Assembly: GCA_019637335.1 (NCBI GenBank)
Contig: JAHBVV010000012.1
Coordinates: forward strand, 62,001-126,000
DNA from: Candidatus Hydrogenedentota bacterium
GTDB taxonomy: Bacteria > Hydrogenedentota > Hydrogenedentia > Hydrogenedentales > JAEUWI01
Direction of reading: 5' to 3'
DNA length: 64,000 nucleotides
Position numbers and translations under genes: made by a program. Numbering within the stretch: position 1 is the first letter of the stretch; the number at the start of each line of letters is the position of its first letter. This document shows, one piece after another, positions 1-64,000 of this stretch. Under the pieces are notes generated by a model. It had not been told where the DNA came from. It ran no database searches and was given only the letters and a program-made list of their open reading frames with translations.

Positions 1-1
1 C

Positions 2-598
2 ACCCCGGCGCTGTGGCGCGGTGCGATGGCGAATTACCGGGACCAGGGCGCGGCGGGCGTTCAGCTGTTCAACTTCAATTTGCCCGCCGATGCCTGGACG
101 CACGAGATACTGCGCGACAGCATGATCCTGCCGCCACTGCACTACGCTCCGCGCGCGGACGCGATCTATGCGATTACCCCGGGGTACTACCTGGACTACA
201 CCAACACGTACCAGTACAAAAAGCAGATTCCGGCGGTCATCCGGGAGGGGGAAGCCGCCGCCTTCACGCTCTACGTCGGGGAGGACTACGCCGATCCCGC
301 GCGGCGCGCGGCGGTGGCGTGGGCGGCGCTGCGCCTGGGCTTCAAGAAACCGCTGCCCGCAAACGGCTGGCGCGTGGAAGTGCAAATGAACGGGATGCGG
401 CTGCACGAGGGCGAGCCCGGCGCGCGCCTCGTGGAGACTTCCGGCGCGCTGGCGTATTTACAGCTCCAGATTCACGACATGGCGGTCATCTACCACCGGG
501 AGAACACCGTGCGGGTGCTGCTGCACGGCATTCCCGAGACAAGCCTGGAGGAGGCGCTGGTCGGCGTGTTTTTTCGCGCGCATGATTTGAGTTTGTGA
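2..598 (+). CDS. C-terminal part of a glycoside-hydrolase-like protein (5' truncated by window edge)
   Basis: The reading frame is open from the first bases of the window (T-P-A-L-W-R-G-A before the first Met at 26), so the true start lies upstream. The visible part begins with LWRGAMANYRDQGAAG and LFNFN, which resembles the last strands of TIM-barrel glycosidase-like proteins, where a repeated 'row' of a patient barrel ends in a Phe-Asn-Phe stretch. About 150 residues of a beta-rich C-terminal domain follow and no signal peptide is visible. The family cannot be named from this fragment; a carbohydrate-active role is inferred from the motif and from the many degradative genes nearby. It stops 54 bases before the convergent vapC gene. 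Confidence 0.6.
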   Translation, partial: TPALWRGAMANYRDQGAAGVQLFNFNLPADAWTHEILRDSMILPPLHYAPRADAIYAITPGYYLDYTNTYQYKKQIPAVIREGEAAAFTLYVGEDYADPARRAAVAWAALRLGFKKPLPANGWRVEVQMNGMRLHEGEPGARLVETSGALAYLQLQIHDMAVIYHRENTVRVLLHGIPETSLEEALVGVFFRAHDLSL

Positions 599-651
599 CC
601 GTTCCGCCTTGAAAGATCCGGTGCGTCAACTGGAAAAGCCACCCTGGCCGT

Positions 652-1056
652 TCATGATGGGGACACCACGGTAAGTTCCGCGAAATAGTCTCGATAGAAT
701 CCGTAATCCCGGGTAATGAGCCGGTCGCATTGTACCGCGGCGTGGCCCGCAACGAGAAAATCCGTGATAAGCCGTTGCCTTGAACCGCCCCGATCAATAT
801 AGCGTTTCCAATGCTGGCCGGCGACATGGGCGGCATCTCGATTCACGGGCGAGTAACCGATTCCGAGAATGCCCATGTTCTCGTCGAGCACTTCCCGGGA
901 AGGGAACAGGGCCCCGAGTTCGGCCCAAACGACTTCGCAGGCGACAACCGGGCCATCATTGATGCACTCGCGAAGCAATCTCGCCGACGCTTCGCCATAT
1001 ACGGGGTCGATCTTGAAGACATCGACCAGTACATTTGTATCAACGGCGGAAATCAT
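652..1056 (-). CDS. vapC: VapC-type PIN-domain toxin (endoribonuclease)
   Basis: A 134-residue PIN domain, the usual VapC length. The acidic residues expected to bind Mg2+ are visible: D6 in SAVDTNVLVD, E46 in VVWAELGAL, D99 in LITDFLVAGHA and D117 in LITRDYGF. VapC proteins cut specific RNAs, often initiator tRNA or the 23S rRNA sarcin-ricin loop; the target here cannot be read from sequence. The gene overlaps the upstream AbrB-type antitoxin gene by four bases (ATGA at 1053-1056), which implies translational coupling. All key residues are present, so the toxin looks intact, unlike the second VapC in this window at 48.0-48.4 kb. Confidence 0.9.
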   Translation of the reverse strand: MISAVDTNVLVDVFKIDPVYGEASARLLRECINDGPVVACEVVWAELGALFPSREVLDENMGILGIGYSPVNRDAAHVAGQHWKRYIDRGGSRQRLITDFLVAGHAAVQCDRLITRDYGFYRDYFAELTVVSPS

Positions 1057-1274
1057 TTGGCGCCGCGAACATATGCCATGAGTTCGTCGGTAGAATGATC
1101 AGACTGAAGGCATCCCATCACGCGGCTCACGGGATCTTCGCAGACCGCCTTGATGGCCACCAGCTTGCCGTCCTCCTCGTGAAATTCGAGGACGGTCCGG
1201 GGAGTAATGCCGAGCTTCCGGCGCAATTCCTCCGGTATCCGCACGTCGCCAGATTCCGTTACGATCGCTTCCAT
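1053..1274 (-). CDS. vapB: AbrB/VapB-type antitoxin
   Basis: A 73-residue protein with an N-terminal SpoVT-AbrB swapped-hairpin fold (ESGDVRIPEELRRKLGI, about residues 7-50) and a C-terminal tail (about 50-73) that would wrap around the PIN toxin. It is expected to neutralise VapC and repress its own operon. The start is supported by a GAGGAG ribosome binding site six bases upstream. A TATAAT -10 box framed by an inverted repeat lies at 1301-1325, as expected for autoregulation. The family assignment is firm; repression by the complex is inferred from other VapBC systems. Confidence 0.9.
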   Translation of the reverse strand: MEAIVTESGDVRIPEELRRKLGITPRTVLEFHEEDGKLVAIKAVCEDPVSRVMGCLQSDHSTDELMAYVRGAK

Positions 1275-1300
1275 GGGGGGCTCCTCTGTTTAAGGCCACG

Positions 1301-1325
1301 GTAACGCCATTATACACCACGTTAC
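1301..1325 (-). promoter_or_regulatory. vapBC promoter with inverted-repeat operator
   Basis: The hexamers GTAACG (1301-1306) and CGTTAC (1320-1325) form a perfect inverted repeat with a 13-base spacer. On the minus strand the spacer contains TATAAT (1309-1314), about 35 bases upstream of the vapB start. A dyad centred on the -10 box is the arrangement expected for autorepression by VapB or VapBC. No convincing -35 box is seen. Confidence 0.6.
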
Positions 1326-1433
1326 AGCGCGGGCGCGTGGCGGGCGCAATGTGGCGCGCCCTGTCCGCCGCCGGCAAGTTTCCGCCTCTTTGCCCGCGAC
1401 CCAGCCATTATTCGAGCGCATCAAGGGGCCGGG

Positions 1434-1462
1434 TTGACCGGGCGCTTACGGAGCGTTAACAT
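1434..1462 (+). promoter_or_regulatory. sigma70-like promoter of the PhoX-family gene
   Basis: TTGACC at 1434-1439, a 17-base spacer and TAACAT at 1457-1462 give a good -35/-10 pair about 100 bases upstream of the GTG start at 1560. This also argues against translation starting as far upstream as 1434. Confidence 0.5.
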
Positions 1463-1559
1463 CGGCCTGACGCCAACGAAACGCAGCAGTGATAGCATAG
1501 GCGAGTCGCTCTGCCCGGTCGCGCCTCCGAGCCGGCCACAACAACAAGGAGTACCGCAC

Positions 1560-2966
1560 GTGAAGTCACTACAAACGGGTTCCCGCCGGAGCTTTCTCAA
1601 ACAGGCGGCCGCCGTCTCCCTGGGCTTTCAGGGCCTGGAAGCGCTCTTCCTCCGTACGGCCTTCGCGGGCGTTTCCGCCGCCGAGATCCCCGCGGGTTTC
1701 GGGCCGCTCGCCCGCGATCCGCACCGCATCATTGACCTGCCCGAAGGGTTCACCTACCGCGTGGTTTCTTGGGCGGGCGATCCCATGGACGACGGCCTCG
1801 TGGTTCCCGGCGCGCCGGACGGCATGGCGGCGTTCAGCGGACCCGATGGGCTTACCGTGCTGATCCGCAACCACGAGCTCTCGCCAGGGTCCGACGCCAG
1901 CGGCTTCGGCCGCCAGAATGAGCGTCTGCAGAAGATCGACGCCTCGCGGCTGTTCGATCCCGGATTCGGGGCGTCCCCGTCGGCCGGCGGCACGACTACC
2001 TTGCACTTCGATACCCGGACCGGCGAAGTGAAGCGGCAGTTCATGAGCCTGGCGGGCACCAGCCGCAACTGCGCCGGCGGCCCGACGCCGTGGGACAGCT
2101 GGCTGACCTGCGAGGAGACGGTGCAGCGCGCGGGCGATATCTGCGAGCAGGATCACGGGTGGGTCTTCGAGGTGCCCGCGGCCGCCGATGGCCTGGTGGA
2201 ACCCGTGGCCCTGAAGGACATGGGCCGCTTCAACCACGAGGCCGTGGCGGTGGATCCGGAGAGCGGCTGCGTGTATCTGACGGAGGATCGCCACGACGGG
2301 TTATTCTATCGGTTTATTCCCAACGTCCCCGGCGAGTTGGCGCGTGGCGGGCGGCTACAGGCGCTGATTTTCCGGGATCGCCCCGGCGCGGACACCCGCA
2401 ACTGGGACGAGGACGTTCAGGTGAAGACCGGCGAGCGGATTGCGGTTGCGTGGATGGATATCGAAGACACGTTTTCCGCCGAGGACGACATGCGCCTCAA
2501 GGGCTTTGAGGCCGGCGCGGCTCGGTTCGCGCGCGGCGAGGGCATGTGGTACGGCAACGGCTCAGTCTATTTCGCGTGCACCAATGGCGGCCCCATCAAG
2601 AAGGGCCAGATCTGGCGCTACTACCCAAGCCGCTTCGAGGGGACGCCCGAGGAAAAGGGGAAGCCCGGCGAACTCGAGCTGAGCGTCGAATCCCGCGATG
2701 CCGGGCTGATCGACAACGCCGACAACATCACCGTGAGCCCCTGGGGCGACCTGATCATCTGCGAGGACGGATCCGGCGAGCAGTTCCTGGTGGGCGTCAC
2801 GCCGGAAGGCGGCATCTACAAGTTCGGGCGAAACGCCACCGCGCGCAATTCAGAGTTCGCGGGCGCGACCTTCAGCCCGGACGGAAGCACGCTCTTCGTG
2901 AATATCCAGGCCGATGGCATCACCCTGGCCATCACCGGCCCCTGGGGAAACCGGCGTAGCGCCTGA
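1560..2966 (+). CDS. Tat-exported PhoX/DUF839-family protein (putative alkaline phosphatase)
   Basis: A 468-residue protein. GTG at 1560 was chosen as start because AAGGAG lies eight bases upstream and because the protein then begins with a short n-region and a Tat signal, SRRSFLKQ at residues 8-15, followed by a hydrophobic stretch to about residue 35. The rest matches the PhoX/DUF839 beta-propeller-like family: GFTYRVVSWAGDPMDDG near the start, AGGPTPWDSWLTCEET with the typical W-T-C-E-E motif, GRFNHEAVAVDP, YLTEDRHDGLFYRF, and NADNITVSPWGDL near the end. PhoX enzymes are Ca/Fe-dependent phosphomonoesterases folded in the cytoplasm before Tat export. The exact substrate is unknown, and no Pho box was recognised upstream. 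Confidence 0.85.
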   Translation: MKSLQTGSRRSFLKQAAAVSLGFQGLEALFLRTAFAGVSAAEIPAGFGPLARDPHRIIDLPEGFTYRVVSWAGDPMDDGLVVPGAPDGMAAFSGPDGLTVLIRNHELSPGSDASGFGRQNERLQKIDASRLFDPGFGASPSAGGTTTLHFDTRTGEVKRQFMSLAGTSRNCAGGPTPWDSWLTCEETVQRAGDICEQDHGWVFEVPAAADGLVEPVALKDMGRFNHEAVAVDPESGCVYLTEDRHDGLFYRFIPNVPGELARGGRLQALIFRDRPGADTRNWDEDVQVKTGERIAVAWMDIEDTFSAEDDMRLKGFEAGAARFARGEGMWYGNGSVYFACTNGGPIKKGQIWRYYPSRFEGTPEEKGKPGELELSVESRDAGLIDNADNITVSPWGDLIICEDGSGEQFLVGVTPEGGIYKFGRNATARNSEFAGATFSPDGSTLFVNIQADGITLAITGPWGNRRSA

Positions 2967-3089
2967 GCATTCGGCCATTCTTGAGACGGGAAAAAATAGA
3001 GGGTGCTGTTCTGGTATTACCGCGCCTCGATAGTGGGGAAGGTAGAAAAGCCTCGATTTTAGCAGTTCGCCGGAAATCCGTTATGATAC

Positions 3090-3290
3090 GGGCTTTCAGC
3101 CCTGGCCGAAATCGTCGTCGTTTTTCCTGGGCCTCCGGCCCAGGCTGATATGATCGGGCGCCTTCGGCGCAGAAGAAATGGTATTCCGAAATTCAGGGCC
3201 GAAGGCCAGCTTCAAACCAGCCTGGGCCATCGGCCCAGGCAAAGGGATCCCAGCTGGTGATGAGGGCTGAAGGCCCGCTCCATAGCGCTC
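3090..3290. repeat. Intergenic palindromic repeat cluster
   Basis: The 415-base gap between 2967 and 3381 holds no gene. It carries several short hairpins built on GGCC-rich arms: GGGCCTCCGGCCC near 3128, GCGCCTTCGGCGC near 3160, GGGCCATCGGCCC near 3225 and GGGCTGAAGGCCC near 3265. They are interspersed with diverged copies of the same phrase, such as CAGCCTGGGCC. The pattern is that of a mobile or amplified intergenic repeat, not of coding sequence. Function is unknown. Confidence 0.6.
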
Positions 3291-3330
3291 GTAATTCATC
3301 GGTAATATCAAAATGCACCAGAAATGAATC

Positions 3331-3358
3331 GGGCCGGTTCCGAAGCTGGAACCGGCCC
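3331..3358 (-). terminator. Strong hairpin downstream of the CC-C repeat protein gene
   Basis: A perfect 11-bp stem, GGGCCGGTTCC pairing with GGAACCGGCCC, with the 6-base loop GAAGCT, lies 24 bases past the stop codon of the minus-strand gene. There is no uninterrupted T tract, so it may be a weak intrinsic terminator or a transcript-stabilising hairpin. Confidence 0.55.
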
Positions 3359-3381
3359 GTTACCATTCGTTTGCGCGTGGC

Positions 3382-4005
3382 CTACTGCGCGTCCACCTTG
3401 CCAAGCAGGCCGATCGGATCCTTGTCCACGCCCTTCTTGCAGCCGTTGCAGCAGAGCTTCACCAGGCGGTTCGCCACGACGACCTCGGCCGGGCTGTCTC
3501 CCAGCGCTTCGCCGGAGACCGGGCAGGCGGTGAGCTTGTAATCCGCTTTCTGGGCCTCGATCACCTGCTGGTCGAGCTTCGCCATGAACGAGGCCGGATC
3601 CGCTTCCACCTTCGCCTGGCAGTTCTTGCAGCAGGTCTTGAAAAGGCGGTTGCCGGCGATGAACGAAACGCCGCCGTTCTTCAGCTCCGCGCCGGAATTG
3701 ATGCAGGTCGTCGCGGGATAGTGCGCGTCCTGATCGGCGATGAGCTTCTCGTCGATCTTGGCATTCATTTCCTCCGCGTTCTCGCGGTACTTCTTCTCGC
3801 AGCCCGCGCAGCAAAGCCGCACTTCCCGGCCATCCTGAATGATCACCGGGGCTTCGCCCATGCTGCCGAGCTTCTCGCCCGACACCGGGCAGGTGTTCAG
3901 GGTGTAGGGATCGCCCACCCGCTCGGTCTTCTCTTCCTTGGCCGTCGCCACCATCGACAAGGCAATCGCGAGTCCACACACACCCAACGCCAATAGCTTT
4001 TTCAT
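3382..4005 (-). CDS. Exported protein with three CxxSG / CCxxC metal-site repeats
   Basis: A 207-residue protein with a Sec signal peptide (MKKLLALGVCGLAIALSMVATA). The mature part is three tandem units of about 62 residues. Each has a first cysteine in C-P/I-V/N-S-G (C39, C101, C161) and a cluster CCxxC (C65/66/69, C125/126/129, C185/186/189). Spacing from the first cysteine to the cluster is 26, 24 and 24 residues. This resembles YHS/TRASH-type heavy-metal-binding modules, usually present once or twice, and implies three similar thiolate metal sites outside the cytoplasm. Metal and partner are unknown. AGAGG precedes the ATG. A strong hairpin follows the gene. Confidence 0.75.
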   Translation of the reverse strand: MKKLLALGVCGLAIALSMVATAKEEKTERVGDPYTLNTCPVSGEKLGSMGEAPVIIQDGREVRLCCAGCEKKYRENAEEMNAKIDEKLIADQDAHYPATTCINSGAELKNGGVSFIAGNRLFKTCCKNCQAKVEADPASFMAKLDQQVIEAQKADYKLTACPVSGEALGDSPAEVVVANRLVKLCCNGCKKGVDKDPIGLLGKVDAQ

Positions 4006-4201
4006 GGTCCTATATCCTCTCGGGGTTCATGGCAGGAGCGCCCGGCGAGACCCATCCCGCCTCCGGCTCACTGCTGCCTGCAAATCTACCAGTACGTATT
4101 ACCATAGCAAGCCGCCGCGAAAAATGCACGCCTTTTTCAGCCGGCCCCACCCACTGTATTCGCCGGACCGGCTGGCTTGTGTAGGGAGCTGCGGGCGGCG
4201 G

Positions 4202-5110
4202 CTACCCCGCGAGCCGATCCGCGAACCACGCCGCCATCGCCCCGCATTCCTTCGCGATTCCGCGCCAGGGGTGCCCTTCGCCCCTGTGCGTGATCAGGGC
4301 CGCGTCCGCCCCGGCCTCCTTCAGCGACTTCACGAAGCGTTCCGACTGGCTGTAGGGGACCACGGCATCGTCCGTGGCGTGCGCGAGGAGAAAGGGGGGC
4401 GGGTCCTTGGGGATCTGATGCAGCGGAGAAATGGCGCGGGCCGCCTCCCGGATCTCCTTCTTCGTGTGCCCGTGTATCCCATCCTCAAAGAGCATGCGGG
4501 TGATTGGCAGCGCGGAGTCCCGCCCGAAATCGAAAGGCTGCCCGCCGTAATCCAGCAGATCCGTCGGGGGAAAGAAAAGCCCCACCGCGGCAACCCCCGT
4601 GCCATGCCGGTACCAGGGCAGCCGGGATTTTGGCTCCGGCGGCTGGGGGCTCAGGGCGGTGAGCGCGGCGATGTGCCCGCCGGCGGAGACGCCGAAGATG
4701 CCGAGGCGCGCCGGATCAATATTCCAGGCCCCGGCGTTCTCCCTGATATGCCGGATCGCCGCGTGCACGTGCGCGGCCATGCGCGCGGCCGTGAAGAGAT
4801 GCGCGGATCCGGGCGCGACCGCGAATACCGTGAAGCCGGCGTCGCAAAACGCGTCGATGGCCCCAAGCCCGATGTGTTCGTTCAGGCGCGCGCGGTCCGC
4901 GTGCCAGGCGCCGGCGATCACGTCGACAATCGCCCGGCCATTGGCGTTCTCGGCGGGCTCAAACACGTCCATCACGAGGCCCGCGCCATCGGCCTCGGCA
5001 TACACCACGTTGCAGTGCTGGACATAGTGGCCCTTCGAGCGCGGGCGCGCGCGGAAGGCGCCCCGCGGCCGGTGGACCTGTTCAAGGGGCTCTGGAATGG
5101 GATATTTCAC
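4202..5110 (-). CDS. Alpha/beta hydrolase (esterase/lipase family), cytoplasmic
   Basis: A 302-residue alpha/beta hydrolase. The GTG at 5110 was preferred because GAGG stands about nine bases upstream and homology to the paralogue at 52023 begins soon after it. The nucleophile elbow is G-V-S-A-G-G; the Asp (ATDDAVV) and His (GEGHPW) of the triad lie near the C-terminus. An HxGG-type oxyanion motif is not obvious. No signal peptide is seen, unlike the 52 kb paralogue, with which it shares YVQH..N.V.AE..G.GL..DVF, VDV..GA.H.DR and FFPPTD. The substrate is unknown; a small carbohydrate ester is plausible given the neighbours. Confidence 0.8.
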   Translation of the reverse strand: MKYPIPEPLEQVHRPRGAFRARPRSKGHYVQHCNVVYAEADGAGLVMDVFEPAENANGRAIVDVIAGAWHADRARLNEHIGLGAIDAFCDAGFTVFAVAPGSAHLFTAARMAAHVHAAIRHIRENAGAWNIDPARLGIFGVSAGGHIAALTALSPQPPEPKSRLPWYRHGTGVAAVGLFFPPTDLLDYGGQPFDFGRDSALPITRMLFEDGIHGHTKKEIREAARAISPLHQIPKDPPPFLLAHATDDAVVPYSQSERFVKSLKEAGADAALITHRGEGHPWRGIAKECGAMAAWFADRLAG

Positions 5111-5257
5111 GCGGCAATCCTCGCGGGAACGGGCGTCGGGCGGCCCCGCGGGGGAAACCCGCGGAAGGCGCGAGGGATAGCATTCAGAGGCCCTGGCCAC
5201 CGCCCCGCCGCCGTAACAGTTTGTCCCGTGTGAAGCAGCTATCATACAATTTCAGCC

Positions 5258-7573
5258 ATGCATTCCCAAACCCCACTGGCCCGCCGCGGATTTCTCGCCC
5301 TGATCGCCGTACTTGCCGCGGCCGCCGGGGCCGCCCTGCCCGCGCGCGCCGCCGACTATCCGCCGCTGCCGGTGGAGATCAGCCCGGACCACCCGCTCCT
5401 GCTCTTTCAGGCGCTGCCGGCCTTCCGCGGCGACCCAGCCGCGCAGCGCGACCACGTGCTTGGCGCGTGGGCGCAGATTCCGGCGTCGCTCGCCTCGAAC
5501 GCGATGCTCAAAATCGACGCGCCGGGCGGCGGGAATGCGCTGAAGGCCCACTTCGAAACCGTCCTGGCGGCGCTCCAGGAGCAGCAGATCCCGGCGGTGA
5601 TTCGCATCGCGGACAACCCGCAACTGGATCGCCTCGATCCCGCGCTTCTGGAGAGTATCCTGGCCGCGCATACGATGGTGAAGGGCGTGGAAGTGGCCGG
5701 GCTGGATTTCCGCTTCTACAGCTCGCCGAGAATGCAGGATGGGCAGACACCCGCCGTAATCGCATGGCTGGCCGAAGTCATCGAGACCGCCGCCCGCTAC
5801 GGGCGCTTCGTGTACCTGCCCATGAACGAGGTACAGTGGGCGCGCCTGATGAGCAACACCGCCTGCGAGCCGCTTTACCGAAAGATCGCCGCGTGCAGCG
5901 ACTATGTCATCCCCGCGTGCCTCACGCGCGGCGATCACCTGCTGAGCAACCAGGCCGCGGCGCTCGGGCTCTGGCTCGAAGGCGCGGTTTCCAACTGGGG
6001 CATCGCCGCCGACGCCCGGTGGTATACGGACGCGAACTACCTGGCGCCCGGCGAGTTTGGCGCCGCGCCGGGGCCCGAGCGGATTCCGCCGTCCGTCTAT
6101 CGCGCGATGCTGCTGAACGGCGCGATGACCGGCGCCACGGTCTACTCCTTCGAACATGCGGAGGCCCTGTGGTACGGGCCCGCGCGACACCATTGGGACG
6201 AGAGTATCTTTCCGACCCTGCGCGAGATCATGGCGAAATCCGCGATCGCGCGGCGCAGGTCGGTGTCGGCACGCGCGCGCATCGCCCTCCAGCTGGCGCC
6301 CGCGCGCAACCCGGAGGATTTTCACCTGAATCTGAAGGATATCGACGCGGTGCTGAACGAAGGCAACCTGCTCCGGGGCTCCTACGGCCTGGAACGCCCG
6401 GGCCAGATAGCCGAACTTGTACCCAACCGGGGCGATTATTTCTGGATTCCCTTCCTTTCGCCCCACGCGCCCTCCGCCGCGCGGGAGACCTTCGCGAAAA
6501 TTATTCCCGCGGGGAGCATTCCCACGGCCCCGGCGTGGATCGCCGCGCTGGAGCCCTTCCGCGAGCCGATCGGGCGCGGCTCGGCCTTCATGGCGCAATC
6601 CGGCTTCGGCATCTTCGTGATGAACACGCGCGAGAACGCCCGCGAGCCGCAGGACTACAGCGTCGCGCGCGTCCCCCGGCCCGTCCGCGGATTCAAGGCG
6701 GGCCGCGAAGGCGAATCGGTCGTGCTCACGTGGAATTTCCGGGAAAACGACCTCGGCTACCGGATCTACAAGCGCGTGCTGCCGGAAACACGCTTCACCC
6801 TGCTCGATACGCTGCCCTCGGATACCTACCGCTACACGGACACCGGCGTGGGCGCGGACCAGACGATCGCCTACGCGGTGACCGCGCAGACCATGGAGAT
6901 GGAGGAGATTTCGGGCACGGTGGGTTATGGAGAGTACCGGCTCTACAGCACCACCGAAAGCCGCATTGCGGAGGAGGCGGTGCTGACGCCGCTGCTCGCC
7001 AACGCCGATAGCACGCCGGTCCGCGAATCAACGGCGGACGCGGCATCCGGAGCGCCCTGGTGGCCGCCCCCGCTCGATGGCGTTCCCGGGGACCACGTCG
7101 AGGCGGCGCGGGCCATCATCGCGCAGATCGAAAACTGGGATCGCGCCCTCCTCGAGCGCGACCTGAACGGCGTCATGGGCGCGTACGCCACCAGCTACGA
7201 GGATCCCCAGCGCTGGGATTTCGCCTATGTGCGCCGCGCCTACCAGCAGATGCTCGAGCGCTGGCGCCACATGCGCATGCACCGGCAGGTTCGGCGCTGG
7301 GATTTCTCCAACTACCTCGCCACGGGGCAGATCAACGTCCTGCTGTATGTCCGCCTGTCGGGCAACCTCCTGACCGACAGCTCCGGCCTCGTCGCCGATG
7401 TCCCCGTCAGCATACCCCGCACCGAGGACGCCGAGGTCTGGACGACCTGGAGCGACACCGAGGGCGTCTGGCGCATGATCCGCACGAACCCCGCGCTCCC
7501 GAACTTTCGCGAAGTGCTCAGCTTTGACGCCGGCCCCTACGACAACTTTCCGCTGGGACCCGACCAGTATTGA
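5258..7573 (+). CDS. Exported GH98-like barrel protein with FnIII-like and NTF2-like modules
   Basis: A 771-residue protein with a signal peptide whose n-region is LARRGFLALI (possibly Tat). Residues about 40-400 look like a TIM barrel. HPLLLFQALPAF, QQIPAVIRIA, VKGVEVAGLDFRFY, FVYLPMNEVQWA and GAMTGATVYSFEHAEALW recall the catalytic module of GH98 endo-beta-galactosidases, in strand order and in the late Phe/Glu motif. Residues about 465-560 resemble a fibronectin-III-like domain (YRIYKRVLPETRFTLLDT). Residues about 600-771 resemble an NTF2/SnoaL-like domain. The GH98 link rests on motif memory and is moderate; the three-part layout is clearer. Confidence 0.55.
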   Translation: MHSQTPLARRGFLALIAVLAAAAGAALPARAADYPPLPVEISPDHPLLLFQALPAFRGDPAAQRDHVLGAWAQIPASLASNAMLKIDAPGGGNALKAHFETVLAALQEQQIPAVIRIADNPQLDRLDPALLESILAAHTMVKGVEVAGLDFRFYSSPRMQDGQTPAVIAWLAEVIETAARYGRFVYLPMNEVQWARLMSNTACEPLYRKIAACSDYVIPACLTRGDHLLSNQAAALGLWLEGAVSNWGIAADARWYTDANYLAPGEFGAAPGPERIPPSVYRAMLLNGAMTGATVYSFEHAEALWYGPARHHWDESIFPTLREIMAKSAIARRRSVSARARIALQLAPARNPEDFHLNLKDIDAVLNEGNLLRGSYGLERPGQIAELVPNRGDYFWIPFLSPHAPSAARETFAKIIPAGSIPTAPAWIAALEPFREPIGRGSAFMAQSGFGIFVMNTRENAREPQDYSVARVPRPVRGFKAGREGESVVLTWNFRENDLGYRIYKRVLPETRFTLLDTLPSDTYRYTDTGVGADQTIAYAVTAQTMEMEEISGTVGYGEYRLYSTTESRIAEEAVLTPLLANADSTPVRESTADAASGAPWWPPPLDGVPGDHVEAARAIIAQIENWDRALLERDLNGVMGAYATSYEDPQRWDFAYVRRAYQQMLERWRHMRMHRQVRRWDFSNYLATGQINVLLYVRLSGNLLTDSSGLVADVPVSIPRTEDAEVWTTWSDTEGVWRMIRTNPALPNFREVLSFDAGPYDNFPLGPDQY

Positions 7574-7656
7574 GCGGCAAGCGCGCGGGATTCCGGGGCC
7601 ATCTCCCTGATACGATAGTCGTGCGGGCGCAAACAGGCCCGGATTCGAGGAGTGTT

Positions 7657-8259
7657 ATGGACGAAAAGCGGGGTTCCGGCATCTGGCGCGCCGCCGCAAT
7701 CGCGGTGGCCGTGTTTGTGGCCTGGCGCGTGTTCAGCCCATCGGCGACGCGCGACGAACAGCCCCGGGGCGATGTGCCGGGGAGCGGACCGGCGGCAGAT
7801 CAACGGCCGGGCCTCCTGCGGATGCCGGCGGGGATGCGCGAATACGGCGCCCTGGACAAACACGGCGCGGAGGACCACCACTGGTACCTGCCGTACGCGG
7901 TGGTGAACGAGGACCAGGCGCTGGCCATGGCGGAGGCGCTGAAATCGGCCGCGGTCGCCGGCAATCCGCTGCCCGATAAGCTGCCCGTGCCCGAGGGCAG
8001 GGGCGCGGCGGAACGGGACATGCTCTTCCGCACGGAGCCCGGCGTCTGGCGCTTCTACACGACCGACATTAACAATCCCGAATCGGGCCTCAACGATTCG
8101 GACATCCCCTTGGTGATTACGCCGCCCGCGCCCGGCGCGCGGTCGTCCGAGGTCCTCTACCTGGACGGCCACCTGGAATCCGTGCCCTTGGGGCGCTTTC
8201 CCTTGAGCCAGCCCTTCCTCGACGCCCTCGCCGAGCTTGATCCGCCGCCGGCGCCGTAA
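7657..8259 (+). CDS. Membrane-anchored protein with a prepilin-like (DUF1559-type) tail
   Basis: A 200-residue protein. ATG 7657 follows GAGGAG by a few bases; upstream in-frame codons give no signal-like sequence. One transmembrane helix lies near residues 10-27 (WRAAAIAVAVFVAWRVF), then a low-complexity linker. The C-terminus contains TDINNPESGLNDSDIPLVI and VLYLDGHLESVPLG. The last resembles the DGHVEFV end of DUF1559/H-X9-DG pseudopilins common in planctomycetes, but the N-terminal prepilin signature is missing. It starts 83 bases after the GH98-like gene on the same strand and may be co-transcribed. Function is not known. Confidence 0.6.
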   Translation: MDEKRGSGIWRAAAIAVAVFVAWRVFSPSATRDEQPRGDVPGSGPAADQRPGLLRMPAGMREYGALDKHGAEDHHWYLPYAVVNEDQALAMAEALKSAAVAGNPLPDKLPVPEGRGAAERDMLFRTEPGVWRFYTTDINNPESGLNDSDIPLVITPPAPGARSSEVLYLDGHLESVPLGRFPLSQPFLDALAELDPPPAP

Positions 8260-8267
8260 CCACGCGC

Positions 8268-9215
8268 CTACACCCGGCTGCCCGGGGGGGGGATGGCTTC
8301 GCGGGCGGCGGCCCCGGCGCGCCGCTGCGCCTGAATGACGAACCAGGCGCCGAGCGTGAGCACGCCCGCGCCCGCCCACTGGATCGCGTTCATCGATTCA
8401 TCCGCCCAGAGCAGCACCGCCAGAAAATTGGTCACCGCGGGATTGATCAGCATCACGCTGATGCAGAACGCCGCGCCGAGATGCCGCTGCGCGTAGTGGT
8501 AGGCCGCGTGCGCGATAGCGATCGGCAGGATGGAGGAGAACGCCGCAATGCCCAGCATGCGCGGGCCCGCCGTAGCCACCGTCTCCGGGTCGCCGAACGC
8601 GAACATGTTGAACGCGAAAATGGCCGAGGTGTAGACCGCGACAGCCGTGAACATCGGGATCGGGTGCAGGTCGCGCACGATGTGCTTGCCCCAGACGGCG
8701 TACACCGACCAGCAGACGGAGGTGAAGAGGAGCAGCCAGACGGCCAGGTCGATCGCCGGAATGAGGCTCGCCGACGGGTCCTTCAGCAGCACGCCGCCGA
8801 CCCCCAGAAAGCCGAGCAGGGTCCCGATGATGTAGCGCGGGCTTGTGATGACCGCGCGCTCCTCGTGGTAGAGCACGTAGCTCATGGCGATGATCATGAG
8901 CACCTGCGTCTTCGTGATGAGCTGGGCCGTGGTCGCCGTCGTGTGGTAGAGCGAGAAGGTCCACGTGGTCTGCATCGTCGCGTTGAGCAGGGCGAGGCCC
9001 AGTGTCGCACGCGGGCGGAGGAACGCGGCCAGCAGCTCGTCGCGAAACCAGATCAGCGAGAACGCGAGCAGCAGGATCGTCGCAAATCCATAGCGCAGGA
9101 AGGCCTGGGTCCACGGATCGTAGGCGTCCGCGATATACCGCATGAATATCGGGGATATGGCCCAGCCCGCTGTCGCGGCGGCAAGGGCGATATAGGCCGA
9201 GGCGGGGGACTTCAT
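8268..9215 (-). CDS. EamA-type (DMT superfamily) membrane transporter
   Basis: A 315-residue protein with about ten hydrophobic helices in two halves, the architecture of EamA drug/metabolite transporters. Typical stretches are GWAISPIFMRY, PWTQAFLRYGFA and INPAVTNFLAVLLWADE near the end of the second repeat. ATG 9215 was chosen over an upstream TTG (9257); a TATAAT-like CATAAT reads on the minus strand at 9273-9278. Family members export amino acids, sugars or other small metabolites, and the substrate here cannot be inferred. The gene converges on the preceding plus-strand gene with eight bases between stops. Confidence 0.85.
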   Translation of the reverse strand: MKSPASAYIALAAATAGWAISPIFMRYIADAYDPWTQAFLRYGFATILLLAFSLIWFRDELLAAFLRPRATLGLALLNATMQTTWTFSLYHTTATTAQLITKTQVLMIIAMSYVLYHEERAVITSPRYIIGTLLGFLGVGGVLLKDPSASLIPAIDLAVWLLLFTSVCWSVYAVWGKHIVRDLHPIPMFTAVAVYTSAIFAFNMFAFGDPETVATAGPRMLGIAAFSSILPIAIAHAAYHYAQRHLGAAFCISVMLINPAVTNFLAVLLWADESMNAIQWAGAGVLTLGAWFVIQAQRRAGAAAREAIPPPGSRV

Positions 9216-9309
9216 GCGCGGATCGTTCCGGAGGGGGTTGAAAGCGGGGGCCAGCAATGCGGGGAAGGCCCCTATTATGCCGGGACGGCCCCCCGCGGCA
9301 CAAGGCGCG

Positions 9310-9789
9310 TCAGCCCGCCTCCCCCGGTTTCGGGACGCTGATATCGAAGTGGAGCACGTCCTCGCGCGCGCCGAGCTTCGTATACAGCGCGATCGCGGGG
9401 TCGTCGCCGCGGTCCGCCTGCACGAAGATGACCCAGGCCCCCCGCGCGGCGGCGATGTCCCGCAGCGCGTTGATCAGGGCCGTGGCGATGCCCCGGCGGC
9501 GGTGCGTTGCGGCCACCGCGAGGTCGTAGATATAGATCTCGCTCCGCGCCTGCTCAAACTTCGGAAGCTCATAGGCCGCCAGCGCGCCGACCACCCGATC
9601 GCCATCCAGCGCGGCGAGCGCGATGAAAAACTCACTGCCGAGGAGGCGCGCCATATACGCCGGGCCGGGGCGCGCGTCGCCGTAGGTGTCGGGCTCGTCG
9701 AAGGCCTCGCCAAACAGGTCGAGGGACGCGTTCATCAGGTTCAGGTCGTCGGGGGTGAGCTGGCGGATTTCGATGGGCTGGGCGGACAT
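9310..9789 (-). CDS. GNAT acetyltransferase closely resembling AAC(3)-I
   Basis: A 159-residue GNAT protein. The acetyl-CoA motif A is [11 protein letters not shown]. The rest matches the remembered AAC(3)-Ia sequence over nearly its whole length, including ALDLFGEAF-like, [38 protein letters not shown] and [18 protein letters not shown]. That enzyme acetylates the 3-amino group of gentamicin-class aminoglycosides. Length and order agree. No integron, transposon or attC site is visible around it, so this looks like a chromosomal homologue. Substrate activity must be tested; identity was judged by eye. Confidence 0.8.
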
Positions 9790-9894
9790 GGGGCGTTCTA
9801 TCTCTCCTGGTTTTATGGCGCGTTGTGTTCAAGAAATCCGGTATCCACCAAGCTGGGGGAGAACGCGCCGGCCTGTTTAGATTCAAGAGGGTAG

Positions 9895-10545
9895 ATTGTA
9901 CGGTACCGTTTACCGATTGCGGGCAAAGGGTTGTGCCGTGAGAGCGGCACGGTACGCATTACCACGGAGGACCGTGGTAACGAGGGAATTTCGTGGTCGG
10001 AATTCTTTTCTTGCCCACGGATTACACCGATGAAACGGATTGACGCGATGCTCGAACCAGATGAGACCGAACAAGTCACCTTGGAAACAGCACGCAGCCG
10101 CCTGCAGGCCTCAACGACCGAAATCATTTTCTATCCGTGTCATCCGTGTCATCCGTGGTCAAAAACCCTGATCGCAGCCAGCCACTGCTCCCGGGTGCAT
10201 TCGTGTCCATTGGTGTTCATTCGTGGTTAAGAATGCGCTCTCGATCATCCACCCGATCCATCCGCGTACCAGGAATCACCCTTTGCGCTCTCTGCGCTCT
10301 CTGCGTTCTCTGCGGTCAAGACTTCGTCTCTCTTTCTCTTCGTGACCTTCCTCTTCGTGATCTTCGCGCCCTTCGTGGTGAGCATTTCTTTGGTTGCGGC
10401 GAGAGGCTGCCCTGTGTAATCCGTGGTCAAAAATCCCGATCGCGCCCAGCGGCTGCGCCCGGTGCGTTCGTGTGCGTTGGTGGTCATTCGTGGTCAAGAA
10501 CGCGCCCCCGTTCAACCGCCCCAATCCATCTGCGTGCAAGAAATC
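9895..10545. repeat. Interspersed 'CCGTGGTCA / TCTGCG' intergenic repeat region
   Basis: The 789-base gap between 9790 and 10578 has no convincing gene. It is made of repeated phrases: several copies of ATCCGTG or TTCGTGGT followed by CAAAAA or CAAGAA (10140-10230, 10425-10500), and runs of CTCTGCG and CTTCGTG (10285-10380). On the minus strand these would translate as TTKGAKITKR and TAENAESAESA. These are known low-complexity repeats that recur across many environmental genomes, sometimes ahead of GxxExxY genes. No such gene is seen here. Reading frames across it are treated as non-coding. Confidence 0.7.
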
Positions 10546-10578
10546 ACCCTATGCGCTCTCCGCGTCATTTCGCGGCAA

Positions 10579-11070
10579 TCAGGTAATGGCCTTCCAGCGC
10601 GGATACACGGCGTACGCGTACCACACGACGGCGGCGGACAGCGCTATCGAGAGCCGCAGCCACCAGGCCGGGGCGATGTTGCCCGGCGTGTGCAGCGTGC
10701 TGCGGTCGGGCTTCATGGGATCATAGAACACCGACACGCGGTACCCCGGCTGCACGCGGTGCACCTCCGCGGGCGGCAGCGCGTTGGCGCTGTGCGCCAG
10801 GGGCCACTCCCCGTCCCACGTGCCGGCCAGATCGCGGCCCTGCGCGCTGTAGCGGTAGCTCACCTGCATCCGGAACGGGCGCCCGTCCGCGGTGCTCGCA
10901 TTCTGGTAGGTGTAGACGTGGGTCACGTCCCCGATGGTTCGCTGCCAGTCCGTTCCCGGTTCGGCCAGCGGCCCCGCCAGCATCGCGCCTGCCGCCGCCA
11001 GCGCCAGCAGGAACAACACCCCATCGGCCGGCCCCAAACGCCGCCGGATCTTGTGCCGGTGAAAGCCCAT
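10579..11070 (-). CDS. DUF3592-like membrane protein
   Basis: A 163-residue protein with one N-terminal transmembrane helix (about residues 15-35) and one C-terminal helix (about 135-155). The extracytoplasmic part between them carries VSYRYSAQGRD, the motif VQPGYRVSVFYDPMKPDRSTL and a final hydrophobic segment. This order (Y-x-Y, then PG-x-x-V-x-V-x-Y-x-P-x-x-P) is characteristic of DUF3592. The function of the family is unknown. AGAGGA stands seven bases upstream of the ATG. It lies downstream of the TPR lipoprotein gene on the same strand, with a 216-base gap that holds nothing recognisable. Confidence 0.75.
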   Translation of the reverse strand: MGFHRHKIRRRLGPADGVLFLLALAAAGAMLAGPLAEPGTDWQRTIGDVTHVYTYQNASTADGRPFRMQVSYRYSAQGRDLAGTWDGEWPLAHSANALPPAEVHRVQPGYRVSVFYDPMKPDRSTLHTPGNIAPAWWLRLSIALSAAVVWYAYAVYPRWKAIT

Positions 11071-11286
11071 AGCAGTATCCTCTTGCGCCGTATCGGGTAG
11101 TGTAGCACGAAAAGCGGCGTTTGAGAATACCCCCTTTCACGTTGCGGGACGGAATCAACGGATTTCGAACAAGAGCGACCGCTTCACGCGAGCATACTGC
11201 GCAAAAGGCAAAAAATGCCGCGCGAACCCCGCCGGTTTCGCGGCCAGGGAAGTCGCCGGCACCGTTCCCCCGCGCCGCCCCCCGGC

Positions 11287-12993
11287 TCAGGGCTGGTGCC
11301 GGTCCAATTTCTCCTGAAGCCCCGGCATTTTCGGGTCCAGGCGAAGCGCGCGCCGCCACTCGCCGAGCGCGGCCTCGACATCGCCCCGCAGCAGGTAGGC
11401 GTCCCCCAAGTGATCGCGGAGGATCGCGTCATCCTTGTCCATGCCATAGATCGCCCGCTGGATGTGATCGACAGCCTCCTCGGCGCGCCCCTGCTTGTAG
11501 AAGGCCCAGCCGAGACTGTCCAGGTAGTAGGGGTTTTCCGGATCCGCGGCCAGCGCGCGGTTCAGCAGGTCGATGGCCTGGTCCAGCTTCACGCCCTCCT
11601 CGGCATACAGATAGGCCAGGAAATTCAGGATGTCGGGCTCGTCGGGGCTGAATTCGAGGTACGCCTTCAGGTGGCGCTCGGTTTCCTCGAAGTGATCCAG
11701 TTCCTCGTGGCAGATGGCCAGGTAGTAGTGCACCCACTTGTCGGGCGTGAAGTTCGCCAGCACATGGTCCAGCACCGGCACGGCGTCCGCGTGGTTTTCC
11801 ATCGCCATCAGCGTCCGCGCGCGGATTATGTGCAGCACCCGCGAATTCGCCCTCTCCGCCAGCTTCGAGACCGCGTCATAGATCCATTGCCCCGTGTCCT
11901 GCTGTCCGAAAAGGTAAATCAGATTGTTCAGGTAGACGCCGCATTCCGTGTCCAGATCCCCTTCCGTGCTCTCGATGGACTTTTCCAGCAGTTCCGGAAA
12001 TTCGCCGCGCTCGGCCTGGGCGATAGCCCGGAAGAGCATCTCGAAATAGGGCGCGCCCTCCGGCGGCGAAAGGGCCGCCACCTCGTCGAAGCGTTTCGCG
12101 CGCAAATGCAGGTACATGGAGGCGATGTGGTGTTGCGGCTGCACCTGGTTGGAGCTCAGTATCCGCTGGAAGAGCGCAATGGCCTGCTCGAAGCGCCCCG
12201 CCCGCGCCTGCGCCCCGGCGAGATTGTCCACCGCGTCCATGTCGTTCGGGCGTTCCTGCATGTACGCGCGCAACTGCGCGATGCACTCCTCGATCTGGTT
12301 CGCCTCCAGATGGACCACGCCGAGCAGATAACGCGCCCGCACAAGGCGCGGATTCAACTCGATGGTCTTGCGGAGCGCCTCAATGGCGCCCTCTTTGTCG
12401 TTGATCCGGATCAGGACGAGCGCCAGCTGGTAGTAGAGCCCCGCCGACTCCGGGCTCAGTTCGATCAGCCGCTCGTAGACACCCACGGCCGCCGTAAGGT
12501 CGTTTCGCGACTCCTGCAAGTCCACCAGGGCGCCGTAGCCCATGACATTGTCCGGCTCCAGGCGAATGGCGGTGTTGAAGGCCTCCATCGCGTCGTCGAG
12601 CCGTCCGAGCTGGTGGTAGATCTGGCCCAGCACGATATGGAGCACCGCCTGATCCGGACGCTGCGCCACCGCCTTCTCGCATACTTTCAGCGCTTCGTCG
12701 TACTTCTCTTCCCGGAGGTAGCCGCGGATCAGCTGCTCCATCGGCGTGACCGCGCCCGGATCCAACTCGGGAACCCGGGCCATCTCCTCAATGGATTCCG
12801 CCTCCTTGCCCTGGCCCGCGTAGATAATGGCCGACAGGTAGTGCGCTATGGCCCGCGCCTTTTCGTTCGGCGCTTCGGATTGACGCCAGTGCGGCGCGGT
12901 TTCGAAGCCCGCGGCCGGGGTCGCCGAGCAACCGCATAACGCCAGGACCAGCAGGGCCCAGGTGGTGGATTGAAACGTATTGCGCATCGTCAT
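11287..12993 (-). CDS. TPR-repeat lipoprotein
   Basis: A 568-residue protein with a lipoprotein signal (LVLALCGC, lipid on Cys 22 or nearby) followed by about a dozen tetratricopeptide-type helix pairs. Repeat hallmarks include AIRLEPDNVMGYGALVDL, ELSPESAGLYYQLALVL, ELNPRLVRARYLLGVVHL and AADPENPYYLDSLGWAFYKQG. Such proteins scaffold complexes, often at the outer membrane; the partner cannot be named. AAGGA precedes the ATG pair (12993 and 12987). It is the last gene of the minus-strand translation block and lies 30 bases after rnhB, so co-transcription with rnhB is likely. Confidence 0.85.
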   Translation of the reverse strand: MTMRNTFQSTTWALLVLALCGCSATPAAGFETAPHWRQSEAPNEKARAIAHYLSAIIYAGQGKEAESIEEMARVPELDPGAVTPMEQLIRGYLREEKYDEALKVCEKAVAQRPDQAVLHIVLGQIYHQLGRLDDAMEAFNTAIRLEPDNVMGYGALVDLQESRNDLTAAVGVYERLIELSPESAGLYYQLALVLIRINDKEGAIEALRKTIELNPRLVRARYLLGVVHLEANQIEECIAQLRAYMQERPNDMDAVDNLAGAQARAGRFEQAIALFQRILSSNQVQPQHHIASMYLHLRAKRFDEVAALSPPEGAPYFEMLFRAIAQAERGEFPELLEKSIESTEGDLDTECGVYLNNLIYLFGQQDTGQWIYDAVSKLAERANSRVLHIIRARTLMAMENHADAVPVLDHVLANFTPDKWVHYYLAICHEELDHFEETERHLKAYLEFSPDEPDILNFLAYLYAEEGVKLDQAIDLLNRALAADPENPYYLDSLGWAFYKQGRAEEAVDHIQRAIYGMDKDDAILRDHLGDAYLLRGDVEAALGEWRRALRLDPKMPGLQEKLDRHQP

Positions 12994-13023
12994 CTGCTTC
13001 CTTGGCAGGGCCGGAAATTCTCG

Positions 13024-13632
13024 TTAGAACAGCGCTCCGGTCTCCGGCGGATTCCGGAACGGGGCAAAGCTCAGCCGGTGTATCGGGCAGGGCCCGTGCG
13101 CCGCGATCGCCGCCAGGTGCTCGCGGGTGCCGTAGCCCTTGTGCCGGGCGAACCCATACTCCGGATACGCCTCGTCATACGCCAGCATCAGCCGGTCGCG
13201 CGTCACCTTCGCGATCACGCTCGCGGCCGCTATGGACTGGGAGCGGCTGTCCCCTTTGATGATCCGGCGCTGCGGAACCGCCACGCCGGGCACGGAATAG
13301 CCGTCGATCAGCAGGAAATCCGGTGGGGGTTCAAGCTGCCGCACGGCCTGCGCCATGGCCGCATAGTTCGCCCGCTGGATGCCGAGCCGGTCGATCTCCG
13401 GGGCGGAGATGATCGCCGTCCCTATACTGTGTTCACCGTCCGCGAGACATTCATAAAACGCCTCGCGCTGCAAGTATGTTAGCTTCTTCGAGTCATTAAT
13501 TCCAGTCACGGGCGCCGCCAGCACCACCGCCGCCGCGACAATAGGCCCCGCGAGCGGCCCGCGGCCGGCCTCGTCAACCCCGGCCACCCGAACAAATCCC
13601 AGCGCCGCCGCCTCGCCCTCGAATTCTAGCAT
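13024..13632 (-). CDS. rnhB: Ribonuclease HII
   Basis: A 202-residue RNase HII. It degrades RNA in RNA-DNA hybrids and nicks at single ribonucleotides in DNA. Start at 13632 matches the family length. GVDEAGRGPLAGP holds the first two catalytic acids (D20, E21). ESYSVPG-like IDGYSVPG, SRSQSIAAASVIAKVTRD and the C-terminal GYGTREHLAAI(x)HGPCPIHR motifs are all present. It follows rplS after a strong intrinsic terminator at 13679-13711, so expression requires read-through or a promoter in the 47 bases between. Confidence 0.95.
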   Translation of the reverse strand: MLEFEGEAAALGFVRVAGVDEAGRGPLAGPIVAAAVVLAAPVTGINDSKKLTYLQREAFYECLADGEHSIGTAIISAPEIDRLGIQRANYAAMAQAVRQLEPPPDFLLIDGYSVPGVAVPQRRIIKGDSRSQSIAAASVIAKVTRDRLMLAYDEAYPEYGFARHKGYGTREHLAAIAAHGPCPIHRLSFAPFRNPPETGALF

Positions 13633-13678
13633 GATCTCGGCGGCCACATCCGCGCCTCCCCGCCCCGGCGATAAACGG

Positions 13679-13711
13679 AAAAAGCGGGCGGGCCAATCGG
13701 GGCCCGCCCGC
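13679..13711 (-). terminator. Intrinsic terminator after rplS
   Basis: On the minus strand a GC-rich stem (GCGGGCGGGCC pairing with GGCCCGCCCGC, loop of about six bases) is followed directly by TTTTT (13683-13679). This is a textbook rho-independent terminator 25 bases past the rplS stop. It separates the ribosomal genes from rnhB. Confidence 0.85.
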
Positions 13712-13735
13712 AAGTCTCATCAACTGGGGACGCTA

Positions 13736-14107
13736 TCACGCCTGCGGCGCGGTGCTGCGCTGCTTCGCCTTCACGCGGGCCGCCTTGCCCACGCGCTCGC
13801 GCAGGTAGTAGAGCTTCGCGCGCCGGACCTCGCCCTCGCGGGTAACTTCCACCTTCTCCACGCGGGGGGAGTGCAGCGGGAACACGCGCTCGACGCCCTC
13901 GCTGAAGGCGACGCGGCGCACGGTGAAGGTCGCCGTGGGGCCTTCGCCGTTCTTCCGGCAAATCACCACGCCCTCAAACACCTGGATGCGCTCTTTTTCG
14001 CCTTCCACAATCCGGAAGTGGACACGAACGGTGTCGCCCACGTTAAACTTCGGGATGTCCGCCGCGGCTTTCATCTGCTTCTGGCCGATCTGATCCAACA
14101 GGCTCAT
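13736..14107 (-). CDS. rplS: Ribosomal protein bL19
   Basis: A 123-residue bL19, at the 30S-50S interface of the ribosome. The family signature is complete: [49 protein letters not shown] and [25 protein letters not shown] stands upstream of the ATG. The 5' end overlaps trmD by 65 bases. It is the last gene before the strong terminator at 13679-13711. The order rpsP-rimM-trmD-rplS is the standard bacterial one. Confidence 0.97.
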
Positions 14108-14855
14108 GGTATTTCTCCCTCTCCGAAATCGGAGTCTCGTGCTCGATTTCGGCGAGCAGTTCTTTATCTTCAGCGGTCAACTCTATCAATAAATCCGGGC
14201 GCCGGTCCCGGGTCGCCCGGAGGGCTTCCCGCCTGCGCCAGCGGCGTATCGCGGCATGATTGCCCTCCCGCAGCACCGGGGGGACCGCCATGTCGCGAAA
14301 CACCGGCGGCCGCGTGTACTGCGGCGGGCCCAGAATGCCCTGGTAAAACGAATCCGTCTCCACCGACTCCCAGTCGCCGATCACGCCCGGAATCATCCGG
14401 CTGATCGCCTCCACCAGCACCAGCGCCGGCAGCTCGCCGCCGCTGAGCACATAGTCGCCGATCGAGATTTCCTCGGTCACCAGGTCCTGGGAAACGCGCT
14501 CGTCCACGCCCTCGTAGCGCGCGCACAGCAGCACCAGGTCGGGTTCCCGCGCCAGTTCGCGCACCCGCGCCTGGGTCAGCGGCGCGCCGCGCGGCGACAG
14601 CAGGATCACGCGCTCCAGCGAATTCTTCAGCCTTAAACTTTCCACCGCCGCATAAATCGGCTCACACTTCATCACCATGCCGGCGCCGCCCCCGTAGGGG
14701 CTGTCGTCGACCGTGTTGTGACGGTCGGCCGCAAAGTCGCGGATATTCGTAAGCGCGACGTCCAGCAGACCCTCCGCCACCGCCTTGCCCAGAAGGCTCG
14801 TCTGCAACGGGCCCGCGAGCATCTCCGGGAAGAGCGTAAGGATATCAATCCGCAT
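14043..14855 (-). CDS. trmD: tRNA (guanine-N1-)-methyltransferase
   Basis: A 270-residue TrmD, which methylates G37 of tRNAs that read CNN and some other codons, preventing +1 frameshifts. The knot-forming motifs are present: [38 protein letters not shown] and [19 protein letters not shown]. The domain that ends near residue 245 is followed by a charged tail rich in Glu, Arg and Gly (about 25 residues) that is read in a second frame from the start of rplS. Most TrmD proteins are about 240-255 residues, so the tail looks like an extension created by the 65-base overlap. Confidence 0.96.
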
Positions 14856-14876
14856 CCTGGTTCAGCTCCCGGAGCC

Positions 14877-15398
14877 TCAGGCATCCACCATAAACGGCGT
14901 CACATCGCCAACCTCTATCCGGCGGGCCTCGCGGTCCACGCCGAGAATCACCTCGCCGATCGCGGGCAGCAGGCAACGTGTTCCATCGGGCCGCGCCACC
15001 GCAAAGGCGTCGTTCGCCGGCCCTTCATACACCTCGCAGACGGCGCCGATTACCGACCCGTCCGCCGCCACCACCGCCATGCCCAGCAGATCCTGGATCC
15101 GCCAGGCGCCCGCCGATCGCACCGGTATGTCGTCCGGCGCCAGCAGCGCCTCCGCGCCGCGCAACCCGGCGACCGCGTCGCGCGGGAGACCGGCGCCGAG
15201 CACCACCACCATCACCGCGCCCTCGCCGCGCACGCGCTCCACCTTGCAGCGCAACACCGGCGCGGGATCGCGCGCGAAGCCGATCCACGACGGCGAACCC
15301 AGCGCGCCCGAGTAGGGCGCGCGCACCTCGACGCGCACTTCGCGCGCCCGGGGGTTGACCGACCGGACCCGGCCTATGCCTATCCACGCGCCAGCCAT
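14877..15398 (-). CDS. rimM: 16S rRNA processing protein RimM
   Basis: A 173-residue RimM, a factor that helps 30S head assembly and binds uS19. The N-terminal barrel (IGIGRVRSVN, then VERVRGEGAVMVVVLGAGLPRDAVAGLRGAEALLAP broken over residues 50-90) is followed by the PRC-barrel (IQDLLGMAVVAADGSVIGAV, LLPAIGEVILGVD). The classical GxxhGxxG opening is reduced. Its place between khpA and trmD supports the call. It lies 17 bases after khpA and 21 bases before trmD. Confidence 0.88.
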   Translation of the reverse strand: MAGAWIGIGRVRSVNPRAREVRVEVRAPYSGALGSPSWIGFARDPAPVLRCKVERVRGEGAVMVVVLGAGLPRDAVAGLRGAEALLAPDDIPVRSAGAWRIQDLLGMAVVAADGSVIGAVCEVYEGPANDAFAVARPDGTRCLLPAIGEVILGVDREARRIEVGDVTPFMVDA

Positions 15399-15415
15399 AC
15401 CGCCCTCGCGCGCCG

Positions 15416-15646
15416 TTACTCGACGATCTCCAGATTGGCGTACACGTTGGACTTGGCCGCCGCCGAGCTCACCAGCGTGCGGATAGCCTTGGCGGTCCGG
15501 CCATTACGGCCGATAATGCGGCCCATGTCCTCCGGGTTCACCTGGAGCTCGTAGTTCTGGCCTTCTTCGCCTTCGATGAGGCGCACCTGGACATCCTCCG
15601 GGTGGTCCACCATCTTTCTCGCGATGAATTCGATGAGTTCTTTCAC
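15416..15646 (-). CDS. khpA: KH-domain RNA-binding protein KhpA
   Basis: A 76-residue single KH domain. The signature GRIIGRNGRTAKAIRTLV (GxxG loop G-R-N-G) sits in the middle, with LELQVNPED-like lead-in. KhpA family proteins bind RNA, commonly as a partner of KhpB/Jag, and affect cell division and translation in Gram-positive bacteria; the role in this lineage is not known. The position directly after rpsP (six bases) is conserved across many phyla. Confidence 0.92.
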   Translation of the reverse strand: MKELIEFIARKMVDHPEDVQVRLIEGEEGQNYELQVNPEDMGRIIGRNGRTAKAIRTLVSSAAAKSNVYANLEIVE

Positions 15647-15652
15647 GGAGCC

Positions 15653-16093
15653 TTATTCCGTCGCTTCTTCGGCCGGAGCCGCTTCCGCTTCCGCGGACGC
15701 CTCTTCCGCCGGCGCTTCCGTTTCCGCGGCCGGGGCTTCCTGCTTCGCCGGCTTCGGCGGCGGCGGCGCGTTGAAGCCCTTGTCCTCGACCACGCCGCCC
15801 TTCACGACCGCAACCGACTCCTCGGGAGCCGTGCCGTCGGCGAAGTGCTTGAGCACGCCCAGCTTGCGCAGGACGCTCTTCGCCGTGTCGGAGGGCTGGG
15901 CGCCCTTGCGGAGCCAGTCCAGCGCCTTGAGGACGTCCACTTCCGCGACGGGTTCCGGGCGCGCACAGGGGTGGTACACCCCCAGGTTGTCGATCTCGGG
16001 GCCGCGATCCCGGTTGCGGGAGTCGATCACCACAATACGGTAGTACGGTTTGTGGGTGCGGCCGCCCCGGCGCAGTCGAATTGCTGTTGCCAT
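15653..16093 (-). CDS. rpsP: Ribosomal protein bS16 with an Ala/Glu-rich C-terminal extension
   Basis: A 146-residue bS16. The core (residues 1-85) starts ATAIRLRRGGRTHKPYYRIVV and has the D-SRNRDRGP and LGVYHP motifs. Beyond the core it carries about 60 residues of proline-rich linker (APPPPKPAKQ) followed by an Ala-Glu-Thr-rich acidic tail that looks disordered. bS16 is usually 80-100 residues. Such tails occur in some phyla and their role is unknown. It lies 119 bases after ffh on the same strand; the gap holds a GC hairpin (GTTCGGGCG.. CGCCCGGGCCCGAA) near 16107-16130. Confidence 0.96.
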   Translation of the reverse strand: MATAIRLRRGGRTHKPYYRIVVIDSRNRDRGPEIDNLGVYHPCARPEPVAEVDVLKALDWLRKGAQPSDTAKSVLRKLGVLKHFADGTAPEESVAVVKGGVVEDKGFNAPPPPKPAKQEAPAAETEAPAEEASAEAEAAPAEEATE

Positions 16094-16212
16094 GATATTC
16101 CTCGTTGTTCGGGCGTCTCGCGCCCGGGCCCGAAAGCCTTCAGGGGTCTAAAGAACGTAGTTTGCAGTTACAGTATGCGCGGGATGGTGGCCCCGCGCCG
16201 TGTTTTCGTCAC

Positions 16213-17553
16213 TCAGCGGAAGCCGCGCCGGCCGCTTCGGCCACCCCGGCCGCCGCCGCCCACGATCCGCTTCATCATCTTCTTCATTTTCTCGAAGTCC
16301 TTCAGCAGCCGGTTCACTTCCTGGATCGAAGTGCCGCTGCCCAGCGCGATCCGGCGCCGCCGGCTCCCGTTGATGACCTTCGGGCGCTGGCGCTCCTTCG
16401 GCGTCATCGAAAGGATGATCGCCTCAATATACTTCATCTCCTCCTCCGCGCCCTCCATCGCGCCCGGGTCCGATCCCATCACCTTGCTCATGCCGGGGAT
16501 CTTCTGCATGATATCGCCGATGGATCCCATCTTACGCACCTGCCGCATCTGCGCCAGGTAATCTTCGAGGTCCATCGTGCCTTTTTTGATTTTCTTCTGG
16601 AACTTGACCGCTTCTTCCTTGTCCACCACCTCCTGCGCCTTCTCCACCAGCGACACCACGTCCCCCATCCCGAGGATCTGGTCCGCCATGCGCCGCGGAT
16701 GAAACGTATCCAGCGCGTCGAGCTTTTCGCCCGTGCCCACGAACTTGATCGGGCAGCCGGTCACTTCGATCAGGCTGATCGCCGCGCCGCCGCGCGCGTC
16801 GCCGTCCATCTGGGTCAGGATAACGCCGGTCAGCGGAAGCGCGTCGTTAAACTGCTTCGCCGAATTAACCGCGTCCTGGCCCGTCATCGCGTTCGCAACA
16901 AACAGGATCTCGTGGGGCGATACCTGCGCGTGGATCCGCCGCACCTCCTCCATCATCTCGTTGTCCACGTGCAGGCGGCCCGCCGTGTCCAGAATGATGA
17001 TGTCGCAGCCGCGCATCTGCGCCTCGCCGCGCGCCATCACGCACGTGTCCACCGGGTTCGCGTGCTCGCCCAGGCTGAAGAATTCCGCGCCGGACTGCTC
17101 CGCCACCACCTCCAGCTGCCGGATGGCCGCCGGGCGGTATACGTCCGCGCCCACCAGCAGCGGCTTGCGCCCGCGCTTTTTCAGCTGGAGCGCCAGCTTG
17201 CCCGCCGTCGTCGTCTTGCCCTGGCCCTGAAGGCCCACCAGCATGATGATCGTCGGCGGCTTGTCGGCCAGCGTCAGGGGCACGCCCTTCTCGCCCATGA
17301 TCTTGACCAGCTCGTCGTGGACAATCTTGACGATCTGCTGCCCGGGAGAAATGCTGTCGAGCACTTTCTCGCCAATGGCCGCTTCCTGCACATCCTCGAT
17401 AAACTTCTTGACGACCTTGTAATTGACGTCGGCCTCAAGCAGCGCCAGGCGGATCTCTTGCAACGCTTCCTTCATATTCGCTTCGGTCAGGCGGCCCTGC
17501 CCGCGAATATTCTTGAAAGCGGTCTCTAATCTCTTCGAAAGACTCTCAAACAT
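16213..17553 (-). CDS. ffh: Signal recognition particle protein Ffh (SRP54)
   Basis: A 446-residue Ffh, the GTPase of SRP that recognises signal peptides of nascent membrane proteins together with 4.5S RNA. N and G domains occupy residues 1-295: GLQGQGKTTTAGKLA (P-loop, about 107-121), DTAGR and TGEKLDALDTF (G4/G5 region). The methionine-rich M domain follows (RQMRKMGSIGDIMQKIPGMSKV and KMMKRIVGGG). The C-terminus ends in a Gly/Arg-rich tail. It heads the operon that continues with rpsP. Confidence 0.97.
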   Translation of the reverse strand: MFESLSKRLETAFKNIRGQGRLTEANMKEALQEIRLALLEADVNYKVVKKFIEDVQEAAIGEKVLDSISPGQQIVKIVHDELVKIMGEKGVPLTLADKPPTIIMLVGLQGQGKTTTAGKLALQLKKRGRKPLLVGADVYRPAAIRQLEVVAEQSGAEFFSLGEHANPVDTCVMARGEAQMRGCDIIILDTAGRLHVDNEMMEEVRRIHAQVSPHEILFVANAMTGQDAVNSAKQFNDALPLTGVILTQMDGDARGGAAISLIEVTGCPIKFVGTGEKLDALDTFHPRRMADQILGMGDVVSLVEKAQEVVDKEEAVKFQKKIKKGTMDLEDYLAQMRQVRKMGSIGDIMQKIPGMSKVMGSDPGAMEGAEEEMKYIEAIILSMTPKERQRPKVINGSRRRRIALGSGTSIQEVNRLLKDFEKMKKMMKRIVGGGGRGGRSGRRGFR

Positions 17554-17584
17554 AGCGCCAAGTCAAACCAGGTTACTGCCCGCG

Positions 17585-18175
17585 TTACCCAAGCACCGCC
17601 GGACGCCCGCCGTTCGGGCCGAAGCCGCCCCGGCCATGGCCCAGGTACTGGATCAGCCGATTAATCTGCTCGCCGTCGATTCCCGCGTCGTGACGATCGC
17701 CCATCTTCATGCCGCACGACGCCTCAAAACAGCGCCGGCGCCGCAAGTCGACCGCGCCCGTGAGGCGGCGCTCCGAGGCCACGCCCAGAAGCCGCCGCAA
17801 CCGGTCAAGCGAGGCACGATTCGGCCCCGCGATCCGGTTGTCCAGCTCCTTCATATCCCAGCGCGAACCCGCCGCGCGGGAGCCGGTGGGAATCCCGTCA
17901 AAATCGCTCGCGCGCCCATCCAGTCCGGGAATGTCGCGCAGCAGTTCGCGCAGCGCGCGCCCAAGACACGCGCCCGGCATCGCGGGATCCGCGGCAAAAT
18001 GATCGATCGCGCCATCGAGAAATGCCCGGGCCGCTCTATCATCCACTTCCGCGTCCTCCAGGCAGCGCGCCAGGCCCGCCAGACAGCGCCCGAAGGCGGC
18101 GCGCGAAACCTCGTCCGCGCCGCTGATGGCGGCTATCGTCTGGTCGACGTTCTTATAAAAGGCCTGACTAAACAT
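17585..18175 (-). CDS. Hypothetical protein upstream of ffh
   Basis: A 196-residue protein that I do not recognise. ATG 18175 is preferred to an in-frame TTG at 18187. The first 100 residues look helical and rich in Ala, Arg and Asp (AFGRCLAGLARCLEDAEVDD), the middle has WDMKELDNRIAGPNRASLDRLRRLLGV, and the C-terminus is Gly/Arg-rich. Five scattered cysteines, no signal peptide and no membrane helix are seen. It ends 31 bases before ffh on the same strand and may belong to the same transcript. Its base composition is like that of its neighbours. Confidence that it is coding is moderate. Confidence 0.5.
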   Translation of the reverse strand: MFSQAFYKNVDQTIAAISGADEVSRAAFGRCLAGLARCLEDAEVDDRAARAFLDGAIDHFAADPAMPGACLGRALRELLRDIPGLDGRASDFDGIPTGSRAAGSRWDMKELDNRIAGPNRASLDRLRRLLGVASERRLTGAVDLRRRRCFEASCGMKMGDRHDAGIDGEQINRLIQYLGHGRGGFGPNGGRPAVLG

Positions 18176-18380
18176 TTTATTACACAATTCTTCCGCGCTG
18201 GAAAGCCGTGGGGACGTTTGTACCTGGACAGATCACACCCGTGACAGGTCGGGAAGTATACCACGCGTCCAAACCCCGGTTCAACAATGGGTTGCGCAGG
18301 TTTTGGCGCGCGCGCGCCGCCCCGCCGCCCACCGCAACGCGCGCCGCCGGCCCGAGGCTAAGTCCATGCCGCAAAAACAG

Positions 18381-18409
18381 TTGCACCCACGCCCGAAAAC
18401 GGGTAGCAT
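18381..18409 (+). promoter_or_regulatory. Promoter of the ECF sigma operon
   Basis: TTGCAC at 18381-18386 and TAGCAT at 18404-18409 with a 17-base spacer form a sigma70-like promoter. It lies about 37 bases upstream of the GTG/ATG cluster at 18446-18457. Confidence 0.5.
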
Positions 18410-18445
18410 GAAGCCGCGAATAAACGGCGCGGCCGGGGGTATTCA

Positions 18446-19036
18446 GTGCACATGATGGAGCAATCGATACATAACGAGCAGGAGCTGCTGGCAGCCGCCG
18501 TCCACGGAGACCGCAAGGCCTTCGGGCAGCTGGTGCGCCTGTACCAGCGCCGGGCCTACGCCGCCGCCTACAGCCTTGTGGGCAACCGGGACGACGCGCT
18601 TGAGTTGTCGCAGGACGCCTTCGTGAAGGCCTTCAAGGCCATGAAGCGCTTCGACCTGTCGATGCCCTTTTACCCGTGGTTGCACCGGATTATACGCAAC
18701 ACGAGCCTGAATTACCTCAAGAAAAAGAAGCGCCGGGGCGAATCCTCGCTCGACCACATGATGGAAAGCGGCTTCGACGCCCACGATCCCGGCCATTCTC
18801 CGGCCGACTCGGCGACGCGCGGGGAGCTCCTCGACCGTATCAAGGACGCCATGGAAGAATTGAGCCCCGAGCAGCAGGAGATTCTCCGCCTGCGCCATTT
18901 CATGGAGCTGTCCTACGGAGAGATCGCCACGGCCCTGAACATCCCCCAGGGTACCGTGATGTCGCGCCTGCACGGCGCGCGCAAGAAACTTCGGGCTGTC
19001 ATGGAAGCCCGCAATCAGGAGGCCACCGCGGTTTGA
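18446..19036 (+). CDS. ECF-type RNA polymerase sigma factor
   Basis: A 196-residue sigma-70 family protein of the ECF class. Region 2 (about residues 15-85) has QLVRLYQRRAYAAAYSLVGNRDDALELSQDAFVKAF and YPWLHRIIRN; region 4 (about 135-185) has LSPEQQEILRLRHFMELSYGEIA and the helix-turn-helix IPQGTVMSRLHGARKKLR. Region 3 is absent, as usual for ECF factors. Start codons GTG 18446, ATG 18452 and ATG 18455 are all possible. The anti-sigma gene follows 64 bases downstream, so activity is probably controlled by that membrane protein. Confidence 0.93.
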   Translation: MHMMEQSIHNEQELLAAAVHGDRKAFGQLVRLYQRRAYAAAYSLVGNRDDALELSQDAFVKAFKAMKRFDLSMPFYPWLHRIIRNTSLNYLKKKKRRGESSLDHMMESGFDAHDPGHSPADSATRGELLDRIKDAMEELSPEQQEILRLRHFMELSYGEIATALNIPQGTVMSRLHGARKKLRAVMEARNQEATAV

Positions 19037-19100
19037 CTATGTCGCAATTTTCCCCAACCGGCCCCGCCGGGCCACGCCGCACGCCGGGAGACCCGTTGCC

Positions 19101-19547
19101 ATGAAGCGGTGTGAAGAAGAATACAAAGTCCTGATTTCGGGTTACCTCGACGGTGAACTGGCCCCCGAGGAAAAGCGCGACCTCGAAGACCACCTGGCCG
19201 GCTGCCCGGCCTGCCAGCGGGAACTCGACGCCATGCGCCGGCTTTTCTGGGGCACCTCCGCCGCCTTTGAGGGGGGCGACATCTCCGAGGAAACCTGGGA
19301 TCGGTACCTGGAGAATGTGTACAACCGCCTGGAGCGCAGAACCGGCTGGGCCCTGTTCATTTTCGGGGTGTGCTGCCTCGCCCTCTACGGGTTCTACGCA
19401 TTCATCATGGAGCCCTGGACCTCGGCCGCGGTCAAGGTCCTCCTCGCCATCCCGATGGCGGGGCTCGCCGTGCTTTTCGTTTCCGTGCTTCGCCAGCGGC
19501 TCGAAAGCATCAAGACCGATCGCTACACGAGGGAGATTCACCGTTGA
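19101..19547 (+). CDS. Zinc-finger anti-sigma factor with two transmembrane helices
   Basis: A 148-residue protein. The N-terminus is an anti-sigma zinc-finger (ZAS/zf-HC2) module: C4 in KRCEEEY, SGYLDGEL, then HLAGCPACQREL, giving the H-x3-C-x2-C site. Two hydrophobic helices follow (ALFIFGVCCLALYGFYAF and KVLLAIPMAGLAVLFVSV), then a short basic tail. It is expected to hold the upstream ECF sigma factor at the membrane until a signal releases it. Its stop codon overlaps the TTG start of the next gene (TTGA at 19544-19547). Confidence 0.88.
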   Translation: MKRCEEEYKVLISGYLDGELAPEEKRDLEDHLAGCPACQRELDAMRRLFWGTSAAFEGGDISEETWDRYLENVYNRLERRTGWALFIFGVCCLALYGFYAFIMEPWTSAAVKVLLAIPMAGLAVLFVSVLRQRLESIKTDRYTREIHR

Positions 19548-19858
19548 TCGTCGCGACCACACCCAATGTGCCCGGCCACACGGTCGTGGAAACCTTCGGC
19601 CTCGTGCGCGGAAGCACCGTCCGGGGAAAGCACCTGGGCAAGGACCTGATCGCCTTTTTTCGCAATCTGGTCGGCGGCGAGATCCCCGAATACTCCAAGA
19701 TGCTCGCCGAGTCGCGCGAACAGGCCCTCGACCGCATGATGGAGGACGCCGCAAAGCTGGGCGCGAACGCCGTCATCTCGGTCCGCTACAGCACGTCCAA
19801 CATCACCAAGGGTGCGGCGGAAATACTCATCTACGGAACCGCCGTCCGCATCGAATAG
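19544..19858 (+). CDS. YbjQ/UPF0145-family protein
   Basis: A 104-residue protein. The TTG at 19544 is chosen because GAGGGAG stands about eight bases upstream and because homology begins immediately (IVATTPNVPGHTVVETFGLVRG). The rest fits YbjQ/UPF0145: SKMLAESREQALDRMMEDAAKLGANAVISVRYSTS broken by the conserved Ala-Gly-Ala-Asn turn, and YGTAVRIE at the end. The family forms pentamers of unknown role, often called putative heavy-metal-binding. Overlap with the anti-sigma gene implies a functional link to the sigma operon. Confidence 0.88.
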   Translation: MIVATTPNVPGHTVVETFGLVRGSTVRGKHLGKDLIAFFRNLVGGEIPEYSKMLAESREQALDRMMEDAAKLGANAVISVRYSTSNITKGAAEILIYGTAVRIE

Positions 19859-19871
19859 GCTTAAAGCCCGG

Positions 19872-22337
19872 TCACGGCAGGTTCTCGGCCTGGCCCCGCT
19901 CAAGGATGATGATCCGTTCCCCGTCCGTCACCGTAACCGTGTTGTGGGACGGATTGAATTCGCTGATCTTCCAGTCGCCCGCCAGCGTATCCCCGAGGCC
20001 GAACTGCGCGCGCCGCTCGCTGCCGTCCGGCAATGTCACGATCATGGAAAACTGCGGCGCGCTGTCCGGCGCATCCATCACGCCGCGCAATTCCACCGTC
20101 GCCGTCACGCTGGCCTGAGCGGCGCCGGACCCGGTCGCCGATCCGGGGCGATTGAAAAACGACTCCAGATCGATCTGGAAGGCTTCGAGTTCGAGGGACC
20201 GCTCGTGCGCGACCGCCCCCGGCCAGGAACCCTCGAGCCGCACGCGATACGACCCCGGAGCGAGCGCGTAGTGAAGGGTCGCCACCGCGCCCGCCGGCAC
20301 CTGGAGCCCCGCGCCTAGCACCGCCGGAACCGTGGCGCCGTCGACAATCGCCGACGCGGGCGCGTCGGCCGATTCCCAGGCGTCACCGGCCAGCCGCCGC
20401 TCGACCGTAAGGCGCGCAAGAGCCGGCACGCGGCCCCCGTCGCCCCAGATCCAGTACGGCCGCCGCCCGGCGTTCATCACACGAATCACGGCGTCGTAGG
20501 TTCCGGTGTCCGGGTTCGCCTCCGCCGTAAACGTCGAAATCACGGGGTCCGGGCGCACAAGTCCGCCGTAGTCCGCCAGAATCGCCCCGCCGCCCAGCGC
20601 GCCCGCGGCCGCCACAACAAGCCCAATCCAGCGGAATCCCGGCAGCGGCAGCGTCGATGCGATGACGGACGCGCCGGCAAGCGCCCATCCACAAATCAGC
20701 AACAGGCCGCCCGGCGTCGACCACCAGGGACCGCCGGCGCGCAGCGCGACCGAGGCGGCGGATGTGCCGTTAAGTTCGCCCTGCATGTAGGCGGCGCCCG
20801 CCACAGTCAGCCCCAGCCAAAGCGCGCACAACAACACCGCCCGCGCCGCGCGATTTCCCACCGTCGCGCAGAGCCCGATGGTGGAGGCGCCGGCAAACAG
20901 CGCCAGCGTGAATGCCGGAAACATCGCGGCGTTCCCGCCAGAAAGATTCCGGACAATCGGCACGAATATCACCGTGAGCAACAGCGCGCTTCCCGCCCAG
21001 GCCAGCCAGGAATCCAGCCCGATGCCCCGAAGGTCGCCCGGTCTCCCCAGCCGCTCCAGAAAGGTCCCGCGCGGGTTCGGCACATCGGATACCGTATTGG
21101 CGTTCAGCGCACGCGTCGCCAGGTTCCGCGCGCGCTTGATATCGACTTGCGCCCGAAACACGGCCGCTTCGATCTCTTCGTAGGCATTTCGCGCTATCGC
21201 CAGCGTCTCCACCTCCCGCCGCTTCACCTCCTGGTAGGCCTTCAGCGCCTCCGAATCCGCTTCGCAGTCCCGCACCACCTGCTGCAGGCGGCTGCGGTAG
21301 TACGCAACCTCAGCCCGCGCCCGCTCGCGCGCCGCGTCGGCCTCCGCGCGCTGCCGCCGCATCTCCGCCGCGCCCAGCGCCCCGTCCAGGTGTTGGCGGT
21401 GCAGTTCGTTCAGCCGCCGGTCCGCCTTCTCGCGATTGCGGAGCGACTGATCGAGCCGGAGGATGGCATGTTCAATAGGCAGGCCCTCGACCGCGCTGTC
21501 CACGGGAAAGGGCGCCCCGAGTTGCTCCAGGGGAACGTCGGACAGGGCCACGTCAAGCGCGCCGCCGGCCACATGGGGATCTTCCGCCGCCAGCCAGCCC
21601 CGCAGGTTGTGCGCGCGGATCGCCAGCGCCTCCTGGCGTTGCCGGAGCGGCAAAACGCGCTTGCTGTACTCGACAAACGGGATTTCCCCGGTGCGCAGCC
21701 CCACCAGCGCCACGGATAGCGCGTCCCGCACGTCGCGTTCCTGCGATGATACCGCGGAAAGCTCATCGTGGATCTGCTTTTCCAGGGCCTGGCGCGCCTT
21801 ACGGGCAAGCCCCCGGTAGCTCATCAGCGTCGCCTTGTCGTGATCGGCCTTCCGGCCCTCGCGTAGCGCCTGGAGTTGCTCGTCCACCGCGTGTTCATAG
21901 CTGCACAGAAAGCGCAGCGGCTCGTAGACGGCGAAGGCCACGGCGGGAAGCGCCGCCTCCGCTTCGGGAGATTCCCCCTCCGCCTCAACTTCGATCTCGA
22001 CCTCCGGACCGGGCTCCACCACGTCGAACACGGGGACGTCCTCCCCGGCCGCGGGAGCGGCCAAAACCGCCTCGTCCGCAGCGGCGCCCTCCGGCGATTC
22101 CGAAGCGCGAGAAGGCACGGCGGCCTCTCCGGACCGCTTCGGGCCGCGGAGATACTCCGGGTGATCCTTAAGATAAATCGGGGCCCCATCCGCCGGCGCC
22201 TCGGACGCGTCCGGAATGCGGATCTTCTGGCGGCACGACACGCACTTGCCCGGCTTCCCGAACATACTGCGCGTCACCTTCATCTTCTGCCCGCAAAGAC
22301 AGTAAATCCGGAATTCCCGGGGAGTGTCGTCCGACAT
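19872..22337 (-). CDS. Zinc-ribbon / coiled-coil / multi-pass membrane protein
   Basis: An 821-residue protein. ATG 22337 follows AAGGA by about nine bases. Residues about 10-45 form a zinc ribbon (CLCGQKMKV, KCVSCRQKIRIP; pattern C-x-C...C-x-x-C) like the N-terminal modules of many planctomycete proteins. An acidic linker (about 60-135) is followed by a long coiled coil (about 140-440) rich in Arg, Glu and Ala. Several transmembrane helices span about 470-630, and the C-terminal 190 residues are a beta-rich extracytoplasmic part. It converges on the sigma operon (13 bases between stops). The function is unknown. Confidence 0.75.
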   Translation of the reverse strand: MSDDTPREFRIYCLCGQKMKVTRSMFGKPGKCVSCRQKIRIPDASEAPADGAPIYLKDHPEYLRGPKRSGEAAVPSRASESPEGAAADEAVLAAPAAGEDVPVFDVVEPGPEVEIEVEAEGESPEAEAALPAVAFAVYEPLRFLCSYEHAVDEQLQALREGRKADHDKATLMSYRGLARKARQALEKQIHDELSAVSSQERDVRDALSVALVGLRTGEIPFVEYSKRVLPLRQRQEALAIRAHNLRGWLAAEDPHVAGGALDVALSDVPLEQLGAPFPVDSAVEGLPIEHAILRLDQSLRNREKADRRLNELHRQHLDGALGAAEMRRQRAEADAARERARAEVAYYRSRLQQVVRDCEADSEALKAYQEVKRREVETLAIARNAYEEIEAAVFRAQVDIKRARNLATRALNANTVSDVPNPRGTFLERLGRPGDLRGIGLDSWLAWAGSALLLTVIFVPIVRNLSGGNAAMFPAFTLALFAGASTIGLCATVGNRAARAVLLCALWLGLTVAGAAYMQGELNGTSAASVALRAGGPWWSTPGGLLLICGWALAGASVIASTLPLPGFRWIGLVVAAAGALGGGAILADYGGLVRPDPVISTFTAEANPDTGTYDAVIRVMNAGRRPYWIWGDGGRVPALARLTVERRLAGDAWESADAPASAIVDGATVPAVLGAGLQVPAGAVATLHYALAPGSYRVRLEGSWPGAVAHERSLELEAFQIDLESFFNRPGSATGSGAAQASVTATVELRGVMDAPDSAPQFSMIVTLPDGSERRAQFGLGDTLAGDWKISEFNPSHNTVTVTDGERIIILERGQAENLP

Positions 22338-22439
22338 GCGTCTCATCCTTCGCTGATGCGCATACACTAGCCGGTATCCCAATTAATTTCAAGTAGTTGA
22401 GACACCCCGATCCACCCCGGTTCAGGCGCCGCGGCGAAT

Positions 22440-22502
22440 CCACTCGGTCCACTCGGTCCACTCGGTCCACTCGGTCCACTCGGTCCACTCGGTCCACTCG
22501 GT
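22440..22502. repeat. 9-bp tandem repeat, seven copies
   Basis: Seven perfect copies of CCACTCGGT run head to tail. They lie in the 352-base gap between the zinc-ribbon gene and glyA, where no gene is seen. Confidence 0.95.
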
Positions 22503-22510
22503 CCACGCTG

Positions 22511-22587
22511 TCAACTGTCAACTGTCAACTGTCAACTGTCAACTGTCAACTGTCAACTGTCAACTGTCAACTGTCAACTGTCAACTG
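22511..22587. repeat. 7-bp tandem repeat, eleven copies
   Basis: Eleven perfect copies of TCAACTG follow the 9-bp array after eight bases. Copy number of such arrays is expected to vary by slippage. The end lies about 100 bases upstream of the glyA start. Confidence 0.95.
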
Positions 22588-22689
22588 ACCCCCGTATCCC
22601 GCGCGCCAAACACCGGGACTTTAAATAAACCGGTCCAACGCGGTACCATACCGCCTCCGAATCCCCCCAAATCAGAAGGAATGCCCCCC

Positions 22690-24204
22690 GTGTCCAACGC
22701 CCTGCAGGCCTATCTCGCCAAGACCGCACCCGAAGCCATCGACAGCGGGTTCCTCGCCTACATCGCCAGCCTGACCGAAACCGCGCGCGTCGCGCCGGAG
22801 ATCGCCCGGGCCATCGTCCAGGAACTCGCCGACCAGCGCGCTTACCTCAAACTCATCGCCAGCGAAAACTACTGCTCCCTGAGCACGCAACTGGCCATGG
22901 GCAACCTGCTGACCGACAAGTACGCCGAGGGCTTCGCGGGCCAGCGCTTTTACGAGGGCTGCGACAACGTGGACGACGTGGAGGCTTATGCCTGCGAGCA
23001 GGCCTGTAAGCTCTTCGGGGCCGAGCACGCCTACGTCCAGCCGCACTCCGGCGCGGACGCCAACATGATCGCGTTCTGGGCCATCCTCACCGCCCGGGTG
23101 GAAGTCCCCGCGCTGGAATCCGCCTCCTCCAAGGACCCCTCCAAGCTCTCCCAGGAAGAGTGGGAAACCATCCGCAAGGCGCTGGGTAATCAACGGCTCC
23201 TGGGCATGGATTACTACTCCGGCGGCCACCTCACGCACGGCTACCGCCGCAACCTGTCCGCCAAGATGTTTGACGCCTACAGCTACGCCGTGGACGAGAA
23301 GACGGGCCTGCTGGATTACGACGCCATCGAGGCGCAGGCCAAAGAAATCCAGCCGCTCATCCTCCTCGCGGGCTACAGCGCCTACCCCCGGCTCATCGAT
23401 TTCAAGCGCATGCGCGCCATTGCCGACAGCGTCGGCGCCGTGTTCATGGTGGACATGGCCCACTTCGCCGGTCTAGTGGCGGGCGGCGTCTTCCAGGGCG
23501 ACTACAACCCCGTCGCGCACGCGCACATCGTCACCTCCACCACCCACAAGACCCTCCGCGGACCGCGCGGCGGCATCGTGCTGTGCAAGAAGGAATTCGC
23601 CGAATACGTGGACAAAGGCTGCCCGCTCGTCATCGGCGGCCCCCTCCCCCACGTGATGGCGTCGAAGGCCGTCGCCTTCACCGAGGCCAACAAGCCCGCG
23701 TTCAAGGACTACGCCGCGAAAATCGCGTCGAACGCCAAGGCGCTCGCCCAGGCCCTCACCGACGAGGGCCTCACCCTCGCCACCGGCGGCACCGACAACC
23801 ACCTCATGCTCATCGACGTCCGCACGAGCTGCGGCCTCACCGGGCGCCAGGCGGCCGGCGCCCTCCGCGAATGCGGCATCACCCTCAACTACAACTCCCT
23901 CCCCAACGACCCCAACGGCCCCCTCATCACCAGCGGCCTGCGCATCGGCGCCCCCGCCATCACCACCCTCGGCATGGGCCCGGAAGAAATGAAGCAGATC
24001 GCAAAGATCATCAAGCTCGTGGTAAGCAACACCCAGGCGGGCATCCTCACCAGCGGCCCCAACGCCGGCCAGCCCAGCAAACGCCTCCACACCCTCGACG
24101 AAAAGGTCCGCGACGAAGCCCGCGCCATGGTGAAAGAGCTCCTCGATCACTTCCCGGTGTATCCGCAGTTGGACCTGGCCTTTTTGCAGGAGCATTTTGG
24201 ATAG
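22690..24204 (+). CDS. glyA: Serine hydroxymethyltransferase (long form)
   Basis: A 504-residue PLP enzyme that interconverts serine and glycine and charges tetrahydrofolate with one-carbon units. GTG 22690 is chosen because AGAAGGA ends nine bases before it; the ATG at 22681 touches the same ribosome binding site. Motifs: [49 protein letters not shown] and the PLP lysine in [14 protein letters not shown]. An insertion after residue 135 (about 50 residues: [19 protein letters not shown]) lengthens it to the type found in Chlamydiae and planctomycetes rather than the usual 415-420 residues. Confidence 0.95.
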
Positions 24205-24861
24205 GAGGATAGGCATCCTGCCTGTCACAACGCTCACGCCAGCCTACGAGAGGCTGTTGGTATGCGCGCGGGTCCCGCTTCAGTAAGACTGGGAATTGGC
24301 TTCCCCCGCCGTCCAACTTGGTCGTCGAGCTATTCCATGCTACGGCGTGCTTGACCACAGACCCGAATGTCCGAGGACCGCGAGGCGCTGAATCCAAAGC
24401 ATCGCGAACGAAAACATATGCTTGAAACGTACGGGCAAGCGTAGCATTTTCAGTTTGTCCCCCGACCTCCAGCGCCGCTTCGCGACCATTATGTATTCGG
24501 TGGAGGTGAAGAAAGCGTGTCTGCGTGCGCAGCAAGTCTAGTGCGGCGCCTTGAGTTGAGTCATACCCTGTCCTCCAGACTCGCCTGCCGTGCGAGCTAC
24601 AAAGATCGCAACACAAGCCAACCCAAGACATATACCACGTCTTTCGTTTTGTCGTGTTGTGTTTTTGTTTTTTATGTGTTGAGGAATTCGCTTGATTGTG
24701 TATCTGTGCTTTTTCCCACTAACTGAGCAAAATGTGATACGTTGCTCTCTTAGCCTTCGTGAACTATCGAGACGCAAGAGGTACTTCTACGGGCGCAATT
24801 GGCGGAAGTGGACGAGTTGTTCGCGCCGTTGCAGACCCGAGCATTTATTGGGAAGTTGTGA
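24205..24861. other. AT-enriched intergenic region with a palindromic remnant, no gene found
   Basis: This 657-base stretch has no supported gene. It opens with a palindromic element, AGGCATCCTGCCT (around 24211-24223), directly after the glyA stop; related cores occur at 46.7 and 52.97 kb. The part from about 24600 to 24770 is clearly richer in A and T than the rest of the window (runs of T and G near 24650-24690). Short frames on both strands lack family resemblance and ribosome binding sites. A mobile-element scar is possible but no inverted ends or transposase motif were recognised. Confidence 0.5.
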
Positions 24862-25326
24862 ATGGTACGTTTCCCCTACAGCGGCGAGCAGATCCGGGCC
24901 ATGGTGGCGACCGAAAAGCATCCCCGTGACTGGGAGACTTTAGCGTTCAAGAAAAGTGGCGAGAGATCACGCCGTTGCGAATCGCTCTTGGTTCGGGCGG
25001 ATGGGAAATACGACCGAATCCGTTTAATCGTCTGCGCCGGGCGGGTGGACGATCCTCACTCCTTCAAGGCTTCCCTTCTGCTGGAGGACACGCGCGTCCG
25101 GGGCATCGATTATCATGCAGTGGCACGCAGACGCTACTATAAAGAAGTCATCCCGAAGGGCTGGCATGAGGATATCGAAGATCCTAATCGCAGTCCTGGC
25201 GAGAAGGGCCATCATGATCCTGTGGCGCTGCCAGATTTCGAACCGCTGGATCTGTTGGACTTTCTGCGAAAAGTCTGCAAACACTGGAATATAGAATTGC
25301 CCCTCGAATCGGAGATGCTGATATGA
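24862..25326 (+). CDS. DUF6978-like protein, first gene of a two-gene module
   Basis: A 154-residue protein of unknown function. The sequence SGEQIRAMVATEKHPRDWE near the N-terminus is followed by SLLVRADGKYDRIRLIVCAGRVDDPHSFKASLLLEDTR (in parts) and YHAVARRRYYKEVIPKGWHEDIEDPN, and ends with LDLLDFLRKVCKHWNIELP. This order resembles the DUF6978 family, remembered as a frequent neighbour of DUF1828 genes. It overlaps the next gene by four bases (ATGA at 25323-25326). It follows the AT-rich gap, and its composition is less GC-rich than that of glyA. No signal peptide or membrane helix is seen. The family assignment needs a profile search. Confidence 0.6.
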   Translation: MVRFPYSGEQIRAMVATEKHPRDWETLAFKKSGERSRRCESLLVRADGKYDRIRLIVCAGRVDDPHSFKASLLLEDTRVRGIDYHAVARRRYYKEVIPKGWHEDIEDPNRSPGEKGHHDPVALPDFEPLDLLDFLRKVCKHWNIELPLESEMLI

Positions 25327-26111
25327 CGAACACACACAACGATATGAAACAGCTGCTTCGCGATGGATTGACGTCCTTCTGGGGTGAACAACTGCAGATT
25401 GAACCCGAAGGTCAGGGCCTGGCGGTGGCCATGCCGCTGATGGATTCGTCCGGGTGGCAGGTGGTGGTGCACCTTGCGCCGCTCACACCGACCCAGTGGC
25501 TTCTGAGTGACCAGGGCGCGACGTTGGGCATGCTCGATGACGCCGGGAAGCACCCGGAGGGCAAGGGGCTGCGGGAGGTGGTGGCGTCCCAGGGGCGGGT
25601 TTATGGCTTCGAGCGCGACGGGCTGGTTCTCCAGCGTACCGTGCGCTTTCCCTTTGACCCGGCGGAGATCCAGATTTTTGCGGAGGGTCTGGCGGCCCTG
25701 AGCCATTTGTGCCCAAAGCGGAAGGGCGTGGTGACCACCCATGCTGCGCAGCGAATAGCGGATCGTATCAGCCGGTATTTTTATGACAAGCAGTGGACCC
25801 CGAAGCGCCACCACAAGCTGGCCGGTGTGGTGGAGACGGCGATCGAAGTGGACTTCTATTGGGAGGGGGCACGGCCCCTGGCGCTCCAACCCGTAGGGCG
25901 GACCCGGCACCTGCGCAGCTATATGGAGCAATGGGGCTGGCGCTGGACCGATTTGAAGAACGCCCACCCCGATCTGGTCAAGGCGATGGTCTTTGACCCC
26001 GACGCGCAGCAATGGGACACGGACTCCATGCGGATAGGCGAAGAGGTCTGCGATATCTTCGTGCCCGTGTACGAGACGGAAGAAGCGCTGGACGGGATGC
26101 TGGCTGCCTGA
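25323..26111 (+). CDS. DUF1828/DUF1829-like protein, second gene of the module
   Basis: A 262-residue protein. The first half has VVVHLAPLTPTQWLLSDQGATLGMLDDAG, where L-S-D-x-G-x-T-L is the hallmark of DUF1828. The second half (about 135-215) resembles DUF1829: HHKLAGVVETAIEVDFYWEG and TRHLRSYMEQWGWRWTDLK. The C-terminus is acidic (VYETEEALDGML). DUF1828 genes are small and often lie on mobile elements and defence islands; their biochemical role is not known to me. Translation is coupled to the upstream DUF6978-like gene, so the two products probably act together. The sulfatase downstream begins 121 bases later and may be independent. Confidence 0.65.
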   Translation: MTNTHNDMKQLLRDGLTSFWGEQLQIEPEGQGLAVAMPLMDSSGWQVVVHLAPLTPTQWLLSDQGATLGMLDDAGKHPEGKGLREVVASQGRVYGFERDGLVLQRTVRFPFDPAEIQIFAEGLAALSHLCPKRKGVVTTHAAQRIADRISRYFYDKQWTPKRHHKLAGVVETAIEVDFYWEGARPLALQPVGRTRHLRSYMEQWGWRWTDLKNAHPDLVKAMVFDPDAQQWDTDSMRIGEEVCDIFVPVYETEEALDGMLAA

Positions 26112-26232
26112 GCACGGCAAATGCGACGAAATCGCAACCGCGAGCGGGGCCGGCTGGGGCTGCTCGATTGCTTCCGGGTCTATCCTCCGTTAGACTGCAC
26201 CTTTTCCAGGCATTGTCTGACGGGAGTCCGCC

Positions 26233-27696
26233 ATGAGTCATCGAACGACGCTTTTCGCGTTTGCGTTTCTTTTCATTGGGGGCTTTCTCGACCAGCCGTC
26301 CGCTCGCGCGTCCGAATCAGATCACCAATCGAAACTAAACGTCCTTTTCATCATTTCAGACGACCTCACGGCCAACGCGCTCTCCTGCTACGGCAACACC
26401 GTCTCCAAGACCCCCAACATCGATCACCTGGCCGACGAGGGCGTCCGCTTCACCCGCGCCTATTGCCAGGCCACCTACTGCGGGCCTTCGCGCGCCTCAT
26501 TCCTCTCCGGCTACTATCCGCATGCCACGGGCGTCCTTGACTATAAGAGCCCGCGCCCCCAAATCGGCGATCGCGCGACGTGGCCGCAGCATTTCAAGAA
26601 CAACGGCTACTACACGGCGCGGGTCAGCAAGATCTATCACATGGGCGTGCCCATCGGCATTGAGGAGGGCAGCGATGGCGCGGACGATCCGGCGTCCTGG
26701 ACGGAGCGCTTCAACAGTCCCGGCCCGGAGTGGAAAGCCCCTGGCGTGGGCGAAACGCTGGAGGGCAATCCGGACGGCGCGAAGCCCGTGGTGGGCGGCA
26801 ATACCTTCGTGGTCGTGGAGGCCGAAGGGGATGACATGGTGCACTCGGACGGAAAGACCGCGGCCAAGGCGGTGGAACTGCTCAAGGCGCACAAGGACGA
26901 GCGCTTTTTCCTTGCCGTGGGCTTTGTGCGTCCGCACGTTCCCTTCGTGGCGCCGAGCTCCTATTACCCGCCCTTTCTGCCCTATGACTCGATGGAACTA
27001 CCCGAGAAGATTCCCGGCGACTGGGACGATATTCCGGAGGCCGGGATCAACTACAAGACCAGCGAAAACATGCAGATGGATATCCGCCGGCAGAAGAAGG
27101 CGGTGGGCGGCTACTATGCCTCGGTCGCCTTCCTGGATGCGCAGGTGGGCAAGGTCCTGGATGCCCTGCGGGACGAGGGCCTGGAGGATAATACCATCGT
27201 GATCTTCACCAGCGACCACGGCTACCACCTTGGCGAGCACGATTTCTGGGCCAAGGTCAGCCTGCGCGATGAGTCCTCCGGCGTGCCGCTGATTATCCGC
27301 GTACCCGGCAAGGAACCGGCGGTCTGCAATTCCTTCGCGGAGCTCATCGACCTCTACCCCACCGTCGCCAGCCTCTGCGGCCTGGAAGTCCCGGAGCGCC
27401 TCCAAGGGGAAGACATCTCCCCCATGCTCGACGACCCGAGCTACGAGGTGCGCGACGCGGCCTTCAGCGTGGCGCCCGCGCGCAAGGGCTTTCTCCTGCG
27501 GGAGAAGGATTGGGCCTACATCCAATACGAAGAGGACGCCTCCGCCGGAATCGAGCTCTTCGACGCTGTCAATGACCCGGAGCAATTCACCAATCTGGCG
27601 GACGACCCGGCCTATGCGCCGGTGGTGGCGCGATTCAAGGAGAAGATGGCGGCGAAATTACGCGCGATTCGGGAGAACGATCTCGGGTTGAATTAA
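26233..27696 (+). CDS. Exported sulfatase (iduronate-2-sulfatase-like)
   Basis: A 487-residue type I sulfatase with a signal peptide (FAFAFLFIGGFLDQPSARA). Metal ligands D43-D44 lie in LFIISDDLTANALSCYGN. C83 in Y-C-G-P-S-R-A-S is the cysteine converted to formylglycine (C-x-P-S-R). Later motifs VSKIYHMGVP, FFLAVGFVRPHVPFVAP, SDHGYHLGEHDFWAK and LIDLYPTVASLCGL match the iduronate-2-sulfatase branch. Such enzymes release sulfate from polysaccharides such as carrageenan- or glycosaminoglycan-like polymers; the true substrate is unknown. A matching formylglycine-generating enzyme is not encoded in this window. Confidence 0.93.
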   Translation: MSHRTTLFAFAFLFIGGFLDQPSARASESDHQSKLNVLFIISDDLTANALSCYGNTVSKTPNIDHLADEGVRFTRAYCQATYCGPSRASFLSGYYPHATGVLDYKSPRPQIGDRATWPQHFKNNGYYTARVSKIYHMGVPIGIEEGSDGADDPASWTERFNSPGPEWKAPGVGETLEGNPDGAKPVVGGNTFVVVEAEGDDMVHSDGKTAAKAVELLKAHKDERFFLAVGFVRPHVPFVAPSSYYPPFLPYDSMELPEKIPGDWDDIPEAGINYKTSENMQMDIRRQKKAVGGYYASVAFLDAQVGKVLDALRDEGLEDNTIVIFTSDHGYHLGEHDFWAKVSLRDESSGVPLIIRVPGKEPAVCNSFAELIDLYPTVASLCGLEVPERLQGEDISPMLDDPSYEVRDAAFSVAPARKGFLLREKDWAYIQYEEDASAGIELFDAVNDPEQFTNLADDPAYAPVVARFKEKMAAKLRAIRENDLGLN

Positions 27697-27770
27697 CCGC
27701 CTTCATCGCGTACCAAGGCGCGTTGGGATCGGGCGGCGCCAAGCCCTTCATGGTGTCTGCCGTTTCGCGC

Positions 27771-29534
27771 TTACGGCATCGCCTCCCCCGTGTTCGCGTT
27801 GTAGCAGGGCGCGCCTTCCTGGCCCTCCTGAACCAACGTGATCCGGTGCACCGACACGCCCAGATCGCGCACATCCCCCGATCCCGGCTCGTGGTCCATC
27901 GGGCGCCACGTCGCCGTGCGCAGGGTCAGCGTGACCGTATCCGATTCCGCCTCGAAGCTCCCCGACAGCGGGCCGGGCGAGTCCGCCAGCGCCGCGATGC
28001 GTTCGCCGCCAAGGTACAGGCCGTTGTCCGGCGCGGCGGCGTGCCCGGGCTGGTGCAGTTCCACGCTGACGCGGTACGTTTTCCCGGGAACAACCGGCAG
28101 CACGAATTGAGACGCCCCCCGTGACCAGCGGCGCGTGCCGCCCTCGCCGAATTCCGGAGCCTTTTCGCGCCCATACCACTGCCGCAGGAACGGGCTGTCG
28201 CCCGGCGCGCCCACGGTAACCGTGTAGTGCGCCTTCATGGCCGCCGTCCATTCAAAGCCCCCCTGCTCGTTCCCGATCAGCTGCGTACGGGCGCCCGCGC
28301 GGTTCTCGGCGCGGAATCCGCCCTCGCCGAGGTTCCCCATCAGGATCGCGGTCCCCATACCCTCGTTCACCAGCACGTGAAGCTGGCCGTCGTCGAAGAT
28401 ATTCCCCTGCAAGACCGCCTTGCCCGCGTCCAGGCGGACCGCCGGCGCGCCGGTGCCGTTGATGTCCCACTGGCAGAAGTTGGACGTGGAGACCGCGAGC
28501 TGCGCCTGCGCGCCGCGCGCCCACAGGGCCATGTCGAGCGGCCCCCAGAACGCGCAGTTCGACAGGTTCACCTTCCCCGGCCCGCAGTCCTCCGCAATTT
28601 CTACGCCCACGCTGTCCTGGCTGCTCCACCGCCCCACGAACTCGCCGTTTGTGATCAGCAGCCCGGCGATCTGCGCGTCCTCCACGTACACCGCGCGGCG
28701 GCAGGAATCCGCGCCGATCCCGACGAAGCTGCCGTTGGCGGATCCGTTCTTCGACCGCGAAAACCGGTAGCCGATGCCATAGCCGAAGCAGAAGGTGTGC
28801 GTGACGTATTGCCAGTCCGTCCGCGCGAACTCGAAGGCCACGCCGTTCACATTAACCCACTTGCAGTAGGGATCGTCCGGCTTGTAATGCACGCCAAAAG
28901 GCCAGAAATGGCAGTTCTCCACCCGGGAGATGTCGTAGCAGGCGTCGATGTAGAGCCCGCGCCAGCTCGGGTACCCGAAAACGTTCCGAATGATCATCCG
29001 CGCGGAATTCTGGAAGCGCATCGCCTCGTAAGCATTGAGGATCAGGCAATCCAGCACCGCCACATCCTCCACGCCGTGGCCCAGCACCGCCGGGGGATAC
29101 GCAACGGGCGGCACATCGGACTGCCGCCACTCGGGATACCGGATAATCAGCCCCGAAAGCGTCGCCGTGTGGCCCGCAAGCCGGATAAACGGCTCCCCCT
29201 CCGGTTCGCCACGCCCGGCCCAGGCCTCCAGCACCGACCCCGCCAGCGATTCCGCTGGACCCTGGAACGGCAGCGGCGGCGTCCGGAATACCCCCTGAAG
29301 CGTCACCGCGCCGGGAATGCGCAGATTCCCCCGGATGCAATACGCGCCCGCCGGGACCTGCACGACCCCGCCCCCCGCCGCGCCCGCCTCGTCGAGCGCC
29401 TTCTGAAACGCCGCCGTGTCATCCGTCGCCCCATCCCCGACCGCCCCCGCGTCGCGCACATTCCAGTCCGCATACGCGGGATTCGCCCCGAGGGCGCAAC
29501 CCACAATCAATCCAATCCAAACCCAGGCGCGCAT
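27771..29534 (-). CDS. Exported pectate-lyase-fold protein
   Basis: A 587-residue protein. ATG 29534 is preferred because AAGGAG stands seven bases upstream; the ATG at 29540 is too close. A signal peptide (WVWIGLIVGCALGANPAYA) is followed by DAGAVGDGATDDTAAFQKALDEA and VVQVPAGAYCIRG, the start of the Pectate_lyase_3 right-handed beta helix. The central part is a ladder of Asn/Gly-rich turns. The last 130 residues look like a beta-sandwich carbohydrate-binding domain (TYRVSVELHQPGHA). Family members act on polygalacturonate-like chains as lyases or hydrolases. A catalytic set could not be fixed by eye. Confidence 0.8.
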   Translation of the reverse strand: MRAWVWIGLIVGCALGANPAYADWNVRDAGAVGDGATDDTAAFQKALDEAGAAGGGVVQVPAGAYCIRGNLRIPGAVTLQGVFRTPPLPFQGPAESLAGSVLEAWAGRGEPEGEPFIRLAGHTATLSGLIIRYPEWRQSDVPPVAYPPAVLGHGVEDVAVLDCLILNAYEAMRFQNSARMIIRNVFGYPSWRGLYIDACYDISRVENCHFWPFGVHYKPDDPYCKWVNVNGVAFEFARTDWQYVTHTFCFGYGIGYRFSRSKNGSANGSFVGIGADSCRRAVYVEDAQIAGLLITNGEFVGRWSSQDSVGVEIAEDCGPGKVNLSNCAFWGPLDMALWARGAQAQLAVSTSNFCQWDINGTGAPAVRLDAGKAVLQGNIFDDGQLHVLVNEGMGTAILMGNLGEGGFRAENRAGARTQLIGNEQGGFEWTAAMKAHYTVTVGAPGDSPFLRQWYGREKAPEFGEGGTRRWSRGASQFVLPVVPGKTYRVSVELHQPGHAAAPDNGLYLGGERIAALADSPGPLSGSFEAESDTVTLTLRTATWRPMDHEPGSGDVRDLGVSVHRITLVQEGQEGAPCYNANTGEAMP

Positions 29535-29702
29535 TGGCATGCTCCTTCCAATCCGCCCAACCTCCGCACAGCGTAAACGCCCGGGCCGCCCGCCGGCAAG
29601 TTCCCGCTGGCCCGTAGCCGCTCCTTGCCCGTCGAGGGGTTGCTCCCGTTCCCGGGCTGCGCTATAGTGATCGCCGTGAGTCAAAACGCAAAGGAGTCCC
29701 CC

Positions 29703-30518
29703 ATGAAAATCGCCGCAATGGTTCCCTGCCTGCTCGCCCTGACCCTGATCGCCGCATCCACCGCCCTCGCGCAGGAGGTCACCCTGCCGCCGGATGCGGA
29801 CGCCGCCGCCGACACGCTCAAGAACTCCCCGCGCCACGGCGAATTCGTCCACATCCCGCTGGAGGGCAGCGATACGAAGCTGCGCCTCTTCGTCGCCTAT
29901 CCGGAACGCGCCGACAACGCGCCCGTGGTGATTGTCATCCACGAGATCTTCGGCATGACCGACTGGACCAATTCCGTGGCGGACGCCTTCGCGCGCGAGG
30001 GCTTCATCGCGGTCGCGCCCGACCTCATTTCCGGCATGGAAGGCGCCGAGGAGAACCCGCGCGAGGCCATCGGCGAGCTCACGCCGGAGGAGACCGTCAA
30101 GCGCCTGAACGCCGCCAGGGAATATGGCCTCGCGCTCCCCGCCGCCAACGGGAAAATCGGCTGCGTCGGCTATTGCTACGGCGGGCGCACGACCTTCTAT
30201 TACGCCACCCAACAATCCGAACTCGACGCCGCGGTCGTCTTCTACGGCGATTCGCCGGACACCGCGCTCCTCTCAAAGATCGCCGCCCCGGTACAGGGCC
30301 ATTACGGCGGCAACGACAACCGCGTCAATGCCACCATCCCGGACGCCGAGGCCGAGATGAAGAAACTCGGCAAGACCTACGATGTCCACATCTACGAAGG
30401 CGCGGGCCACGGCTTCCTCCGCCAGCAGAGCGGCCAGGACGGCGCCAACCTCAAGGCAAGCCAGCAGGCCTGGAAAAACACCGTCGCCTTCTTCAAGGAA
30501 CACCTCGAGGGCGATTAG
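29703..30518 (+). CDS. Exported dienelactone hydrolase-family protein
   Basis: A 271-residue alpha/beta hydrolase with a signal peptide (LLALTLIAASTALAQ). AAAGGAG stands six bases upstream of ATG 29703. The nucleophile is Cys 158 in G-Y-C-Y-G-G, the hallmark of dienelactone hydrolases; the acid (YGGNDNRV) and histidine (GAGHGFLRQ) follow near residues 205 and 247. The E-I-F-G motif at residues 81-84 (VIHEIFGM) fits the family. Classical members open the lactone ring in chlorocatechol breakdown, but exported ones act on other esters. The substrate is unknown. Confidence 0.9.
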   Translation: MKIAAMVPCLLALTLIAASTALAQEVTLPPDADAAADTLKNSPRHGEFVHIPLEGSDTKLRLFVAYPERADNAPVVIVIHEIFGMTDWTNSVADAFAREGFIAVAPDLISGMEGAEENPREAIGELTPEETVKRLNAAREYGLALPAANGKIGCVGYCYGGRTTFYYATQQSELDAAVVFYGDSPDTALLSKIAAPVQGHYGGNDNRVNATIPDAEAEMKKLGKTYDVHIYEGAGHGFLRQQSGQDGANLKASQQAWKNTVAFFKEHLEGD

Positions 30519-30780
30519 CAAACCCCAGGGACTGACACGCCCACAAACACTCCGAACGCGTCACACCCGCGCCGCGTCCAGCACCAGTGCGCCGCGTACC
30601 CACGCCCCCCAACCGGGCGGGTCTGTCCCGTCCCCAACCACGCCCTACTTGAACCTTCACCCGCTCTCTGTGCAAAGTAAACCCAGCGCGCGCATGCCCG
30701 GCGCGAACCGGGAGCCCATTCGGAGCGATCGCTTCCCACGCCGGCGCGCGCCCCACGCGATCAACCGAAGAAGATCGACC

Positions 30781-30888
30781 ATGATCGTGGAAGACCATGA
30801 ATTGAATCGCAATTTCATGAACGAATTCATCACCAAGCCGGTCCGTATTGCGCGCATTCTGGAAGTCCTTGCGGCGTACCGCGCGTGA
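30781..30888 (+). pseudogene. Remnant of a response-regulator receiver domain
   Basis: A 35-codon frame reads MIVEDHELNRNFMNEF then ITKPVRIARILEVLAAYRA. The first part matches the start of a receiver (I-V-E-D-x-E-x-N-R) and the second its last helix (T-K-P-V-x-x-x-x-L). The middle of the domain, with the phosphorylated Asp, is missing, so this is probably an internally deleted remnant. The 405-base gap 30519-30923 around it has no other gene. A short ORF with this structure is not expected by chance, but coding function is unlikely. Confidence 0.6.
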
Positions 30889-30923
30889 AAGCCCGTGCTT
30901 GAAGCGGGCGGAGGGCTGCGCAA

Positions 30924-32441
30924 TCAGCCCGGATGGCCCAGGCGCCGGGCCACGGCGCTTCCGAGTACGCCGGCGGCAAAGGCGCCCGCCGCGGAGAGGG
31001 GCATGATAAAGGTGATGGAGACATCGCTTTCGCTTCCGGTCAGGGCGTGATAGAGCGGTTGCCAGAAGGTCAGCACGATCCCGAGGAAGGCGCCGGCGAG
31101 GATCCCGGTCCAAGCGCCCGCGGGTCCCGTTCGGGGCGCGAAGAACACGAGGGTAAAAGCGACGAAGAGCGGTGCGGCGAGTACGGAACTTACGCGCACG
31201 GTGATTTCGAGGAGGTTGTTTCCGGGCATATAGGTCACGGCAAAGCTCATGACAATCGCCACGGCGCCGACCAGTACGCCGATTAACCTTGCTCGCCGGA
31301 CTTGATCCTGGTCGGTGAGACATCCCCGCGTGGTGACGGCGCGAAAGTCGGTTACCAGCACGGTACTGATCGAGCTGATGCCGCTATCGAGACTGGACAT
31401 GGCCGCGGCAAAGAGGGCGGAGACGACGAGTCCGGTAAGTCCGGCGGGCAGGACGGCGGCGATGAAATGGGGAAAGAGCTTGTCGGCCTGCGCGGCGAGT
31501 CCAAGGCCCGGATCGGGAAGTTCGCCTGGGAAGCGCAGGTAGAAACTGGTCAGCGCCATGCCCGTCAGGAATAAGATTGCGCCGGTAACGGCATCGCCAA
31601 TGATTGACAGCCCGAAGCTCTGCCGCGCGGCGCGGATATTCCGGGTACTGAGAAAGCGCTGGACCACGACCTGATCGCCGGTGGCGGTCATGATCCAGTA
31701 GGAGCAGCCGTAGATCATCACGCTGATGACGGACAGGCGCACGGCGGGGTCGAGGCTGAAGAGTTCCGGGGTTGGCCAATCCAGATCGGCGAGGGCGGGG
31801 TTGTGCCAGTCCGGCCACCAGGCGAGCGGCCCGCCGCACTTGACGGCGATAATGACGATGGAGATCGCCGCGCCGCCAACGAGCACGATGTACTGGATGA
31901 CGTCGGTAATCATGACCGCGCGTATACCGCCGAGCACGGTGTAGCTGGTTCCGATAGCGCCGACAGCGACGAGTACGGTGCGCGTGGGGAGTCCGGTCAC
32001 GGTGGCGACCGCGAAGCTGCACGTGTAGATGACGAGCCCCATCCAGAAGATGCGGGAGAGGATGAACATGGCGGAGGTGGCCATGCGAACCCCATTTCCG
32101 AATCGGGCTTCCAGCAATTCGTAGGCGGAGGTGGCCCGGTGCTGCATGATGCGGGGGATAATGAGATAGGCGATGACCGCGTAGGAGATGGGGGCGTGCA
32201 GCATCTGCCACATCCAGCCGGGGCCGTTCTTGATCATCTCGCCGGGCGAGGCGAGGTAGGAGATTGAACTGACGAGGGACGCAAGAATCGAGATTCCCGC
32301 CACGATGGGGTTAATGCCGCGGCCGCCGAGAAAGAACTCCTCGGTGGAGTGCTGGCGGCGCGAGGTCCACCAGCCGATGAAGAGCACGATCATGGCGTAG
32401 GCCGTGATAACGACCATGTCAAGAGCTTGCAAATGACCCAC
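30924..32441 (-). CDS. Sodium:solute symporter (SSS family)
   Basis: A 505-residue protein with about 13 transmembrane helices. GTG 32441 is chosen as start because AAAGG stands a few bases upstream and because SSS proteins begin with a short lead before the first helix (MVVITAYAMIVLFIGWW). Motifs are FFLGGRGINPIVAGISILASLVSSISYLASPGE broken across helix 1-2, GGIRAVMITDVIQY, and ALFAAAMSSLDSGISSISTVLVTDF near helix 8, where the Na+ ligands lie. It probably imports a sugar or sialic-acid-like compound given the sialidase upstream on the opposite strand, but SSS substrates cannot be read with confidence. Confidence 0.9.
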   Translation of the reverse strand: MGHLQALDMVVITAYAMIVLFIGWWTSRRQHSTEEFFLGGRGINPIVAGISILASLVSSISYLASPGEMIKNGPGWMWQMLHAPISYAVIAYLIIPRIMQHRATSAYELLEARFGNGVRMATSAMFILSRIFWMGLVIYTCSFAVATVTGLPTRTVLVAVGAIGTSYTVLGGIRAVMITDVIQYIVLVGGAAISIVIIAVKCGGPLAWWPDWHNPALADLDWPTPELFSLDPAVRLSVISVMIYGCSYWIMTATGDQVVVQRFLSTRNIRAARQSFGLSIIGDAVTGAILFLTGMALTSFYLRFPGELPDPGLGLAAQADKLFPHFIAAVLPAGLTGLVVSALFAAAMSSLDSGISSISTVLVTDFRAVTTRGCLTDQDQVRRARLIGVLVGAVAIVMSFAVTYMPGNNLLEITVRVSSVLAAPLFVAFTLVFFAPRTGPAGAWTGILAGAFLGIVLTFWQPLYHALTGSESDVSITFIMPLSAAGAFAAGVLGSAVARRLGHPG

Positions 32442-32676
32442 GGCTGCCTTTCTAATGGTTCCATAGCACGTGTGCTGCGCGGATTCGGTGTTGCCCGAAA
32501 GGGTAGCACAAGAGCACAAGCCAGTTTAGACACGGAACCTGGCCTGGCAAGCGCTGGGGAAAGCCTGGCCCGACCGGGAGGAGCGGGCCGATCGCGAGTG
32601 CCGCGGACACGGGCAGAGCATTTCGCTGACGGATCGGGTCCCTGGCGGCCCGCGTCCATACCGAAGGAGAGCCATC

Positions 32677-33801
32677 ATGATAGTTGAAGACAGCGGAGAA
32701 ATATTTACCGGGCGGGCCGGCGGGCCCTTTTCCAGCGCAACGTTCCCCATGGCCTGTGTGAGCCGAAGCGGGCGCTGGTTGTGCGCATTCCGCGCCGCGC
32801 CCGCCAAGGCGCCCCTCGCCGGCCAGCACGTGCTGCTCACCTGGTCCGACGACTGCGGAAAAACCTGGCGCCAGCCCTTTGCTCCTTTCTCCCCGCCCGA
32901 ACTGAACGGGCGGCCCGGCCTCTTCCGCTTTGCCGGCCTGACGCGCCTCCACGGCGGGCGCCTCATGGCCGCGCTGAGCTGGGTCGACCACAGCGAGCCC
33001 GACGCGCCCTACTTCAACGAGGCCACCGAAGGCCTCCTCGACACCCGCGTGTTCCTCAGCGTCTCCGCGGACGACGGAGTGACCTGGACAAAGCCGACCC
33101 CCGCGGAAACCGCGCCGTTCAATGGCGTGCCGACGCCGCTTACCGGCCCCATCGTGCGATTCGAAGACGACGAACTCTGTTGCCCCATCGAGATCAACAA
33201 GCCCTACAACGACACCGCGCCGTGGGAGCACCGGTCCGTCCTCTTCTTCTCCACCGATGGCGGCGGAAGCTGGCCGCGCCACTGCGTCGTCACCGAAGAC
33301 CCCGAAAACCGCGTTTTCTATTGGGATCAGCGCATCTCCCTCCTCCCCGACGGCCGCCTCTTCAACGCCTTCTGGACCTACGACCGCGCCGACAACCGCT
33401 ACCTCAACATCCACACCTGCTTCTCCGACGACCGCGGGCGCTCCTGGACCGCCCTGCGTGATTCCGGCGTCGCCGGACAGCCCGGTCCCGTCTTCGCCCT
33501 GGAAGACGGCGAGCTCGTCATGCCCGTGGTGGATCGCAACGGCCCCACCCGGATCACGGTGCGCCGCAGCGAAGACAACGGCACGACCTGGCCCGACGCA
33601 AACACCCTCACGATCTACGAGGCCGCGGGCGACGCGCAATCACGCGACAAGGCATCCATGCAGGACGCCTGGGCCGAAATGAGCGCGTTCTCCACCGGTC
33701 TGCCGCACGTGGCCTCCCTGCCCGGCGGCGGCGGCGTCCTCGTCTACTACGCCGGCGACTCCACCGACCACACCGGCATCCGCTGGGCGAAGATCGAGTA
33801 G
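32677..33801 (+). CDS. Sialidase/neuraminidase-fold protein, no signal peptide
   Basis: A 374-residue six-bladed propeller protein. GAAGGAG stands upstream of the ATG. Asp-box repeats are visible: LTWSDDCGKTWRQ, SVSADDGVTWTKP, FFSTDGGGSWPRH, TCFSDDRGRSWTA and RSEDNGTTWPDA (S-x-D-x-G-x-T-W). Exo-alpha-sialidases share this fold, with an arginine triad, but many Asp-box proteins of this family in environmental bacteria have other substrates. No signal peptide is seen, unlike the 45.4 kb sialidase. It is divergent from the symporter gene. Confidence 0.75.
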   Translation: MIVEDSGEIFTGRAGGPFSSATFPMACVSRSGRWLCAFRAAPAKAPLAGQHVLLTWSDDCGKTWRQPFAPFSPPELNGRPGLFRFAGLTRLHGGRLMAALSWVDHSEPDAPYFNEATEGLLDTRVFLSVSADDGVTWTKPTPAETAPFNGVPTPLTGPIVRFEDDELCCPIEINKPYNDTAPWEHRSVLFFSTDGGGSWPRHCVVTEDPENRVFYWDQRISLLPDGRLFNAFWTYDRADNRYLNIHTCFSDDRGRSWTALRDSGVAGQPGPVFALEDGELVMPVVDRNGPTRITVRRSEDNGTTWPDANTLTIYEAAGDAQSRDKASMQDAWAEMSAFSTGLPHVASLPGGGGVLVYYAGDSTDHTGIRWAKIE

Positions 33802-33895
33802 AACCGTCTCGGCTTTTCAATCGCCAATCGGCCATCCACGCGAGCCAACGAGGACTTTCCAGGCTCGGGTCATTGGCCCGCGCGAATCCGCCGGC

Positions 33896-34966
33896 CTATT
33901 CCCCCAGGTGCGCCTTCAGGAACGGCAGTGTCTTGCGGTTACTCCACTCGTGGACGCCCTCGAAGAAATCGCTTTCCAGGTTGCCCGGCGCGCCGAGCAG
34001 GCCATACACCGGCTCCAGGGCCGCGTAGGCCGCGCGCGTCGCCGCAATGGGAAAGATGCGGTCTTCCGTCCCGCTGATCACAAGCATCGGCCGCGGCGCG
34101 ATCAATGCCGCGACGTCTCGCATTTCGCCCTGGCTCATCAGGCCGGGCACCGTGTTACAGATGCAGTGGTGAATGCTGTAGATGGAGTCGCGAAAGGTGC
34201 AGTAATACCCCGCCACGACGGCCGCGCGAACCCGATCCTCCAGCGCGGCGAAAAACAGCGCCGTCGTGCCCCCGCCCGACAACCCCGCGCACGCAATGCG
34301 CTCCGGATCCACTTCCTCCCGCGTCTCCAGGAAGTCCAGCAGCCGCATCGCGTCCCAAACCCGCATCCCGATCGGCGTGCGGTTCACCAGGAAGCCCGCC
34401 CGGCTCAGCCGCTCGCAACTGTGCGGCTTGTCGTTCGCCGTTTCGTTCCAGCCCCGCTGAACCACGGCCAGCACGGCGTAGCCCTGTTCCGCGAAGTACG
34501 GCGCGTAGTCGAGCTGGTGATTCGCGCCCTTTTCCTTCTCCGCGTCGCTGCCCTCGCGGATATATGGGTTGATCCCGCTGTGACCGTGGAAACACATAAT
34601 CGCCGGACGCCGCCCCGGCGCGTTCTTCGGCGCGTAGTAATACGCGGGCGCCCAGTAGTCCGGCTCCGTGCGCACGTACACCTTGCGGCGGGTGAAGGAC
34701 TCCGTCTCGATGACGTCGCTCTCGTCCCAGCGCGTCTCCAGGGGCAGCCGCTCGGGCCAGTCGCCCAGCAGCGCTTCAAGCTTCTCCCGGAACGCCTCCC
34801 GCCAGGCCACGTGGGCCTCGGGCGAATCCGCATCCCACGCCAGCGCGGGCGCGACGGTCTCCGCATACGCGTCCAGATAGGGGATCACCTGGCTGTTCCC
34901 CGGCTCGCCCGACGCCGGCGCCGCCGCGGCGGCGGCCAGCAGCGCCGCAATCACCAATCGTTTCAT
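33896..34966 (-). CDS. Exported acetyl-esterase / dienelactone hydrolase-type alpha/beta hydrolase
   Basis: A 356-residue protein with signal peptide (LVIAALLAAAAAAPASG). The order resembles the Abhydrolase_7/acetyl xylan esterase-like group: WDESDVIETESFTRRKVYVRTEPDYWAPAYYYAPKNA (in pieces), RPAIMCFHGHSG for the oxyanion region, MRVWDAMRLLDFLETREEVDPERIACAGLSGGG with Ser nucleophile in G-L-S-G-G-G, and ISGTEDRIFP with the Asp. The His is probably in VHEW near the C-terminus. Likely removes acetyl groups from glycans; the substrate is inferred. An 94-base gap separates it from the sialidase stop. Confidence 0.8.
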   Translation of the reverse strand: MKRLVIAALLAAAAAAPASGEPGNSQVIPYLDAYAETVAPALAWDADSPEAHVAWREAFREKLEALLGDWPERLPLETRWDESDVIETESFTRRKVYVRTEPDYWAPAYYYAPKNAPGRRPAIMCFHGHSGINPYIREGSDAEKEKGANHQLDYAPYFAEQGYAVLAVVQRGWNETANDKPHSCERLSRAGFLVNRTPIGMRVWDAMRLLDFLETREEVDPERIACAGLSGGGTTALFFAALEDRVRAAVVAGYYCTFRDSIYSIHHCICNTVPGLMSQGEMRDVAALIAPRPMLVISGTEDRIFPIAATRAAYAALEPVYGLLGAPGNLESDFFEGVHEWSNRKTLPFLKAHLGE

Positions 34967-35005
34967 GGCAGCTGTCCTCCCGGCGCGCGCCCAGCGGCGC
35001 GCCCG

Positions 35006-35134
35006 TTACCCGTGCGCTTCCGGCCCCTTGGGCAGAAGCAGCATGTGTTCCATCGTCTTGAAAATCTCCTCCAGGTACTCGGGGATCGCTTTCGCACTCC
35101 CGGGCAGCGTATAAACCAACCCGCTTCCGGGCAC
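35006..35134 (-). pseudogene. Diverged duplicate of the moaB 3' end
   Basis: Read on the minus strand, the frame ending with TAA at 35008-35006 encodes GSGLVYTLPGSAKAIPEYL followed by EEIFKTMEHMLLLPKGPEAHG. The intact MOSC-MoaB gene at 36445 ends GQGLIYTLPGSTRAIPEYL and GEIFKTMEHMLLLLKGLDAHG. About 32 of 40 positions are identical. No upstream part of moaB is present, only about 40 codons. The fragment sits right after the stop of the Kelch gene, so the Kelch gene is bracketed by two copies of the same 3' end. It cannot encode a working enzyme. Confidence 0.75.
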
Positions 35135-35165
35135 CGCGGGCGCGTATCGCTTTCCCGAACGCCCG

Positions 35166-36410
35166 CTACTCCCATGGGCGCTCGGTGATGGCGCCCTTCA
35201 GCACGAATTCGGGGTGGTGTCCGAAGTATTCTCCTTCCCAGACAAAGCCTGCGGTTTCCCCGGGGAACAGGTACATCGTATCGCCCCGTACGACGGTAAT
35301 GCTTGCCACATCGTCGAAGGGCAGCGGCGTCGCGGTTCCGAAGGTGTCGGTCTTCGTATCGTAGACATAAAAGTGATTATAGTAGTGGGTGGATTCGAAA
35401 GTCGGGTGCTGTTTCCACGTCCGTTCAATCCGCTGGGGTGTGCCATAGGCGGGTAATTCCCTGCCCTCGGGATCGAGCACGACGCCGTATTGGTAGCCGG
35501 CGGGCAGCAGAATATAGCGGTTCTGGAAGACCAGCGAACCGGCGCTGGTGCCAGATCCCGAGAACGGCAGGTCGCGCAGGCGGGTCCACGTGTCCGTTGC
35601 GGGGTCGTAGCGCCAGTTATCCACCACGTTCGCGTAGCCGCCATTGGCGAGCATGGTGATACCGCCCAGTATATAGATCTGGCCGTCTATTACCGCGGTT
35701 CCTGCGAGACAGCGCGGCGTGCCCGGGCACGGGGACGCAGGAACCCAGCCCGCTGCGGGGTTGTCCGTGTCAAAGGACATCATCCGTGCACCCAGCCGCG
35801 GCACGGTTCCGGTGCGGTCCTGCAGGCAGTAGAAGCGCTGCGCATCGTAGTCGGCGCCACCCAGGGCGTAGATCCGGGATCCGATCGCCGCCATTCCGGT
35901 CCAGCAGGTGGGTGATGGCAGGGGCGGCAGCGGGGACCATTGCCACGCGTCGCCCTCGTGAGCCAGGCGGTAGCCGTCGGTGTAGGTGTAGGGTTCGTCA
36001 TAGCTGAACCCTCCCCAGAGGTAGAGTGCATCCCGCACGACAACACCCTGGCCGGCCTGCCGGGGCGCGCCGGGGAAGTCGGGTATGGGCGTCCACCCGG
36101 CCCCTTCGTCCCGCAGATTGAGCGCCCAGGCCTTATTCAGGAAGCCGCGCGGATACCGGCCGGGCTTCCAGTCATCGTCGGATCCGCTGCAGAAGCCGAG
36201 GACATTGACGAGCCAGCCACCGATTTCGGCCACGTGGTTGTCCTGCATGCCCTGAGGCAGGTGTGGTCCCGCGCTCCATTGCATTTCCAGCATCTGGGGA
36301 AGGGTCGCCTGGTCCTGCGGCGCGTGCGACGGGGGTTCCGCGAGCGCTCCCGGGTGCGGAAAGCTCAGCAGCAGCGCGACGAGTTGGGTAAGAATCGGTA
36401 AACGACGCAT
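35166..36410 (-). CDS. Exported Kelch-repeat protein
   Basis: A 414-residue protein with signal peptide (LPILTQLVALLLSFPHPGALA). ATG 36410 has only weak ribosome binding site matches. Several Kelch units are visible: LYLWGGFSYDEP, IYALGGADYDAQR, IYILGGITMLANGG with VVDNWRYDPATDTWTRLRDL, and FYVYDTKTDTFGTATPLPF. This predicts a beta-propeller, a fold used for sugar binding or sialate mutarotation; similarity to NanM-like proteins is possible but not shown. It lies between the MOSC-MoaB gene and a degenerate copy of the MoaB C-terminus, and has no obvious link to cofactor synthesis. Confidence 0.75.
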   Translation of the reverse strand: MRRLPILTQLVALLLSFPHPGALAEPPSHAPQDQATLPQMLEMQWSAGPHLPQGMQDNHVAEIGGWLVNVLGFCSGSDDDWKPGRYPRGFLNKAWALNLRDEGAGWTPIPDFPGAPRQAGQGVVVRDALYLWGGFSYDEPYTYTDGYRLAHEGDAWQWSPLPPLPSPTCWTGMAAIGSRIYALGGADYDAQRFYCLQDRTGTVPRLGARMMSFDTDNPAAGWVPASPCPGTPRCLAGTAVIDGQIYILGGITMLANGGYANVVDNWRYDPATDTWTRLRDLPFSGSGTSAGSLVFQNRYILLPAGYQYGVVLDPEGRELPAYGTPQRIERTWKQHPTFESTHYYNHFYVYDTKTDTFGTATPLPFDDVASITVVRGDTMYLFPGETAGFVWEGEYFGHHPEFVLKGAITERPWE

Positions 36411-36444
36411 TTCTTCACTTCTCCCGGTTGTCGGTCGCCCAGAA

Positions 36445-37383
36445 TTATCCATGGGCGTCGAGGCCCTTCAGCAAGAGCAGCATATGCTCCATCGTCTTAA
36501 AGATTTCCCCGAGATATTCGGGAATGGCTCTGGTGCTCCCGGGCAGCGTGTAGATGAGCCCCTGGCCCAGCACCGCCGCCACACTGCGGCTCGCCAGGGC
36601 CATGGGCATGGATTCCCCGTACTTCAGGCGGATGAAATCCATGATTCCCGGTATCAGCTTGTCAGCAAATTCGGTCACAACGTCCGGGGTAATATCGCGC
36701 GGGCCGACCCCCGTCCCGCCGGTCGTGATGACCACGTCGGCGCCGCTCTGCCGCGCATTGGAAAGCACCGTCGCGATGGCCTCGCGCTCGTCCGGGATCA
36801 CCTGGGATTCCCCCCAAAGGCCCCAGTGGTGATCCGCGCACCACTGCTCCAGCAGCGCGCGGACCGCCGGCCCGCTCGTATCCGCATATTCGCCCGCGCT
36901 CGCGCGATCGCTCACGGTGATCACGTGCGCGCGCAGGATCCGCTGCTGGTGGCGCACCGGTTCGCCCCGCCGGATCTCGCCGCCAAGCGCCACCCGCCCG
37001 AAGACGCCGAAGTCGGAGAGCGGGCAGTGCGATCCCGGCTCACACAACGGTTGCCCCGCCTCGCTGACGCGCTTTCCGATCCGCGTGACTTCGATGATCG
37101 CGTCGCCCATCTCCAGCGTATCCAGCAACCGCACCGCGGCAAGCCCGTCGCCGCGCAACAGGATGTTCTCCCGGCCCATCCCCGGCAGCGCGTGCTCCTC
37201 GACGTCCGGGGCGCCCGCGCGCGCCGCCGATTCGTGCATCATGCTCACCTGCCGGAGCCCCGGGCCCGCGTGGTGATCGCCCGCAATGCCCGCCGCCGTG
37301 GCGATCAGCGCCTCGGCCACCGTGTGGGGCGCGCCGGGCGCCGCCGCGTAACTCAATCCGGCAACAGTCAAACGTTGGTGCAT
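36445..37383 (-). CDS. MOSC domain fused to MoaB/MogA molybdopterin domain
   Basis: A 312-residue fusion. Residues 1-145 resemble a MOSC domain (TVAGLSYAA, GIAGDHHAGPGLRQVSMMH, GENILLRG-like region and RVALGGEIRRGEPV). Residues 150-312 are a MoaB/MogA domain with VITVSDRASAGEYADTSGP, the MPT-binding VVITTGGTGVGPRDITPDV and the C-terminal PGSTRAIPEYLGEIF. MoaB/MogA adenylates molybdopterin before metal insertion; MOSC domains carry metal-sulfur or bind cofactor. It lies 24 bases downstream of moeA on the same strand. The first MOSC cysteine could not be fixed: the Cys at about residue 115 (PLCEPG) and about 120 (HCPLSD) are candidates. Confidence 0.85.
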   Translation of the reverse strand: MHQRLTVAGLSYAAAPGAPHTVAEALIATAAGIAGDHHAGPGLRQVSMMHESAARAGAPDVEEHALPGMGRENILLRGDGLAAVRLLDTLEMGDAIIEVTRIGKRVSEAGQPLCEPGSHCPLSDFGVFGRVALGGEIRRGEPVRHQQRILRAHVITVSDRASAGEYADTSGPAVRALLEQWCADHHWGLWGESQVIPDEREAIATVLSNARQSGADVVITTGGTGVGPRDITPDVVTEFADKLIPGIMDFIRLKYGESMPMALASRSVAAVLGQGLIYTLPGSTRAIPEYLGEIFKTMEHMLLLLKGLDAHG

Positions 37384-37407
37384 TCAGGGAAGACTCCTGG
37401 GAGGGGT

Positions 37408-38589
37408 TCAGGTGCGAAGCAATACGGCCAGCGCGATTTCACCCTCGCGCAGCGTATCCGCCCCGGGCGGATACGCGATCAGGGCGTCGGCGCGGGTCAG
37501 CGCGTGGATGTGCGCCGATCCGTGGAACTCCAGCGCGCGCGCGCGGCCCGCGTCATCCAGCCGGACGGGTACCCAGCCCATGCGCGCCGCGTTCCGCCGC
37601 GTGAATGTCTCTCCGAGCAGCAACGGGAAGCGCGCAAGATCGCCGCTCTCCCCCTGAAGCCGCCAGAGAAAGGGCGCCGCGAACAGCGTGAACTGGAGAA
37701 AACTCGAAACGGGGTTGCCCGAAAGCCCGAAGCAGGCCTGCTCCCCCTTCGTGGCGAACAGCACCGGTTTCCCGGGCTGGATCGCCACCCGATCAAAGTG
37801 CACGGTAAAGCCGAGGTCCGCCAGGATGCCGGGAACCAGATCGTAGTCTCCCATGGACACGCCGCCCGTGCTGATAACGACATCGTGCGCCGCCAGCGCG
37901 CCCTCCCACGCGGCCCGGAGCGCTTCGGGTGTATCCGGCGCCGCGCCCAACGCCGTCACCGCCGCCCCCGCCTCCCGCGCCAGCGCGGCGATTTGCGTCG
38001 AGTTGCTGTCCCGTATCTGCCCCGGCCCCGGCGCGCACTCCGGCGGGACCAGTTCGCTGCCGGTCGCCAGCACCGCCACACGGGGGCGGCGGTACACTTC
38101 GGGCCGGGCGCAGCCCGCGGACGCCAGCACGGGCAGCCGCTGCGGGCGAAGGCGCATGCCCGCCGACAGGACGCGATCTCCCGCGCGCACGTCTTCCCCC
38201 GCCGGGCAGATGTTGCGCGTGACCTGGCCGCCGGTGAATCGCACGAGCCCCTCCCCGCAGGGTTCAACCTCTTCCACCACCAGCACGCAATCCGCGCCCT
38301 CGGGCACGGGCGCGCCGGTCATGATTTTGCTGCACGTCCCCGGCGTGATGGCGCGGGCGGGCATATGGCCGGCGGGTATGTGCTCGATCACGCGCAACGG
38401 CGCAAACGCATCCGCCGCGCGGCACGCATAGCCGTCCATGGAGGACTTGTTGAAGGGGGGAACGTCGGCGTCCGCATGCACGTCCGACGCCAAGACGCGA
38501 TCCAAGGCTTCCGCCAGCGATACGCGTTCCGCGCCGAGCCGCCACGCGGCGCGCTCGAGGCGTTGGCAGGCGTCCTCAAAGGAGATCAT
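37408..38589 (-). CDS. moeA: Molybdopterin molybdotransferase MoeA
   Basis: A 393-residue MoeA, which inserts molybdate into adenylated molybdopterin. The four-domain pattern is seen: FEDACQRLERAAWR start, VPPFNKSSMDGYACRAAD, MTGAPVPEGADCVLVVEEVE, ATGSELVPP, the MPT-binding VVISTGGVSMGDYDLVP and VLFATKGEQACFGLSGNPVSS. It lies directly upstream (24 bases) of the MOSC-MoaB fusion, so the two consecutive steps of metal insertion are encoded together. The region between moeA and the RRM gene carries a strong hairpin (38670-38700). Confidence 0.95.
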   Translation of the reverse strand: MISFEDACQRLERAAWRLGAERVSLAEALDRVLASDVHADADVPPFNKSSMDGYACRAADAFAPLRVIEHIPAGHMPARAITPGTCSKIMTGAPVPEGADCVLVVEEVEPCGEGLVRFTGGQVTRNICPAGEDVRAGDRVLSAGMRLRPQRLPVLASAGCARPEVYRRPRVAVLATGSELVPPECAPGPGQIRDSNSTQIAALAREAGAAVTALGAAPDTPEALRAAWEGALAAHDVVISTGGVSMGDYDLVPGILADLGFTVHFDRVAIQPGKPVLFATKGEQACFGLSGNPVSSFLQFTLFAAPFLWRLQGESGDLARFPLLLGETFTRRNAARMGWVPVRLDDAGRARALEFHGSAHIHALTRADALIAYPPGADTLREGEIALAVLLRT

Positions 38590-38669
38590 AGGCCCTTCCG
38601 GTCAGGTCAAAAACACAACCCGGGCATTATGCCGGAAAGGGCGACGGAATCAAAGCGGGAGCTTCTGGC

Positions 38670-38700
38670 TTCCCGCCGGTCCATTTCGGACCGGCGGGAA
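38670..38700 (-). terminator. Hairpin between rbp and moeA
   Basis: A perfect 13-bp stem, TTCCCGCCGGTCC pairing with GGACCGGCGGGAA, with loop ATTTC, lies 31 bases downstream of the RRM gene stop. There is no T tract on either strand, so it may act as a structural barrier or weak terminator. Confidence 0.55.
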
Positions 38701-38731
38701 ACCGTTGTCACTCACATGTTGTCTGTGCCGT

Positions 38732-39007
38732 TTAGTAGCGGCGCGGCGGGCGCTGCGGGCGATCCGGGCGCGGGCGCGCCTCGTTCACGTTCATCGTGCG
38801 CCCTTTAACGTCCTTGCCATTCAGGGCGTCAATCGCCTGTTTGGCCTCGTCGTCCACGGGCATTTCCACAAAGCCGAACCCCTTGGAACGCCCGGTCTCG
38901 CGATCGCTGATCACGCTGGCGCGGGACACCTCCCCGTAGGCCCCGAAGATCTCTTTCAAATCCTCATCCGTCACGTTATACGATAAGTTCCCTGCGTAAA
39001 TGTTCAT
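38732..39007 (-). CDS. Small RRM-type RNA-binding protein
   Basis: A 91-residue protein with one RNA recognition motif. RNP2 is IYAGNLSY (residues 3-10) and RNP1 is KGFGFVEM (residues 42-49). The tail after residue 75 is Arg/Pro-rich. Such short RRM proteins are common in cyanobacteria and planctomycetes and respond to cold in some species. The 378-base gap upstream (39008-39385) contains no gene and carries a 10-bp inverted repeat close to the start, possibly for control. Confidence 0.9.
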   Translation of the reverse strand: MNIYAGNLSYNVTDEDLKEIFGAYGEVSRASVISDRETGRSKGFGFVEMPVDDEAKQAIDALNGKDVKGRTMNVNEARPRPDRPQRPPRRY

Positions 39008-39050
39008 TCCGTCGAATCTCGTCCATCCTGTGCGTTACCTCTGTTCCATC

Positions 39051-39080
39051 ATCGAGTAACAAACGCACAAGTTACTCGAT
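39051..39080 (-). promoter_or_regulatory. 10-bp inverted repeat upstream of the RRM gene
   Basis: ATCGAGTAAC at 39051-39060 and GTTACTCGAT at 39071-39080 are perfect reverse complements with a 10-base spacer. They lie about 45 bases upstream of the start, so the hairpin would be in the 5' leader or serve as an operator. Beyond it the gap to mobA shows an A/T-rich patch near 39265-39290 but nothing else identified. Confidence 0.5.
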
Positions 39081-39385
39081 AATTCCACGCCCACACCTGG
39101 CCACGCCAGACATGGGCCATACGGGTCCTCGCCAGGAAGCGTCCACGCACGGAGAACGCCTGATGGCGCGCAAGCCTTTCGGCGGGTGCGCCCCCCGGAT
39201 TGACCTCCGGTACGGGCGCCCGCTTGATTCTACCGCAAACCGGCCCGAATCCTGTTAGCAACCGGTTAAATTTTTACGCGCGCGAAAATTCGCCGCTCAA
39301 TCGCGTGGACTGACATAGGAAAACATTATAGCCGAACCGAATCCAAAGCGCCAGCAACAAATTACCATCGCTTTTTAGGCAGGGC

Positions 39386-39961
39386 CTAAGCATCCTCCCC
39401 GCCCGGACGGATCCGCGCGACTTCCTCCCATGTATTCACATTGCGCACCAATTCCATCGCAATTGGAACGGTCCGAGGATGAATTTCTTCAATCACCGCG
39501 CGCACGCGGCGCTCGCCCGACGCCAGCCGCACAAGAATTACCTCCGCCAGGCACCGGTGATAGAAGCCAAACAGCGGTTGCAGGCGCCCTCCTTCCTCTC
39601 GGGGAACAACACAGCGCGCACCCGCTGTTTGCGCCCAAAGTCGGCGAATCAGCGCGATCGGAATCTCGGGAATGTCCGTGGCGACGACGAAATTCCACGG
39701 GCAGCGCGCGCGTTGCAATGCCGAGGCGATCCCCATGAGGGGCCCCTGATCCGGCTGCGCGTCGGGCACGGTGGGCAGACCGAGCGCGGCGATCGGCGCC
39801 GGATCGTTCGTACTTACCAGGATTTCGTGAAAAAAAGGCCGGATTTGCGTGGCAATGTGCCCGATCAGCGGACGTCCACACCAAGGGATCAGCCGCTTGT
39901 CCCGTCCCATCCGGCGGCTCTGGCCCCCCGCCAGGATAATCGCGCCCGCGTCAAACGTCAC
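39386..39961 (-). CDS. mobA: Molybdenum cofactor guanylyltransferase MobA
   Basis: A 191-residue protein. The nucleotide motif LAGGQSRRMGRDK is at the start, GPLMGIASALQRA and VVATDIPEIP in the middle. MobA couples GMP to Moco to make the guanine dinucleotide form used by DMSO-reductase-type enzymes. Its start overlaps the 3' end of the MoaE-MoeB fusion gene by 11 bases, which indicates one operon. Sequence length is close to the E. coli enzyme. Confidence 0.93.
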   Translation of the reverse strand: MTFDAGAIILAGGQSRRMGRDKRLIPWCGRPLIGHIATQIRPFFHEILVSTNDPAPIAALGLPTVPDAQPDQGPLMGIASALQRARCPWNFVVATDIPEIPIALIRRLWAQTAGARCVVPREEGGRLQPLFGFYHRCLAEVILVRLASGERRVRAVIEEIHPRTVPIAMELVRNVNTWEEVARIRPGGEDA

Positions 39962-41501
39962 GGCCCGGCCGGCGGGCGCCGGCGGCGCAAAGTGCGGCGG
40001 CCCCCCCTTTCAGGGAGTACACTCCCGTATGGCCGGCCTGGCGCAATGCCATGGCGAGATACCGGCTCCGCACGCCCCGGGTGCAGCACAGGACCCACGG
40101 CGCGGCGGGATCGGGGCGCAGCGCGCCAATCTGAATTGTGCTGGCCGGTAGATGGAGCGCGCCGTTGGGCAGCGAGTCCGCCGCTTCGTCCTCCTCCCGG
40201 ATATCCACCAGGGTGTACACCCGCAACGCCTCGCCCAGTTCGGCGGCGTCAATCTCGACCGGAGCCTCCGACGCCAGGGTGCGTATCGACGGCGCGCCGC
40301 CACAGACGGGACAGGCCGGGTTGCGCGCGCCGCGCACCCGGTGGGCGCCGAGGGTCAGCAAATCGAAGAACAGCGTGTCGCCCGCCGGATTGCGGGGCAG
40401 ATCGAGCAGATGCTTGAGGGTTTCCATGGCCTGCAGCGCGCCGAACACACCCGGAACGGCCCCGATCACCCCCGCCTCGGCGCAATTGCCGATACAGCCC
40501 GGCGACGGCATCTCCGGCCAGAGGCAACGCAGGCACGGCCCGCCGGGGTCTGGATCGTACACGAACAACTGCCCCTCGAACTGGTAGATGCTCGCCTGCA
40601 CGAGCACTTTCCGGTGGATCACGGCGGCGTCGTTCAGTAGAAACTTGGTCTCAAAGTTGTCCGACCCGTCCACAATAACATCGTAGTCGCGCACGATGGA
40701 TTCGACGTTGTCCGCGGCCAGCCGCACCGGATGCGCGCGCACCTGAATAAAGGGATTCAGCGCGCGCAGCCGCCGCGCGGCGAGCTCCGCCTTCTCCCGG
40801 CCCACGCCATCCGCGTCAAAGAGGATCTGCCGGTGCAAATTCGATGCGTCCAGGGTATCGTTCTCCGCGATGCCCAGCGCGCCCACGCCGGCCGCCGCCA
40901 GGTACTGCAACGCCGGGGATCCCAGGCCGCCTGCGCCGACCACCAGCACCCGCGCGTCGCGCAGTTTCTGCTGCCCCGCCGCGCCCACCTCGCGCAGTTG
41001 CAGCTGCCGCGCGTAGTAGGCGGCCTCCGCCAGCGCGGGCGGGTGATCATGCGCGTGTTCATGCGCGTGGCCGCGTCCCGCCCCGGCGCAGCGCTCGCAA
41101 TTCACCCAACCGGAGTCGCCGTCGGTGTAGTACTCCTTCTTCCAGATCGGCAGCCGGTGCTTCACCGCGTCGATGATGTAGCGGCAGGCGTCAAAGGCTT
41201 CCCCGCGGTGCGCGGAGCACACCCCCACCCACACCGCCATATCTTCGAGCCCGAGGTTCCCGGTCCGGTGCACGCAACGCGCCTCCAGCAGGCCGAAACG
41301 CCGCGCCGCTTCCGCGAGGATCGCGTTGCCCTCGCTCAGGCACACCGCCGGATAGGCCTCGTACTCCAGGCGCTCGACCGTACGGCCTTCGTTGTGGTTG
41401 CGCACCCAGCCCTCAAACGACACGAAGCCGCCCGCTTCCACATTCCGCACACTGGCGCGTAGCGCGGCGGGATCCAGCGGCGTGTCCGACAGCGTGAACA
41501 T
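39951..41501 (-). CDS. MoaE-MoeB-rhodanese fusion protein
   Basis: A 516-residue fusion of three molybdopterin synthesis parts. ATG 41501 lies four bases after the moaD stop. Residues 1-135 match MoaE, the large subunit of molybdopterin synthase (SFEGWVRNHNEGRTVERLEYEAY, IIDAVKHRLPIWKKEYYTDG with the active lysines). A His-rich linker (HAHEHAHDH) follows. Residues 155-400 are a MoeB/ThiF adenylylase (VVGAGGLGSPALQYL, zinc cysteines in GPCLRCLW and CPVC). Residues 425-516 are a rhodanese domain with active loop CCTRGVRS. MoeB activates MoaD and the rhodanese could supply sulfur, as in human MOCS3, so adenylation, sulfur transfer and synthase would sit in one chain. Confidence 0.9.
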   Translation of the reverse strand: MFTLSDTPLDPAALRASVRNVEAGGFVSFEGWVRNHNEGRTVERLEYEAYPAVCLSEGNAILAEAARRFGLLEARCVHRTGNLGLEDMAVWVGVCSAHRGEAFDACRYIIDAVKHRLPIWKKEYYTDGDSGWVNCERCAGAGRGHAHEHAHDHPPALAEAAYYARQLQLREVGAAGQQKLRDARVLVVGAGGLGSPALQYLAAAGVGALGIAENDTLDASNLHRQILFDADGVGREKAELAARRLRALNPFIQVRAHPVRLAADNVESIVRDYDVIVDGSDNFETKFLLNDAAVIHRKVLVQASIYQFEGQLFVYDPDPGGPCLRCLWPEMPSPGCIGNCAEAGVIGAVPGVFGALQAMETLKHLLDLPRNPAGDTLFFDLLTLGAHRVRGARNPACPVCGGAPSIRTLASEAPVEIDAAELGEALRVYTLVDIREEDEAADSLPNGALHLPASTIQIGALRPDPAAPWVLCCTRGVRSRYLAMALRQAGHTGVYSLKGGAAALCAAGARRPGRDV

Positions 41502-41505
41502 GGCC

Positions 41506-41769
41506 TCAGCCTCCCGCGACCGGCGGAATGAACACGACGTGGTCCCGGGCCTGGAGCGGTGTGTCCCACGGACAAAACGCGTCGTTGATCGCCACCTTGA
41601 GCTGGCTGGACGCCAGGCTGAACCCGTGGGCCGCGCGCAGCGCCGCATACAGTTCCGCCGGCGTTGCGGCGTCGCTTTCCAGCCACTCTTCCGACAGGCC
41701 GCGCTGCTCCCGCAGCAGGGCGTAATACCCGATCCGGATTGCTTTCGTCGTATCGCTCACGCTGTTCAT
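41506..41769 (-). CDS. moaD: Molybdopterin synthase sulfur carrier MoaD
   Basis: An 87-residue ubiquitin-like protein ending in V-A-G-G, the diglycine that becomes a thiocarboxylate. Start at 41769 gives IGYYALLREQRGLSEEW; upstream codons from 41811 look unrelated. HVVFIPPVAGG closes the fold. It lies 22 bases after moaC and four bases before the MoaE-MoeB-rhodanese gene, so carrier and activating enzyme are made together. Confidence 0.92.
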   Translation of the reverse strand: MNSVSDTTKAIRIGYYALLREQRGLSEEWLESDAATPAELYAALRAAHGFSLASSQLKVAINDAFCPWDTPLQARDHVVFIPPVAGG

Positions 41770-41791
41770 TCCCAGGTGGCGCGCCCGCCGC

Positions 41792-42265
41792 TCATGGCGC
41801 GCGCTCCACATCCCGTTTGCCGCCGTGTTTCTCGATCAGGCGCGTCTCCCGGATGACCATGTCGTGGGAAAAGGCCTTGCACATGTCGTAAACCGTCAGC
41901 GCGGCCACCGTCGCGCCCGTCAGCGCCTCCATTTCAACGCCCGTCTTGTGGTGCGTCTTCACGCGGCACTCAATCACAATATCGTTCGCCCCGGAAACCG
42001 ATATCTCCACCTTGCACCCTTCCAGCGGCAGCGGGTGGCACAGCGGGATCAGCGCGCTCGTCTGTTTCGCCGCCATCGTCCCCGCGATGATCGCCGTCTG
42101 GAACACCGGGCCCTTCTTCGTCTGGATCTCCCCGTCCGAAAGCGCCGCAATGACCTCGCCGGGCACGGTGATAATGCTGCGCGCCGCCGCGGTCCGCAGG
42201 GTCACCGCCTTCTCGCTCACATCCACGATGCCGGGGCGGTTCTGCTCGTCTACATGGGTAAACAT
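41792..42265 (-). CDS. moaC: Cyclic pyranopterin monophosphate synthase MoaC
   Basis: A 157-residue MoaC that rearranges the MoaA product to cyclic pyranopterin monophosphate. Motifs: EIQTKKGPVFQTAIIAGTMAAKQTSALIPLCHPLPLEGCKV (in pieces) with His in LCHPLP, and KTGVEMEALTGATVAALTVYDMCKA with the catalytic Glu/Lys region. It starts directly after the moaA stop with no gap. Confidence 0.96.
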   Translation of the reverse strand: MFTHVDEQNRPGIVDVSEKAVTLRTAAARSIITVPGEVIAALSDGEIQTKKGPVFQTAIIAGTMAAKQTSALIPLCHPLPLEGCKVEISVSGANDIVIECRVKTHHKTGVEMEALTGATVAALTVYDMCKAFSHDMVIRETRLIEKHGGKRDVERAP

Positions 42266-43306
42266 TCAACCTCCTATGTGGTGCATTTCGACCTTGTCCC
42301 GCCCCGCGGTCTCTTCCGTTCGCTCCTCGGAATAGCGGTCGTCCCGGATCCGCCACACGCCCCGGAGCCAGTCCGCGATGTCCCGCTCGCCCGCGCCCGC
42401 GCGCAGCAGCGGCTTCAGCGGGTGGCCATGCCGCGCAAACAGGCACGTGTAGACGCTGCCGTCCGGGGCCAGCCGCAGCCGGGTGCAATCGCCGCAGAAG
42501 GGCTGCGTGACGGACGTGATAAAACCCACCTCCCCCTGCCCGTCCGCGTACCGGTAGCGGCGCGCCACCTCCCCGCGGATCGCCGGGGCCACCGGGACCA
42601 GCGGGTAGCGGGCGTGGATGGCGTCGCGCAACTCCGATGACGGAACGACCGTGTCCAGCCGCCATCCGTTGCGCGTGCCGGTGTCCATGAACTCGATAAA
42701 CCGAATGGTGACGCCGGTCCCCCGGAAGTACGACGCCAGCGGCAACACCTGTTCTTCGTTCTCGCCGCGCTGGACCACGCAATTGACCTTGATCGTTTTG
42801 AAGCCCGCCGCGCGCGCCGCGCCAATCCCCGCAAGCACCTCTGCCGCCGCGATCGGGCGCCCGCTCATCCGGGCCAGCGTCGCGTCGTCGAGGCTGTCCA
42901 GGCTCACCGTCACCCGGTCCAGCCCCGCCGCGTGAAGCGGCGCCGCCAGCCGCGGCAGAAGCAACCCGTTTGTGGTCAGCGCCAGGTCCTCGACGCCCGG
43001 AATCGCGGACAGCATCCCCACCAGCACCGGAAGATCCTTGCGCAATAGCGGCTCGCCGCCCGTCACCCGGATCTTGCGCACCCCCAGCGAAACCGCCGCG
43101 CGCGCCACCCGCGCAATCTCTTCAAAAGTCAGCAGGTCGGCTCGCGTCAGAAACGCGTAGTCGCTGCCGAAACACTCCTCCGGCATGCAGTACGCACAGC
43201 GCAGGTTACACCGGTCCGTTACCGATATCCGCAAATCCCGCGCGGGACGGCCCAGCCGATCACGGGTTGCGGGCGCCTCGGGAGACGTGGCGTTCGGAAA
43301 GTTCAT
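42266..43306 (-). CDS. moaA: GTP 3',8-cyclase MoaA
   Basis: A 346-residue radical SAM enzyme, the first step of molybdenum cofactor synthesis. C33-x3-C37-x2-C40 in DRCNLRCAYCMPEE binds the SAM iron-sulfur cluster. The second cluster is near the C-terminus in CGDCTRLRLAPDGSVYTCLF. GGEPLLRKDL is the GGEP motif. The chain ends in the conserved Gly-Gly. It is the first gene of the moaA-moaC-moaD-moaE/moeB-mobA run. A 7-bp dyad lies 63 bases upstream at 43369-43383. Confidence 0.97.
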   Translation of the reverse strand: MNFPNATSPEAPATRDRLGRPARDLRISVTDRCNLRCAYCMPEECFGSDYAFLTRADLLTFEEIARVARAAVSLGVRKIRVTGGEPLLRKDLPVLVGMLSAIPGVEDLALTTNGLLLPRLAAPLHAAGLDRVTVSLDSLDDATLARMSGRPIAAAEVLAGIGAARAAGFKTIKVNCVVQRGENEEQVLPLASYFRGTGVTIRFIEFMDTGTRNGWRLDTVVPSSELRDAIHARYPLVPVAPAIRGEVARRYRYADGQGEVGFITSVTQPFCGDCTRLRLAPDGSVYTCLFARHGHPLKPLLRAGAGERDIADWLRGVWRIRDDRYSEERTEETAGRDKVEMHHIGG

Positions 43307-43368
43307 GACTAAACCTTGTCGTTCGCGGCGGGACGGTCAAAAAGCGCGCCGGCCCGGGGCAATAAAGA

Positions 43369-43383
43369 TGTATTTCAAATACA
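43369..43383 (-). promoter_or_regulatory. Short dyad upstream of moaA
   Basis: TGTATTT and AAATACA flank a single C. The patch is A/T-rich within a GC-rich gap, so it may be an operator or promoter part for the mo operon. It does not match ModE sites closely. The rest of the 334-base gap (43307-43640) holds no gene; no molybdenum-cofactor riboswitch was recognised. Confidence 0.35.
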
Positions 43384-43600
43384 CTATATCACCCTGAACC
43401 TCGATATTGCCAGCCGCCTGCGCCGCTATTTCAAATGGAGCCACGGGCGCCACCCTCAAGCTCCGCGGCTCCGCCGCGAAGGCTTGTGGGTGCGGGACTT
43501 CCGTGGAGCGCCAACGGTCCGTGGCGGCATTTCATTCCCAATGGGTGACGTAACGCGTCATGACTCCTGCTTCTCCCAATTATGACAGCCGCGCCCGGAC

Positions 43601-43629
43601 TTGACAAGCGCCCGGCCCGTGCATAGGGT
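43601..43629 (+). promoter_or_regulatory. sigma70-like promoter of the SecD-head-like gene
   Basis: TTGACA at 43601-43606, 17 bases, then TAGGGT at 43624-43629. The -35 is consensus and the -10 is weak. It lies 12 bases before the first start codon, or 33 bases before the ATG at 43662. Confidence 0.4.
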
Positions 43630-43640
43630 GAAGGGGTCTA

Positions 43641-45341
43641 ATGGAATGCGAGGGCCCCGATATGTGCTGTTTGACGCGGAATCCGGGAAACCCGCCCGCC
43701 CCCGCCCGTGCGGGGCGCGCGGCGATGGGGCGCCTCGTGTGGACCGGTATGTTGACCCTGGCGGGCCTGTTCGCGCCCGCGGCCCGAAGTGGGGATATGG
43801 AAATGGACGCACAGACGGCATTCGCGCCGGTAATCGCCGACCTGGAACACGCGCTGCAAGGCCTCGCGGACGTCCCGGGCATGACCCGGCGCGTTCTCGA
43901 CGGCGCCCCGCCGCACCTGCTGCTCTTCGTCGAAGGAACGCCCGGCCCGGCGCCGGATCACGCCGCGCTACAGACCCTCCGCGCGGTCGCGGGCAACCAT
44001 GGCTTCGCCCTGGAACACCAGGCGGCGGTGCTGGACGACGGCGCGCCGCTCTTTGGCTGCATCCTCTTCCGCCCGGAACCGGATCTGACCCTGCACTGGG
44101 AAACCCATCCCTTTGAACAGGTTCCGTCCGAGGAGGGCCTGTGGATCGCGCCCATCGCCTGCCTGGCGGATGTCCAGTCCATCGAGGGCGACGGCAATCG
44201 CGCGGCCCTTATCCTCGCCCCGGACGCCGCGCACCAAATCGACCGCCTCTCGGAGGCCCATGGCCACCGCCGGTACCGCATCCGGATCAACGGTGAAATC
44301 GCGGGGGCCGCGCGCACGTGGATCCCCGGACTCCGCCGCATTCCCGATATCCCAGGAACCGCCGCGACCCTGGCGCCGCTGCACGAACGCGCCCAGGCCC
44401 GCGCCCGGGCGCGCGCGCAACTCATCGCGGAAATGGGATTGGACGCCGCCGCCGCATGGAACGCCCCCGAAACAGCCCCACATTATCGCGAACCAATCTT
44501 CGCGTGGGCCCTGGGCACGCCGGCAAGCGAAATTGTGGCCCCGGAGTTGCCGTGGCGATCCGCAACGCCGGGCGCGCCCCCGCGCTGGGCGCGTCTCCAG
44601 CCGGGCGAGGCCGCCGCGCCCGTCCCCGGCCATTGGCGCTTCGACCCGGGCCCGCCCGCGTCGCTCATTGCCGTGTCCGCCGCCGCGCCCGCCGAGGAAG
44701 CATCCGAGGCGCAATTCCACACGCTGCTGCGGCAGCACCTGGACCAGCGCCTCGCCCTGGTGGTGCGGGGCGCGGTCGTTGCGGAATTCCCGGTAGCCGT
44801 CGCACGCCCGGCGGCCATCCCGCTGGAAGGCCTGGACGGCGGCGGCGCGGATCAGCTCGCGGCGGTGTGGCGCCGCGCCCACGATCCCGCAGAGCCCGCC
44901 CTGGCGGATGCCGGGCAGCCCGACACCCCCGATCTCTTCCAGGTGCGCCTCATGGCGGAACCACAGGATCGCCGGCTCGTGCCGGTGACCCATTACTCCG
45001 CGCCGGGATCCCCGAGTGGCACCGTCGTGGCCGTACTGAACGACATCGTCGTCGATGGCCGTTCCGTAACCGGCGCACGCGTCGAGGAAGAGGGCGGCGC
45101 GGTATATCTTCGCGTCCTGCTCGACGCCCCGGGCCAGGACGCCTTGGACGGGGCCTGCTTCTCCAACATGGGCAAGCAACTCGCCATCGTCTTCGACGGG
45201 CGCCTCCTCTCCGCGCCGACCATCCGAGACTGGGATCGGGCCGAGCTCCGCTTCAAGGGCCTGGACGAGGACTGGCCGGCCATCGCGCGCCAGCTCGCGG
45301 CCTATCTCGGCGAAGCCCCGGCGGCCCGGCCGGGCGCGTGA
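43641..45341 (+). CDS. Exported protein with SecD P1-head-like repeats
   Basis: A 566-residue protein. Starts at 43641, 43662 or 43725 are possible; the last would put the signal peptide (LVWTGMLTLAGLFAPAARS) at the N-terminus. The C-terminal 90 residues match the head of SecD/SecDF domain P1: VDGRSVTGARVEEEGG, VLLDAPGQDAL and GKQLAIVFDGRLLSAPTIRD, then a closing KGLDEDWPAIARQLAAYL. Two weaker units resemble it: RYRIRINGEIAGAART near residue 220 and RLALVVRGAVVAEFPVAV near residue 380. No transmembrane SecD part is present. The role is unknown. Confidence 0.7.
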   Translation: MECEGPDMCCLTRNPGNPPAPARAGRAAMGRLVWTGMLTLAGLFAPAARSGDMEMDAQTAFAPVIADLEHALQGLADVPGMTRRVLDGAPPHLLLFVEGTPGPAPDHAALQTLRAVAGNHGFALEHQAAVLDDGAPLFGCILFRPEPDLTLHWETHPFEQVPSEEGLWIAPIACLADVQSIEGDGNRAALILAPDAAHQIDRLSEAHGHRRYRIRINGEIAGAARTWIPGLRRIPDIPGTAATLAPLHERAQARARARAQLIAEMGLDAAAAWNAPETAPHYREPIFAWALGTPASEIVAPELPWRSATPGAPPRWARLQPGEAAAPVPGHWRFDPGPPASLIAVSAAAPAEEASEAQFHTLLRQHLDQRLALVVRGAVVAEFPVAVARPAAIPLEGLDGGGADQLAAVWRRAHDPAEPALADAGQPDTPDLFQVRLMAEPQDRRLVPVTHYSAPGSPSGTVVAVLNDIVVDGRSVTGARVEEEGGAVYLRVLLDAPGQDALDGACFSNMGKQLAIVFDGRLLSAPTIRDWDRAELRFKGLDEDWPAIARQLAAYLGEAPAARPGA

Positions 45342-45357
45342 CCCGGCGGAATCCGGC

Positions 45358-46518
45358 TTACGGCTCCAGCCGCAGGATCGTGCCCGCGATGTGCTTGGTC
45401 CCGTTGTCCACGTTGAAGTAGTAGCACACCAGCACCCGCCCGTCCGCCATCAGGGTCGCCCACGGGTAGCCCAGGTCGCTTCCGCCGCCATCCTCGCGCA
45501 GCACGATCTCGGCCGACTCCTTGTAGTCCGTGCATTCCGGGTTCAGAATCCGCGCGCGGATGCCCATCGGCTTGTGCCGGTACCCGTACACCAGCAGCAC
45601 GCGCCCGTCGGGCAGGCGCAGCGGGTAGTGCGGGTGCCCCTGGAACCCCGCATCCTCCCACGTGAAAGACTGTCCCCCATCCGTCGATCGCGCGACGACC
45701 GTGTGGTCGTTGAACTTCGCCGTGCGGATAAAGGTCACCAGATCGCCCTTCGGCGTCTCGTAGATCGACGCCTCGTTGAACACCACCTCCGGATCCTGCG
45801 CGATCGGCGCGCGGTAGTCCCATGTGAGCCCGCCATCGTCCGACGTCAGCAGGTGGTTCTCCGTACGCGGTCCCGCCTCCTCGAACACATGCCGCGCCAC
45901 GGCCCAGAAAACGCGCCCGCTCTTCCCCTGGTACATGCCGCCCCGGTTGTACGCCGTCTCCGGTTGGTTGAACGCAATCCGGGTGTCGTTGTCCGGCAAT
46001 ACGGGCGGAATGATCAGGTCCGACCACGCGTGCCCGCCGTCGGTCGATCGCACGAGGTAGCCGCCCATGAACAAAAAGCCCGCCGCGTTGGGAACGTTCC
46101 CCCACGCCTTCCAGGAATCGTCACGCGGCAGCGCCCATCCGTAACTCGCGCAGAGAATGCTGTTGTCCGCAAGCTGGATCAGACACGGGTCCTGCGATCC
46201 GCCGAACGGGTGCGCCAGGATCAGCGCCGGATCCGCCGTCCACGTCTCCGCGTTGTCCGTGGACCGCACTTGCACCAGGTAACTGTTCGGATCGACGTGG
46301 TTCGTGCTCTTCTCCCCGAACAGCGCCCGGTTCGGCGCGCGCCGGAACGCCACGATCAGCTCACCGTCCGGTCGCCGCACCACGGACGGAAACGCGCTGT
46401 GGAAGCGGTCATCGCTGTAGATGATGATGTCCTTTTCCTTAACCAGCTTCGCGGCCCCGGCATGGGCCATCGGGCTGAGGGCGGCGACAAGCGAAAGGGC
46501 GGCAATCACGATCTTCAT
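45358..46518 (-). CDS. Exported sialidase-family (BNR) protein
   Basis: A 386-residue protein with signal peptide (IVIAALSLVAALSPMAHA). Asp-box repeats: RSTDNAETWTAD, VRSTDGGHAWSD, LTSDDGGLTWDY and ARSTDGGQSFTWED. FPSVVRRPDGELIVAFRRAPN near the start and LGYPWATLMADGRVLVCYYFNVDNGTKHI near the end are typical. The family includes exo-alpha-sialidases but also enzymes for other acidic sugars. A strong promoter with a direct-repeat operator lies directly upstream (46546-46605), so expression is probably repressed until an inducer is present. It converges on the preceding gene with 16 bases between stops. Confidence 0.85.
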   Translation of the reverse strand: MKIVIAALSLVAALSPMAHAGAAKLVKEKDIIIYSDDRFHSAFPSVVRRPDGELIVAFRRAPNRALFGEKSTNHVDPNSYLVQVRSTDNAETWTADPALILAHPFGGSQDPCLIQLADNSILCASYGWALPRDDSWKAWGNVPNAAGFLFMGGYLVRSTDGGHAWSDLIIPPVLPDNDTRIAFNQPETAYNRGGMYQGKSGRVFWAVARHVFEEAGPRTENHLLTSDDGGLTWDYRAPIAQDPEVVFNEASIYETPKGDLVTFIRTAKFNDHTVVARSTDGGQSFTWEDAGFQGHPHYPLRLPDGRVLLVYGYRHKPMGIRARILNPECTDYKESAEIVLREDGGGSDLGYPWATLMADGRVLVCYYFNVDNGTKHIAGTILRLEP

Positions 46519-46545
46519 GGGCGGACTCCTTGGCGGGGCAAAAGG

Positions 46546-46605
46546 TTGTTATGACCAATCGTTGTTGTTATAACCAATTATAGGACGCGCCCGCCCCGAT
46601 TGCAA
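46546..46605 (-). promoter_or_regulatory. Consensus promoter with direct-repeat operator for the sialidase gene
   Basis: On the minus strand TTGCAA (46605-46600), 17 bases, then TATAAT (46582-46577). Read on the plus strand, TTGTTATGACCAAT (46546-46559) and TTGTTATAACCAAT (46565-46578) are 14-base direct repeats, one mismatch, start to start 19 bases, covering about -12 to +25. This looks like a repressor site of the GntR or LacI kind; GTTATAAC is itself a palindrome. Confidence 0.6.
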
Positions 46606-46705
46606 CCGCACCTTGAACGCAAAGCGTGTATCCGCAATACTCCGTTTATCGTGACATTTTGGCCGTCTGAAGTAGCGCCAGATATTTTTTGTCATGCCGC
46701 GATAT

Positions 46706-46905
46706 TACGACGAGAGTGCGCAAGGCTGGGAGCGCAGGCGTCCCCGCCTGCTATGCACCGGAGGTGCATGGGGAGTTTGCAATACCAGCACGTTTGATCG
46801 GGGAAATGATCGGACCCGGCCTACGGTCGCTTATCAGATTCGCGCCTTCGGTCCGGTCCGGTGCGGGCGGGCCGCCCGCGCTCCCATTGGTCCGCACCTC
46901 CGTCG
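46706..46905. repeat. Interspersed 'GGCGTCCCCGCC' repeat element
   Basis: The 502-base gap 46519-47020 contains no gene apart from the promoter above. Around 46720-46740 a palindrome (GCAGGCGTCCCCGCCTGC) is followed about 130 bases later by CGGGCGGGCCGCCCGC (46866-46881). In one frame this would read AGVPA and GGPPALP, peptides well known from interspersed repeats in environmental genomes. It is treated as non-coding. Confidence 0.6.
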
Positions 46906-47020
46906 CGGCGCGGATATGTGTCGTCGAGATCTCAAGCTAACTTCACTCGGCCAAAGTGTTACTCTTTATCAAATGAATCTCGCGATAGTAAGCGCATGCC
47001 GGGAGGAATGCCCCATTCCC

Positions 47021-47725
47021 ATGAACGAAAACCCCGAAATACCCACCTGGATCATGACCCTTATCGCCCTGGGCTTCTTCGGCGGGCTGGCCGCGTTCGC
47101 GTTCTGGCTGAAAGAGCGCCGGCGCACCGGGTTTGAGGCGCTGGCGAGGCGCTTCGACCTGGAATACCACGAAGACGGCGCGCATGCCGTGCCGCTGCCG
47201 CCGGAATTCATCGCGGAAATCACCCGCGGATTCGTGGTGGATGCGCGCGCCGGCGAGGCCCTTGCGGGCGAAATCGATGGTGTGCCAATTGCCGTCTGCG
47301 AACTGCGCCGCCTCCGGGCAAGTTCGGGCGGAAGCGAACGCGCCCACTACAGCGCCTCCATGGCCTGGGCGCAACTCCCCGATCTTCTGCCGAACTTCTC
47401 GATAACCCCACGCACACGTTGGCGCCGCCTGCTCGGCCCGCGCGACGCGGCGGAAATCGGATTTGACGGGCCGGTCGCCTTCACCCGGCGCTACGCGGTG
47501 TCGGGACCCGACCCCGACGCGATCCGCGCGCTGTTCACGGCGCCCGTACGCGAATTCCTCGCGAACCATCCCGGCCGCCGCATCCATTCCTACGGTTCCG
47601 AAATCATCGGCTATCGCCCGCCGCGCATGCTGCGCTGGTCCGCCTTCCGCCCCGCAACCGCCGAACAGATGCTTCACGAGTGGACCGCGTTCCTCCGGCG
47701 CCTCCGCGGGAGCGGAACGCCATGA
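47021..47725 (+). CDS. Hypothetical membrane-anchored protein
   Basis: A 234-residue protein with one N-terminal transmembrane helix (WIMTLIALGFFGGLAAFAFWL) and a cytoplasmic or periplasmic domain. The latter has RRRTGFEALARRFDLEYH, LAGEIDGVPIAVCELRRL and RRIHSYGSEIIGYRPPRML. The layout resembles small DUF3137-like or 'TM plus domain' proteins that I cannot name. ATG 47021 lies 13 bases after GGAGGA, a long spacing. No neighbour suggests a role. Confidence 0.5.
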   Translation: MNENPEIPTWIMTLIALGFFGGLAAFAFWLKERRRTGFEALARRFDLEYHEDGAHAVPLPPEFIAEITRGFVVDARAGEALAGEIDGVPIAVCELRRLRASSGGSERAHYSASMAWAQLPDLLPNFSITPRTRWRRLLGPRDAAEIGFDGPVAFTRRYAVSGPDPDAIRALFTAPVREFLANHPGRRIHSYGSEIIGYRPPRMLRWSAFRPATAEQMLHEWTAFLRRLRGSGTP

Positions 47726-47849
47726 CCCACGATAGGTGGTGGCCAGTACCGGACCCGGCGAAATACCGGGACGCTGCAATCCCCCACTGTGATTCCTGGG
47801 GAAACTCTGATAGTATGCGTGCGAATCCTGTTATCGGAGACGAACGCAT

Positions 47850-48056
47850 ATGAATACCGTCACAGTTTCCCAAGAATTCCAGATCGTGATCCCCAGCGAG
47901 ATCTGTCTGCAAGCCGGGATCCAACCGGGCCAGAAGCTCGAAGTCTTTCGCGTTGGCGACGTCATCGAGCTCGCCCCGGTCAAGTCCCTGAAATCGTTGC
48001 GTGGCAGCTTGCCTGGCCTGGACACCAACGTTGAACGGGAAGATGATACGGTATAA
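47850..48056 (+). CDS. vapB: AbrB/VapB-type antitoxin (second pair)
   Basis: A 68-residue AbrB-fold protein: MNTVTVSQEFQIVIPSEICLQAGIQPGQKLEVF and VIELAPVKSLKSLRGSLPGLDTN. The second half is the toxin-binding tail, close to VapB proteins that pair with the PIN family next to it. TAGTAT at about 47812 may be its -10 box. The stop overlaps the presumed start of the toxin reading frame at 48043. Confidence 0.85.
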   Translation: MNTVTVSQEFQIVIPSEICLQAGIQPGQKLEVFRVGDVIELAPVKSLKSLRGSLPGLDTNVEREDDTV

Positions 48057-48436
48057 ATCTCGTTGACTCCTGTGGCTGGCTGGAGTACTTCGCGGATGGG
48101 CCCAATGCCGGTTTTTTCGCACCGGCTCTGGAAGCGGAAGAATCATCGCTACTTGTGCCTACCCTGTGTATGTATGAGGTTTTCAAGAATATCCTGATTC
48201 AATTCGGACGGGAACAGGCTGTAGAGAAAGTAGCTGCCATGCGACAAGGCATAATTGTACCTCTGGATGACAAGCTTGCGTTGGACGCCGCGCTATTGAG
48301 TCACGAATTGAGACTACCGATGGCGGATAGTGTCATGCTGGCGACGGCACGGGCCTATCGGGCGCTGGTTTGGACGCAAGATTCCCACTTTGAAGGCCTG
48401 GACGGAGTTCGCTATCAGGCGAAAACAACATCCTGA
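48043..48436 (+). pseudogene. vapC: VapC-type PIN toxin with an apparent +1 frameshift at codon 5
   Basis: The ATG at 48043 reads M-I-R-Y-K-S-R-stop. Removing one A from the AAA at 48055-48057 gives M-I-R-Y-N-L-V-D-S-C-G-W-L-E-Y-F, the normal start of a PIN toxin, and joins the open frame that runs to 48436. In that downstream frame there is no ATG, GTG or TTG before the first catalytic Asp. The rest is intact: Glu in CMYEVFKN, Asp in LPMADSVMLATA and Asp in WTQDSHFEG. So the toxin is either inactivated, started at a rare codon (ATA 48053), rescued by slippage, or affected by a sequencing error. Confidence 0.65.
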
Positions 48437-48529
48437 ATGGTTCGTCCATGTCGAGAAGCATCCTCAAGCTTTCAGGACCCATTCTCGCCGCCCTCATGCG
48501 CCCCAATCCCCCTTCCTGACCCCGCCCCG

Positions 48530-49561
48530 CTATAGCTGCCAGCCCGAGAACTGGCGGCGCACCAGCAAATACAGGAACACCGGCCCGCCAATCAGCGTGG
48601 TAATGATCCCGATCGGCGTCTCGCCCGGGAGAATGCGCCGCGCAATGATGTCGCAGGCGCAGAGGAAGGCCCCGCCGGCCACGATGCTCAGCGGCATTAC
48701 GTAGCGGTGGCTCGGACCCGCGATCAGGCGCACGCCGTGGGGGATGATCAGCCCGACAAAGCCAATCGGCCCGACTTCGGACACGATCACCGCCGTGATC
48801 AGCGATCCCACCACGAAGGTGGTGATCTGCAGCCGCGAAACGTTAACCCCGCGACCGGCGGCGAGCGCGGTGCCGAACGCGAACTGGTCGTAGCGCGCCG
48901 CCTGCAACAGGAGAACGACGGCGCACGGGATCACCCCGGCGGCCAACAGGATCACGGGCTGATACCCCAGCACATCCACGCCGCCCATCAGCCAGCGGTC
49001 CATGTTCACGAGCCGATCGGGCCGCGCGATGAATCGGCTGAACAGAATACCAGCGTTTGCCAGCATGCCCAGCGTGACGCCCGCCAGCAAGAGCACCGCC
49101 GGCGAGGTGCGGATGTGCCGCGCGGCGAGCAGGTACACGAGAAACACATCCAGCCCCGCAAAAAGGAACGCCATGACCTGCTTGCTGGCGAGCACATTGA
49201 TCACCGGCAGGTCCGCCGTAACATCGGCGAGTAGAAACGCGATCCACGCGCCCAGGGCCCCCGCGCTGGCGACCCCGAGCGTGTAGGGCGTGGCCAGGGG
49301 ATTTCGCAAGAGCGCCTGAAACGCGCACCCGGCCAGGGCGAGCCCCGCCCCCGCGATAAACGCGGCCAGCGTGCGGGGGACACGGTGCCGCAGCAGCACG
49401 GAAAGCGTCGGGGCCTCGTTCAGCGGTGTGCCCGCCCGCAACTCCGCCCACGCCTGGCCCAGGTCAAGGGTCTCTGTGCCCACGAAAACGCTCGACGCAA
49501 AGATCACCGCGCACGCGGCGAACGCCAGGGCGGCAGCTGCAAGAATGCGCGGGCGCTTCAC
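48530..49561 (-). CDS. FecCD-family ABC transporter permease (BtuC-like)
   Basis: A 343-residue protein with about nine to ten transmembrane helices. LRHRVPRTLAAFIAGAGLALAGCAFQALLRNPLATPYTLGV (in pieces), GVTLGMLANAG, and GPIGFVGLIIPHGVRLIAGPSHRYV are characteristic of BtuC/FhuB/FecCD. It forms the channel for the ATPase (49558) and the binding lipoprotein (50352), with four-base overlaps (49558-49561 and 50352-50355). Substrates of the family are cobalamin, heme or ferric siderophores. Confidence 0.93.
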   Translation of the reverse strand: MKRPRILAAAALAFAACAVIFASSVFVGTETLDLGQAWAELRAGTPLNEAPTLSVLLRHRVPRTLAAFIAGAGLALAGCAFQALLRNPLATPYTLGVASAGALGAWIAFLLADVTADLPVINVLASKQVMAFLFAGLDVFLVYLLAARHIRTSPAVLLLAGVTLGMLANAGILFSRFIARPDRLVNMDRWLMGGVDVLGYQPVILLAAGVIPCAVVLLLQAARYDQFAFGTALAAGRGVNVSRLQITTFVVGSLITAVIVSEVGPIGFVGLIIPHGVRLIAGPSHRYVMPLSIVAGGAFLCACDIIARRILPGETPIGIITTLIGGPVFLYLLVRRQFSGWQL

Positions 49562-50355
49562 CGTCCCACCTCCAACAACGGCACGGTCACGAACGGCCCC
49601 CCCGATTCGGGGTGCGACCCCACCGCCAGCGGGCTGCCGTAGGCCTGGGTCAGCAGCTCCGCCGTCAGCACGTCCTGCGGAGCCCCCGCGGCGGCCAGCG
49701 TGTGATCCTGGCCGATGAGCAGTAGCCGATCACAGAACTGCGCCGCCAGGTTAATGTCATGCGTCACCACGACCACACCCAGCCCGCCCGCCGCGAGATC
49801 GCGCAGCTGCCGGAAAAACGCCACCTCGTGCGGGAGATCCAGCGCGGACATCGGCTCGTCCAGCAGCAGCAGGCGCGGCTCCTGCGCGAGCACGCTCGCC
49901 AGCACCGCCCGTTGCCGTTCCCCGCCGGAAAGCGACAGAAAATCGCGGTCCGCGAGCGCGACCGTCTCGGTCTGTTCGAGGCACGCCTCCACCACGGCGT
50001 GATCGGGCGGCCCCAGAATGCCGAAGGGCCCCAGGTGCGGATAGCGCCCGAGGGCCACCACCTCGCGCACGGACAGGCTGAACGCGGGTTGCACGCTCTG
50101 CGGCATGTAGCCCACCAGCCGGGCGCGCGCCCGCGCGCTGAATTCGGAAAGCGGACGCCCGTCCAGCAGCACGGCGCCCTCGTCCGGATTGAGCAGCCCG
50201 CACAACAATTGCAGCAACGTGCTCTTCCCCGCGCCGTTGGGGCCGATGATTCCAGCGACTTCGCCGCCGCGTAATTCCACGCTGACATCCATCAGCACCG
50301 GGGAACCCGGAGCGTAGCCGAAGGACACGCGATCTGCCGCCAGAACATGGCTCAT
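49558..50355 (-). CDS. FecE/BtuD-type ABC transporter ATPase
   Basis: A 265-residue ATP-binding subunit. Walker A GPNGAGKST is near residue 38, the Q-loop in VGYMPQSVQPAF, signature LSGGERQRAVLASVLAQ, Walker B LLLLDEPMSALD and the switch His in VVVVTHDIN. It overlaps both neighbours by four bases, so the three genes form one translationally coupled operon. The C-terminal extension of about 25 residues has no known motif. Confidence 0.94.
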   Translation of the reverse strand: MSHVLAADRVSFGYAPGSPVLMDVSVELRGGEVAGIIGPNGAGKSTLLQLLCGLLNPDEGAVLLDGRPLSEFSARARARLVGYMPQSVQPAFSLSVREVVALGRYPHLGPFGILGPPDHAVVEACLEQTETVALADRDFLSLSGGERQRAVLASVLAQEPRLLLLDEPMSALDLPHEVAFFRQLRDLAAGGLGVVVVTHDINLAAQFCDRLLLIGQDHTLAAAGAPQDVLTAELLTQAYGSPLAVGSHPESGGPFVTVPLLEVGR

Positions 50356-51230
50356 TCGGGCAGTTCCGCTTTGAAGTGCAGCCGGCGCGCGACGATCCGG
50401 GCCACTTCGGCGATCCGCGGGCCGGGGCGCATCGCATGGGAATCCGTGACGTAGTAAATCGATCCATTGCGCACCGCCGGCACCGTATCCAGAAATCGCC
50501 AGTCGTTGTAAAGCGCCTGCTGCTGGTTCCGCGTCAGCGTCTTGCCCGCCTGTATCTCCAGGATCGCGTCGGGCGCCTTCATGACCACCGTTTCCTTCGA
50601 CGCCTCCAGGTACGCCTGCGGCGCATCGCCGTAGATGTTGTCGCCGCCCGCCACCGCCACTATCTCGGAAATGAAGGACGCGCTGCCCACGGTTTGCAGG
50701 TTGGATAGATCGCCCCGCTCGCGTCCGAGCACAATCAACACGCTGCGGCGTTCAAACGGCGAAACCGCCTGCTGAATAGCGTCCAGATCCGATTCGATGC
50801 GCGCCCGCAATGCCGTCGCCTCCCGTTCGCGCCCCAGCGCCGCGCCTATGGTCTCGATCCCCCCGAATATCGTCTCGAAGCTGTCCATGTGGACGTTGAC
50901 CACCGTGATCCCCTGCATTTCGGCGAATCGCGTCACCTGTTCATGACGACCCGGAACAAAAATCATCGCGGGAGAGCGCATGGCGATGCGCTCGAGATCG
51001 GGATCGATATAGCCCCCGAGCGCGGGAAGCGCCCGGACCTCGGGCGGGTAATCGTCAAACTCGCTCCGGCCGATCAGTTGCCGTCCCTCGCCCAACGCGT
51101 AGATCGTCTCGGTGAGGTTGGGCGCGAGCGACACGATTCCCGATCCGCCCTGACCCCCGTCACAGCCGCATACGGCGCAAACGGCCACCAGGGGAAGGAG
51201 ACGGCGGACGCAACGGCAAAGGAACGGCAT
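50352..51230 (-). CDS. BtuF-type periplasmic binding lipoprotein
   Basis: A 292-residue lipoprotein. ATG 51230 gives a lipoprotein signal with lipobox VCGC. The N-terminal lobe has IVSLAPNLTETIYALGEGRQLIGRSEFDDYPPEVRALPALGGYIDPDLERI, cited here in parts SLAPNLTETIYALG and YPPEV; these match BtuF-like cobalamin-binding proteins more than siderophore ones. Yet no cobalamin riboswitch is found in the 113 bases upstream. NGSIYYVTD near the end matches the second lobe. Likely substrate cobalamin or a related corrinoid; iron chelates are not excluded. Confidence 0.85.
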   Translation of the reverse strand: MPFLCRCVRRLLPLVAVCAVCGCDGGQGGSGIVSLAPNLTETIYALGEGRQLIGRSEFDDYPPEVRALPALGGYIDPDLERIAMRSPAMIFVPGRHEQVTRFAEMQGITVVNVHMDSFETIFGGIETIGAALGREREATALRARIESDLDAIQQAVSPFERRSVLIVLGRERGDLSNLQTVGSASFISEIVAVAGGDNIYGDAPQAYLEASKETVVMKAPDAILEIQAGKTLTRNQQQALYNDWRFLDTVPAVRNGSIYYVTDSHAMRPGPRIAEVARIVARRLHFKAELPE

Positions 51231-51343
51231 AAATCCAATCTTTCGGCTCAACAAATCTGTTAAAAGGGCGTTTTTGATGGATTCTGCGCGGCCTTGATCC
51301 CGTGTTGCAAGTTTTCCGAGCCCGCTCCACACAAATACCGCCC

Positions 51344-51874
51344 CTATGGCCCCGGCTCCAGGTATTGCAGCAGGGCATACAGCCCCACGACCGTCTTCCC
51401 GTCCTCGAAGCCATTCGCGCGCAGTGTGTCGCGCACCTCCTCCAGCGGCATCTCCACGATCTCGATGCGCTCCTCGTAGTCGAGATTCTGCCCGACGTGC
51501 GCCAGGTCCACGGCCAGGTAGATGTGAATAAGCTCCGAACAGTAGCCCACCGACGCATACACCGCACCCGCCGGTATCAAACGTCCCGCGCGATAGCCGG
51601 TTTCCTCCTCCAGTTCACGCATGCCGCAAAGCGCGGGATCCTCGCCACCTTCGCGCTTGCCCGCCGGCATTTCGAGGACATATTTCCCGATTGCGATGCG
51701 AAACTGCCGCACGAACAGCACCGAATGCCCCGTGAACGGAATGATCCCCACCCCCCCGGGATGCTCGATGACCTCGCGCCGCGCCACCGTGCCGTCGTCG
51801 AGCACGACCTCGCCCGCGCGCACGCGAAACACGTCGCCGTCGTAGATAACCTCATTTCGGGTCCATTCTTCCAT
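51344..51874 (-). CDS. Nudix hydrolase (ADP-ribose pyrophosphatase-like)
   Basis: A 176-residue protein. The Nudix box runs from G72 to Y94: GKREGGE, DPALCGM, RELEEETGY, fitting G-x5-E-x7-R-E-U-x-E-E-x-G-U exactly. VLFVRQFRIAIGKYVLEMPAGK before it is typical of NudF/ADP-ribose pyrophosphatases. It hydrolyses nucleoside diphosphate linked compounds. A TATAAT reads on the minus strand at 51916-51921, 42 bases upstream of the start. Confidence 0.92.
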   Translation of the reverse strand: MEEWTRNEVIYDGDVFRVRAGEVVLDDGTVARREVIEHPGGVGIIPFTGHSVLFVRQFRIAIGKYVLEMPAGKREGGEDPALCGMRELEEETGYRAGRLIPAGAVYASVGYCSELIHIYLAVDLAHVGQNLDYEERIEIVEMPLEEVRDTLRANGFEDGKTVVGLYALLQYLEPGP

Positions 51875-51915
51875 GAAGAGAGCTTTCTGAAGGTTGCTTG
51901 CCGCAGCGCGACGGC

Positions 51916-51921
51916 ATTATA
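51916..51921 (-). promoter_or_regulatory. -10 box of the Nudix gene
   Basis: A perfect TATAAT on the minus strand within GCGTATAATGCC, 42 bases upstream of the Nudix start codon. No clear -35 is seen. Confidence 0.45.
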
Positions 51922-52022
51922 CGCGCGCGCCGGACGGCCTATCCAGCCGGATGTGGCGCGGGGGGCGCGGTCTGGACTACCATAACGCCGTTTCGAGCCC
52001 ATACCAACCGTGAGGATACGCC

Positions 52023-52922
52023 ATGATACGCCGGATCGCCCTGATTGCCGCCCTTTGCCTGTTGCCGCACCTCACAACCGCGCGCGCGGACGAGACTCCG
52101 TACGTCCAGCACGAAAACCTGGTCTTCGCGGAAGTCCACGGGACCGGCCTGCTCGCCGATGTGTTCACGCCGCTCCCCTCGGAAACGCCGCGGCCCGGCG
52201 ACGGCCTGGCCATCGTCGACGTGGCGAGCGGCGCCTTCCATTCCGATCGCGGCAAGATCAACGACCACAAGCGGGCGCGCATGTTCGACATCTATTGCGG
52301 AGCCGGCTACACGGTCTTCGCGATCCGCCCCGGCTCCATCACGAAGTACTCCGGCGAGGAGATGAACGCCCACGTGAAAATCGGCATCCGCTGGGTCAAG
52401 AGCCAGGCCGAAAAATACGGCGTCAACCCCGACCGGCTCGGCATTACCGGCGCGTCGGCCGGTGGCTATCTCGCCACCATGGCCGCCGTGACGCCAGAGG
52501 ACGCGACCGGCAACGGGCCGCTGGGACAGTACGACACCCGCGTCCGCGCGGCCGCGGTCTTTTTCCCGCCCACGGACTTCACCCGGGTGGAGTGGGCCAG
52601 CGGGCGCGGCGGGCGCCTGGAACGCTTCTTCTTCAGCGATGGATTCGGCGATCGCTCGAAGGAAGAAATTGCCGAAAAGGTGAAGGAACTCTCCCCGGCG
52701 CACCGCGTCGGCGACAGCGTCCCGCCGATGCTCTTCATCCACGGCGACGCGGACGAGGTGGTCAAGCTGGAGCAATCGGAAATCATGGTGGACGCGCTGA
52801 CGGCGAAAGGCCACGAAGTGGAATTGATCGTGAAGGAAGGCGGCGCGCACCCCTGGCCGACAATCTACGAGGAAGTCGCCGTTATGTGCGCCTGGTTCAA
52901 CCAATCCCTGCGCCGGGACTGA
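52023..52922 (+). CDS. Exported alpha/beta hydrolase, paralogue of the 4.2 kb gene
   Basis: A 299-residue protein with a signal peptide (IALIAALCLLPHLTTARA). GAGGATACGCC precedes the ATG. The Ser nucleophile is in G-A-S-A-G-G; the Asp in IHGDADEVV and His in GGAHPW complete the triad. It shares YVQHENLVFAEVHGTGLLADVF, VDVASGAFHSDR and FFPPTDFTRVEW with the hydrolase at 4202-5110, which lacks a signal. The pair probably acts on related esters, one outside and one inside the cell. Family resembles BD-FAE esterases. Confidence 0.85.
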   Translation: MIRRIALIAALCLLPHLTTARADETPYVQHENLVFAEVHGTGLLADVFTPLPSETPRPGDGLAIVDVASGAFHSDRGKINDHKRARMFDIYCGAGYTVFAIRPGSITKYSGEEMNAHVKIGIRWVKSQAEKYGVNPDRLGITGASAGGYLATMAAVTPEDATGNGPLGQYDTRVRAAAVFFPPTDFTRVEWASGRGGRLERFFFSDGFGDRSKEEIAEKVKELSPAHRVGDSVPPMLFIHGDADEVVKLEQSEIMVDALTAKGHEVELIVKEGGAHPWPTIYEEVAVMCAWFNQSLRRD

Positions 52923-52944
52923 CCCGCCCCCAGGAACGCAGATA

Positions 52945-53030
52945 TTCCTGAGAATGCGCCGAAGGCGCAAATGTAGGATAGCCGTCCCGGCTGTCCACCG
53001 CGCCGGAAGGCGCGACAAGATCGCGCAACG
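52945..53030. repeat. Palindromic intergenic repeats
   Basis: Three hairpins in series: GCGCCGAAGGCGC (about 52957), ATAGCCGTCCCGGCTGT (about 52979) and CGCGCCGGAAGGCGCG (about 53001). The middle one has the same form as the palindrome after glyA at 24207 and the one at 46720. The region sits between two stop codons of converging genes. Confidence 0.6.
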
Positions 53031-53046
53031 CCAGGGCTGCGCCGTG

Positions 53047-53310
53047 TCAGTCCTTCGTGTCTTCAATGCCCCGCAGGCGCTTGTACCAGTCGGGCGCGGC
53101 CTTCATGAAGATGCGCTGCTGCTCCACCAGCCCGCTGGTGAGCCGGGGCGGGCCGTCGTAGTGATCGGCGAGCGAAAGCAGTGCGTCGACCTCCTTCCAA
53201 TCGTAGGGCTTCCCCCGAAGCTCCTCCCGCCGGATCTGTTCCAGAAGCCGTCCCGTCTCCGCCCACTGGCGCACCAGCTGCCGCTGCTCTTCCTCGCTGG
53301 GACGTTTCAT
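53047..53310 (-). CDS. Small protein coupled to a nucleotidyltransferase (possible antitoxin)
   Basis: An 87-residue, charged, helical protein starting MKRPSEEEQRQLVRQWAETG. It has no known motif. Start 53310 gives a four-base overlap (ATGA, 53307-53310) with the nucleotidyltransferase gene, so it is made in step with it. Two-gene loci of a nucleotidyltransferase and a small charged partner are often toxin-antitoxin modules (AbiE, MNT/HEPN), but here neither HEPN nor AbiEi features are visible. The role is inferred from context only. Confidence 0.6.
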   Translation of the reverse strand: MKRPSEEEQRQLVRQWAETGRLLEQIRREELRGKPYDWKEVDALLSLADHYDGPPRLTSGLVEQQRIFMKAAPDWYKRLRGIEDTKD

Positions 53311-53867
53311 GATTCGGCTCCAAGCAACGCCTTGACGCGAAGGATGGTGTCGCGATCCTCCCGCATCTCGCACAGGGGCGTCAACTGGCCGATGATATAC
53401 TTCGCGTCGAGGGTGCACTGCCGCGCGACAATGCCCTCCACGTCAAGCCAGTCGCGCGCGCGGCCCGCGAAGGCCTTCATGATGAGCAGGTCTTCCGCGG
53501 TGCAGCAGCGCAGCGTGTACTTCGGCGCAAAAGGCGCGGTCACGGCCCGCGCCACCATCGCTTCCTCAAACGGCAACGCGCCAAGGGCGATATCCACCGG
53601 GTAGCCCTGCGCCGATCGCAGCAGCAGCACCCGATTCGCCAGCGCAAACGCGTGGGCGTCTTCAATGCGCGATTCGAACGATGCCAGCAGTTCGATTACG
53701 TAGGGTTCCTCGTCGCCCCACCCCGTAAGCAGCGCAAAATCCGCGTCCAGCGTGGTTCGGGGTTCGCCCCAGTGCTGCACGGCGAGGCCGCCAATAATGC
53801 AAAACGCCCATCCGCGCGCCTCCATGAACGCGCAAACTTCCGCCGCGGCCTCAAGCACGCCGTTCAT
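53307..53867 (-). CDS. Nucleotidyltransferase-fold protein
   Basis: A 186-residue protein. ATG 53867 follows GGAG by about six bases. The core GGLAVQHWGEPRTTLDADFAL has the G-G start and the T-x-D-x-D acidic pair of minimal nucleotidyltransferases such as AbiEii-like toxins and MNT proteins. Later GYPVDIALGALPFEE and AEDLLIMKAFAGRARDWLDVEGI fit the family's third Asp and Lys-rich helix. It could transfer nucleotides to a tRNA 3' end or a protein. Starts overlap the transglutaminase gene by four bases. Confidence 0.75.
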   Translation of the reverse strand: MNGVLEAAAEVCAFMEARGWAFCIIGGLAVQHWGEPRTTLDADFALLTGWGDEEPYVIELLASFESRIEDAHAFALANRVLLLRSAQGYPVDIALGALPFEEAMVARAVTAPFAPKYTLRCCTAEDLLIMKAFAGRARDWLDVEGIVARQCTLDAKYIIGQLTPLCEMREDRDTILRVKALLGAES

Positions 53868-56137
53868 GGCTTCTCCTTCGGCGCGTAGGGCGCGCGGTAG
53901 TGGTAGTACACCTCCAGCAGGCTCGGCGCCCCTTCGAGGCCCAGCGTGTTCCGCACGCGCATTTCGAGCCGGTTCAGCCCCGACGGAAACAACGGCCACG
54001 TGAACACCGCGGGGCTCTCGCGCCAGCCGCTCCCGTTGATGTTGATTTCGAACGCCGCCAGGTTCGGCGTCTGCGTGAACATGCGGACGCGCACCTCCCC
54101 TTCCGTATCGCCCCACGACGCCGCGTAGTGCGCGCGGTTGATCGCAGGGTAAAAGTCCGCCACGCGATCGCTGTGCAGGGCGTGCTGCAACTTGCGCGGC
54201 GTCGCTTCGTCGTACCAGCACAGATAGCCGCTCCACGGCCACCACGTCGACCCGTGCGCCACCGGGCGCGGCGTCGGGCGGGTCAGAAAGTCGTTGCGCG
54301 GGATCAGCCGGAAGAAACCGGCAAGGTTGTGCTGCGGCGGGCGCTTCATCGGGTCCGGATCGTTGATCCACGGGGTGAACGTGGAGATCTCCAGCGGCTG
54401 CGGCGTCTCGGGTACGGCATTCCCCGCGCGGTTCTCCCACGGCGCCGGGCTCGCCCAGGGAATCGGGTTCTCCGCGGTAAAACCGTAGCGCCGAAGGAAA
54501 TGCTGGTGCTGCTCCAGCACGCTCAACGGCTCTCCGCTGCCGGTGTGGAATTCGTAGGAGTCGAATACGCTCTCCGGATCGATGACGGCCCATTTCTCGA
54601 GTTCGTCGATATACACTTCCGGTATTTCGTGGTTGAACACGTTGACATGCCGCGCCTGGTAGCCCAGCGACTGCAACGCCTGGATGAACACGATGGTGAA
54701 CTGGATGCACATCCCGCCGTGGCCGTACTGCTGCTTCCGCTTGAGGATATCGAGCGCGTTCCACTCGGGATATTCCGGGTGCGGCAGCGCGTGATACCAG
54801 AGTTGGGATACGTAGTGCCGGATCTGGTTGATCTCCGCGAATTGCCCGTGCGTCGCGCGCACAAGCAGTTCCTCCGGAAGCGTCGCCCGCAGCCGCGCCA
54901 ACTCCGGCGCATCGCCCGACTCGAAATACATCGGATACGACGGGTAGCGCGGCGCGGGATTCACCGCGCGGCGCGTATAGAAGGTGTTCTCCGGCGGCGG
55001 CGTGAAATGCAGCGTCCGGGACAGCGCAATCTCCCGCAGCACCGGCGTCGATAGCGGGTCCTCGGTGCGCAGGGTCGCGCGCACCTGCGCGTAGCGGCGC
55101 CCGGTGTCCGGCAGCGGCGCATCCAACGCCGCCCCTGTCCCGACCGGCGTAAACGCGTCCCATGACGCATCCGTCGGGTCCGGCGTATCCGAAAAGCGCA
55201 CGGCCCAATCGATAACCGTGCCCGATGGCGTTTCGCCCAGGCCCGTGAGGCGCAGCTCCGTCGCGCGGCATGCCGGCGCGATGCCGCTGGCCCCCGGCGC
55301 CTCCGCCCATAGGTCAATTGGCGGGCTGACCAGCGATCCGCTTGGGTGGTGCTGCTCCAGGCTGATGCGTATCACGTACTCGCCCCGGGTGTCCGCCTCG
55401 GGGCCCAGCAACCCTGTCTGATACGTCGCGCCCCCGTCCACCGACCGCGCGGACATCGCGCCGACCTCAAACGGGGTCAGGCCCGGAAGGTTCCCGCTGT
55501 CCGGTATCTCCACGAAACCCGAGGTCAACAGCCCCGTGTGCCCGCGGTACGTGTAGGCCCCGCCACCGCGCGCATACTCATCCTCGCGCGCGAACAACAC
55601 ATCATAGCCCCGCTCCGGCGGCCCCTCGCAAACCAGTTCAATGACATTCTCGCCCGTCCGCAGCGCGTCCACCGGCACGGGAACCCACCACCACATCAGC
55701 TCATGCCACGACCGCGGAACACCTTCGACGCGGCACCCGTTCACCAGCATATGCCATGGCGCCGGATCCGACGCGTCCCGCGGCGTCATGTACACCAGCA
55801 CATGCGCCGCGCGCGCCGCCGCCGATTCCAGCCGCAACACCTTGCGGATGCGAACCCCCGCATGCAACGGCTCCGTGTGCGCCCCCTTGTCGCTCCGCCC
55901 CGCCCCCGGCGCATCGTTCTCGATCAACACGAGGTCATTCAACATGACCCCCGCCCCGCCCCCGGCCCGCATCACATCATACGCCTGGCCCGCCTCATAC
56001 AACTCCAGCGCCGGCCATACCGTCCGCACCGGCATCGCCACCGCCTCCGCCCACGCGCCCGGCGCCAGCACGCCAGACACGGCAAGCCAGAGCCAAGACA
56101 CCCCGCCCAGCACACGAAGCAAACCCATACAATCCAC
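53864..56137 (-). CDS. Large exported transglutaminase-like protein
   Basis: A 757-residue protein. GTG 56137 follows GGAGG by five bases. A signal peptide (VSWLWLAVSGVLAPGAWA) leads into beta-sandwich-like modules of about 380 residues. A transglutaminase-like domain occupies about residues 460-530: GHGGMCIQFTIVFIQAL with C477, RHVNVFNHE with the His and WAVIDPE with the Asp. The C-terminal 150 residues are beta-rich (NLAAFEININGSGW). Transglutaminase-fold proteases of bacteria cut or link peptides; the substrate is unknown. It begins the three-gene operon with the nucleotidyltransferase. Confidence 0.75.
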   Translation of the reverse strand: MDCMGLLRVLGGVSWLWLAVSGVLAPGAWAEAVAMPVRTVWPALELYEAGQAYDVMRAGGGAGVMLNDLVLIENDAPGAGRSDKGAHTEPLHAGVRIRKVLRLESAAARAAHVLVYMTPRDASDPAPWHMLVNGCRVEGVPRSWHELMWWWVPVPVDALRTGENVIELVCEGPPERGYDVLFAREDEYARGGGAYTYRGHTGLLTSGFVEIPDSGNLPGLTPFEVGAMSARSVDGGATYQTGLLGPEADTRGEYVIRISLEQHHPSGSLVSPPIDLWAEAPGASGIAPACRATELRLTGLGETPSGTVIDWAVRFSDTPDPTDASWDAFTPVGTGAALDAPLPDTGRRYAQVRATLRTEDPLSTPVLREIALSRTLHFTPPPENTFYTRRAVNPAPRYPSYPMYFESGDAPELARLRATLPEELLVRATHGQFAEINQIRHYVSQLWYHALPHPEYPEWNALDILKRKQQYGHGGMCIQFTIVFIQALQSLGYQARHVNVFNHEIPEVYIDELEKWAVIDPESVFDSYEFHTGSGEPLSVLEQHQHFLRRYGFTAENPIPWASPAPWENRAGNAVPETPQPLEISTFTPWINDPDPMKRPPQHNLAGFFRLIPRNDFLTRPTPRPVAHGSTWWPWSGYLCWYDEATPRKLQHALHSDRVADFYPAINRAHYAASWGDTEGEVRVRMFTQTPNLAAFEININGSGWRESPAVFTWPLFPSGLNRLEMRVRNTLGLEGAPSLLEVYYHYRAPYAPKEKP

Positions 56138-56314
56138 CTCGCCCTCCCAAAAGAAATCACCAAAAATCCACGGCCCCGACGCCGATCAACACCATACGGC
56201 AGCGCCCGGTTGAAATCAACGTGAGGCCGGCACATACGACGCATGGCCACTGGGATTCATCGAACTACAAGGGCGCGCGAATTCGCAGGACCAATGCCCC
56301 AAACCAGGCCGGCC

Positions 56315-56361
56315 CAAAAAACAAAACGCCCCGCGCGGTCACTATTGTGACCGTGCGGGGC
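56315..56361 (-). terminator. Intrinsic terminator after tRNA-Leu
   Basis: GCCCCGCGCGGTCAC (56328-56342) and GTGACCGTGCGGGGC (56347-56361) pair over 15 bp with one G-T wobble and a 4-base loop. On the minus strand the T-rich tract TTTTGTTTTTT follows. This matches a classic terminator 14 bases past the tRNA end. Confidence 0.9.
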
Positions 56362-56375
56362 TGGTGTGGTAAAGA

Positions 56376-56462
56376 TGGTGCCCGAGGCGAGAATCGAACT
56401 CGCACGCCATTGCTGGCACAAGATCCTTAGTCTTGCGTGTCTGCCAATTCCACCACCCGGGC
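56376..56462 (-). tRNA. tRNA-Leu with anticodon AAG
   Basis: Read on the minus strand from 56462: a 7-bp acceptor stem (GCCCGGG with CTCGGGC, one G-U), a class II long variable arm, T-loop GTTCGAT, A73 and an encoded CCA ending at 56376. The anticodon stem CAAGA/TCTTG frames the loop C-T-A-A-G-G-A, so the anticodon is AAG (56428-56426), reading CUU. Most bacteria use GAG here. A34 would normally need conversion to inosine by TadA. Confidence 0.9.
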
Positions 56463-56480
56463 GGGGAAGCAGAAGGATAC

Positions 56481-56524
56481 AAAAAAAACGCCGCGCGCTG
56501 CAACTTTTGTGCGGGCGCGCGGCG
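56481..56524 (-). terminator. Intrinsic terminator after the DUF5610-like gene
   Basis: CGCCGCGCGC (56489-56498) and GCGCGCGGCG (56515-56524) pair over 10 bp. On the minus strand they are followed by eight Ts (56488-56481). It lies 12 bases past the gene stop and 19 bases upstream of the tRNA. Confidence 0.9.
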
Positions 56525-56536
56525 TGATTCCCGGGT

Positions 56537-57070
56537 TTACTCGCCGCCGAGCCCGTTGGCGATGAAGGCGTCGAGCCGCGCCCGCACCAGGCTCGCGATC
56601 TGATCAATGCTGGATTCGGTCTCGGGATTGAGCGCGGCGAGCGCGTTCAGGATGCCTCGGGCCTCCTCGATGCCCTTCGCGATGGCCCCACCGATGAAAT
56701 CGGCGAATCGCGCGCGCCCTTCTTCGTTGTCGTCGAGGCCGTTGTTCCTGGCGTATGCGGAAAAGAAATTCAGCGCGAAATCCGCGATGCGGTTGGCGGT
56801 CGCTTCGGGAGAGGTGTCGACCGCTTCGCCTTCCGGTATGCCGAGGGCTTCGCGCGCCTCGGCCACCACCGCGCGCAGCTTCTCGAAAGCGCGGTTGAGG
56901 ACGATTTCCTGCGCCTCGGTATTGGAAACGGCATTCGTGCCGAAGGTCACCACGTCAATGCGCGCTTCAAACTGGAAGGAGAAGGACTGGTACGTTGCCT
57001 GCCTCGCCGACTGCGGATAGGCGCGGCCTGCGGCAAGCTCTACGGGAGGCGTCTGAACCGTCTGTATCAT
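56537..57070 (-). CDS. DUF5610-like protein
   Basis: A 177-residue protein. ATG 57070 follows GAGG by nine bases. The core AFEKLRAVVAEAREALGIPEGEAVDTSPEATANRIADFALNFFSAYA (in pieces: REALGIPEG, VDTSPEATANRI and FALNFFSAY) followed by FADFIGGAIAKGIEEARGIL fits the DUF5610 pattern. It has no signal peptide or membrane helix. DUF5610 is mainly seen in gammaproteobacteria, near surface or motility genes, with unknown function. A strong terminator ends the transcript. Confidence 0.75.
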   Translation of the reverse strand: MIQTVQTPPVELAAGRAYPQSARQATYQSFSFQFEARIDVVTFGTNAVSNTEAQEIVLNRAFEKLRAVVAEAREALGIPEGEAVDTSPEATANRIADFALNFFSAYARNNGLDDNEEGRARFADFIGGAIAKGIEEARGILNALAALNPETESSIDQIASLVRARLDAFIANGLGGE

Positions 57071-57188
57071 GAATATCACCCTCGCTGTTGGCCCGTTGGG
57101 GCCCCGGGATTCCGTCGCTGAGGGATTTATCGGCGGATGCCGCCGTGGGCTTTAGCCAACCCCGGGGACGGCCTCCGGCTGCCAGCCC

Positions 57189-57660
57189 GGGGACTGCATC
57201 CGGCTGGCCAGCCCGGGGACTGCTTCCGGCTGGCCAGTGCGCTCAATACTGGAACCCAGGCCCCAACCCAACCGGTGGCTGTACCCGCACCAAGCCAACC
57301 CCGTCATCCATGCCCCGGGTTGGCGCGGAGGCGCCAAGGGGACTGCATCCGGCTGGCCAGTGCGCTCAATACTGGAACCCAGGCCCCTACCCAGCCGGTG
57401 GCTGTACCCGCAAACCACCCCTCCTCATCCATGCCCCGGGTTGGCGCGGAGGCGCCAAGGGGACTGCATCCGGCTGGCCAGTGCGCTCAATACTGGAACC
57501 CAGGCCCCTACCCAGCCGGTGGCTGTACCCGCACCAAGCCCAAGGGGACTGCATCCGGCTGGCCAGTGCGCTCAATACTGGAACCCAGGCCCCTACCCAG
57601 CCGGTGGCTGTACCCGCACCAAGCCAACCCCGTCATCCATGCCCCGGGTTGGCGCGAAGG
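57189..57660. repeat. Tandem array of about 122-bp units
   Basis: The phrase GTGCGCTCAATACTGGAACC starts at 57237, 57360, 57481 and 57566, giving periods of 123, 121 and 85. The last interval lacks 36 bases. Each unit includes GGCTGTACCCGCA and, in three of them, CATCCATGCCCCGGGTTGGCGCG. This last segment contains the stop codon and last codons of the YfhO-like gene (stop at 57633), and lies in a hairpin GCCAACCC/GGGTTGGC. The open frames through the array are artefacts of the period. No gene is supported between 57071 and 57632. Confidence 0.9.
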
Positions 57661-59876
57661 GCCCTAAAAACACCAAAACCCACAAGAAGCGCAAAACACA
57701 CACAAACCCACACCCCGGCCCGAAAACCACGCGGATCGTACCGAAGCTCAACGGTATGTTCGCCCGCTACGATTTCCACCCCCTGCATGGCCCCGTCGAC
57801 CGGGTACACCAGCGTCTCCTTACCGTCGACCCACGCACGCCACTCGGGATACCAGGCCGTTGTGATGACCAATATGCCCGGCTGGTTGGTTTCCACGCGC
57901 AGCCGCACCTGATGCGGGCCGGGCCGATCAAGCACTTCAATCTCGTTGTCGAAGGGGCCTTCGCGCGGAGGCATCGCAAAGCCCTCCACCCGGGGCGCGC
58001 TCCCGGCCGTCATGGGCCCCAGGTCCGGCGCATCCGACGGGCGCGTGTCATATGCCATCCGGTATGGCGGCGCGCTCGAAAGATCCCGAAAAAGCACCAC
58101 ACCGGCGTCGAACACCTCCACGATATTCAGATCGGGCCGCACCGGCGCGTAGGGCCCCTGGATGTCCTCCCGCCGCAGCAGCAGCGCGCCCACCCCCGCG
58201 CGGCGCTGGAGGAGCGGGTCCGCCTCGATCTGCGCGAGGAAGCGCTCGGTGCGGTTCAAGCTCACGGTCGCCCGGACCTGAAGCCCCGGGATTCGGTTCC
58301 CGTGAAGCGGCCACGCGGACAGCCCGGTCGTACCGCCCACGCGCGCATCAACCGCGCGGAGGGCCTGGACGAGCGGGGTCTCGGGATAAACGAGTCTGGC
58401 GTCGGTTCGAGGCAGTTCCGGCGCGCGCACGAGGGCAATCAGGATCATGAGCAGGGCCGCCATACCGACCGCCATGATCCGGGGATTCGGCTTGAGGAGC
58501 GTCACGCCGAATATTGACACTATGCATATGATAACAAATACAAAAAGATAAAAAAGATTCCATTCCGAGTATGTGCCGCTTCCCGAAAAAAACACATAAA
58601 CCAGTAACAAACCGCCCCAATACAGGGGCAGGATCAGCGCCATCCGCGCCAGAACCCGCTTGCATTGATCCGCGTTAAGGTGGAGCCACGTCTCCGCCAC
58701 GGCCGCCGTCATCAACGCGAAGGGCAGCGCCAGCGCGGCCACGTAGCAGGCCGGATGCAGGAGCCGGAGCAGGGGCAACGACACGAGCCGGTCGCCGGTC
58801 AACAGCGGCACGGCCGCGAGGAGGAGCGCCGCCAAACCCAGGCATTCGACGCGGTGGCGGAGCGCCTTGTCCACGAAGCGGCGCAACGAGAACCAGACGC
58901 CCGCCAGAAGCAGCGGAATATGGCCCACGTAGAAGAGCGCCGCCAGCGGATTGGCCGCACCTGTCGCCGCCTGGTGGTAGGCGCTTCCAAAACCACCCAG
59001 AAGAGCCCCGGCTTCCATCGGCCACGGGTAGGCCCCCGGGGCCGTCGCGCCTTCCCGAAGGAGGGTAAAGTACGGGATCAACTGCGGGGCCGCCAGACCG
59101 AGTCCCGCCGCGACGCCGAGCGCAAAACCGGGCAGCGCCGCGCCCAGATGGACGTGGTGGCTGTCGCGCGCGCGCCGCAGCACCATGTAAAGCACGAGCG
59201 CGCCGATCAGTCCGGCGAGGATCCGCACGTCGCCGCCGAGGGCCATGAGCGCCACGGCGATGGCGGCCTTGGGCCAGGCGCGGAACTGCCCGATGAGCAG
59301 GCGGTCCACCGCCAGTAGCAGGAGCGGAAACCAGGGCAGGATATCCCCCATCGGCTCGGCGACCCAGTGGAATACGGGCCCGCTCCATTGGTACACAAGC
59401 GCCACGATGAGCGCGAAGCCCGCCGTGAAGCCGTAGCGCCGCGCGCCGTAATACGCGGCCCAGCCCGCGACCGCCAGTTTCAGCCACAGGCTGAGCGCCC
59501 AGGCCAGCGGCAAATCGAAAAGGTAAAACGGGATCGTGAAGAACGACAGGCACCGGTTGCGCACATCCGCCAGAAAGGGCTGGCCCAGGCCCGTGTCGGG
59601 GTTCCACCAGAGCGCGGCGGGTTGGGTCCGGTTCTCGTTGATGTACTGGTAGGCGGGCCAGGCGGTGGCCAGTTGCCAGGCGGAAAGCGGGTCGTGCTCG
59701 GACAATGCCCCGGCCGGCGCCGCGCTCTCCCACGGGGGCAGGGCCAGAATGGAATCGGGCGCAATGGGCGCCGCCCCCTGGAAGAGGCTGGGCGCCAGGG
59801 CCAGCACGGGCAACAACAGAAGCAGCACCACGCACCCCGCATGCTCGCGCACGCGATATCCCCAGCTCGGTCTCAT
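57633..59876 (-). CDS. YfhO-like multi-pass membrane protein
   Basis: A 747-residue protein with about 12 to 14 transmembrane helices in the first 510 residues (start LLLLLPVLALAPSLF, then repeated Leu/Ala-rich helices) and an extracytoplasmic C-terminal domain. The latter has PGILVITTAWYPEWRAWVDGKETLVYPVDGAMQGVEI and AGEHTVELRYDP, cited in parts, the end of bacterial YfhO membrane proteins. YfhO-like proteins add sugars to lipoteichoic acid or other surface polymers; the substrate here is unknown. The last 10 codons form part of the downstream tandem array, which is read in the same direction. Confidence 0.85.
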   Translation of the reverse strand: MRPSWGYRVREHAGCVVLLLLLPVLALAPSLFQGAAPIAPDSILALPPWESAAPAGALSEHDPLSAWQLATAWPAYQYINENRTQPAALWWNPDTGLGQPFLADVRNRCLSFFTIPFYLFDLPLAWALSLWLKLAVAGWAAYYGARRYGFTAGFALIVALVYQWSGPVFHWVAEPMGDILPWFPLLLLAVDRLLIGQFRAWPKAAIAVALMALGGDVRILAGLIGALVLYMVLRRARDSHHVHLGAALPGFALGVAAGLGLAAPQLIPYFTLLREGATAPGAYPWPMEAGALLGGFGSAYHQAATGAANPLAALFYVGHIPLLLAGVWFSLRRFVDKALRHRVECLGLAALLLAAVPLLTGDRLVSLPLLRLLHPACYVAALALPFALMTAAVAETWLHLNADQCKRVLARMALILPLYWGGLLLVYVFFSGSGTYSEWNLFYLFVFVIICIVSIFGVTLLKPNPRIMAVGMAALLMILIALVRAPELPRTDARLVYPETPLVQALRAVDARVGGTTGLSAWPLHGNRIPGLQVRATVSLNRTERFLAQIEADPLLQRRAGVGALLLRREDIQGPYAPVRPDLNIVEVFDAGVVLFRDLSSAPPYRMAYDTRPSDAPDLGPMTAGSAPRVEGFAMPPREGPFDNEIEVLDRPGPHQVRLRVETNQPGILVITTAWYPEWRAWVDGKETLVYPVDGAMQGVEIVAGEHTVELRYDPRGFRAGVWVCVCFALLVGFGVFRALRANPGHG

Positions 59877-59917
59877 GATGCCACGGTCCCTGTTCGCCGG
59901 CCCGCCCGGCGGCTCCC

Positions 59918-59943
59918 GGGCGCCCTGGATTGCCAGGGCGCCC
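59918..59943. terminator. Hairpin between lpdA and the YfhO-like gene
   Basis: GGGCGCCCTGG (59918-59928) and CCAGGGCGCCC (59933-59943) pair perfectly over 11 bp with loop ATTG. It lies 28 bases past the lpdA stop. There is no T tract, so it may be a weak terminator. Confidence 0.5.
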
Positions 59944-59970
59944 GCGAACCGATCACTATACCAAATGCCG

Positions 59971-61362
59971 CTACCGTTTTGCCGGGCGGGTGTGGATGCC
60001 CAGGCCGTAGTAATCCTCCGCCGCCTCCAGTATCGCCTCCGAAAGCGTCGGATGCGTGTGTATCGTATGCGCGATCTCCTCCACCGTCGCCTCCAGTTGC
60101 ATCGCCATCGCGCCCGCCGCGATCAGCTCGCCGGCCTCCGCGCCCATGATGTGCATCCCGAGCAACTGGTCCGTCGCGGCGTCGCCCACGATCTTCACCA
60201 GCCCCTCCGTCTCGCCCATCGCGTGCGCGCGGCCATTCCCGGCGAACAGGAAGCTCCCGGTCTTCACCGTATATCCCGCCGCCTTCGCCTGGGTTTCCGT
60301 CAGCCCCACGCTCGCCACCTCGGGCGACGTGAAATTGCACGACGGCACCACCCGGTAGTCGATGCGCCGGTTCCCGCCCGTGGCGTTGGTCGCGGCCACA
60401 ATCCCCTCGGTCGACGCGCCGTGCGCCAGCCAGGTCTTGTTGGTCACGTCGCCGATGGCGTAGATCCCGGGAATGTTGCTCTCCATACGATCGTCCACCA
60501 CGATGCTGCCCCGTGCGCCAATTGCCACCCCGAGATCCGGCGTGCGTGTGACCACCTCGGAATTGCACTGGAGCCCGATCCCCACCAGCACCAGATCCAC
60601 CTCCAGTTCCCCGGCCCCCTTGCCCTCCAACGTCAGGTGCACGCTGTCCTTCCGGTGCTTGAGCGTCTGGACCTTGGTGTCCGTGCGCACATCCATCCCC
60701 TTCCGCTTGAGCCCCGCCGCCAGGCGCTTGCTCAGGTCTTCGTCTTCCCGGGGAAGCACATACGGCATCGCCTCAATCAGGGTCACCTTCGCGCCAAGCG
60801 CGTTCCAGATGCACGCAAACTCCGATCCCAGCGCCCCCGCGCCAATCACCGCGATGCGCTCCGGCAGTTCGGTCAACTCCAGTGCGTCCGTGCTGCCAAT
60901 CACTGTCGTGCCGTTGAATTCCAGCCCGGGCAGCTGCGCGGGGCGACCGCCCGTCGCAATAATGATGCTGCCCGCGCGCACCCGGGTGTCCCCGACCGCG
61001 ATCTCGCCGGGCGTCACCACCGTGCCCTCGCCCCGGATGACCTCAATGCCGTGCGCCTTGAACAGCGCATCGATTCCGCCGGTGTTGGTTCCGATAACCT
61101 TGTTCTTCCGCGCGACCATAGCCTTCATGTCGAAGGCCGCCCCGGAAACCTTCAGCCCGAAGTCCTCGGCATGTTGCATTTTTCGGTAGAGTTCGGCGGT
61201 GTATATGAGTGTTTTTGTCGGTATACACCCAACATTCAAACACACGCCACCCAGAGCCTCCCGCTCCACCACCGCCACCGAAGCCCCGCGCTGCGCCACG
61301 CGAATCGCCGCCACATAGCCACCAGGCCCCGATCCAACCACCACCACGTCAAATTTTTGCAT
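59971..61362 (-). CDS. lpdA: Dihydrolipoyl dehydrogenase
   Basis: A 463-residue flavoenzyme that reoxidises dihydrolipoyl groups of 2-oxoacid dehydrogenase or glycine cleavage complexes with NAD+. FAD motif VVVGSGPGGYVAAI, redox pair C41-x4-C46 in GGVCLNVGCIP, NAD motif IAVIGAGALGSEFA, IYAIGDVTNKTWLAHGA and the C-terminal HTHPTLSEA (His/Glu dyad) are complete. No E1 or E2 gene is in the window. 69 bases of A/T-rich sequence separate it from mtlD upstream. Confidence 0.96.
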   Translation of the reverse strand: MQKFDVVVVGSGPGGYVAAIRVAQRGASVAVVEREALGGVCLNVGCIPTKTLIYTAELYRKMQHAEDFGLKVSGAAFDMKAMVARKNKVIGTNTGGIDALFKAHGIEVIRGEGTVVTPGEIAVGDTRVRAGSIIIATGGRPAQLPGLEFNGTTVIGSTDALELTELPERIAVIGAGALGSEFACIWNALGAKVTLIEAMPYVLPREDEDLSKRLAAGLKRKGMDVRTDTKVQTLKHRKDSVHLTLEGKGAGELEVDLVLVGIGLQCNSEVVTRTPDLGVAIGARGSIVVDDRMESNIPGIYAIGDVTNKTWLAHGASTEGIVAATNATGGNRRIDYRVVPSCNFTSPEVASVGLTETQAKAAGYTVKTGSFLFAGNGRAHAMGETEGLVKIVGDAATDQLLGMHIMGAEAGELIAAGAMAMQLEATVEEIAHTIHTHPTLSEAILEAAEDYYGLGIHTRPAKR

Positions 61363-61431
61363 CTTTTTATCCTGATTGCTGTTGTTTTGTATTGATTATT
61401 ATTTGTTTTGGTTCGGCAACCCAAAGCGTGC

Positions 61432-62589
61432 TTATGAGGCCAGTGACGCCTCGACCAACGCCCGTAGGGGTTCTTCCGGCGCCAACTGGCATATCGTGTC
61501 GAGCACCGCGCCGACGCCCCGTTCCCGGCGCATCGTCTGGATTTCTACCGCCCCCGGGTCCGACGGCTCGTCAAACTGCAGCGCCGCGGCGATGACCTTG
61601 ACGTGGGCCACCGGGTCAACATCCTGCTCGAGGCACATCCGGGCCGAGGCGATCAGGCGGTCGTCCGGGCCGAGCTTCCGGACCGGGTCCGCACCCACGC
61701 GCGCCACCTGATCGGCGAGGGCCTTGTTCTGATACCGGTGGATGAGGTCCGCCGCGAAGGCCTCAAGAGCGGCCTGATCCATGCCGTGCTTCCGGGCCAG
61801 TCCCAGGCAGCTCTCCCGCTGCGCCGCCTCGACCACCGGGCGGATTTCCGGATCCGCAATCACCTCGTATATATAGGTATGGCCCCTGAGGTGGCCCAGA
61901 TAGGCCGCCGCCGCGTGGCTCATGTTATGCACAAAGAGCTTGCGTTCCACGTAGGCGCCGAAATTGGGATACGGCTTGGCGTGGGCGATCGGCGGAATCG
62001 GCCCCACGAAGCCCTCGGCGGCCAGGGGCAGCTCACAATAGGGTTCCACGCAGACCAGCAGCGGATCCTCGGCATGCTGGGTCTCGGTCATCCGCGGCAC
62101 CATCCGGCCAATGGAAGCCTCCACAAACCCCACCTGCGTATCCAATACCGTGTGCCATTCCGGCGCAAGGCATTCCCGAACCGCTTCGCGCAGGATCCGG
62201 TCCCCGCGAAGCACGTTTTCGCAGATAATGACGTTCAACGGCGTGGCGTCCGGCGTGGCGAAGCGCTTCTCAATGCCTCGCGCCAGCGCCGGCGCAATGC
62301 GGGGCAGGATCGGCGAGCCGACCGCCGTCGAGGCGATCACACACTCGGCCAGGGCGTCCGCAATGGCCTCGATGTCGCCCCCATGAATTGCGTCCACCCG
62401 GGTAATCCGGAGTTTCTCCGTCGTCTCGGACACCAGGTGAAGCGGGTATGCGTTCCGCTCCCGGAGCAGACGGACCACGGTCTCGTTGACGTCCACGAAG
62501 GTGGTGTTATAGCCCGACTCCCAGTACAACTGGCCGAGGAAGCCGCGGCCGATGTTGCCCGCGCCAAAATGCACTGTTTTTCCGCCCAA
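61432..62589 (-). CDS. mtlD: Mannitol-1-phosphate 5-dehydrogenase
   Basis: A 385-residue NAD-dependent dehydrogenase that oxidises mannitol-1-phosphate to fructose-6-phosphate. TTG 62589 is chosen because AAGGA stands about ten bases upstream and the extended -10 TGCTATAAT lies at 62639-62644 (minus strand); longer frames would include this promoter. Motifs: VHFGAGNIGRGFLG at the start, ECVIASTAVGSPI, NVIICEN, and KLFVHNMSHAAAAYLGH with the family's His/Asn. No mannitol PTS gene is near. Confidence 0.9.
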   Translation of the reverse strand: MGGKTVHFGAGNIGRGFLGQLYWESGYNTTFVDVNETVVRLLRERNAYPLHLVSETTEKLRITRVDAIHGGDIEAIADALAECVIASTAVGSPILPRIAPALARGIEKRFATPDATPLNVIICENVLRGDRILREAVRECLAPEWHTVLDTQVGFVEASIGRMVPRMTETQHAEDPLLVCVEPYCELPLAAEGFVGPIPPIAHAKPYPNFGAYVERKLFVHNMSHAAAAYLGHLRGHTYIYEVIADPEIRPVVEAAQRESCLGLARKHGMDQAALEAFAADLIHRYQNKALADQVARVGADPVRKLGPDDRLIASARMCLEQDVDPVAHVKVIAAALQFDEPSDPGAVEIQTMRRERGVGAVLDTICQLAPEEPLRALVEASLAS

Positions 62590-62638
62590 GAACCGGATCC
62601 TTCGCTGGTTGTGCTGACGCCCCGCATACGTTCCCGGG

Positions 62639-62644
62639 ATTATA
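62639..62644 (-). promoter_or_regulatory. Extended -10 of mtlD
   Basis: On the minus strand TGCTATAAT, an extended -10, lies about 50 bases upstream of the TTG start. No -35 is obvious. The 537-base gap (62590-63126) beyond it is A/T-rich near 62810-62920 and has no other gene. Confidence 0.5.
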
Positions 62645-62913
62645 GCAAGTGGGCGGCATGCGGCGCGAGAGCGATCCGGCGTAGCGGCGCGACGTGCTTC
62701 TCGCGCTCCCCGCGTGTTCCAGAACAATACCGCGCGGTCATGGGTTAACGTAATGCAGGAAACGGCGTGATTCCGAACCTCGACCACCAGAGGCGCGCGC
62801 GATTTCATTGTGTATTTGGTAAAAAATGTGTAATTCAATACCAAAATATGTGAAATTCAATTGCAACAACTCCGATCCGGAAACTTTCTTGTGTACATTC
62901 GGCATATATGGTG

Positions 62914-62919
62914 TATAAT
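62914..62919 (+). promoter_or_regulatory. Possible promoter of the prepilin-like gene
   Basis: A perfect TATAAT with an AT-rich approach. The best -35 is TTGTGT with a poor 19-base spacer. The gene starts 207 bases downstream, so a long leader would be needed. Confidence 0.35.
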
Positions 62920-63126
62920 CACGCTGTGGAAGGCGAGTTGAAATCGAAGTAGTGTGCAGTCGGTCGGGGTGTTCCGTCAGTTTGAATGGATGAGACCGAA
63001 ACGCGTCTGGTCAGGTGCGAATGGTCTGATGTTTGATCCATGGGCTTCGGTACGCTCGGGAGGACGACTCAGCCTGGTACCGCCAGTCGTTCATAATAGG
63101 AACGCATTGCGGCAGGAGGTTAGTTT

Positions 63127-63498
63127 ATGTGGAATAAAATGACAGGTAAAGGCGAGCAGCTACCCGATCTGCTCGTGGTGCTGGCGATTACGGTGGTCAT
63201 GGCGGCCATCTTGTTGCCGGCGGTTTCGAATTACAATGGCGGAGCGGTGAACGCGGAGAGCGGCTTGAATTCCGTGGCCCCGATTATGGATGGTCACGTG
63301 CGGTCGGCCCCCCGGAGCGCCAGTTCGCGCGAGGCCCGCGATGTGCGTATGACGCCGGTGGATGCGGACGCGGATACGGTGGTGGCGGAACGCGATCTTT
63401 CGGTGCTGGAAGACGAGTATACTCCGATGGATATGGTCGTGGAGCGCGACGGGCTGGAGAAGCTTCGTACGACGGACATCAGTTACGTGATTCCCTGA
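63127..63498 (+). CDS. Degenerate prepilin-like protein
   Basis: A 123-residue protein. The N-terminus is QLPDLLVVLAITVVMAAILLPAV, which keeps the shape of a type II pseudopilin segment (FTLIELLVVIAIIAILAAILLPAL) but has lost F1 and has Asp instead of the conserved Glu5. A Gly precedes it (GKG). The remaining 85 residues are acidic and unlike a pilin body (DADADTVVAERDLSVLEDEY). AGGAGG precedes the ATG. It may be an exported or membrane-held protein with a non-processed helix. The DUF1559-type tail of the 7.7 kb gene is a complementary remnant. Confidence 0.6.
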   Translation: MWNKMTGKGEQLPDLLVVLAITVVMAAILLPAVSNYNGGAVNAESGLNSVAPIMDGHVRSAPRSASSREARDVRMTPVDADADTVVAERDLSVLEDEYTPMDMVVERDGLEKLRTTDISYVIP

Positions 63499-63623
63499 CC
63501 GCGGTCGGATCGCGTGATCGTTTTAATCACTTAATTCACGGCGGCGCCGGCCCGGTATCCTGCGCCGCCGGTTCTGTTTTTCATGAGGTGCGCCCGCGCC
63601 CGATTTCATAGGAGTTCCCGTCT

Positions 63624-64000
63624 ATGCGCCGCCGCCCGACTGCTGTTCTCACGCTTCTGCTTGCCACAATTGCGGGTTGCGCGGCCACGCCGGCGGGTCC
63701 CGATCACGGTCCGGGCGCCGGCGCCGCCACGGCAAAGGATGCCTCGGACCCGATGTCTATTCAGGATATTGCGTGGGAACTCGCCGGAATCGGCGAGGCC
63801 AGCGCCCCGGAAGCCCCGGTCCCCGACACCTCGGTAACGCTTCTGCTCGATGCGGCGAGCGGCGAGGCGTCGGGCTCGGCCGGCTGCAACCGGTACGTCG
63901 GGAAATACACCCTGGATGGCAACGGGCTGACCTTCGGCCCTATCGCCGCAACCAAGCGCTACTGCGGCGCCCCGGAAGGCGTGATGGCGCAAGAGTCGGC
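63624..64000 (+). CDS. META-domain lipoprotein, 3' end outside the window
   Basis: A lipoprotein signal (LTLLLATIAGCAAT, lipid on the Cys) leads to a linker of about 30 residues and then the start of a META domain: IQDIAWELAGIG, SGSAGCNRYVGKYTLDGNGLTFGPIAATKRYC. Known META proteins such as HslJ are linked to novobiocin resistance or heat shock. GGAG lies nine bases upstream of ATG 63624. The frame is still open at the window edge (about 125 codons seen). Confidence 0.85.
   Translation, partial: MRRRPTAVLTLLLATIAGCAATPAGPDHGPGAGAATAKDASDPMSIQDIAWELAGIGEASAPEAPVPDTSVTLLLDAASGEASGSAGCNRYVGKYTLDGNGLTFGPIAATKRYCGAPEGVMAQES

Follow-up and report, generated by a model that had tools for sequence, protein, structure and literature searches.

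The DNA analysed here, referred to as the window, is a stretch of 64,000 nucleotides from a Candidatus Hydrogenedentota bacterium, whose closest kin with names are Hydrogenedentota MAGs; it was compared with three congeners (G001, G002 and G003). On the minus strand of the window, moeA is followed by a MOSC-moaB gene, a Kelch gene, a fragment of moaB and an esterase gene, beyond which lie a sialidase gene on the plus strand and a symporter gene on the minus strand. The features of the locus are as follows.

36445-37383 (-): intact MOSC-MoaB fusion gene of molybdenum-cofactor biosynthesis, 312 aa (open reading frame; Pfam MoCF_biosynth, 2.3e-24)
36445-36576 (-): intact moaB 3' end, first copy of the repeat (repeat alignment)
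35166-36452 (-): Kelch-repeat gene, NanM/YjhT-like (open reading frame from 36452; Pfam NANM, 2.1e-21)
35006-35137 (-): fragment matching the moaB 3' end, left from another, diverged moaB (alignment, protein search, codon-position pattern)
33896-34966 (-): alpha/beta-hydrolase, acetyl-xylan-esterase-like (Pfam AXE1, 1.7e-11; Abhydrolase_7)
33802-35165 (no strand): extra DNA relative to G001 between the stop codons of the convergent sialidase and Kelch genes, holding the fragment, the esterase and a spacer of 94 nt (comparison with G001 locus L033)
32677-33801 (+): BNR-repeat sialidase-like gene, convergent to the Kelch gene (Pfam BNR_2, 6e-16)
30924-32519 (-): sodium:solute symporter, the outer end of the block common with G001 (Pfam SSF, 3.9e-40)

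The MOSC-MoaB protein also matches NCBIfam molyb_syn and is 61-64% identical to the full-length genes of the three congeners; the Pfam match of its MOSC domain is weak (0.0059) and below the curated cut-off. The likelier start of the Kelch gene is an ATG at 36410, and its match to the NCBIfam YjhT mutarotase falls below the family cut-off. The esterase starts 39 nt behind the stop codon of the fragment. For sialic acid in Hydrogenedentes, a literature search brought up nothing relevant. The molybdenum-cofactor cluster also holds, at 39951-41648 (-), one open reading frame in which MoaE, ThiF/MoeB and rhodanese are joined in a three-part fusion (Pfam MoaE 8.9e-35, ThiF 9.5e-73, Rhodanese 7.6e-08), and, at 38732-39007 (-), a single-RRM RNA-binding protein found in the same place in G001 (90% identical) and G003 (80%). 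A PIN-domain gene at 652-1056 (-) (Pfam 7.4e-08), with a GC content of 0.56 that is low for the window, is possibly the toxin of a toxin-antitoxin pair.

The original prediction held that the 3' end of moaB recurs in the same orientation with about 80% amino-acid identity, and this was borne out. When aligned at the DNA level, positions 36445-36576 and 35006-35137, both on the minus strand, form an ungapped direct repeat of 132 nt in which 95 bases are identical (72%), and the fragment is 79% identical to intact moaB over 43 residues. The predicted bounds needed correction, since the repeat comprises 44 codons including the stop and ends at 36576 and 35137, rather than 40 codons ending at 36569 and 35134 (minus strand); weak homology of the fragment to moaB may reach about 35152. 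The longest exact run common to both copies is 14 nt and lies inside the conserved TLPGS codons. The Kelch coding region, from 35166 to about 36410, does stand between the two moaB ends, as had been described, and 28 nt separate its stop codon from the point where the ungapped repeat begins.

The claim that this likeness is not due to chance also holds. The best other placement of the moaB 132-mer on either strand of the window gives 60 identical bases, against 95 for the fragment. A search of the 7.16 Mb genome (55 contigs) with the MOSC-MoaB protein returned two matches and no more: moaB itself and the fragment, the latter over residues 265-312 (73% identity, E 4.7e-15). These results rule out chance similarity, and the two matches rule out a genome-wide repeat family, so that the repeat is not one found at many unrelated loci, the finding that the original prediction had named as contrary to it.

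The locus in relatives shows which part of the window is additional. In G001, the symporter, sialidase, Kelch, moaB, moeA, RRM protein, mobA and moaE/moeB genes follow the order and orientation of the window, and the symporter and sialidase are each 70% identical to their window counterparts. The Kelch gene of G001 has moaB as its immediate neighbour on one side and the sialidase on the other, where 4 nt separate the two stop codons (locus L033), and neither the fragment nor the esterase is present there. A tail-to-tail sialidase-Kelch pair is also found in G014, which belongs to another family of the same order. Because G001 has the same order without the fragment, and because the Kelch-sialidase pair recurs in G014, the Kelch gene is a resident neighbour of moaB, and the DNA that is extra relative to G001 is 33802-35165.

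The wider catabolic cassette beside moaB is variable. In G003 a ferredoxin reductase directly follows moaB with no catabolic genes between, and moaB has no adjoining Kelch gene. The esterase of G003 is instead immediately upstream of Kelch, which is the reverse of the Kelch-fragment-esterase order of the window. This order was joined across two contig ends, given that the two parts of the G003 Kelch gene stand at the ends of contigs C128 and C229 (L083, L084), which are apparently neighbours with about 15 nt missing; the joined order reads esterase-Kelch-UbiB-sialidase, with a UbiB-like gene separating Kelch and sialidase. No genome examined has moaB directly followed by this esterase. No fragment precedes the esterase orthologues in the loci read for G003, G028, G039, G044, G050, G062 and G067, the check in G062 and G067 being by BLAST only (E cut-off 1e-3).

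Two further observations concern these loci. The catabolic block of G001 sits between the ferredoxin reductase and moaB, and the window genome carries the reductase block on a separate contig; comparison of G001, G003 and the window genome places a rearrangement breakpoint near moaB at this block of NDP-sugar epimerase, Rrf2 regulator, truncated haemoglobin and ferredoxin reductase (L033 1-6318, L032 1-2410, L178), whose gene names were read from the sequence and not from a family search. In G062, a MAG of another family, the esterase orthologue on contig C742 (L204) is 74% identical to that of the window, compared with 71% for the orthologue of the congener G003, which makes it a candidate for transfer or a binning error; it adjoins Gfo/Idh-like genes (named by eye).

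The original prediction explained the repeat by insertion of the Kelch gene, with duplication of the moaB end. The geometry is indeed that of an element attaching at a gene's 3' end, with an intact gene, cargo and a displaced 3' end in direct orientation, and the Kelch gene occupies the place of the cargo. However, the Kelch gene is not confined to a duplicated moaB end, as G001 has the same moaB-Kelch junction without any fragment, and the pairing of Kelch with the sialidase extends to the other family represented by G014. The Kelch gene is a single catabolic gene without a recombinase; no Phage_integrase match was found on the contig of the window (C12), and no recombinase was present among the neighbouring open reading frames scanned. 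Terminal repeats, a target duplication and paired element ends were sought at the locus and none were found, and the literature search for elements located in protein-coding genes yielded no result. An integrative element would be expected to carry an identical core repeat at both ends, whereas the divergence of the two copies is that of coding sequence and leaves no long identical stretch between them. The synteny of G001 and G014 thus rejects the Kelch gene as an insert, neither element ends nor, on C12, a Phage_integrase match spoke for a mobile element at the locus, and the duplicating insertion that had been proposed now appears extremely improbable.

The manner in which the two copies differ also bears on the origin of the fragment. 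The 36 differences between the fragment and moaB fall 5/6/25 on codon positions 1, 2 and 3, using column counts on the alignment, and cause 9 amino-acid changes. The neutral expectation, obtained by placing the same number of random base changes in 5000 simulations, has a mean of 21.6 changes (sd 2.2, minimum 14), and the copies have therefore diverged under protein-level selection. Their 72% DNA identity is within the 69-75% range between species of the genus for the same stretch, and dS between them is saturated. Because the differences pile up at third positions with few amino-acid changes, the fragment once belonged to a complete gene: through most of the time since the copies separated it diverged as part of a working moaB, and its truncation came later. 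This pattern also leaves the Kelch-insert reading unsupported, because a duplicate made by insertion should be identical if young or neutrally decayed if old, and the fragment is neither.

At present the fragment frame is still open but lacks an ATG start; a GTG at 35134 is its one early codon that resembles a start, and proline occupies three positions at which the congeners hold Met, Leu, Ile or Val. The three proline substitutions and the missing recognisable start suggest that the fragment is now decaying. Both moaB copies end in His-Gly-stop, a one-codon C-terminal extension found in none of 18 relatives, of which 17 end in His-stop and one in His-His-stop. Since this extension is common to both copies, their last common ancestor probably postdates the divergence from the sampled congeners, and the moaB tree weakly groups the fragment with the intact copy (bootstrap 74, 44 codons). 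A foreign origin was also sought in base composition, where GC3 is not informative: it is 0.77 for the Kelch gene, the fragment and the last 44 moaB codons alike (window median 0.80), so an incoming and a resident side are not separable by this measure.

The leading explanation, held tentatively and at somewhat under even chances, is that a one-sided illegitimate exchange displaced the 3' end of a once-complete second moaB (moaB'), and that the fragment is this end, now decaying. The exchange would have joined two diverged forms of the moaB neighbourhood, one ending moaB-Kelch and the other reading moaB'-esterase. Incoming DNA may have paired over the shared molybdenum-cofactor genes at one end in a homology-facilitated step, and its other end would have been joined without homology, pushing the 3' end of the resident gene downstream. 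The joint would lie just behind the Kelch stop, inside moaB', which would have kept its last 44 codons, with the esterase behind it surviving. Either moaB-Kelch arrived or it stayed, and the moaB' end and the downstream esterase would have been left behind it. The second moaB would have come from another lineage, and a possible second Kelch copy would have been lost; the 94-nt spacer next to the sialidase shows no trace of one. The truncated moaB homologue stands behind a newer complete moaB and its partner gene, as expected of a displacement scar, and the codon-position pattern (5/6/25) and the low number of amino-acid changes (9 against 21.6) fit a displaced copy that diverged as an intact gene before truncation. 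The G001 block without fragment or esterase, the reversed esterase-Kelch order of G003, the between-species distance, the common His-Gly-stop, the three proline positions and the 39-nt gap from fragment stop to esterase start, as in an operon moaB'-esterase, count for it as well, and it is the most economical mechanism for the moaB' remnant. The moaB-Kelch parent type is present in G001. The moaB'-esterase parent is hypothetical because no examined genome has moaB directly before the esterase, and this absent arrangement is the main gap in the explanation.

The common extension also suggests that the copies are closer to each other than to the sampled congeners, which counts against the one-sided exchange, and a duplication inside the lineage explains it equally well. 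The original prediction had offered tandem duplication with loss as its alternative, and this remains a live explanation, with perhaps one chance in three. A moaB-esterase-Kelch run would have been duplicated in tandem within the lineage, followed by complementary losses, of the esterase from the first unit and of Kelch and all but the 3' end of moaB from the second, giving moaB-Kelch-moaB remnant-esterase. This would account for the reversal of esterase and Kelch relative to G003 with the remnant exactly between them, and both the moaB-Kelch order of G001 and the esterase-Kelch order of G003 are sub-orders of the assumed ancestor. That ancestor, however, is absent from every genome examined, and copies as diverged as those of different species, with saturated dS and no sign of a recent common origin, would require a tandem pair kept intact for very long before the loss, roughly the time since the species of the genus separated. 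The remnants of other lost genes that such a history should leave are also missing, including any Kelch similarity in the 94-nt spacer. Insertion of a small module comprising the moaB' 3' end and the esterase, brought from a relative by plain illegitimate recombination and placed where the 3' ends of Kelch and sialidase converge, would explain why the extra DNA relative to G001 is exactly this pair, and the sialidase-Kelch gap of G003 likewise holds an unrelated gene (UbiB-like). It is nonetheless unlikely, needing two illegitimate joints and leaving to coincidence that a moaB end landed 1.4 kb from moaB. That the fragment was retained because it serves some role itself, such as encoding a short peptide or acting as an esterase leader, would suit its open frame and its position before the esterase, and is very doubtful: inspection by eye revealed no credible start codon with a ribosome-binding site, proline stands where congeners have Leu, Ile, Val or Met, and the fragment precedes no other esterase orthologue examined.

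The feature is real and of an ordinary type: a pseudogene that remains from a moaB which was either displaced or duplicated. It is the scar of an old local gene rearrangement and not the edge of a mobile element. As a readable trace of how a gene was displaced at a housekeeping locus of an uncultured phylum, it illustrates that such remnants can resemble an element boundary, and it leaves views on mobile elements unchanged. It also provides a worked case in which codon-position divergence tells a once-working second gene from a duplicate made by insertion.

Elements that integrate at the 3' end of protein-coding genes leave a displaced end at their far side. The present locus resembles them in its intact gene, intervening DNA and displaced 3' end in direct orientation, but differs in having no integrase, no long identical attachment core and an intervening gene that is resident in relatives. 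Tandem duplication-random loss is a gene-order model of animal mitochondria (e.g., PMC3283314, PMC5745709), with which the locus shares reversed neighbouring genes and a pseudogene remnant at the junction; unlike the mitochondrial cases, its copies have diverged to the between-species level, no further remnants are present and the setting is a bacterial chromosome. In Vibrio T6SS clusters, successive insertions of effector modules have left orphan immunity genes together with displaced 3' ends of effector genes, and homology-facilitated illegitimate recombination has been proposed as the cause (PMC5361080). Here too, what survives behind a newer homologue and its partner is the 3' end of a gene together with the partner downstream of it, in the same orientation, although the displaced gene is the housekeeping moaB, the survivor is a catabolic esterase, one event only is seen and the parent arrangements were not both found. 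A broader reading, which we consider improbable, is that the moaB 3' end has served as a landing point time after time, with catabolic modules of the genus added there by repeated one-sided exchanges that replaced moaB and left displaced 3' ends; if true, the locus would be like the Vibrio effector arrays, but at a housekeeping gene.
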